Virus record (IMG/VR): IMGVR_UViG_3300031612_001303
Location: 1-25,478 of that record
Reading direction: 5' to 3' (one strand)
Length of the DNA: 25,478 bases
Origin: a virus
The notes under the pieces were generated by a model. The model did no database searches. It was not told where the DNA came from and saw nothing but the letters and a program-made list of their open reading frames with translations. Below are positions 1 to 25,478 of the stretch, in pieces (position 1 is the stretch's first letter; every line of letters begins with the position of its first letter). The position numbers and the translations under genes were made by a program.

Positions 1-12
1 GCAGCGGCCGGA

Positions 13-97
13 ATTATGCGGAGTGACAACCGCCAAAAGCCCCTGCGGCGCCCATCACGGGCGCCACAAACTCCGCATAATCATCCGCTCGGCATAA
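13..97. repeat. Inverted-repeat cluster resembling recombinase sites
   Basis: ATTATGCGGAGT at 13-24 is repeated as its perfect 12-base reverse complement at 70-81. A related copy, CTCGGCATAA, lies at 88-97, in the same orientation as the second and 17 bases further on. A separate 7-bp hairpin (GGCGCCC at 47-53, GGGCGCC at 59-65) lies between the arms. No gene is apparent in 1-165. Short imperfect repeats in tandem and inverted orientation are typical of binding sites for tyrosine recombinases at the ends of mobile elements; that function is inferred, and no recombinase gene is in view. Confidence 0.5.
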
Positions 98-165
98 ACC
101 GTGGTGAGCATCGCACGATCCTTCGCCCTGCGGCGCCTGTTCGAGGCAATCCGGATGCGGGGCGA

Positions 166-732
166 CTAGATGGAGTAGCTGCCGAAGGGTTTTCCGAACT
201 TCTCGACGCCGGACTTGCCCAGCAACGTCAGCTTGTTGTGCAGCTTGTGCCCGGGAGATGCGTTTCGGGCCTCGCGAGCCCAGACCTTGGCGTCAATTTC
301 CCAGACATCGAAGTTCGTTCCGTCCGGGGTAAAAGCACAGAGAACGACATCGATCCGCTCGAGAAGAGTGTTGAGACATCCCCATTGGGTGTTGCGTCCC
401 TTCGCCGTGCGCAGCGTAGCTCGCCGACCGTCAGGTAGTTTGAGTTCTGTTGCCACAGGGCTGACGAGGTCGCCGATTTTGCTCGCAAGTGCCCGGCCAG
501 CCGAGATGCCAAACTCATACCCCTCGCGGCCAGTGAACTCGTCCTGTCCGCCGCCCGGCTTGGAGGGTTTCGTCGATACGACCTTGGGAGCCTTCGGCAG
601 GAATTCGTCCAAGGCACGAGCGGCAACGGATGCAGCCGATAGACTAGGGTTCTGAGTCAAGAATTCGCCGAGACGGGATGCCAGATTGGGATCCAGTCTA
701 ACCGTGATCGAGTCTACCATGCGCGCCACCAT
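166..732 (-). CDS. Ribbon-helix-helix protein with possible PD-(D/E)XK nuclease core
   Basis: A 188-residue protein not assigned to a named family. Residues 7-45 look like a ribbon-helix-helix DNA-binding fold: a short strand (SITVRLDP) followed by two amphipathic helices. A linker rich in Lys, Pro and Gly (about 46-65) leads to a C-terminal domain. There D128 in ERIDVV and D147-A-K149 in VWEIDAKVW, each on a predicted strand, have the spacing of a PD-(D/E)XK nuclease site. This reading is inferred. Start is uncertain: Met1 (732) has no clear ribosome binding site, while Met5 (720) has GGTGG about 6 bases upstream. The gene points away from the phage late genes, beside the repeat cluster at 13-97, and has a long palindrome 45 bases upstream, which suggests autoregulation. 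It may belong to a flanking element rather than the phage. Confidence 0.6.
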   Translation of the reverse strand: MVARMVDSITVRLDPNLASRLGEFLTQNPSLSAASVAARALDEFLPKAPKVVSTKPSKPGGGQDEFTGREGYEFGISAGRALASKIGDLVSPVATELKLPDGRRATLRTAKGRNTQWGCLNTLLERIDVVLCAFTPDGTNFDVWEIDAKVWAREARNASPGHKLHNKLTLLGKSGVEKFGKPFGSYSI

Positions 733-776
733 TCAAGAGGGTTGATGCACCCATCTTGCAGACCAACGATAGGATT

Positions 777-807
777 CGTCAAGAGGTATGATTCATACCC
801 CTTGACG
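777..807. promoter_or_regulatory. 31-bp near-perfect palindrome, likely operator
   Basis: The arms are CGTCAAG (777-783) with CTTGACG (801-807), and GGTATGA (785-791) with TCATACC (793-799), centred on T792. The only mismatch in the 15 symmetric pairs is A784/C800. It lies between two leftward genes, 44 bases upstream of the ribbon-helix-helix gene. Length and symmetry fit an operator for a dimeric or tetrameric repressor. TTGACG within an arm could serve as a -35 box, but I see no convincing -10. The binding protein is unknown; the adjacent ribbon-helix-helix protein is the obvious candidate. Confidence 0.6.
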
Positions 808-835
808 TGTCGTGCTTCCGCGAAGCTGCGTCCAA

Positions 836-1402
836 TCAAGCGATGCGGTAGACCCGCCCCCGATCCTCGACCTTCTCAGAGGTCACTTCGAGCCCGAGCT
901 TCTTCTTCAGCGCCCCGGCCATCGCGCCGCGCACCGTGTGCGACTGCCAGCCCGTTGCGGCCATGATCTCCTCGATGGTCGCGCCGTCCGGCGCGCGCAG
1001 CATGGCGATCAGAGTGGCCTGCTTGGTGCCCTCGCGCGGCGTGCGCGTCTTGGGCGCGGGCTCGGTCTCGGTGGGGGTGTCCGGCGCGGGCTGCTCGGTC
1101 GGCGCGTCCGTCGCGCCCGCAGGCGCGGTGTCCGCGTCTTCGGTCTCGATACCGATGGCGGTGAGGCCTGCGTCGGTGGCGACCAGCGTGACGCCGTGGC
1201 CGTCGCCGGTCTCGCGCCAGACGGGCTCGCCCTTGCGCAGGTCGGCGTCGACCTCCTCGAGGAAGCCCTTGGCGAGCATCGCGCTGACCACCTTTGCGGC
1301 GGCCCCGCCCCGCAAGCTGTCGGGGAGCGGCAGGGCGATGTGCTCGGGCCGCTGGGCGGCGGCGCTGAGGATGCTGGCTTGGGTATCGGAAAGCTTGGTC
1401 AT
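836..1402 (-). CDS. DUF3489 domain protein
   Basis: A 188-residue protein in three parts: an N-terminal region (about 1-85) that looks like a winged helix (TKLSDTQASILSAAAQRPE onward), a linker rich in Pro, Thr, Ala and Glu (about 86-125), and a C-terminal helical domain with KQATLIAMLRAPDGATIEEIM and GWQSHTVRGAMAGALKKKLG. The C-terminal part is what I recognise as DUF3489, a family of probable DNA-binding helix-turn-helix proteins of unknown role, common in alphaproteobacteria and their prophages. GGAG lies 10 bases upstream of the ATG. It is transcribed away from the packaging genes and sits just upstream of them, so a regulatory role is possible but unproven. Confidence 0.75.
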   Translation of the reverse strand: MTKLSDTQASILSAAAQRPEHIALPLPDSLRGGAAAKVVSAMLAKGFLEEVDADLRKGEPVWRETGDGHGVTLVATDAGLTAIGIETEDADTAPAGATDAPTEQPAPDTPTETEPAPKTRTPREGTKQATLIAMLRAPDGATIEEIMAATGWQSHTVRGAMAGALKKKLGLEVTSEKVEDRGRVYRIA

Positions 1403-1480
1403 GGGGTCGTCTCCGTATTCGGGCCCGCGTCATGCGGCGCCTTCTACGATCCCGAGCCGCGCAGGGCGCGCGGCGGGAGT

Positions 1481-1495
1481 TCCGGCAGTGCCGGA
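1481..1495. repeat. Short perfect palindrome between leftward genes
   Basis: TCCGGCA (1481-1487) and TGCCGGA (1489-1495) flank one G. It sits 2 bases beyond the stop codon of the small leftward gene. A run of T residues is absent on both strands, so it is not a convincing intrinsic terminator. The 95-base gap 1403-1497 holds nothing else I can name. Confidence 0.35.
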
Positions 1496-1497
1496 GA

Positions 1498-1770
1498 TCA
1501 GCGGGCGTGTTCGCCCTCGCCGAAGGCGCTGTCGGTGATGCGCTTCAGGAGGCTGGCGTAGTGTTCGAGGGTGCCGACCATGGCCCAGCCCGCCTCGTCG
1601 GGGGCGCAGTTGAAATGGTCGTCGCTGAGCGCCTGAAGGCGGGCGAGCATCTGGTCGATCTCGGCCTTCTTGCCGATGAAGGCGGCGAGTGCGGCTTCCT
1701 TGTTCCGGCGCGCCTTCTCGGCGCGGAGTTCGTGGCGCGGGGTGGTGATCGGGTTCAGGCAGGTGGTCAT
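1498..1770 (-). CDS. Small conserved-looking protein of unknown function
   Basis: A 90-residue protein that I do not recognise. It has a basic, probably helical N-terminus (HELRAEKARRNKEAALAAFIGKKAEIDQMLARLQAL) that may form a coiled coil, then CAPDEAGWAMVGTLEHYASLLKRITDSAF. There are no signal peptide, membrane segment or catalytic motif. CGGAG lies about 9 bases upstream of the ATG. It forms a leftward pair with the DUF3489 gene 95 bases downstream and faces away from the terminase genes, an arrangement suggesting an accessory or regulatory prophage gene. Coding potential is supported by the ribosome binding site and the divergent promoter-like gap upstream. Confidence 0.6.
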   Translation of the reverse strand: MTTCLNPITTPRHELRAEKARRNKEAALAAFIGKKAEIDQMLARLQALSDDHFNCAPDEAGWAMVGTLEHYASLLKRITDSAFGEGEHAR

Positions 1771-1831
1771 CGTGGTGGCTCCGTGGTGAGTTGCATCGTC
1801 CTTCTGGAGACACGTTCCCTCTGTCCGCGAC

Positions 1832-1850
1832 GCTTATCAACTCGATAAGC
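1832..1850. promoter_or_regulatory. Dyad in divergent gap before the terminase genes
   Basis: GCTTATC (1832-1838) and GATAAGC (1844-1850) form a perfect 7-bp inverted repeat around AACTC. The gap (1771-1881) separates the leftward small gene from the rightward packaging genes and is AT-rich relative to its surroundings. GATAAT at 1865-1870 could be a -10 box for the rightward operon, but no good -35 is visible. The dyad could be an operator controlling late gene expression; this is inferred from position and symmetry. Confidence 0.4.
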
Positions 1851-1881
1851 ACATGATTCTGAATGATAATCGGAGCCGTCG

Positions 1882-2478
1882 ATGCAGGGCATGAGCGAGC
1901 GCCAGTACGCCGCCCATGTCGGGCTGTCGCGGGGCGCGATCCAGAAGGCGAAGACGGCCGAGCGGCTGGTCCTCTATCCCGACGGCAGCATCAACGCGGC
2001 CGCAAGTGATGCGCGGCGAGCGGAGACGACGGACCCGTCCAAGACGAGGAAGCCGCCCGCGCCGAAGCTGAAGCCTGTCCCCGAGGCGGCGGTGGCCGCC
2101 GTCGGCGACACGCTGCGCGAACAGGGTCTGGCGGTCCCCGCCGTCGGCGGCGGCACGACCTTCCTGCAAGCCAAGACGGCGAACGAGGTGCTGAAGGCGC
2201 AGGAGCGGCGCATCCGGCTGCAGAAGCTGAAGGGGGAGTTGATCGAGCGGGCCCGCGCGCTGGCGCTGGTGTTCCGGCTGGCGCGGGAGGAACGGGACGC
2301 ATGGGTGAACTGGCCTGCGCGCGCGGCGGCGCTGATGGCGGCCGAGCTCTCGGCCTCGTGCAGCGACGCGACAGGTCAGCAGATCACCGTGGAGCCAGCC
2401 GCGATGCAGAAGGTCCTGGAGAAACATGTACGCGCCCACCTCGACGAACTCGCCGAGGTCCGGCCCGACTTCCGGTGA
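1882..2478 (+). CDS. Terminase small subunit-like protein (Nu1-like)
   Basis: A 198-residue protein that probably recognises the packaging site and feeds DNA to the large terminase. Residues 4-45 (MSERQYAAHVGLSRGAIQKAK, then a short wing with YPDGSINAAASDARR) match the winged helix-turn-helix of lambda Nu1-type small subunits. The middle, with KTANEVLKAQERRIRLQKLKGELIERARALALVFRLAREERDAWVNWPAR, is helical and resembles phage proteins often labelled 'elements of external origin'. The start could be ATG 1882 (CGGAG 6 bases upstream) or ATG 1891. The large terminase gene begins inside its 3' end, which fits the expected pairing. The assignment is by architecture and position. Confidence 0.75.
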   Translation: MQGMSERQYAAHVGLSRGAIQKAKTAERLVLYPDGSINAAASDARRAETTDPSKTRKPPAPKLKPVPEAAVAAVGDTLREQGLAVPAVGGGTTFLQAKTANEVLKAQERRIRLQKLKGELIERARALALVFRLAREERDAWVNWPARAAALMAAELSASCSDATGQQITVEPAAMQKVLEKHVRAHLDELAEVRPDFR

Positions 2479-4429
2479 TGATGATGGCCTGACCGATTTC
2501 GACGGCGCGGGCGAGATCCTGCGCGCCTGGGGTAACGGGCTGCGGCCCGACCCGGACCTGACCGTCTCGGAATGGGCGGACCGGCACCGGATGCTGTCGG
2601 GCCGGGCCTCGGCCGAGCCCGGGCGGTATCGCACGGTGCGCACGCCCTACATGCGCGAGATCATGGACCGGCTGAGCCCCGGCGATCCCACGCAGCGGAT
2701 CGTGTTCATGAAGGCCGCGCAGGTCGGCGCGACCGAGGCGGGCAACAACTGGATCGGCTTCGCCATCCATCAGGCGCCGGGGCCGATGCTGGCGGTCCAG
2801 CCGACCGTGGAACTGGCCAAGCGCAATTCGCGGCAGCGGATCGATCCGCTGATCGACGAGAGCCCCGAGCTGCGGGAGCGGGTGAAGCCCGCCCGGTCCC
2901 GCGACGCGGGCAACACGATGCTCTCGAAGGAGTTCGCGGGCGGCATCCTGATCATGACGGGTGCCAACTCGGCGGTCGGGCTTCGGTCGACCCCGGCGCG
3001 GTACATCTTCCTTGACGAGGTCGACGCCTATCCGGCGTCCGCCGACGAGGAAGGCGATCCGGTCACGTTGGCCGAGGCGCGGTCTCTGACCTTCGCCCAT
3101 CGGCGCAAGGTCTTCCTGGTCTCGACTCCGACGATCCGAGGGCTGAGCCGGATCGAGCGAGAGTACGAGGCGACCGACCAGCGCCGGTACTTCGTGCCGT
3201 GCCCGCATTGCGGCGCGATGCAGTGGCTGAAGTTCGACCGGCTGCGCTGGCAGAAAGGCCGTCCCGAGACGGCGGAGTATCACTGCGAGGGCTGCGACGC
3301 GGCAATCGCGGAGCACCACAAGACGGCGATGCTGGAGGGCGGCGAATGGCGGGCGACCGCCACGGCCGCCGATCCGACCACGGTCGGGTATCACCTCTCG
3401 GCGCTCTATTCGCCGATCGGCTGGCTGAGCTGGGAGCGGATCGTGCGGGCATGGGACGCGGCCCAAGGGTCGGACGAGGCGATCAAGGCGTTCCGCAACA
3501 CCATCCTCGGCGAGACCTGGGTCGAGACCGGGGAAGCGCCGGACTGGCAGCGGCTCTACGACCGGCGCGAGCGCTGGACATCCGGCACGGTGCCTGCGGG
3601 CGGGCTGTTCCTGACCGCCGGGGCCGACGTCCAGAAAGACCGGATCGAGGTCGATGTCTGGGCCTGGGGGCGCGGGCTTGAGTCGTGGCTCGTCGACCAC
3701 GTCGTGATCGAGGGCGGGCCGGACCGGCACGACGCGTGGTCGGAGCTGACCGCGCTGCTGGACCGCAGCTGGCCACATGATCGCGGCGCGCATCTGCGCA
3801 TCGCGCGGCTTGCCATCGACACCGGCTACGAGGCCCCGGCGGTCTATTCCTGGTCGCGGGCGCAAGGGTTTGGGCAGGTATCGCCGGTCAAGGGTGTCGA
3901 GGGGTTCAACCGCTCCAGTCCGGTTTCGGGCCCGACCTTCGTCGACGCGACCGAGGGCGGCAAGCGGCTGCGGCGCGGCGCACGGCTCTGGACCGTGGCG
4001 GTCTCGACCTTCAAGGCCGAGACCTACCGCTTCCTGCGGCTGGCGCGCCCGACCGAGGAGGAGATGGCCGACGGAGCGGCGTTTCCGCCTGGTTCGGTGC
4101 ATCTGCCGCATTGGGTCGAGAACGAATGGCTGAAGCAGTTCGTCGCCGAGCAGCTGGTGACTGTGCGCACGAAGCGCGGCTTCGCCCGGCTGGAATGGCA
4201 GAAGCTGCGCGAGCGCAACGAGTCGCTGGACTGCCGGGTCTATGCCCGCGCCGCCGCCTGGATCGCGGGCGCGGATCGCTGGCCTGACGACAAATGGCGC
4301 GACCTCGAGGATCAGCTCGGGGCCGCCCCCACCGACACCGATCCCGCCGGGCAGATCAACCGGCCGGGACAGGCCCCGCAGGGCAAGCGCCGTTCCGACT
4401 GGCTCGGGCGGCGCGGAGGATGGTTCTGA
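2426..4429 (+). CDS. Phage terminase large subunit, GpA family
   Basis: A 667-residue DNA-packaging motor of the lambda GpA family: the N-terminal ATPase drives DNA into the prohead and the C-terminal nuclease cuts concatemers. Visible motifs are the ATP-binding stretch MKAAQVGATEAGNN (about residues 94-107), the Walker B stretch YIFLDEVDAYP (about 192-202), a zinc-binding pair of cysteine motifs CPHCGAMQW and CEGC (about 258-290), and the nuclease region starting LFLTAGADVQKDRIEVDVWAWGRG (about 394-417) with AIDTGYEAPAVYSW near 461. Length is as expected for the family (lambda gpA is 641). The ATG at 2426 overlaps the small-subunit gene by 53 bases, and the first ~20 residues look unlike family members, so translation may begin a little downstream. 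The gene appears intact. Confidence 0.95.
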   Translation: MYAPTSTNSPRSGPTSGDDDGLTDFDGAGEILRAWGNGLRPDPDLTVSEWADRHRMLSGRASAEPGRYRTVRTPYMREIMDRLSPGDPTQRIVFMKAAQVGATEAGNNWIGFAIHQAPGPMLAVQPTVELAKRNSRQRIDPLIDESPELRERVKPARSRDAGNTMLSKEFAGGILIMTGANSAVGLRSTPARYIFLDEVDAYPASADEEGDPVTLAEARSLTFAHRRKVFLVSTPTIRGLSRIEREYEATDQRRYFVPCPHCGAMQWLKFDRLRWQKGRPETAEYHCEGCDAAIAEHHKTAMLEGGEWRATATAADPTTVGYHLSALYSPIGWLSWERIVRAWDAAQGSDEAIKAFRNTILGETWVETGEAPDWQRLYDRRERWTSGTVPAGGLFLTAGADVQKDRIEVDVWAWGRGLESWLVDHVVIEGGPDRHDAWSELTALLDRSWPHDRGAHLRIARLAIDTGYEAPAVYSWSRAQGFGQVSPVKGVEGFNRSSPVSGPTFVDATEGGKRLRRGARLWTVAVSTFKAETYRFLRLARPTEEEMADGAAFPPGSVHLPHWVENEWLKQFVAEQLVTVRTKRGFARLEWQKLRERNESLDCRVYARAAAWIAGADRWPDDKWRDLEDQLGAAPTDTDPAGQINRPGQAPQGKRRSDWLGRRGGWF

Positions 4430-4431
4430 AG

Positions 4432-4641
4432 ATGACCGACTGGACGGACACCGAGCTCTCGGCGCTGCGCCGGGCCTATGCCAGCGGCACGACGCGCGTC
4501 AGCTATGACGGCAAGTCGGTGGATTACGGCTCGGCCGAGGATCTGCTGGCGCGCATCCGGACCATAGAGCGCGCCATCGCGGGCACCACGCGGCCGCTGC
4601 CGGTGGCCGGGCTGGCTGGCTTCAGCCGCGGGGACCGCTGA
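4432..4641 (+). CDS. gpW-like head-tail joining protein
   Basis: A 69-residue protein of the size and pattern of lambda gpW, which sits at the portal vertex after packaging and prepares the head for tail attachment. It starts MTDWTDTELSALRRAYASGTT and contains VSYDGKSVDYGSAEDLLARI, a short helix-hairpin-helix arrangement typical of the family. ATG 4432 is chosen because GGAGGA lies 11 bases upstream; an in-frame ATG at 4420 would overlap that ribosome binding site. It begins 2 bases after the terminase stop and its TGA overlaps the portal ATG by one base. This terminase-gpW-portal order is the lambda order. Confidence 0.88.
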   Translation: MTDWTDTELSALRRAYASGTTRVSYDGKSVDYGSAEDLLARIRTIERAIAGTTRPLPVAGLAGFSRGDR

Positions 4642-6197
4642 TGTCGGCGACCTGGTTCGACCACGCCATCGCAACGGTGGCCCCGCGCATGGCCGCCCGC
4701 CGCGTGATGGCGCGGCAGGCCTTCGAGACCCTGACGCGGGGCTATGACGGGGCCGCGCGCGGGCGTCGCACCGAGGGCTGGCGCGCGCCGGGGTCCTCCG
4801 CCGACACCGAGATTGGCGTCGCCGGGGCGCTGCTGCGCGACCGCATGCGCGATCTCGTGCGCAACAACCCGCATGCGGCCAAGGCCGTGGCGGTGCTGGT
4901 GAACAACATCATCGGCGCGGGCATCATGCCCCGCGCCGCCAGCGGCGACGATACGCTCGACCGGAAGGTCGATGCTCTCTTCGAGCGCTGGACGGCGGAG
5001 TGCGACGCCGACGGCCAGCTCGATTTCTACGGCCTGCAGACGCTGATCTGCCGCGAGATGGTCGAGGCGGGCGAGGTGCTGGTGCGCCGCCGCCTCCGGC
5101 GCGCGAGCGACGGCCTGCCCGTGCCGCTGCAATTGCAGGTGCTGGAGGCGGACTTCCTCGACGCCACCAAGTCCGGCGCCCTCGGTGCGGGACGGCTGGT
5201 GCAAGGGATCGAGTTCGACCCGGTCGGCAAGCGCCGGGCCTACTGGCTGCATGCGGAGCACCCGGGCGACGCCTATGGCGCCTTGCAGAACGGGTTGCAG
5301 AGCCGCCCGATCCCCGCGGCCGAGATCGCGCACATCTACGAGAAGCAGCGCACGCAGGCGCGCGGCGTTCCCTGGGGCGCGCCGGTCATACGGTCCCTGC
5401 GCGATCTCGACGATTACGAGGTGGCGGAACTGGTCCGCAAGAAGACCGAAGCCTGCGTCACCGCCATCGTGTTCGGCGACGACGAGGCGCAGCAGGGCAT
5501 CGCGCCCTCCGTGGTCGACGCCGATGGCAACCGGGTGGAGCAGTTCGAGCCGGGGCTGATCGCCTATGCGCGCGGCGGCAAGGACATCCGCTTCAACCAG
5601 CCCTCGGCCACCGGCGGCTACGGCGAATACAAGCGGGCCAGCCTGCACACGATCTCGGCCGGGTTCCGGGTGCCCTACGAGCTGCTGACCGGGGACCTGT
5701 CCCAGGTGAACTATTCCTCGATCCGCGCGGGGCTGGTCGAGTTCCGCCGCCAGATCGACGCGGTGCAGTGGCAGCTGTTCATTCCGATGTTCTGTGCGCC
5801 GGTCTGGCGCTGGTTCACCGAAGCGGCGTGGGCCGCGGGGCAGATCCCGTCTCCGACCGTACCGGTCGAATGGTCGCCGCCGAAGTTCGAGGCGGTGGAT
5901 CCACAGAAGGATGCGATGGCGAACCTGCTCTCGATCCGCTCCGGCACCATGACGCTGGCCGAGGTGATCGCCAAACAGGGCCGGAACCCCGACGCGGTGC
6001 TGGCCGAGATAGCGGCGACCAACGCCAAGCTCGACGCGCTGGGGCTGGTGCTCGACAGCGACCCGCGCCGCGTCACCAAGACCGGCAGCGCGCAGACCAG
6101 CGATCCGGCGACCGATCCCGCCGCCGACGCACCGGATACCGACGACTCCTCCGCCGACGCGGACAACGACCCGGCGCAGGCCGACCAACAGGACTGA
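4641..6197 (+). CDS. Phage portal protein, lambda gpB family
   Basis: A 518-residue portal subunit; twelve copies form the ring through which DNA enters and leaves the head and to which the terminase docks. The N-terminal stretch LLRDRMRDLVRNNPHAAKAVAVLVNNIIGAGIMPR (about 65-100) is a hallmark of the lambda portal family. Further family features include a wing region with LQLQVLEADFLD and a central stretch ending in ELLTGDLSQVNYSSIRAGLVEFRR. The C-terminus (about 485-518) is a strongly acidic low-complexity tail (DTDDSSADADNDPAQADQQD), probably disordered. The start overlaps the gpW-like stop, which indicates translational coupling. The next gene starts 5 bases after its stop. Confidence 0.95.
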   Translation: MSATWFDHAIATVAPRMAARRVMARQAFETLTRGYDGAARGRRTEGWRAPGSSADTEIGVAGALLRDRMRDLVRNNPHAAKAVAVLVNNIIGAGIMPRAASGDDTLDRKVDALFERWTAECDADGQLDFYGLQTLICREMVEAGEVLVRRRLRRASDGLPVPLQLQVLEADFLDATKSGALGAGRLVQGIEFDPVGKRRAYWLHAEHPGDAYGALQNGLQSRPIPAAEIAHIYEKQRTQARGVPWGAPVIRSLRDLDDYEVAELVRKKTEACVTAIVFGDDEAQQGIAPSVVDADGNRVEQFEPGLIAYARGGKDIRFNQPSATGGYGEYKRASLHTISAGFRVPYELLTGDLSQVNYSSIRAGLVEFRRQIDAVQWQLFIPMFCAPVWRWFTEAAWAAGQIPSPTVPVEWSPPKFEAVDPQKDAMANLLSIRSGTMTLAEVIAKQGRNPDAVLAEIAATNAKLDALGLVLDSDPRRVTKTGSAQTSDPATDPAADAPDTDDSSADADNDPAQADQQD

Positions 6198-6202
6198 CCT
6201 TC

Positions 6203-8278
6203 ATGGACACGATGATCGAACTGCCGGCCATGCGCCGGTCGGCGGAGCTTGCGCCGAACACGGCAGATGCCGACAGCCGCACCGTCGAGGTGGTCTGGTC
6301 GGCCGGGGCCCGCGTCCGCCGCGCCACCTTCTTCGGCGAGCCCTATGACGAGGAACTGAGCCTCGACCCGGCCCATGTCCGGCTCGACCGGCTGAACGCG
6401 GGCGCGCCGTTCCTGAAAGTGCACGAGCTCGATACGCTCGACGCGGTGATCGGCTCGGTCGTGCCGGGTTCGGCGCGGATCGAGAATGGGCGCGGCATCG
6501 CCCTGGTGCGGATCAGCGAGCGTGCCGATGTCGAACCGATCTGGCGCGACATCCAGGCCGGGCATATCCGCGCGGTCTCCATCGGCTACCAGGTCCACCG
6601 CTTCGAGGTCTCGAAGCCCGAGGCCGCCCGCGAACTCTGGCGCGCGGTGGACTGGACACCGTTCGAGGTCTCTGCCGTCGCGGTCGGCGCCGACCCCGCC
6701 GCGGGCTTCCGCGCCCAGCATCCCCTTCATGACTGCGTCCTTCACCGCCGGGACGCCCCCACACCGCAAGGAGCATCCCCGATGACGGACCAGACCCAGA
6801 CCCCGGCGCGCGACGCCGCCACCCCCGCCACCACCCAGCCGACCGAGCCGGTCGAAACCGAGGATACCACCATGACCGAGCTGAAAGCGGCTGCGCCCGA
6901 CCCGAAGGTCGCGGCCAGCGAACCGAAGGCCCACGCAAGTGAGACGCGCAGCCAGCCGAAAACGCAGGCAACGCCCGCGCCCGATACCGAAGCGGTCGCC
7001 ACCCGCGCCCGCGAGGCCGAGCGCGACCGCGTCTCCACCATCTACGATCTGGCCGGACGCCTGAACCTCGAGCGCGGATTCGCCGAGGATCTGGTCAAGC
7101 GCGGCATCAGCGTCGACGAGTCCCGCCGCCTGATCCTCGACCAGGTCGCCGCGAAATCCGACGAGACCCGGACCTTCCCCCATGTCTCCGTCCCTCTCGG
7201 CGGCCGGGACGAGCGCATCACCCGCCGCGACGCGGTGGCGAACGCGCTCCTGCACCGCTACAGCCCGACGCTGTTCCAGCTGGAGGACGCCGCCCGGCAG
7301 TATCGCGGCATGACCCTTCTGGAGCTTGCCCGCGAAAGCCTCGGCAATGCCGGGGTCAACACGCGCGGCCTGTCGCGCGACGAGGTGGCGACGCGGGCGC
7401 TGCACTCGACCTCGGACTTCCCCGAGATCCTGTCCGCCGTGACCAACAAGACCCTGCGGCAGGCCTACGAGGCCTATCCCCGCACCTTCATGCTTTTCTG
7501 CCGCCAGGTGCTCGCCACCGACTTCAAGGCCATGCACCGGGTCCAGCTCGGTGAGGCCCCGCAGCTGCTGGAAGTCGGCGAGAGCGGCGAGTTCAAGCGC
7601 GGCACGCTCGGCGAGAGCAAGGAGAGCTACAAGGTCAAGACCTATGGCCGGGTGGTCGCCATCACCCGCCAGACGCTGATCAACGACGATCTCGACGCCT
7701 TCACCCGCATCCCGGCGATGTACGGAAACTCCATCGCTCAGCTGGAGTCGGACGTGGTCTGGGGGATCATCACCGCCAACCCGGCGATGGCCGACGGCAA
7801 CGCGCTGTTCCACACCACCCACAAGAACCTCGCGGGCACCGGCGCGGCGCTCGAAGTGAGCAGCGTCGGTGCGGCCCGCGCGGCGATGGCCAAGCAGACG
7901 GGCCTTGACAAGAAGACGGTGCTGAACGTCCGGCCCGCCTTCCTGATCGTGCCCGCCTCGCTGGAACTGAAGGCCGAGCAGCTGGTCGCGCAGAACCTCG
8001 TGCCCGCCGCGACGTCCAGCGTCGTGCCGCAGTCGATCCGCACGCTCGCGCCGATCAGCGAGCCCCGGCTCGACGCCGCCAGCGAGACAGCGTGGTATCT
8101 GGCGGCCAGCCCGAACCAGATCGACACCATCGAGTACGCCTATCTCGAGGGTCAGCAGGGCGCCTACATCGAGACCCGCAACGGCTTCGACGTGGACGGC
8201 GTCGAGATCAAGTGCCGCCTCGACTTCGGCGCCAAGGCCATCGACTGGCGCGGCCTCTACAAGAACCCGGGCGCGTAA
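6203..8278 (+). CDS. Prohead protease/major capsid protein fusion
   Basis: A 691-residue polypeptide combining two head functions. Residues 1 to about 185 resemble phage prohead proteases: VRLDRLNAGAPFLKVHELD, IRAVSIGYQVHRFEV and DWTPFEVSAVAVGADPAAGF, with the H-then-S order of HK97-type assembly proteases. Residues about 190-300 are charged, Thr/Pro/Ala-rich and helical, fitting a scaffold delta region to be cleaved off. The rest (about 330-691) is a capsid fold with NKTLRQAYEAYPRTFMLFCRQV, KVKTYGRVVAITRQTLINDDLDAFTRIP and a conserved end WYLAASPNQIDTIEYAYLEGQQGAYIETRNGFDVDGVEIKCR. Such fusions are a known annotation class in proteobacterial phages. The start ATG 6203 is 5 bases after the portal stop. 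An internal in-frame start (6782) is listed separately. Confidence 0.9.
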   Translation: MDTMIELPAMRRSAELAPNTADADSRTVEVVWSAGARVRRATFFGEPYDEELSLDPAHVRLDRLNAGAPFLKVHELDTLDAVIGSVVPGSARIENGRGIALVRISERADVEPIWRDIQAGHIRAVSIGYQVHRFEVSKPEAARELWRAVDWTPFEVSAVAVGADPAAGFRAQHPLHDCVLHRRDAPTPQGASPMTDQTQTPARDAATPATTQPTEPVETEDTTMTELKAAAPDPKVAASEPKAHASETRSQPKTQATPAPDTEAVATRAREAERDRVSTIYDLAGRLNLERGFAEDLVKRGISVDESRRLILDQVAAKSDETRTFPHVSVPLGGRDERITRRDAVANALLHRYSPTLFQLEDAARQYRGMTLLELARESLGNAGVNTRGLSRDEVATRALHSTSDFPEILSAVTNKTLRQAYEAYPRTFMLFCRQVLATDFKAMHRVQLGEAPQLLEVGESGEFKRGTLGESKESYKVKTYGRVVAITRQTLINDDLDAFTRIPAMYGNSIAQLESDVVWGIITANPAMADGNALFHTTHKNLAGTGAALEVSSVGAARAAMAKQTGLDKKTVLNVRPAFLIVPASLELKAEQLVAQNLVPAATSSVVPQSIRTLAPISEPRLDAASETAWYLAASPNQIDTIEYAYLEGQQGAYIETRNGFDVDGVEIKCRLDFGAKAIDWRGLYKNPGA
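6768..6784 (+). promoter_or_regulatory. Internal ribosome binding site and start within the capsid fusion
   Basis: AAGGAG at 6768-6773 is followed 8 bases later by ATG at 6782, in frame with the fusion. Use of this start would yield a 498-residue scaffold-plus-capsid protein without the protease domain (MTDQTQTPARD onward). It lies exactly at the boundary between the protease domain and the low-complexity scaffold-like segment. In lambda a nested start within gene C gives the Nu3 scaffold, so a nested product has precedent. Actual use is inferred. Confidence 0.55.
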
Positions 8279-8304
8279 GGCGCGCTTCCTGAACCCTGAC
8301 ACAC

Positions 8305-8335
8305 GGGCGGCCCAATCGGGCCGCCCTTCGTCTTT
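8305..8335 (+). terminator. Hairpin terminator after the capsid gene
   Basis: GGGCGGCCC (8305-8313) and GGGCCGCCC (8318-8326) form a perfect 9-bp stem with an AATC loop, followed by TTCGTCTTT. It lies 26 bases after the capsid fusion stop and before the DUF2190 gene. The tail is only moderately T-rich, so it may be a partial terminator or an mRNA-stabilising hairpin that sets capsid expression above that of downstream genes. Confidence 0.7.
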
Positions 8336-8352
8336 CCACGAGGATCCTCCCC

Positions 8353-8688
8353 ATGAAAAACTACGTCCAGCCCGGCAACACCATCACCCTGACCGCACCC
8401 TATGCCGTCGCCTCTGGCGATGGCCTGCTCGTCGGCTCCATCTTCGGCATCGCCGCCGGAGACGCCGCCCTCGGCGAGAGCGTCGAGACCACGCTCGTCG
8501 GCGTCTTCGACATCACCAAGGTCGGCTCCCAGGCCTGGACCGTCGGCGCCAGGGTCTATTGGGACGACACCAACAAGCGCTGCACCACGGTCGCGACCGA
8601 CAACACCCTGATCGGCGCGGCCGTGGAGGCGGTGGCGAGCGGCGCGGGCGACACCATCGGCCGGGTGCGCCTGAACGCGGCCTTCTGA
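8353..8688 (+). CDS. DUF2190 family protein (probable capsid decoration protein)
   Basis: A 111-residue beta-rich protein that starts MKNYVQPGNTITLTAPYAVASGDGLLVGSIFGIAAGDAA and contains VGVFDITKVGSQAWTVGARVYWDD, the pattern of DUF2190. Members lie next to capsid genes and are thought to decorate or stabilise the head, a role equivalent to lambda gpD; this is inferred from position and size. GAGGA lies about 9 bases upstream of the ATG. It follows the capsid hairpin, and its TGA overlaps the next ATG by one base. Confidence 0.85.
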   Translation: MKNYVQPGNTITLTAPYAVASGDGLLVGSIFGIAAGDAALGESVETTLVGVFDITKVGSQAWTVGARVYWDDTNKRCTTVATDNTLIGAAVEAVASGAGDTIGRVRLNAAF

Positions 8689-8999
8689 TGAGCGCCTTCG
8701 CCGCCGCCGTCGGCGCACTCTTCGCCGATCCGAACATCGGCCGGGATGCGGTCTACATCGCCGACGGCGGCGCGGCCGTGCTTGTGCGCGCCGTCGCCCG
8801 GCGCGCAGACGCGGTCACCGACTTCGGCGATGCGCGGCTCTGGTCCGAGACCACGAGGATCGACCTGCGCGTGGCTGAGGTGCCGACACCGCGTCCCGGC
8901 GACCGCATCGAGATCGACGGCGACGCCTTCCTCATCCAGGGCGAGCCCGTCCGCGACCGCGAGCGGCTGGTCTGGACCGTGGATCTGAGGCCCGCGTGA
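8688..8999 (+). CDS. Head-tail joining protein, gpFII-like
   Basis: A 103-residue protein that probably sits below the portal and provides the tail-docking surface, like lambda gpFII. It has a short N-terminal helix (SAFAAAVGALFADPNIGRDAVYI) followed by beta strands: AAVLVRAVARRADAVTDFGD, TRIDLRVAEVPTPRPGDRIEIDGDAFLIQGEPVRDRERLVWTVDL. This pattern fits the phage attachment family. The ATG overlaps the preceding stop by one base, and its TGA overlaps the following GTG start. Position between the decoration gene and the DUF6441 gene supports the assignment. Confidence 0.8.
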   Translation: MSAFAAAVGALFADPNIGRDAVYIADGGAAVLVRAVARRADAVTDFGDARLWSETTRIDLRVAEVPTPRPGDRIEIDGDAFLIQGEPVRDRERLVWTVDLRPA

Positions 9000-9625
9000 A
9001 ACTGAAGCTCGACATCGATCCCGACATTGTTGCGATGATGGCGGCCGAGGTCGCGGCGGGCGAGCGCGCGGTGACGGCAGCTATGCGCGAGGCCGGAACC
9101 GGCCTCAAGGCCGCTTGGCGCGGCCAGATTACCGGCGCGGGGCTCGGCACACGGCTGGCCAACTCGATCCGAAGCCAGAACTTCCCGAGGTCGGGCGAGA
9201 GCCTCGATGCGGCGGCGCTGGTCTGGTCCAAGGCGCCGGTCATCGTCGGCGCGCATGACACGGGGCCGTTGATCCGCTCGAAGAACGGGTTCTGGCTGGC
9301 GATCCCGCTGCCTGCGGCGGGCAAATCCCTGCGGGGCGGCCGGATCACGCCCGGTGAATGGGAACGGCGACGCGGGTTGCGCCTGCGCTTCGTCTATCGC
9401 CGCACCGGCCCGAGCTTGCTGGTCGCGGAGGGACGGCTGAACACGAAGGGACAGGCGGTGGTGTCGCGCTCCAAGACCGGGCGCGGCAAGGTCACCGCGC
9501 CGATCTTCCTTCTGGTGCCGCAGGTGAAGCTCCCGAAGCGGCTGGACCTCGCGCGGGACGCAGACCGGGCGCTGGACAGCGTGCCGGGGCTAATCGTGGC
9601 AAACTGGGTGGAGGGGCGGATTTGA
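8996..9625 (+). CDS. DUF6441 family phage protein (head-tail/minor tail)
   Basis: A 209-residue protein with the features I associate with DUF6441: KLDIDPDIVAMMAAEVAAGERAVTAAMREAGTGLKAAWRGQI at the N-terminus, SKAPVIVGAHDTGPLIRSKNGFWLAIPLP in the middle and GRITPGEWERRRGLRLRFVYRRTGPSLLVAEG. Its place between the joiner and the tail terminator corresponds to that of HK97 gp10-type or lambda gpZ-type proteins, but the exact role is unknown. It uses a GTG start inside the sequence GTGA shared with the previous stop. It is the last phage gene before the mer cargo and converges on merA, with 50 bases between the two stop codons. Confidence 0.75.
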   Translation: MKLKLDIDPDIVAMMAAEVAAGERAVTAAMREAGTGLKAAWRGQITGAGLGTRLANSIRSQNFPRSGESLDAAALVWSKAPVIVGAHDTGPLIRSKNGFWLAIPLPAAGKSLRGGRITPGEWERRRGLRLRFVYRRTGPSLLVAEGRLNTKGQAVVSRSKTGRGKVTAPIFLLVPQVKLPKRLDLARDADRALDSVPGLIVANWVEGRI

Positions 9626-9663
9626 AAATACTGGATCGCCAAACGCCGCAGACGGTCCGAGCC

Positions 9664-9685
9664 CGCCGGTTCTGGTCACCCGGCG
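9664..9685. other. Hairpin at the merA 3' end, without a T tract
   Basis: CGCCGG (9664-9669) and CCGGCG (9680-9685) form a 6-bp stem whose loop contains the merA stop codon. Neither strand is followed by a T run, so it does not look like a working intrinsic terminator. The convergent gap 9626-9675 holds no other candidate. Confidence 0.35.
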
Positions 9686-11112
9686 CAGCAGCTGAGTTTC
9701 GCGACGTCCTTGTCGAAAGTCTGTGCGGCGAGCCTCACGCCCTCGACCGTGGTGAGATAGGGAAAGATCGTCTCGCCGAGCGCCTTTGTCGTCATGCCGA
9801 ACTTGAGCGCCATGGCGAGCGTCTGGACACTGTCGGCTCCCTCCGGCGCCATGATCACGCCGCCCAGCAGGCGGTCGGTCGCCCGGTCCGCGACGAGCTT
9901 GATCAGGCCGCGCGTGTCGCGGGCGGCGAGCGCGCGGGGCACGTTGTCGAGGGTCAGCACACTGGTCTTGACGTCATGACCCGCCGCGCGCGCCTGCGCC
10001 TCGGTCAGCCCGACGCCTGCAACCTGCGGATCGGTGAACACCACCCACGGCATGGCGGTATTGTCGTAGCGTTCAGTCCCGCCCAGCACGGCGTTGCGGG
10101 AAGCGAGCTTGGCGCCATAGGCGGCCATGTAGACGAACTGGTCGCGGTCGGTGACGTCGCCCGCCGCGAAGATGCCGGGCTTCGTGGTCTGCATGTCGTC
10201 GCCAACCCGGATCGCACCGCGTGCGTCGGTCTCGACGCCCATCTCCGCGAGGCCCAGCCCCTCGGTGTTGGGCGCGCGTCCCGTCGTCAGGACGAGGCGG
10301 TCGGCCGTCAGTTCGCGCTCCGCGCCATTCACCGTCACGGTCAGCACCGCACGGTCCCCGTCGCGCCGCGCGGCGTGATAGGTTGCGCCGTCAAGAACCG
10401 TGACACCCTCGGCGCGCAAGGCCTCGGTGAGCGCCTGCGCCACCTCCGGCTCGGTGCGCGGCAACAGGCGCGAGCGGCAGACGATGGTGACGCGGGTGCC
10501 CATCCGCGCCATCATCTGCGCGAGTTCCACGCCGATATAGCCGCCGCCGAGGAAGATCAGGCTTTCGGGCAACCGGTCCAGCTCCAGCAGCGACGTGCTG
10601 TCGAGCGTTGGGACGTCCGGGATACCGTGGATGTCGGGCACGGCGGGTCGGCCGCCGGTGGCGACGATGACCTTGAGTGCCGTGATCCTGCGCCCGCCGA
10701 CATCGACACCGCCGGGAACGAGCCGCGCCGGACCCTCGTCGAGATAGGTCACACCGTCGTAGCCCGGCAGCAGGTCGGCGTACTTCTTCTGGCGCAGCGT
10801 CGCGACCAGATTGTCCTTGGCCGCGACGAGAGCGGTCCAGTCGGCGACCTTCGCTTCGCCGACGAGGCCAGGAAACCGGGACGCCGCCCGCGCGCCGTGC
10901 ACGGCCTCGGCCGCGCGGATCATCGTCTTGGAGGGCACGCAGCCCACGTTCACGCAGGTCCCGCCGATGGTTCCATGGCCGATCAACGCGACGCGCTTGC
11001 CTCCCTCGGCGGCGGTGATCGCGGCCGAGAACCCGGCCGATCCGGCGCCGATCACGGCAAGGTCGAAATCGCCCCTGGGCGCGCAGCAATCGTCTTTCAT
11101 CAAGTCATCCAT
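9676..11112 (-). CDS. merA: Mercury(II) reductase MerA, short form
   Basis: A 478-residue cytoplasmic FAD-dependent pyridine nucleotide-disulfide oxidoreductase that reduces Hg(II) to volatile Hg(0) with NADPH. Residues 17-30 (DLAVIGAGSAGFSA) form the FAD-binding fold. The redox-active site is GGTCVNVGCVPSK with C53 and C58. GGGYIGVELAQMMARMG (about 190-206) is the NADPH-binding motif, FAAGDVTDRDQFVYMAAYGAKLA is the second FAD motif, and the C-terminal pair C475-C476 (LSCCAG) passes Hg(II) into the active site of the partner subunit. These motifs separate MerA from dihydrolipoamide dehydrogenase and glutathione reductase. The N-terminal heavy-metal (NmerA) domain found in Tn501 MerA is absent; instead a short tail carries C9-C10. 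It is last in merTPFA, 4 bases after merF. Confidence 0.97.
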   Translation of the reverse strand: MDDLMKDDCCAPRGDFDLAVIGAGSAGFSAAITAAEGGKRVALIGHGTIGGTCVNVGCVPSKTMIRAAEAVHGARAASRFPGLVGEAKVADWTALVAAKDNLVATLRQKKYADLLPGYDGVTYLDEGPARLVPGGVDVGGRRITALKVIVATGGRPAVPDIHGIPDVPTLDSTSLLELDRLPESLIFLGGGYIGVELAQMMARMGTRVTIVCRSRLLPRTEPEVAQALTEALRAEGVTVLDGATYHAARRDGDRAVLTVTVNGAERELTADRLVLTTGRAPNTEGLGLAEMGVETDARGAIRVGDDMQTTKPGIFAAGDVTDRDQFVYMAAYGAKLASRNAVLGGTERYDNTAMPWVVFTDPQVAGVGLTEAQARAAGHDVKTSVLTLDNVPRALAARDTRGLIKLVADRATDRLLGGVIMAPEGADSVQTLAMALKFGMTTKALGETIFPYLTTVEGVRLAAQTFDKDVAKLSCCAG

Positions 11113-11116
11113 CCGT

Positions 11117-11338
11117 TCAAGTGGTCTGGCGCCGCTGCCGCCGCCAGACCGCGTACACGGTCAGCGCGACGAAAAAGGCGAGCGCGGGCAGCAGAACGTA
11201 GTCGAGCCAACGCAGCCAGGCCGACAGGCCCACGGCGCCCAGAAGCACCACGAGCACCGGCGTGAAGCAGCAGAGCGCCGCGATGACGGTTCCTACGATC
11301 CCTGTCGCGATCAGCTTGCGGTCGGTCTGCTCGGTCAT
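11117..11338 (-). CDS. merF: Mercury transporter MerF, short
   Basis: A 73-residue inner-membrane Hg(II) uptake protein with two membrane segments (about 9-35 and 45-65). The vicinal pair C23-C24 in ALCCFTPVLVVLLGAVGLSAW and the LDYVLLPAL stretch are MerF hallmarks. It should take Hg(II) from MerP or the periplasm and hand it to MerA. Classic MerF (81 residues) has a second vicinal Cys pair near the C-terminus; this one ends WRRQRRQTT and lacks it. Start ATG 11338 lies 4 bases after the merP stop and gives the family's usual N-terminus. An in-frame ATG at 11374 would overlap merP by 32 bases and is less likely. Confidence 0.93.
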   Translation of the reverse strand: MTEQTDRKLIATGIVGTVIAALCCFTPVLVVLLGAVGLSAWLRWLDYVLLPALAFFVALTVYAVWRRQRRQTT

Positions 11339-11342
11339 TCCG

Positions 11343-11648
11343 TCAGCCCGAGACGCGCGCCGGGTAGCCTGCATTGGCCGACGCAGTTGCGATGGCGTCG
11401 GCGCTGGTCGCGGCAGTGTCGAAGACGACCGTGGCGGTGCGCGCCTCGAAGTCGATCTCGACGGTGCGCACGCCCTCGACGCCCTCCATCGCGCGCTTCA
11501 CCGTCACTGGGCAGAGCGCGCAGGTCATTTTGTCGACCGCGAAGGTGACGGTCTGCTCGGCGGCGACGGTCTGCGCGACGGCTGGGATGGCAATGATCGG
11601 CGCGACGGCGGTCAGGCCGAACAAGGCGAGTGCAAGGATCTTCTTCAT
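11343..11648 (-). CDS. merP: Periplasmic mercury-binding protein MerP
   Basis: A 101-residue protein with a signal peptide (MKKILALALFGLTAVAPIIAIPAVA, probable cleavage after about residue 25) followed by a heavy-metal-associated domain. The metal site is MTCALCPVTVKRAM with C43 and C46; most MerP sequences have MTCAACPITV, so A-to-L in the middle is a minor variation. It captures periplasmic Hg(II) as a bis-thiolate and passes it to MerT or MerF. It lies 18 bases after merT in the same leftward operon, with AAAGG as a modest ribosome binding site. Confidence 0.95.
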   Translation of the reverse strand: MKKILALALFGLTAVAPIIAIPAVAQTVAAEQTVTFAVDKMTCALCPVTVKRAMEGVEGVRTVEIDFEARTATVVFDTAATSADAIATASANAGYPARVSG

Positions 11649-11666
11649 GTGGATGGCCTTTCGGGG

Positions 11667-12056
11667 TCAGTAGAGAAGCGGGGCCCACCAGTCGATGGTG
11701 AGCGCGGCGACGACGAGGATCAGGGAAGCCCAGAGCGCGCTCTTGGTGATGCGCGCCGAGGATGGGCGCGCACAGTAGGAACCGGGCTCGCAGACGGTCT
11801 GCTTGCGGAAATACACCTGCCAGAAACCCGCCGCGATGAAGCCGAGCGCGATCACGGCGAAGATCGGCTTGTAAGGCTCCAGAGCCGTCAAGTTGCCGAT
11901 CCAGGCGCCCGAGATGCCGAGAGTCAGAAGCACTAGCGGCCCGATGCAGCAGGCCGAGGCGAGAAAGGCGCCCACCACACCGCCCGCCGCGAGCCAGCCC
12001 TTTCGGGCGGGGCGATCCGCGCCCGTGCTGTCCGTTCTGTCGTCAGTCAGCGCCAT
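11667..12056 (-). CDS. merT: Mercury transporter MerT
   Basis: A 129-residue inner-membrane Hg(II) importer with three predicted membrane segments (about 22-44, 63-82 and 107-125). The vicinal pair C36-C37 in SACCIGPLVLLTLGISGAW lies in the first segment, and C89 and C95 (VCEPGSYC) lie on the cytoplasmic loop, matching the two Cys pairs of Tn501 MerT. ATG 12056 is chosen over the further upstream in-frame ATG because AGAGGTG lies just before it and the longer form would read through the promoter and operator. First gene of the Hg-inducible merTPFA operon, divergent from merR. Confidence 0.95.
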   Translation of the reverse strand: MALTDDRTDSTGADRPARKGWLAAGGVVGAFLASACCIGPLVLLTLGISGAWIGNLTALEPYKPIFAVIALGFIAAGFWQVYFRKQTVCEPGSYCARPSSARITKSALWASLILVVAALTIDWWAPLLY

Positions 12057-12087
12057 GTCGCGCACCTCTCGTCTGTGATTGACGATG

Positions 12088-12118
12088 GGTGTAGGGTCTG
12101 TAGCAACTACAGGCTCAA
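12088..12118 (-). promoter_or_regulatory. mer operator-promoter with 19-bp spacer
   Basis: Leftward -35 TTGAGC is the complement of 12113-12118, and -10 TACACC is the complement of 12088-12093, exactly 19 bases apart. The spacer contains the perfect dyad CTGTAG (12098-12103) and CTACAG (12107-12112) around CAA. An over-long 19-bp spacer with a central dyad is diagnostic of promoters activated by MerR-family DNA distortion. The 76-base gap also holds TTGACG (12079-12084), a possible -35 for merR on the opposite strand, which would let MerR repress itself. Confidence 0.8.
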
Positions 12119-12132
12119 GAGGAAACTTGCCC

Positions 12133-12558
12133 ATGATCGATCACGAGCGCGAGAGCGGCTTCACACGCGGAGATCTTGCCCGGACGACCGGCTGCAACAT
12201 CGAGACGATCCGCTATTACGAGAAAACCGGCCTGCTGCCCGACCCGCCCCGGACCGACGCCGGCTACCGGATCTATTCCGCCGCGCACGCCACGCGCCTG
12301 CGCTTCATCCTGCGCGCCCGCGAACTCGGGTTCTCGATGGAGGACATTCGCGGGCTGATGGGGCTCGAAGACGGCACGGCGCCGACCTGCGCCGAGGTCA
12401 AGGAACGGACGGAGCGGCACCTTGCCGACGTCCGCGCGAGGATCGCGGATTTGCGGCGTATCGAATCCGTCCTTGCTGCAACCGCATCCAGGTGTTCGGG
12501 CGCCGAAGTCCCCGACTGTCCGGTGCTCGACGCGATTTCCAATTCGGCCGACCCATGA
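12133..12558 (+). CDS. merR: Mercury-responsive regulator MerR
   Basis: A 141-residue MerR-family activator/repressor. Residues 10-48 (FTRGDLARTTGCNIETIRYYEKTGLLPDPPRTDAGYRIY) are the winged helix-turn-helix; about 80-115 form the dimerisation helix. Candidate Hg(II) ligands are C86 (APTCAEVKE), C121 and C129 (RCSGAEVPDC), equivalent to C82, C117 and C126 of Tn501 MerR, though the last two are 8 apart rather than 9. Context with merTPFA makes Hg(II) the likely inducer. ATG 12133 has AAGAGGA 9 bases upstream; an earlier in-frame ATG at 12079 would start within the promoter. Its stop overlaps the start of the next phage gene (ATGA), so it may be cotranslated with the tail operon. Confidence 0.93.
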   Translation: MIDHERESGFTRGDLARTTGCNIETIRYYEKTGLLPDPPRTDAGYRIYSAAHATRLRFILRARELGFSMEDIRGLMGLEDGTAPTCAEVKERTERHLADVRARIADLRRIESVLAATASRCSGAEVPDCPVLDAISNSADP

Positions 12559-12971
12559 CACCACGCGAAACCATCCTCGCCGCGCTGCACGCGCGGCTCT
12601 CGGCGCTGCCCGCCACGGCCCTGCGCGGCGAGGTGCTGCCCGAGCGCGTCCCGGTCGAGGGCCTTCTGATCCTGCGTGACGGCGAGCCGGGGGAGCCCGA
12701 GGTGACGCTGTCGCCGCTGGCCTACCACTACCAGCACCGCGCCGAGATCGAGGCGGTCGTGCAGGGCACAGAGCGCGACGCCGCCTTCGACACGCTCTGC
12801 GCCAGCATCGGCACGGCACTCGCCGCCGACCGCACGCTGGGCGGGCTCTGCGACTGGGTCGAGGCGGAAGCGCCGCGGCCAATCGATCTGCCGGTCGAGG
12901 GCGCCGCGAGCCTGAAGGCCGCCGTGATCCCGGTGGTGCTGCACTATTCCACGGCCGACCCACTCGGCTGA
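12555..12971 (+). CDS. Tail terminator-like phage protein
   Basis: A 138-residue protein (TPRETILAALHARLSALPATALRGEVLPERVPVEGLLILRDG, then LAYHYQHRAEIEAVVQG and a C-terminal strand AAVIPVVLHYSTADPLG). Homologues in Rhodobacteraceae prophages are often named acyl-CoA transferase, but I see no enzyme motif. Size, the N-terminal helix plus beta-sheet pattern, and place directly before the tail tube gene fit a tail terminator (lambda gpU role), which caps the tube and joins it to the head. The ATG lies within the last four bases of merR, and no strong ribosome binding site precedes it, so translation may depend on merR. The gene seems full length. Confidence 0.7.
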   Translation: MTPRETILAALHARLSALPATALRGEVLPERVPVEGLLILRDGEPGEPEVTLSPLAYHYQHRAEIEAVVQGTERDAAFDTLCASIGTALAADRTLGGLCDWVEAEAPRPIDLPVEGAASLKAAVIPVVLHYSTADPLG

Positions 12972-12995
12972 TCCCGACAACCCGAGGAGAACACC

Positions 12996-13934
12996 ATGGC
13001 ACGAGCCCAGGGGGCGCGGGCGCTGATGGCGCTTGCGTTCGAGACGACCTATGGAACGCCGCCCGCGAGCGGCTTCACCCGCATGCCCTTCGCCAGCACC
13101 TCGCTCGGCGCGGAGCAGCCGCTGCTGAACTCGGAGCTTCTCGGCTACGGCCGCGATCCGCTGGCGCCGATCAAGGATGCGGTCACGGCCGACGGCGACG
13201 TCGTGGTGCCGCTCGACGCCGAGGCCTTCGGCTTCTGGCTGAAGGCGGCGTTCGGCGCGCCCACGACCACGGGTGCGGAAGCGCCCTACACCCACGAGTT
13301 CCAGTCGGGGTCCTGGACGCTGCCCTCGATGTCGATCGAGACCGGCATGCCCGAGGTGCCGCGCTATGCGATGTACTCGGGGTGCGTGCTCGACCAGATC
13401 ACTTGGCAGATGCAGCGCTCAGGGCTCCTGACCGCGACGGCGCGGCTGGTCGCGCAGGGCGAGACGGTGGGCACGACCACCAACGCCGGCACGCCCGCCG
13501 CGCTGGAGCTGAAGCGCTTCGGCCATTTCAACGGGGCGATCACGCGGAACGGCTCGGCCCTCGGCAACGTGGTCTCGGCCGAGATCACCTACGCCAACAA
13601 CCTCGACAGGATCGAGACCATCCGCTCGGACGGGCGCATCGATGGCGCGGATCCATCCATTGCCGCGCTCACTGGCCGGATCGAGGTGCGCTTCGCCGAC
13701 CAGACGCTGGTGACGCAGGCCATCAACGGCGAGGCCTGCGAGATGGAGTTCGCCTACGTCCTGCCCTCGGGCGAAAGCTTCACCTTCACCGTGCACGCCG
13801 TCTACCTGCCGCGCCCGCGCATCGAGATTTCCGGGCCGCAGGGCGTGCAGGCCACCTTCGACTGGCAGGCGCGCGACAGCATCGTCGGCCGGATGTGCAC
13901 CGCCACCCTCGTGAATGACGTGGAGACGTATTGA
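12996..13934 (+). CDS. Phage tail tube protein
   Basis: A 312-residue major tail protein that polymerises into the tube through which DNA passes. Features include ARAQGARALMALAFETTYGTPPASGFTRMPF at the N-terminus, VTADGDVVVPLDAEAFGFWLKAAFG, a central EFQSGSWTLPSMSIETGMPEVPRYAMYSGCVLDQITWQ and a C-terminal Ig-like or beta region with GPQGVQATFDWQARDS. This matches the Phage_tube_2 type tail tube family. CGAGGAGA precedes the ATG by 8 bases, a strong ribosome binding site fitting a very abundant protein. Its stop overlaps the chaperone ATG by one base. Confidence 0.9.
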   Translation: MARAQGARALMALAFETTYGTPPASGFTRMPFASTSLGAEQPLLNSELLGYGRDPLAPIKDAVTADGDVVVPLDAEAFGFWLKAAFGAPTTTGAEAPYTHEFQSGSWTLPSMSIETGMPEVPRYAMYSGCVLDQITWQMQRSGLLTATARLVAQGETVGTTTNAGTPAALELKRFGHFNGAITRNGSALGNVVSAEITYANNLDRIETIRSDGRIDGADPSIAALTGRIEVRFADQTLVTQAINGEACEMEFAYVLPSGESFTFTVHAVYLPRPRIEISGPQGVQATFDWQARDSIVGRMCTATLVNDVETY

Positions 13935-14371
13935 TGCTGACGCTCGACCTGACCAACGCCCCGCGCTGGCACGACCTCGTTCCCGGTGTCCGCCTGCAGC
14001 TTCGCCCGCTGACCACCGCGCTGATGGTGGCGACCCGCAGCGATTCCGCCGTCGAGGCAGTTCCGGAGGAGGCTTCCGACGAGGAGCGCGCCGTCGCCTT
14101 CGCCAAGGCGCTGGCCCGCCGCGCGGTGCTCGCCTGGGAGGGCATCGGCGATGCGGACGGCAAGCCCATCGACCCGAACCCGGCGGCCATCGACGCGCTG
14201 CTCGATGTCTGGCCGATCTTCGAGGCCTTCCAGCTGACCTATGTCTCGAAGGGCCTGCTGCTGGAACAGGAAAAAAACGCCTCTGCGCTCTCGCCGAATG
14301 GTCCTTCGGCGGGGGCGAGCGGTACTGCGAAGCCTGCGCCCAAGCCTGCCCGGACTGCCCGGCGCGGCTGA
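13934..14371 (+). CDS. Tail assembly chaperone (gpG-like), unshifted product
   Basis: A 145-residue protein between the tail tube and tape measure genes, the position of lambda gpG. It begins MLTLDLTNAPRWHDLVPGVRLQLRPLTTALMVATRSD and continues as a helical domain to about residue 113 (LLLEQEKN). Beyond the slippery site the unshifted frame ends in a low-complexity tail rich in Pro, Ala, Lys and Ser, as expected for a terminated minor extension. The chaperone would coat the tape measure during tail assembly. ATG 13934 overlaps the tail tube stop by one base. Confidence 0.82.
   Translation: MLTLDLTNAPRWHDLVPGVRLQLRPLTTALMVATRSDSAVEAVPEEASDEERAVAFAKALARRAVLAWEGIGDADGKPIDPNPAAIDALLDVWPIFEAFQLTYVSKGLLLEQEKNASALSPNGPSAGASGTAKPAPKPARTARRG
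14272..14278 (+). promoter_or_regulatory. -1 ribosomal frameshift slippery site A AAA AAC
   Basis: In the chaperone frame the codons are GAA AAA AAC GCC, giving the canonical X XXY YYZ heptamer at 14272-14278. A -1 slip moves ribosomes to a frame open from there to 14610. This second frame lacks an early ATG or ribosome binding site of its own, and it encodes a well-folded-looking extension. Frameshifting at this locus is conserved among long-tailed phages. Confidence 0.85.
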
Positions 14372-14610
14372 ACCGTCCGCTGACCCATGAGGGCTGGCAG
14401 GTCTGGGACCTCGTCGGCCGTCTGGGTGGCCAGCTGCGCGTGTTGCCCGGCGCGGTGATCGGATGGGACATGTCCGCCGCGCTGGCGCTAGGTGACGCAC
14501 TCGGGGTCCCGCCGCTCGCCATGGCCGAACTGCTGCCCGTCATCGAAGCGGTGATGGTCGCCAAGCTCAACGAACAGATGGATCACTCCCATGGCGGAAA
14601 AACGGGTTAG
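14278..14610 (+). CDS. Frameshift extension of tail assembly chaperone (gpT-like)
   Basis: A 110-residue extension joined by -1 frameshifting to the first 115 residues of the chaperone, giving a product of about 225 residues equivalent to lambda gpGT. It reads RLCALAEWSFGGGERYC onward, carries a tight cysteine cluster CEACAQACPDC (CxxC-x3-CxxC), then HEGWQVWDLVGRLGGQLRVLPGAVIGWDMSAALALGDALGVPPLAMAELLPVIEAVMVAKLNEQM, which is helical and conserved-looking. The T-type domain is expected to bind tail tube subunits while the G part binds the tape measure. The stop lies 20 bases inside the tape measure gene. The first ATG in this frame is well into the folded region, arguing against independent translation. 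Confidence 0.8.
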   Translation, partial: RLCALAEWSFGGGERYCEACAQACPDCPARLNRPLTHEGWQVWDLVGRLGGQLRVLPGAVIGWDMSAALALGDALGVPPLAMAELLPVIEAVMVAKLNEQMDHSHGGKTG

Positions 14611-17008
14611 CGTCCGCCTCGCGGCCGTGGGCGGCCGCCAGGTCCGCGCCGAACTGGAAGGCGTAGGCGAAGCCGGGTCGCACGGCTTCGGACGGCTGAG
14701 CCGCGAGATGGAAGCGGCGAACACCCGGCTGGCGGCCTTCTCCCGACGGGTGCGCGTAGCCGCCGCTGCCGCGGTGGCCGCCGCTGCCGCCGCGGGCGTG
14801 GCGATGGTGCGCTCCGGCCTGCAGACGGTGGATGCGCAAGCCAAGTTGGCTCAATCGCTCGGCACCACCGTCGCCTCGATCCAGACGCTCGAGCGCGCGG
14901 GCGAGTTGGCCGGCGTGTCGATGTCCGGCATCGAGCAGGCCACCAAGGATCTGACGCGCCGTCTCAGCCAGGCGGCCGCCGGGACCGGCCCCGCCGCCGA
15001 CGCGCTGGACCGGCTGGGGCTCTCGGCCAACGAGCTGATCGCCCTGCCGCTGGACCAGCGGGTCGGCGCCATCAACGCCGCGATCGAGAGCTTCGTGCCC
15101 GCCGCCGAGCGCGCGGCCGTCGCGGGGCAGCTCTTCGGCGAGGAAGGCTCCATCGCCATGTCGCGGATCGACACTGCGACGCTGCGCCAGGCGACGGAGG
15201 ACGTCCTCGCCTTCGGCGTCGTGGTCTCCGAGCAGGATGCCGACCAGATCGAGCGGACGAACGATGCCATCTCGCGGCTGGGGCTGATCTGGCGCGGGCT
15301 TTCGAACCAGCTCGCGGTCGCCGCGGCCCCTGCGCTTGAAGCCGTGGCAGATGCCATGGCAGCGGTCGCCAGCCGCACCGGGCCGCTCGGCAACGCCATT
15401 CGCGGTCTCTTCGACAATATCGGCCGCCTGACCACCTACGCGGCCACCTTCGCCGCCTTCCTCGCGGGGCGCTGGGTGGCCGGCATGGTGGCTGCGGCGA
15501 TCTCCGTCCGCGGCCTCGCCACAGCACTGGTCGTTCTGCGCGGCGCGCTGATCCGCACCGGTATCGGGGCGCTGATCGTCGGCGCGGGCGAGCTCGTCTA
15601 TCAGTTCACCCGCCTCGTGTCCGGTGCGGGCGGGTTTGGCGAAGCGATGTCGCTCCTGAAGGACCTGGCGGTCGAGGTCTGGGAACGGATCAGGATGGGC
15701 GCTGCAGCGGCAGGTGCTGCGGCAACGGCGATGTTCTTCGACCTGAAGGCCGATGCCGCCTCGGGCATGCAGAGCGCCATCGAGAGCGTGGTGCGCTTCG
15801 GCAACACGGCGGCGAACACGTTCGAAGGCGCCTTTGAGGCGATCAAGGCGATCTGGGGTCTGCTGCCCGCCGCCATCGGCGATCTGGCGTTCCAGGCGGC
15901 GAACAGCCTGGTCGACGGCGTCGAGGCGATGCTCAACGGCGTGGTGTCGCGCATCAATGGCTTCATTGGCGGCATCAACCAGGGGCTGGAAGCGCTCGGG
16001 TCCGAGCGACGCATCTCGCTGGTGCCCGACCTCGACCTCGGCGAGATCGAGAACCGCTTCGAGGGGGCGGCCAGTGCTGCCACGACGGCGGCGCAGGCGG
16101 CCTTCGACCGGGCCTTCGAGGACAACCCGCTCACGGCACCCGATCTCGGCCTGACTGACGCGGCGAACCGGGCGCTCGAATCTGCGAACCTGTATCGCGG
16201 GGCCGCACGCGATCTGGCGGAAGGGGCCCGCGCGCCTCTCGAAAGCTGGCAGGCGCTTCGCGACGCGGTGCGTGGAACTGACGAGGACGGCGCCGACGCA
16301 CTGACCGAGGCCACCGGCGCGGCCGAACGGCTGGAGACGGCGCTCGGCGATGCCGGGCGCGCTGCAACAGGTGCAGGCGCGGCGGCCGGAGCTGCCGCCG
16401 CTGCGGCAGAGCCCGCGACGGAGGCTGCCGTCACCGGGTGGCAGGCGGTCACTGCGGCGCTGTCGGATTACGCCAGTAGGGCCCGCGCCATTGGTGGCGA
16501 CATCGGCCAGAGCCTCGTCGGCGCCTTCCAGTCGGCCGAGAACGCGGTGGGCCAGTTCGTGAAGACCGGCAAGCTGAACTTCCGCGACCTCGTCACCTCG
16601 CTACTGGCCGATCTCGCCCAGCTCGCGGCGCGGCGGTTCATCCTTGGGCCGATCGCCAATGCGCTCTCCGGCGTGTTCTCTGGGGCGGGCGGAATTTTCG
16701 CCAACGTCCTGCATGCGGGCGGGATGGTCGGATCGGCCGGGCCCTCACGCTTGGTCCCGGCCATGGCCTTCGCTGCTGCGCCCCGGATGCATGGCGGCGG
16801 GATGGCGGGGCTGCGCCATGACGAGGTGCCCGCGATCCTGCAACGCGGCGAACGGGTGCTGTCGCGGCGCGAGGCGCAGAGCTACGGCGCGGGCGGCGGC
16901 GTCAATGTCACGATCATGGCCCGCGACGCCGAGAGCTTCCGGCAATCGCGCACGCAGGTCGCGGCGGACATCGCCCGTGCCGTGTCTCTCGGTCGGAGGG
17001 GCATGTGA
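14591..17008 (+). CDS. Phage tail tape measure protein
   Basis: An 805-residue protein that sets tail length and is threaded through the tube; it may help DNA cross the host membrane. Hydrophobic segments occur at about 55-77 and about 280-337. The middle is Ala-rich and helical. The C-terminal part with IGQSLVGAFQSAENAVGQFVKTGKLNFRDLVTSLLADLAQLAARRF (about 636-682) is the lambda tape measure C-terminal motif, followed by MHGGGMAGLRHDEVPAILQRGERVLSRREA, a common ending. By the usual rule of about 1.5 angstrom per residue the tail would be near 120 nm. The start overlaps the chaperone extension by 20 bases. Confidence 0.93.
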   Translation: MAEKRVSVRLAAVGGRQVRAELEGVGEAGSHGFGRLSREMEAANTRLAAFSRRVRVAAAAAVAAAAAAGVAMVRSGLQTVDAQAKLAQSLGTTVASIQTLERAGELAGVSMSGIEQATKDLTRRLSQAAAGTGPAADALDRLGLSANELIALPLDQRVGAINAAIESFVPAAERAAVAGQLFGEEGSIAMSRIDTATLRQATEDVLAFGVVVSEQDADQIERTNDAISRLGLIWRGLSNQLAVAAAPALEAVADAMAAVASRTGPLGNAIRGLFDNIGRLTTYAATFAAFLAGRWVAGMVAAAISVRGLATALVVLRGALIRTGIGALIVGAGELVYQFTRLVSGAGGFGEAMSLLKDLAVEVWERIRMGAAAAGAAATAMFFDLKADAASGMQSAIESVVRFGNTAANTFEGAFEAIKAIWGLLPAAIGDLAFQAANSLVDGVEAMLNGVVSRINGFIGGINQGLEALGSERRISLVPDLDLGEIENRFEGAASAATTAAQAAFDRAFEDNPLTAPDLGLTDAANRALESANLYRGAARDLAEGARAPLESWQALRDAVRGTDEDGADALTEATGAAERLETALGDAGRAATGAGAAAGAAAAAAEPATEAAVTGWQAVTAALSDYASRARAIGGDIGQSLVGAFQSAENAVGQFVKTGKLNFRDLVTSLLADLAQLAARRFILGPIANALSGVFSGAGGIFANVLHAGGMVGSAGPSRLVPAMAFAAAPRMHGGGMAGLRHDEVPAILQRGERVLSRREAQSYGAGGGVNVTIMARDAESFRQSRTQVAADIARAVSLGRRGM

Positions 17009-17634
17009 TGGCATTTCACGATGTCCGGTTTCCCGACAACATCAGTCGCGGCGCGCGCGGCGGGCCGGAACGGCGCACGCAGATCGTCGAGCTCGCCTCG
17101 GGCGACGAGGAGCGCAACGCCAGCTGGGCCAACTCGCGCCGCCGCTACGAAGTCGCCTACGGCATCCGTCGCGCCGACGATCTGGCGGCGGTTGTCGCCT
17201 TCTTCGAGGCACGGAACGGGCGGCTGCACGGTTTCCGCTTCAAGGACTGGGCCGACCACAAGTCCTGCCTGCCTTCGGGCACGCCGTCGCCCACCGATCA
17301 GGCGATCGGCACCGGCGACGGCGCGACGACCGCCTTCCAGTTGGTGAAGCGCTACGCCTCGGGCGCGCAATCCTGGACGCGCGCCATCGCGAAGCCGGTG
17401 ACGGGCACCGTGCGCATCGCGCTCGGCGGGGTCGAGCAGCCCTCCGGCTGGTCGGTCGACACCGCCACCGGCGTCGTCACCTTCGGCACCGCGCCGGGCG
17501 CTGGCATCGCCGTCACAGCGGGCTTCGAGTTCGACGTGCCGGTCCGCTTCGACACCGACGTGCTCGACGTGACGCTCGACCTCGAGCGGCTCGGCTCGAT
17601 CACCTCCATCCCGCTGCTGGAACTGCGCCGATGA
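17008..17634 (+). CDS. DUF2460 tail protein (GTA-like distal tail protein)
   Basis: A 208-residue protein that starts AFHDVRFPDNISRGARGGPERRTQIVELASGDEERNASW, the signature of the DUF2460/TIGR02217 family, with WANSRRRYEVAYGIRRADDLAAVVAFFEARNGRLHGFRFKDWADH next. In the Rhodobacter GTA the homologue forms the distal tail ring that links the tube to the baseplate hub. ATG 17008 overlaps the tape measure stop, with GGAGGGG upstream; GTG 17005 is an alternative. First of four genes in GTA tail-tip order. Confidence 0.92.
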   Translation: MAFHDVRFPDNISRGARGGPERRTQIVELASGDEERNASWANSRRRYEVAYGIRRADDLAAVVAFFEARNGRLHGFRFKDWADHKSCLPSGTPSPTDQAIGTGDGATTAFQLVKRYASGAQSWTRAIAKPVTGTVRIALGGVEQPSGWSVDTATGVVTFGTAPGAGIAVTAGFEFDVPVRFDTDVLDVTLDLERLGSITSIPLLELRR

Positions 17635-18515
17635 AGACTCTCGATCCCGCCCTGCAGGCCCATCTCGACGACGGCACGACGACGCTCGCGTGGTGCTGGC
17701 GGATCGCCCGCGCCGACGGCACGAGTTTCGGCTTCACCGATCACGACCGGACACTCAGCTTCAACGGGACGGATTTCGAGCCCGAGAGCGGGCTGACGGC
17801 CTCCGAGGTCCGTTCCGGCTCGGACCTGTCGGTCGATGCGCAGGATGCCGAGGGGGTGCTGACCTCGGACCGCATCACCGAGACCGACATCCTCGACGGC
17901 CGCTGGGACAACGCGGAGGTCGATGTCTGGCGCGTGAACTGGGCCGACACCGGCCAGCGCGTCCTGATGCGGCGCGGCGCCATAGGTCAGATCCGGCGCG
18001 GGCGGCTCGCCTTCGTCGCCGAGGTCCGCTCGCTCGCCCACGTCTTGGGCCAGACGGTCGGGCGGACGTTCCAGGCGACCTGCGACGCCGCGCTTGGCGA
18101 TGCGCTCTGCGGCGTCGATCTGGAGGATCCCGCATTCAAGGGCACCGGCGGTGTGATTGATCTCCTGCGGGACCGGGCGTTCACCGCTTCGGGGTTGGGC
18201 GCATTCACGTCCGGCTGGTTCACCTTCGGCACGCTCGAATGGACCTCCGGCGCGAACGCGGGGCGGCGCACCGAGGTGCTGGGCCATGACGTCACGGACG
18301 ACGTGGCGATCCTGACGCTGCTCGAACCGCCAGTGCGCGCGATCGCCGAGGGCGATGCCTTCACCATCCGCGCGGGCTGCGACAAGCGCATGGAAACCTG
18401 CGGCGCGAAGTTCGCCAACACGGCCAACTTCCGGGGCTTCCCGCACATCCCCGGCCAGGACGCGGTCCTGCGCTACGCGACGAAGGACGGCGGCCACGAC
18501 GGAGGCGTGCTGTGA
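17631..18515 (+). CDS. DUF2163 tail-tip protein (GTA-like hub)
   Basis: A 294-residue protein of the DUF2163 / phage BR0599-type family. It starts MKTLDPALQAHLDDGTTTLAWCWRIARADG, has FGFTDHDRTLSFNGTDFEPESGLTASEV and ends with a Cys-bearing conserved part, RAGCDKRMETCGAKFANTANFRGFPHIPGQD. The cysteine motif recalls the iron-sulfur tail-hub proteins (lambda gpL), and C106-type residues in ATCDAALGDALCG could complete a cluster; that is inferred. It overlaps both neighbours by four bases, showing tight translational coupling. Confidence 0.9.
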   Translation: MKTLDPALQAHLDDGTTTLAWCWRIARADGTSFGFTDHDRTLSFNGTDFEPESGLTASEVRSGSDLSVDAQDAEGVLTSDRITETDILDGRWDNAEVDVWRVNWADTGQRVLMRRGAIGQIRRGRLAFVAEVRSLAHVLGQTVGRTFQATCDAALGDALCGVDLEDPAFKGTGGVIDLLRDRAFTASGLGAFTSGWFTFGTLEWTSGANAGRRTEVLGHDVTDDVAILTLLEPPVRAIAEGDAFTIRAGCDKRMETCGAKFANTANFRGFPHIPGQDAVLRYATKDGGHDGGVL

Positions 18516-18961
18516 CGCAACCTCTCGCATCGGCCGATCCCGCGCGTGTCATCGCCGTCGCACGCTCCTGGCTCGGCACGCCGTACCACGATCAGGCCAG
18601 CCTGCGCGGCGCCGGCTGCGATTGCCTCGGGCTCGCCCGGGGCGTCTGGCGCGAGGCCGTCGGCCTCGAGCCGTTCCCGTTCCCGCCCTACAGCCGGGAC
18701 TGGGGTGAGACCGGGCCGCGCGAGGTGCTGGCCGAGGGTGCGCGGCGGATGATGCCGGAGATTGCACCATCACAGGCAGCTCCCGGCGCGCTGGTCCTCT
18801 TCAGAATGAAGCCGCGCGCCATCGCCAAGCATGTGGGGATCCTGACCGCGCCCGACGCCTTCCTCCACGCTTATGAGCGGCTCGGCGTGATCGAGGAGCC
18901 GCTCACCCAAGCCTGGCGCCGGCGCATCGCCTTCGCCTTCCTCTTCCCGGAAAAGATCTGA
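18512..18961 (+). CDS. NlpC/P60 family tail-associated peptidase
   Basis: A 149-residue predicted peptidoglycan hydrolase carried at the tail tip, acting in the periplasm during DNA entry. The catalytic cysteine is C38 in GAGCDCLGLARGVW, and the catalytic histidine is H107 in AKHVGIL; GALVLFRM before it is the usual strand. Length and motifs match the GTA gp14-type hydrolase. GTG 18512 overlaps the DUF2163 stop by four bases. It lies 6 bases before the large host-specificity gene, the standard GTA order. Confidence 0.92.
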   Translation: MTQPLASADPARVIAVARSWLGTPYHDQASLRGAGCDCLGLARGVWREAVGLEPFPFPPYSRDWGETGPREVLAEGARRMMPEIAPSQAAPGALVLFRMKPRAIAKHVGILTAPDAFLHAYERLGVIEEPLTQAWRRRIAFAFLFPEKI

Positions 18962-18967
18962 TCCACC

Positions 18968-21900
18968 ATGGCAACTCTTGTTCTCGGCGTGGCTGGCGCA
19001 GCCATCGGCGGCAGCATCGGCGGGGCCATCCTTGGCGTGAGCGCGGCGACGATTGGCGGCTTCGTCGGCTCCGCCATCGGTTCGGTAGTCGACAGCTGGA
19101 TCATTTCCTCGCTGGCGCCCACCCAGCGGATCGAAGGCCCGCGGCTCGACAGCTTGCGCATCACGTCGTCCACCGAGGGCGCGGTGATCCCGCGGCTCTA
19201 CGGGCGCATGCGCATGGGCGGCAACATCATCTGGGCGACGGATTTCCGCGAGGAGACGAAGACCACCACGCAGGGCGGCGGCAAGGGCGGCGGGGGCGGC
19301 AAGGTCAAAACCACCGAGTATCTGTACTATGCCAGCTTCGCCGTGGCGCTCTGCGAGGGCCCGGTCACCGGCATCGGGCGCATCTGGGCCGACGGCAAGC
19401 CGATGGACCTCTCCGGTGTGACCTGGCGCTGGTATCCGGGAAGTGAGGCGCAGGCGGCCGATCCGTTCATCGCCGCGAAGATGGGGGCGGCCAACACGCC
19501 GGCCTATCGCGGCACGGCCTATGTCGTCTTCGAGGAGCTGCCGCTTGCGACCTATGGCAACCGGCTGCCACAGCTTTCCTTCGAGGTGTTCCGCCCGCTC
19601 GCCGATCCCGACACCGCCGAGGGGCTGACCCGCGCCGTCACCATGATCCCGGCCTCGGGCGAGTTCACCTACGCGACGCAGGCGATCCGCAAGACCGACG
19701 GCGGCGCGACGGTGCCCGAGAACCTGAACGCGCTGGCCGACTCCACCGACATGGTCGAAGCGCTCGACCGGCTGCAGGCGATGGCCCCGGCGGTCGAAAG
19801 CGTCAGCCTCGTGGTGGCGTGGTTCGGCGACGATCTGCGCGCGGGATCGTGCAAGGTGCGGCCGGGCGTCGAGGTCTCGGCTAAATCGACCACGCCCGCC
19901 AGCTGGTCGGTGAACGGCGTCAGCCGCGCCAACGCCTTCCTCGTGAGCCGCGACGATCAGGATCGCCCCGTCTATGGCGGCACGCCGTCCGACTTCGCGG
20001 TGGTGCAGGCGATCCAGGAGATGAAGGTCCGCGGGCTGCGGGTCACCTTCTACCCGTTCATCCTGATGGACGTGCCACCCGGCAACACGCTGCCGAACCC
20101 GTATTCCGACAACGCCGCGGAGACCGGTCAGCCTGCGTTCCCCTGGCGGGGGCGGATCACCTGTTCCCCGGCTGCGGGGTTCGCCGGGACGGTGGACAAG
20201 ACCGCCACGGCGGCAAGCCAGGTCGCGGCGCTGTTCGGCACGGCGACGCCCGCGAGCTTCAGCGTCGCGGGTCAGTCGGTTTCGTGGATCGGGCCATCGG
20301 GCGACTGGGGCCTGCGCCGCATGGTGCTGCACTACGCCCATCTCTGCGCGGCGGCGGGCGGGGTCGATGCGTTCCTGATCGGGACCGAGATGCCGGGGCT
20401 GACGACCATCCGCTCGGGCGCCAGCATCTATCCGGCGGTGCAGGCCTATCGGGAACTGCTCGCGGATGTGCGCTCGATCCTCGGGTCCGGAACGAAGATC
20501 GGCTACGCCGCCGACTGGTCGGAATACTTCGGCCACCAGCCGGGCGACGGCTCGGGCGACGTGTTCTTCCATCTCGATCCGCTCTGGGCCGATCCGGAGA
20601 TCGATTTCATCGGGATCGACAACTACATGCCGCTGTCGGACTGGCGCGATGGCTTCGAACATGCCGACGCGGCCGAGGGCTGGCCCGCGATCTACGACCG
20701 GGCCTACCTGCAGGGGAACATCGCAGGCGGCGAAGGCTTCGACTGGTTCTATACCTCGGCCTCAGATCGGTCGGCACAGGTCCGCACCCCGATCACCGAC
20801 GGTGCTGCGGGCAAGCCCTGGGTCTTCCGCTACAAGGATCTGCGCGCCTGGTGGTCGAACGCGCACTACGACCGCCCGGGCGGGGTGGAGAGCGGCACGC
20901 CGACAGCGTGGACGCCAGAGTCCAAGCCGATCTGGTTCACCGAGCTGGGCTGTCCCGCCATCGACCGGGGCACCAACCAGCCGAACGTCTTCTTCGATCC
21001 GAAGTCGTCGGAGAGCTTCACGCCACATTTCTCGCGGGGCTGGCGCGATGACGCGATCCAGCGGGCCTATCTCGAGGCGACATATCTCTGGTGGGGCGAG
21101 GCCGCGAACAACCTGCTGTCCTCGGTCTACGGCGGCCGGATGGTGCACGTCCCCGAATGCGCCGCCTGGACCTGGGACGCGCGGCCCTATCCGTTCTTTC
21201 CGACGCTGACCGACGTCTGGACGGACGGCGCGAACTGGCGGCTTGGGCATTGGCTGACCGGGCGTCTCGGCGCGGTGTCGCTGGCCGCACTGGTCCGGCA
21301 CCTCTGCCTGCGCGCCGGGCTGCCCGAGTCCCGGGTCGACGTCTCCGGCCTCTGGGGTGCGGTCGAGGGTTACGCCATCACCGCGCTGGAAAGCCCGCGC
21401 GCCTCGATCACCACACTGTCGCGGCATTTCGGCTTCGACGCGGTGGAGACCGAGGGCGTTATCCGGTTCGTCATGCGCGGGCGGGCGTCCGTCGCCACCC
21501 TCGCGCCCGACGATCTGGTGGCCGGTCGTGAAGGCGACGTGCTGGAACTGACGCGCGGCCAGGAGACCGAACTGCCGCAGGCGCTGAAGTGGCAGGTCGC
21601 CCGCGCCGACGAGGATTACGACGCGGCCCTCGTCGAGGCGCGGCGCATAACGGTGGACACGACGCGGATCGCCTCGGAGTCCTTCCCGATGGCTGTGCCA
21701 CCCGAGGAGGCCGAGCGCCGCTGCCGTCGCGCGTTGATGGAGGCGTGGGTGGGGCGCGAGACCGCGGCCTTCCGTCTGCCGCCCTCGCGCCTCGCCCTTG
21801 ATCCGGCCGACGCGATCCGACTCGCGCATGACGGACGGCTGGTCGATCTGCGGCTCGTCTCCATCGCCGACGCCGAGGCGCGCGGCATCGAGGCGGTTCG

Positions 21901-22933
21901 CCAGGACCGGGCGACCTACGACCTGCCGCCCGGCGATCCCCGCGCAGCCTCACTGACGCGCGCGGTGGTGTTCGGCGCGCCGGATGCGGTGCTGATGGAC
22001 CTGCCGCAGCTGACCGAGGACCAGCCCGAGCATCGACCGTTTGTCGCCGCGCACGCCGTTCCCTGGCCGGGCGAGATGGCGGTGTTCCGCAGCCCATCGA
22101 CGGACGGGTTCGAACTGCTGACCACGGCTCAGTCCCGCGCCCGGATGGGGGCACTGGTCTCCGACTTCTACCCGGGCCCCACCTCGCGCTTCGACCTTGG
22201 CAATGCGCTGGTGGTCGATCTGCTGACCGGCACGCTGGAGAGCGTCACCGACCTGACGCTGTTTGGCGGAGCGAACGCGCTGGCCATCGAGAGCGCGCCG
22301 GGGGGGTGGGAGATCGTGCAGGCGAGCACGGCCGAGCTGCTCGCGCCCGGCCGGTATCGGCTGACCCGGCTCCTGCGCGGCCAGCGCGGCACCGAAAGCG
22401 CCATGGGCAATCCGGCGCCCGCAGGCGCGCGAGTCGTGGTGCTGGACGCGTCGCTCGCGTCCCTGCCGATCGCTGAGGCTGATCTCGGCATCCCGTGGAA
22501 CTGGCGCATCGGCCCCGCGAGCCGCCCGGTCAGCGACGAGACCTATGTCGCGCAGGCTTTTACGCCCGAGGGCGTCGGACTGCGGCCGTTCTCCGTCGCC
22601 CATGTCGAACAGCCGTGGCGTCGCCCCCGCACGTCCGGCGATCTCACCATCCGCTGGACGCGCAGGTCCCGCGCGCTGGCGGCCGACAGCTGGGGCGGGC
22701 TTGAGGTGCCGCTGGCCGAGGAGCTGGAGGCCTACGAGGTCGAGCTCCTCGACGGCGCTGCCGTGAAGCGGGTGCTGAGCACGACCACGACCAGCGCGGT
22801 CTACACGGCCGCTCAGCAGAGCGCCGACTGGGGCGCGCCGCTCGGCCCCAGCGACACGCTCGACATACGCATCTTCCAGCTCTCCGCCCTCGCCGGGCGG
22901 GGCGCGCCCAAGATCGTCACGCTTACGTTCTGA
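18968..22933 (+). CDS. Host-specificity tail protein with GTA TIM-barrel domain
   Basis: A 1321-residue tail-tip protein of the GTA gp15 type, the functional counterpart of lambda gpJ. The N-terminus is a glycine-rich hydrophobic stretch (VLGVAGAAIGGSIGGAILGVSAATIGGFVGSAIGS, about 4-40). IPRLYGRMRMGGNIIWATDF and TTEYLYYASFAVALCEGP are typical of tail hub proteins. About residues 430-720 form a TIM-barrel-like domain with AFLIGTEMPGLTTIR, YAADWSEYFG, IDFIGIDNYMPLSDWRDG and IWFTELGCPAIDRGTNQPN; the E residues are placed as in glycoside hydrolases. A phage tail domain follows (about 730-1000). It probably contacts and perhaps cleaves surface polysaccharide, the latter inferred. Confidence 0.92.
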   Translation: MATLVLGVAGAAIGGSIGGAILGVSAATIGGFVGSAIGSVVDSWIISSLAPTQRIEGPRLDSLRITSSTEGAVIPRLYGRMRMGGNIIWATDFREETKTTTQGGGKGGGGGKVKTTEYLYYASFAVALCEGPVTGIGRIWADGKPMDLSGVTWRWYPGSEAQAADPFIAAKMGAANTPAYRGTAYVVFEELPLATYGNRLPQLSFEVFRPLADPDTAEGLTRAVTMIPASGEFTYATQAIRKTDGGATVPENLNALADSTDMVEALDRLQAMAPAVESVSLVVAWFGDDLRAGSCKVRPGVEVSAKSTTPASWSVNGVSRANAFLVSRDDQDRPVYGGTPSDFAVVQAIQEMKVRGLRVTFYPFILMDVPPGNTLPNPYSDNAAETGQPAFPWRGRITCSPAAGFAGTVDKTATAASQVAALFGTATPASFSVAGQSVSWIGPSGDWGLRRMVLHYAHLCAAAGGVDAFLIGTEMPGLTTIRSGASIYPAVQAYRELLADVRSILGSGTKIGYAADWSEYFGHQPGDGSGDVFFHLDPLWADPEIDFIGIDNYMPLSDWRDGFEHADAAEGWPAIYDRAYLQGNIAGGEGFDWFYTSASDRSAQVRTPITDGAAGKPWVFRYKDLRAWWSNAHYDRPGGVESGTPTAWTPESKPIWFTELGCPAIDRGTNQPNVFFDPKSSESFTPHFSRGWRDDAIQRAYLEATYLWWGEAANNLLSSVYGGRMVHVPECAAWTWDARPYPFFPTLTDVWTDGANWRLGHWLTGRLGAVSLAALVRHLCLRAGLPESRVDVSGLWGAVEGYAITALESPRASITTLSRHFGFDAVETEGVIRFVMRGRASVATLAPDDLVAGREGDVLELTRGQETELPQALKWQVARADEDYDAALVEARRITVDTTRIASESFPMAVPPEEAERRCRRALMEAWVGRETAAFRLPPSRLALDPADAIRLAHDGRLVDLRLVSIADAEARGIEAVRQDRATYDLPPGDPRAASLTRAVVFGAPDAVLMDLPQLTEDQPEHRPFVAAHAVPWPGEMAVFRSPSTDGFELLTTAQSRARMGALVSDFYPGPTSRFDLGNALVVDLLTGTLESVTDLTLFGGANALAIESAPGGWEIVQASTAELLAPGRYRLTRLLRGQRGTESAMGNPAPAGARVVVLDASLASLPIAEADLGIPWNWRIGPASRPVSDETYVAQAFTPEGVGLRPFSVAHVEQPWRRPRTSGDLTIRWTRRSRALAADSWGGLEVPLAEELEAYEVELLDGAAVKRVLSTTTTSAVYTAAQQSADWGAPLGPSDTLDIRIFQLSALAGRGAPKIVTLTF

Positions 22934-22944
22934 AGGCTTTTCCC

Positions 22945-24021
22945 ATGTCCGACGTCACGACCCATCTCATGCTGCCGTACATCCTGGCGGCGCAGGCCCA
23001 GAAGCACGTCACCCACAACGAGGCGCTGCGGATCCTCGACGGGCTCGTCCAGCTCTCCGTCCTGGACCGGGATCTGACGTCGCCGCCCGGTTCTCCCACT
23101 GATGGCGACCGCTACATCGTCGCCTCGGGCGCAACCGGCGACTGGGCGGGGTGGGACCTCAACGTCGCGCTCTGGACCGACGGCGCCTGGCTGCGCCTGC
23201 CGCCCCGCAACGGCTGGCGGGCATGGGTCGAGGACGAAGGTCTGCTGCTCGTTTATGACGGCGCGAGCTGGATCGGCACCACGCCCGCGGCGCTGCAAAA
23301 CATGGCGCTGCTGGGTGTCGGCACGACAGCGGATGCCTCGAACCCGTTCTCGGCCAAGCTGAACGCTGCGCTCTGGACCGCGAAAACCGTGGCCGAGGGC
23401 GGCACCGGCGATCTGTTCTACACCATGAACAAGGAGGCCGCCGCAGACGATCTCGGGCTGACCCTGCAGACCGGCTTCGTGACCAAGGCGCTGGTTGGGC
23501 TGTTCGGCTCCGACCGCTTTCGGCTCGCGGTCTCTGCTGACGGCAGCACCTTCTTCGACGGGCTGAGCGTCGACAACGCCACCGGCGTCGTCGATCAGCC
23601 CCGGCTGCCGCGCTTCAAGGCATACACCAACTACGACAACTATGTTGGAGTGGGGGCCTGGACGAAGATTGGCCTGAACAACACCGACTACAACGACCAA
23701 GGCGCGTTCGACGCCGCGAACAACCACTTCGTGGCGCCCGTGGATGGCACTTACCTCTTCGGCGCCACGCTGCTCTACAAGGTCAATTCCAGCACGACCG
23801 CGCGTATGCGGGGGCGGCTCGTTCTGAACGGCACAACCGAAATCCGCGGCTCCTTCGGGGAGATCTCCGCCACCCACGTCTCGCTCGCCACCACGATCTG
23901 GCTGCAGACCATGGTCCCGCTGACGGCAGGCGATACCGTCGAACTGCAGGGGTATTTCCGGGTCGCGGACGGCTACTTCGCCGCCGATCACACGTCCTTC
24001 TGGGGCTGCAAGATCGGCTGA
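22945..24021 (+). CDS. DUF2793 tail protein with C1q-like C-terminal domain
   Basis: A 358-residue protein. Residues 1 to about 110 are DUF2793: THLMLPYILAAQAQKHVTHNEALRILDGLVQLSV, then GDRYIVASGATGDWAGWD and WRAWVEDEGLLLVYDGASW. A variable helical linker leads to about 224-358, a C1q/TNF-like jelly roll: a first strand with WTKIGLNNTDYNDQGAFDAANNHFVAPVDGTYLFGATLLYK, middle strands RMRGRLVLNG, and a close WLQTMVPLTAGDTVELQGYF. Such domains trimerise and bind ligands, so this could be a receptor-binding tail fibre. It starts 11 bases after the host-specificity gene. The target is unknown. Confidence 0.82.
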   Translation: MSDVTTHLMLPYILAAQAQKHVTHNEALRILDGLVQLSVLDRDLTSPPGSPTDGDRYIVASGATGDWAGWDLNVALWTDGAWLRLPPRNGWRAWVEDEGLLLVYDGASWIGTTPAALQNMALLGVGTTADASNPFSAKLNAALWTAKTVAEGGTGDLFYTMNKEAAADDLGLTLQTGFVTKALVGLFGSDRFRLAVSADGSTFFDGLSVDNATGVVDQPRLPRFKAYTNYDNYVGVGAWTKIGLNNTDYNDQGAFDAANNHFVAPVDGTYLFGATLLYKVNSSTTARMRGRLVLNGTTEIRGSFGEISATHVSLATTIWLQTMVPLTAGDTVELQGYFRVADGYFAADHTSFWGCKIG

Positions 24022-24041
24022 GCGGTGGAAGGAGGATCCCG

Positions 24042-24329
24042 ATGACACCACCCCGATCCGACGGCTTCGTCCGCATGCCCGACGCCGAATTCGAGGCGAT
24101 CCTGACCCGGGCCGCAGAGGAAGGCGCGAAGCGCGCGCTCGCCGATGTCGGTCTCGACGGCGACGAGGCCGCGCTCGACATCCGCGATCTCCGCTCGCTC
24201 GTCGACTGCATCCGCCTGGTGCGCCGCACCGCCATGCAGACGGCCGTCCGCATGATCACAACCGGCGTCATGCTGGCGCTGCTCGCGGGCATCGCCATCA
24301 AGCTCAAGATCTTCGGCGGCAGCCCGTAG
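24042..24329 (+). CDS. Small membrane protein, phage accessory (possibly DUF6127)
   Basis: A 95-residue protein. The N-terminal two-thirds is acidic and helical (MPDAEFEAILTRAAEEGAKRALADVGLDGDEAALDIRDLRSLVDCIRLVRRT); a single membrane helix follows at about 69-87 (AVRMITTGVMLALLAGIAI) with a short basic end. I think it fits DUF6127, found near phage lysis genes, but am not certain. Position between tail and lysis genes and the single membrane helix make a holin or antiholin role conceivable. AAGGAGG about 7 bases upstream is a strong ribosome binding site. A terminator lies 35 bases downstream. Confidence 0.65.
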   Translation: MTPPRSDGFVRMPDAEFEAILTRAAEEGAKRALADVGLDGDEAALDIRDLRSLVDCIRLVRRTAMQTAVRMITTGVMLALLAGIAIKLKIFGGSP

Positions 24330-24363
24330 CCGCGCCCCATCCCCATTCATCAGTTCGCAATCA

Positions 24364-24387
24364 CCCGCCCTCGAGGCGGGTTTTTTT
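24364..24387 (+). terminator. Strong intrinsic terminator before the endolysin gene
   Basis: CCCGCC (24364-24369) and GGCGGG (24375-24380) form a 6-bp GC stem around CTCGA, followed by seven T residues (24381-24387). It lies 17 bases before the endolysin ATG and should end most late transcription, so lysis genes depend on read-through or antitermination. Confidence 0.88.
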
Positions 24388-24403
24388 CGTTTCGGAGAAC
24401 CCC

Positions 24404-25078
24404 ATGACCACGACCTTCTACGACCACTGGCGCGACGTCCCCGTGAGCAGCTGGCGCTGGCCCAACTTCTCGCCAGCCGAGATCGCCTGCCGGGGCACTG
24501 GCAAGCTGCTGATCAACGAGCCCGCGCTCGACAAGCTGCAGGCGCTGCGCGACCGGCTGGGCAAGCCGCTGATCGTGCGTTCCGCCTATCGCAGCCCCGA
24601 GCACAACCGCGCCGTCGGCGGCGCCACGCGGTCGAAGCATCTCGACGGCGCCGCCTTCGATATCGCCATGGCGAACCACGACCCAGCGGCCTTCGAGGCG
24701 GCGGCGCGGGAGGTCGGATTCCTCGGCTTCGGCTTCTATCCGCGCTCGGGGTTCATCCATGTCGACGTCGGGCCCGCGCGCCAGTGGGGCGAGCGGTTCC
24801 CGGTCCGGGCGACGGCATTTGCAGCCGAGACGCCGCCCGCGCGCGAGGTGCTGGCTGACAGCCGCACCATGAAGGGCGGCGGCGCAGCCGGTGTGGCGAC
24901 GCTGGGTGTCGCCGGGGTCGAGGTGGCTCAGAGCGTCCTGGCGGAGACCCAGACCGCGATCCTGACGCTCGTGCCGTATCTCGACACACTGCGCTGGGTG
25001 TTCATCGCGGTGGCGCTCGCCGGCATCGCGGTCACGATCTACGCTCGGCTCGACGATTGGAAGAAGGGGCTGCGATGA
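24404..25078 (+). CDS. M15-type peptidase endolysin with C-terminal membrane helix
   Basis: A 224-residue predicted cell-wall peptidase. Residues about 18-122 match the Peptidase_M15_3 type: WRWPNFSPAEIACRGTGKLLINEPALDKLQALRDRLGKPLIVRSAYRSPEHNRAVGGA, then zinc ligands H79 and D86 (SKHLDGAAFDI) and H119 (FIHVD). It would cleave peptidoglycan cross-links at lysis. A linker with hydrophobic character (about 157-178) precedes a membrane helix at about 198-214 (WVFIAVALAGIAVTIYA) with basic flanking residues. Most endolysins of this family are soluble, so the anchor is unusual. No N-terminal signal peptide is present. TTCGGAGAA lies 8 bases upstream. Confidence 0.87.
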   Translation: MTTTFYDHWRDVPVSSWRWPNFSPAEIACRGTGKLLINEPALDKLQALRDRLGKPLIVRSAYRSPEHNRAVGGATRSKHLDGAAFDIAMANHDPAAFEAAAREVGFLGFGFYPRSGFIHVDVGPARQWGERFPVRATAFAAETPPAREVLADSRTMKGGGAAGVATLGVAGVEVAQSVLAETQTAILTLVPYLDTLRWVFIAVALAGIAVTIYARLDDWKKGLR

Positions 25079-25332
25079 TCACCGCGCTCCTGACCGGGTT
25101 CGCCGCCCGCCCGTGCATGCGGGTAGCTCTGCGCTACGGCGCCATCGCGTTCGCCGTGCTCCTGTTCCTGCTTTCGCTTCGGCGCTCCGGGGGGCGAGCG
25201 GGACGCCTCGCCGAACGCCTTGAAACCATGGAGAAGGCCAATGACGTCCAACGTCGGATGCTGGAAGCGGCGGCTCGCCGTCCTCGTGATCACGACGATC
25301 TCGCTGACCGCCTGCGCGACGGTCGCTTCTGA
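25075..25332 (+). CDS. Inner-membrane spanin-like protein (Rz-like)
   Basis: An 85-residue protein with one membrane helix at about 20-36 (YGAIAFAVLLFLLSL) and a charged, probably coiled-coil periplasmic part (RAGRLAERLETMEKANDVQRRMLEAAAR). This is the plan of an i-spanin, which bridges to an outer-membrane lipoprotein and fuses the membranes in the last step of lysis. ATG 25075 has AAGAAGGGG upstream and overlaps the endolysin stop. A lipoprotein gene is embedded in its 3' part in another frame, as in Rz/Rz1. Confidence 0.75.
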   Translation: MITALLTGFAARPCMRVALRYGAIAFAVLLFLLSLRRSGGRAGRLAERLETMEKANDVQRRMLEAAARRPRDHDDLADRLRDGRF

Positions 25333-25478
25333 TTCCCGCGTCGCGACCGTCTGTCCGCCGGTTGTCGAGTATAGCCGCGACTTCCAGGCACGCGCAGCCG
25401 ACGAGCTCGATCTGTTGCCGGAGAGGTCGGCAATAGCCGAAATACTCTCCGACTATAGCGTCATGCGTGATCAGGTGC
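25241..25478 (+). CDS. Embedded outer-membrane lipoprotein spanin (Rz1-like), partial
   Basis: An open frame from ATG 25241, cut by the window end after 79 residues. It starts inside the i-spanin gene in a different frame, with GAGAAGG (25231-25237) just upstream. A basic N-terminus (WKRRLAVL) and hydrophobic core lead to a lipobox L22-T23-A24-C25, followed by the mature protein ATVASDSRVATVCPPVVEYSRDF. Signal peptidase II should cleave before C25, and lipidation should place it in the outer membrane. The nested arrangement strongly supports an o-spanin. The C-terminus is out of view. Confidence 0.78.
   Translation, partial: MTSNVGCWKRRLAVLVITTISLTACATVASDSRVATVCPPVVEYSRDFQARAADELDLLPERSAIAEILSDYSVMRDQV

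Follow-up and report, generated by a model that had tools for sequence, protein, structure and literature searches.

Evidence for a capsid cistron nested in-frame within a viral protease-capsid fusion gene

The window analyzed here is the whole 25,478-nucleotide stretch covering positions 1 to 25,478 of the IMG/VR virus record IMGVR_UViG_3300031612_001303. Directly 3′ of its portal gene, the stop codon of which (6195–6197) lies inside the start region of the next gene, a single open frame encodes a protease-capsid fusion protein, hereafter referred to as P1 (Table 1). P1 scored 817.8 bits over residues 22–691 with NF045541 (prohead protease/major capsid protein fusion; curated cutoff, 525), placing it in this family, and matched phrog_4523 with an E value of 1e-256. 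PF25209 (Phage_capsid_4) matched the C-terminal part at 202.5 bits, and PF04586 matched the protease part at 20.0 bits, just under the cutoff of 21; the PF04586 score of L420, a relative with separate genes, was 40.0. His74 and Ser126 of P1, which we presume to be the catalytic residues, were invariant among 49 sequences. The score with NF045540 (ClpP-like protease/capsid fusion) was 381.6 bits, below the cutoff of 475, and this match covered only residue 202 onward. The domain limits were taken from an AlphaFold2 model built from 49 sequences (mean pLDDT, 83.9). A Foldseek comparison of the model with HK97 and other capsids in the PDB assigned the HK97 fold to the capsid part with a probability of 1.00, and a sequence profile of P1 identified three Mu gpT-type capsid chains as the closest solved structures by sequence.

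Table 1. Features of the fusion gene and its candidate start sites (coordinates are those of the window; residues are those of P1)
Feature	Position	Strand	Description
Fusion start region	6190..6205	+	AGGA 6190–6193, 9 nt, ATG 6203; SD ΔG −4.0
Fusion gene P1	6203..8278	+	Single open frame, 691 codons
S78-like prohead protease	Residues 1–182		AlphaFold2 model and profiles
Disordered linker	Residues 186–257		AlphaFold2 model
Helical delta/scaffold-like segment	Residues 262–321		Three helices; AlphaFold2 model
Flexible joint	Residues 322–332		AlphaFold2 model
HK97-fold capsid	Residues 335–691		AlphaFold2 model; fold and sequence matches
Internal Shine-Dalgarno (SD) AAGGAG	6768..6773	+	Spacing 8; ΔG −7.2; contains the GGA codon of residue 190
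Nested in-frame gene P2 (candidate)	6782..8278	+	Start Met194; 498 aa; disordered tail, delta/scaffold-like segment and capsid
Possible second nested start, ATG 6872 (Met224)	6872..8278	+	GAGGA 6860–6864, 7 nt upstream; 468-aa product; function inferred

The fusion gene is accompanied by genes for a GpA-type terminase, a lambda-type portal, a cement protein and head-tail attachment proteins. Alongside the lambda-type portal and GpA-type terminase, the window encodes a tail protein with GTA TIM-barrel and Rcc01698-type domains (18968–22933). A full-length copy of P1, 92.7% identical, is present in a 4.6-Mb Shinella record of a plasmid collection, which hints at an alphaproteobacterial host. The phage structural genes also enclose a mercury-resistance cluster (9676–12558), located between the genes at 8996–9625 and ~12582 and encoding a MerA-like reductase, MerF, an HMA-domain MerP-like protein, MerT and MerR, as assigned by Pfam with the names partly inferred. 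In the 35 loci (of L002–L081) that showed counterparts of both flanking genes, the gap between them ranged from 66 to 1540 bp, as surveyed within 3-kb flanks that larger inserts would exceed, and L018 carries a merA-like gene in it; the corresponding gap in the window is 2960 bp. This gap resembles a site of cargo insertion among the head-tail genes.

The earlier note had pointed to an AAGGAG with 8-base spacing ahead of an in-frame ATG at 6782, and inspection of the letters bore this out: the motif is followed by CATCCCCG (8 nt) and then by ATG at 6782–6784. This ATG lies 579 nt, or 193 codons, from the ATG at 6203 and is in frame with it, so that the protease reading frame contains a second in-frame start equipped with a ribosome binding site, as in a nested gene pair. 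The predicted product, P2, includes the major capsid protein (PF25209) and is not a scaffold alone. The note had further placed the ATG exactly where the protease domain ends and the scaffold-like segment begins. Its position behind the protease stood, as the predicted protease fold ends at ~182, whereas the scaffold-like helix begins only at residue 262; Met194 therefore opens the disordered tail and not the helix. The in-frame ATG at 6872, also preceded by an SD, had been left out of the note.

The message around the internal start is predicted to be open. A 50-nt fold at 6782 gave −5.4 kcal/mol against a mean of −15.4, corresponding to the 99th percentile of low structure. The fold at the 6203 start was similar (−6.3), and that at 6872 was less open (−11.6; 80th percentile). 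Among 56 representatives of more distant relatives (see below) with a Met aligned to Met194, the internal start was on average at the 90th low-structure percentile and exceeded the 80th in 43.

We examined sequence constraint in a close set of 81 sequences, consisting of the window and the best 80 of 595 IMG/VR relatives. Met194 was invariant in all 81, while adjacent residues differed. The SD glycine, residue 190, was encoded by GGA in 81/81, although GGA accounts for 4.4% of the glycine codons in these genes, and codon 224 was ATG in 80 and GTG in one. Synonymous variability relative to codon usage was 0.16, 0.10 and 0.21 at residues 181–200, 201–220 and 221–240, respectively, as compared with a gene mean of 0.47, amounting to an approximately threefold drop around the internal start; the ratio for residues 1–20, following the annotated P1 start, was 0.15. 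The low synonymous variation spans residues 195–240 (~6785–6922), extending past both SD sites and ~40 codons beyond the internal SD, and is not fully explained. We considered an overlapping gene in another frame at residues 189–224, where third-position variation is lowered and first-position variation is raised.

To cover more distant fusions, we assembled 411 sequences from IMG/VR loci, annotated phages and the window, obtained a capsid ORF in 409 of them, and found an S78-type N-terminus in 341, of which 340 were kept and grouped into 67 clusters at 70% identity. The column of Met194 had Met in 56 of the 67 representatives and Val in two more (L291 and L389, in which the codon is GTG with a strong SD), and it was the most conserved window column between Arg170 and Glu273, the next ones reaching 69% and 66%. 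Because aligners favor placing Met on Met, the statistics on linker ATGs were made independent of this column. In 55 of the 67 representatives, an SD 4-mer stood 4–10 nt ahead of an in-frame linker ATG, and 46 of the 67 had a single linker ATG, unlike the two of the window. SD 4-mers preceded 58/91 linker ATGs, as compared with 55/854 other in-frame ATGs and 7/96 out-of-frame linker ATGs; for SD 5-mers at the same spacing, these figures were 44/91 (in 43 of the 67 genes), 7/854 and 2/96, respectively. The odds ratios of linker to other in-frame ATGs were 25.5 for the 4-mers and 113 for the 5-mers. The contrast was weaker when duplex energy alone was used (≤ −4.5; 61/91, 163/854 and 23/96). Permutation of the linker codons gave a mean of 10.5 genes and a maximum of 18 in 500 runs, against the 55 observed. 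Synonymous resampling gave a mean of 41.6 and a maximum of 50 of the 67 genes in 500 runs, indicating that the SD signal stems in part from amino acid choice. The SD is encoded through 20 amino acid strings of two or three residues, depending on motif length, in three registers. With clustering at 50%, a linker ATG with an SD was found in 26 of 32 clusters, and in 324 of the 340 S78-type fusion ORFs, a slightly wider spacing rule of 4–11 identified an SD 4-mer ahead of an ATG located between −15 and +75 residues from the end of the protease profile.

The 16 ORFs that failed this SD test are of several kinds. L086, L091 and L092 have GGGGA-type sequences ahead of the ATG, L291 and L389 are the strong-SD GTG cases described above, and L334 reads AAAGAGAG. 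A run of G residues precedes the ATG in L333, which was missed together with L368; the remaining misses are L283, L286, L288, L289, L292, L293, L318 and L331. As a control for SD usage, we counted ORFs of at least 120 aa, with their starts taken crudely. In the contigs of L283, L286, L287, L288, L290, L292 and L318, an SD was present at the first ATG in only 1/82 ORFs and, when all ATGs up to codon 40 were counted, in 8/82, as compared with 69/651 later ATGs; in the window, the respective counts were 4/18, 5/18 and 9/87. The six representatives of this non-SD group (L283, L286, L287, L288, L292 and L318) all have a linker ATG, and L287 is among the 55 hits by virtue of an AAGG, possibly by chance.

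We also compared the SD strengths of the two starts. In the window, the upstream SD is weaker than the internal one (−4.0 versus −7.2), and among 12 annotated phages and the window, the SD of P2 was the stronger in 10/13, the annotated P1 start being stronger in RcKemmy, RcOceanus and the Paenibacillus phage. When the best candidate for each start was taken in 57 representatives (the 67 minus the six of the non-SD group and four without usable candidates), the internal SD was stronger in 33 and the upstream SD in 22, with two ties; the median energies were −6.2 for the internal and −5.8 for the best upstream candidates (Wilcoxon, 0.008). The difference was modest, and SD strength was dropped as proof of a product ratio.

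Similar arrangements were found in fusions of other types. For the ClpP-type set (F10, mEp043 and relatives), two queries yielded 159 full ORFs, represented by 21 sequences at 90% and five clusters at 70%. Only one of the columns with at least three Met residues had an SD in 21/21 representatives, and this column lies at the protease/scaffold boundary, with a spacing of 9–10 nt; synonymous resampling expects 10.3 of 21. As these rows are related, we claim no probability for the 21/21. Among fusions of an S78 protease with a PF05065 capsid, 12/12 loci, about eight of them distinct, had an SD core ahead of a linker ATG. L425 and L426 were assigned by Pfam and L596–L605 by similarity, the latter being the 10 of 38 matched loci that covered the capsid part, with the 28 matching mainly the protease part left out. 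Behind the protease part, Rhodococcus phage RRH1 has AAGGA-9-ATG, Arthrobacter phage Maggie has GAGG-5-ATG, and Arthrobacter phage Circum has AAGGAG-8-ATG; Maggie has one other, and Circum three other, in-frame ATGs with an SD 4-mer. In the S78-PF05065 loci as well as in these three phages, the linker limits were judged by eye. Fused loci of Paenibacillus and other Firmicutes (L412–L414 and L416–L418) contain an SD core, but at 10–11 nt from the ATG in 5/6; L412 has an SD core 5 nt from a TTG as well, and in L413 the distance from SD core to ATG is 5 nt. The earlier note had made its reading depend on conservation of the site among fusion-type relatives; S78-type fusions retain it, and the other types examined have it as well.

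Six clostridial contigs (L419–L424) have separate, adjoining protease and capsid genes, the capsid gene starting 15 or 5 nt past the protease stop or overlapping it, with a strong SD. The SD energies of L419–L421 were −9.3 to −10.7, and GGAGG is visible in L422–L424, whose capsid starts were read by eye and of which L423 and L424 are near identical. Pfam identified PF25209 and PF04586 in these genes (L419 capsid; L420 protease and capsid). The separate capsid genes of L419 and L420 encode 493 and 496 aa, similar to the 498 aa of P2, and the internal site of the fusion corresponds to the position where the split relatives begin their capsid gene. L167, L187 and L415, in which the frame is broken, and L407, for which the capsid frame had been mischosen, were not counted as split loci.

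At the level of sequence, there is strong support for the suggestion of the earlier note that the fusion gene may also make a separate capsid precursor, from retention of the site across fusion types and from the split relatives that start the capsid beside the protease stop. We consider it very likely that a 498-aa scaffold-capsid precursor is produced from the nested cistron, with the fusion contributing shell-anchored protease as a minority species. Ribosomes initiating at 6203 would produce P1, the protease-linker-delta-capsid fusion, and those initiating at 6782 would produce P2, the delta-capsid protein minus the protease. P2 would be the bulk precursor of the shell; P1 would join the assembling shell by way of its capsid domain and so bring in a minority of protease, covalently anchored within the prohead; once assembly is complete, this protease would cut away the delta segment and also itself. 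We infer the initiation at 6782, the excess of P2 and the maturation steps, whereas the nested capsid cistron in the fusion gene is supported. The internal start may plausibly set the protease:capsid ratio, as the note had proposed.

The ATG and its SD might instead be an unused relic of a once-separate capsid gene whose upstream stop has disappeared, in keeping with the split relatives, in which an SD-started capsid gene lies beside the protease stop. A relic is expected to decay, yet the site persists in 26/32 clusters under 50% identity and recurs in other fusion types, its SD letters are kept while the encoded residues change, and synonymous variation is depressed there; we regard this origin as highly improbable. 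Equally improbable to us is a constraint on the protein, in which Met194 and its neighbors would be kept, for instance, as a self-cleavage site behind the protease, with the SD as a by-product. The contribution of amino acid choice to the signal (the synonymous mean of 41.6/67) and the alike residues around the ClpP-type site are consistent with such a constraint. In the S78 fusions, however, no residue within 10 of Met194 exceeds 52% in its column, the region is predicted to be disordered, and 20 different amino acid strings encode the SD; the GGA at residue 190 in 81/81 and the SD at only 7/96 out-of-frame linker ATGs also argue against it.

A third possibility is that the internal start is used for a purpose other than the protease ratio, topping up the capsid or producing isoforms (from Met194 and Met224) with different tails. 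On the whole, the two starts are similar in SD strength, and all 81 close sequences retain an ATG or GTG at 6872, both of which would fit. The start nevertheless falls between protease and capsid in the fusion types examined, so that the product lacks just the protease, and we judge this use unlikely. A nested cistron for the bulk capsid precursor is the reading we prefer.

In HK97, the protease and capsid genes are separate, and the capsid of gp4/gp5 resembles that of the window in having a delta-like helical segment ahead of the HK97 fold. The herpesvirus UL26/UL26.5 pair encodes nested in-frame protease-scaffold and scaffold proteins, with the major capsid protein outside. In lambda (NC_001416), codon 239 of C is the in-frame start of nu3, a likeness to the window in that a start is nested in-frame within a protease gene; Nu3, however, ends with C, and the capsid gene E is separate, whereas the nested product of the window runs through the capsid, and C is an S49-type peptidase whereas the protease of the window is S78-like. 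ClpP-like fusions (NF045540) likewise join protease, scaffold and capsid in one frame, with a protease different from that of the window. Mu has an in-frame scaffold start inside its protease gene, and the Mu-like P. aeruginosa phage PaMx73 has a putative one with an SD, according to the available text of PMC4378225; in Mu I/Z and the Mu-like phages described there, the nested product is the scaffold, and the major head subunit has its own gene, whereas the nested product of the window includes the capsid. Nested protease/scaffold genes are therefore already known, from lambda and Mu, and the variant here is the inclusion of the major capsid protein in the nested product.

Protease-capsid fusions have themselves been described. 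Klyczek 2017 (PMC5513430) refers, in the text available, to an ‘apparent fusion’ set against HK97 and lambda; such fusions are also treated in the available parts of PMC9753647 and PMC12750149, and a ‘tripartite’ gene of Gifsy-2, grouped here with the ClpP-like fusions, is named in the title of a paper cited by PMC3121763. The accessible portion of PMC9671378 speaks of a major capsid protein with a protease domain, and mentions internal starts for lysins only. An internal start in a protease-capsid fusion is described in none of the available portions of PMC5513430, PMC9753647, PMC12750149, PMC9671378 and PMC3121763, nor was one found in searches of the openly accessible literature, outside which subscription papers largely fall. 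The family descriptions of NF045541 and phrog_4523, to which P1 belongs, name the fusion and no internal start.

Beyond the window, we think it probable that tailed-phage protease-capsid fusions in general, whichever the protease (S78 or ClpP-like) and the capsid family, keep an internal start that yields the bulk capsid precursor, with a minority of shell-anchored protease. If this rule holds, such fusion genes are pairs of nested genes, and their main product is overlooked wherever a single protein is annotated. A protease on every shell subunit would fill the prohead with hundreds of protease domains, a problem to which a nested start offers a direct solution. From the nested start, one can also predict which N-terminus and mass the main capsid precursor should have in a family annotated only as a fusion, and the protease dose in capsid maturation would become testable through a single start-codon change.
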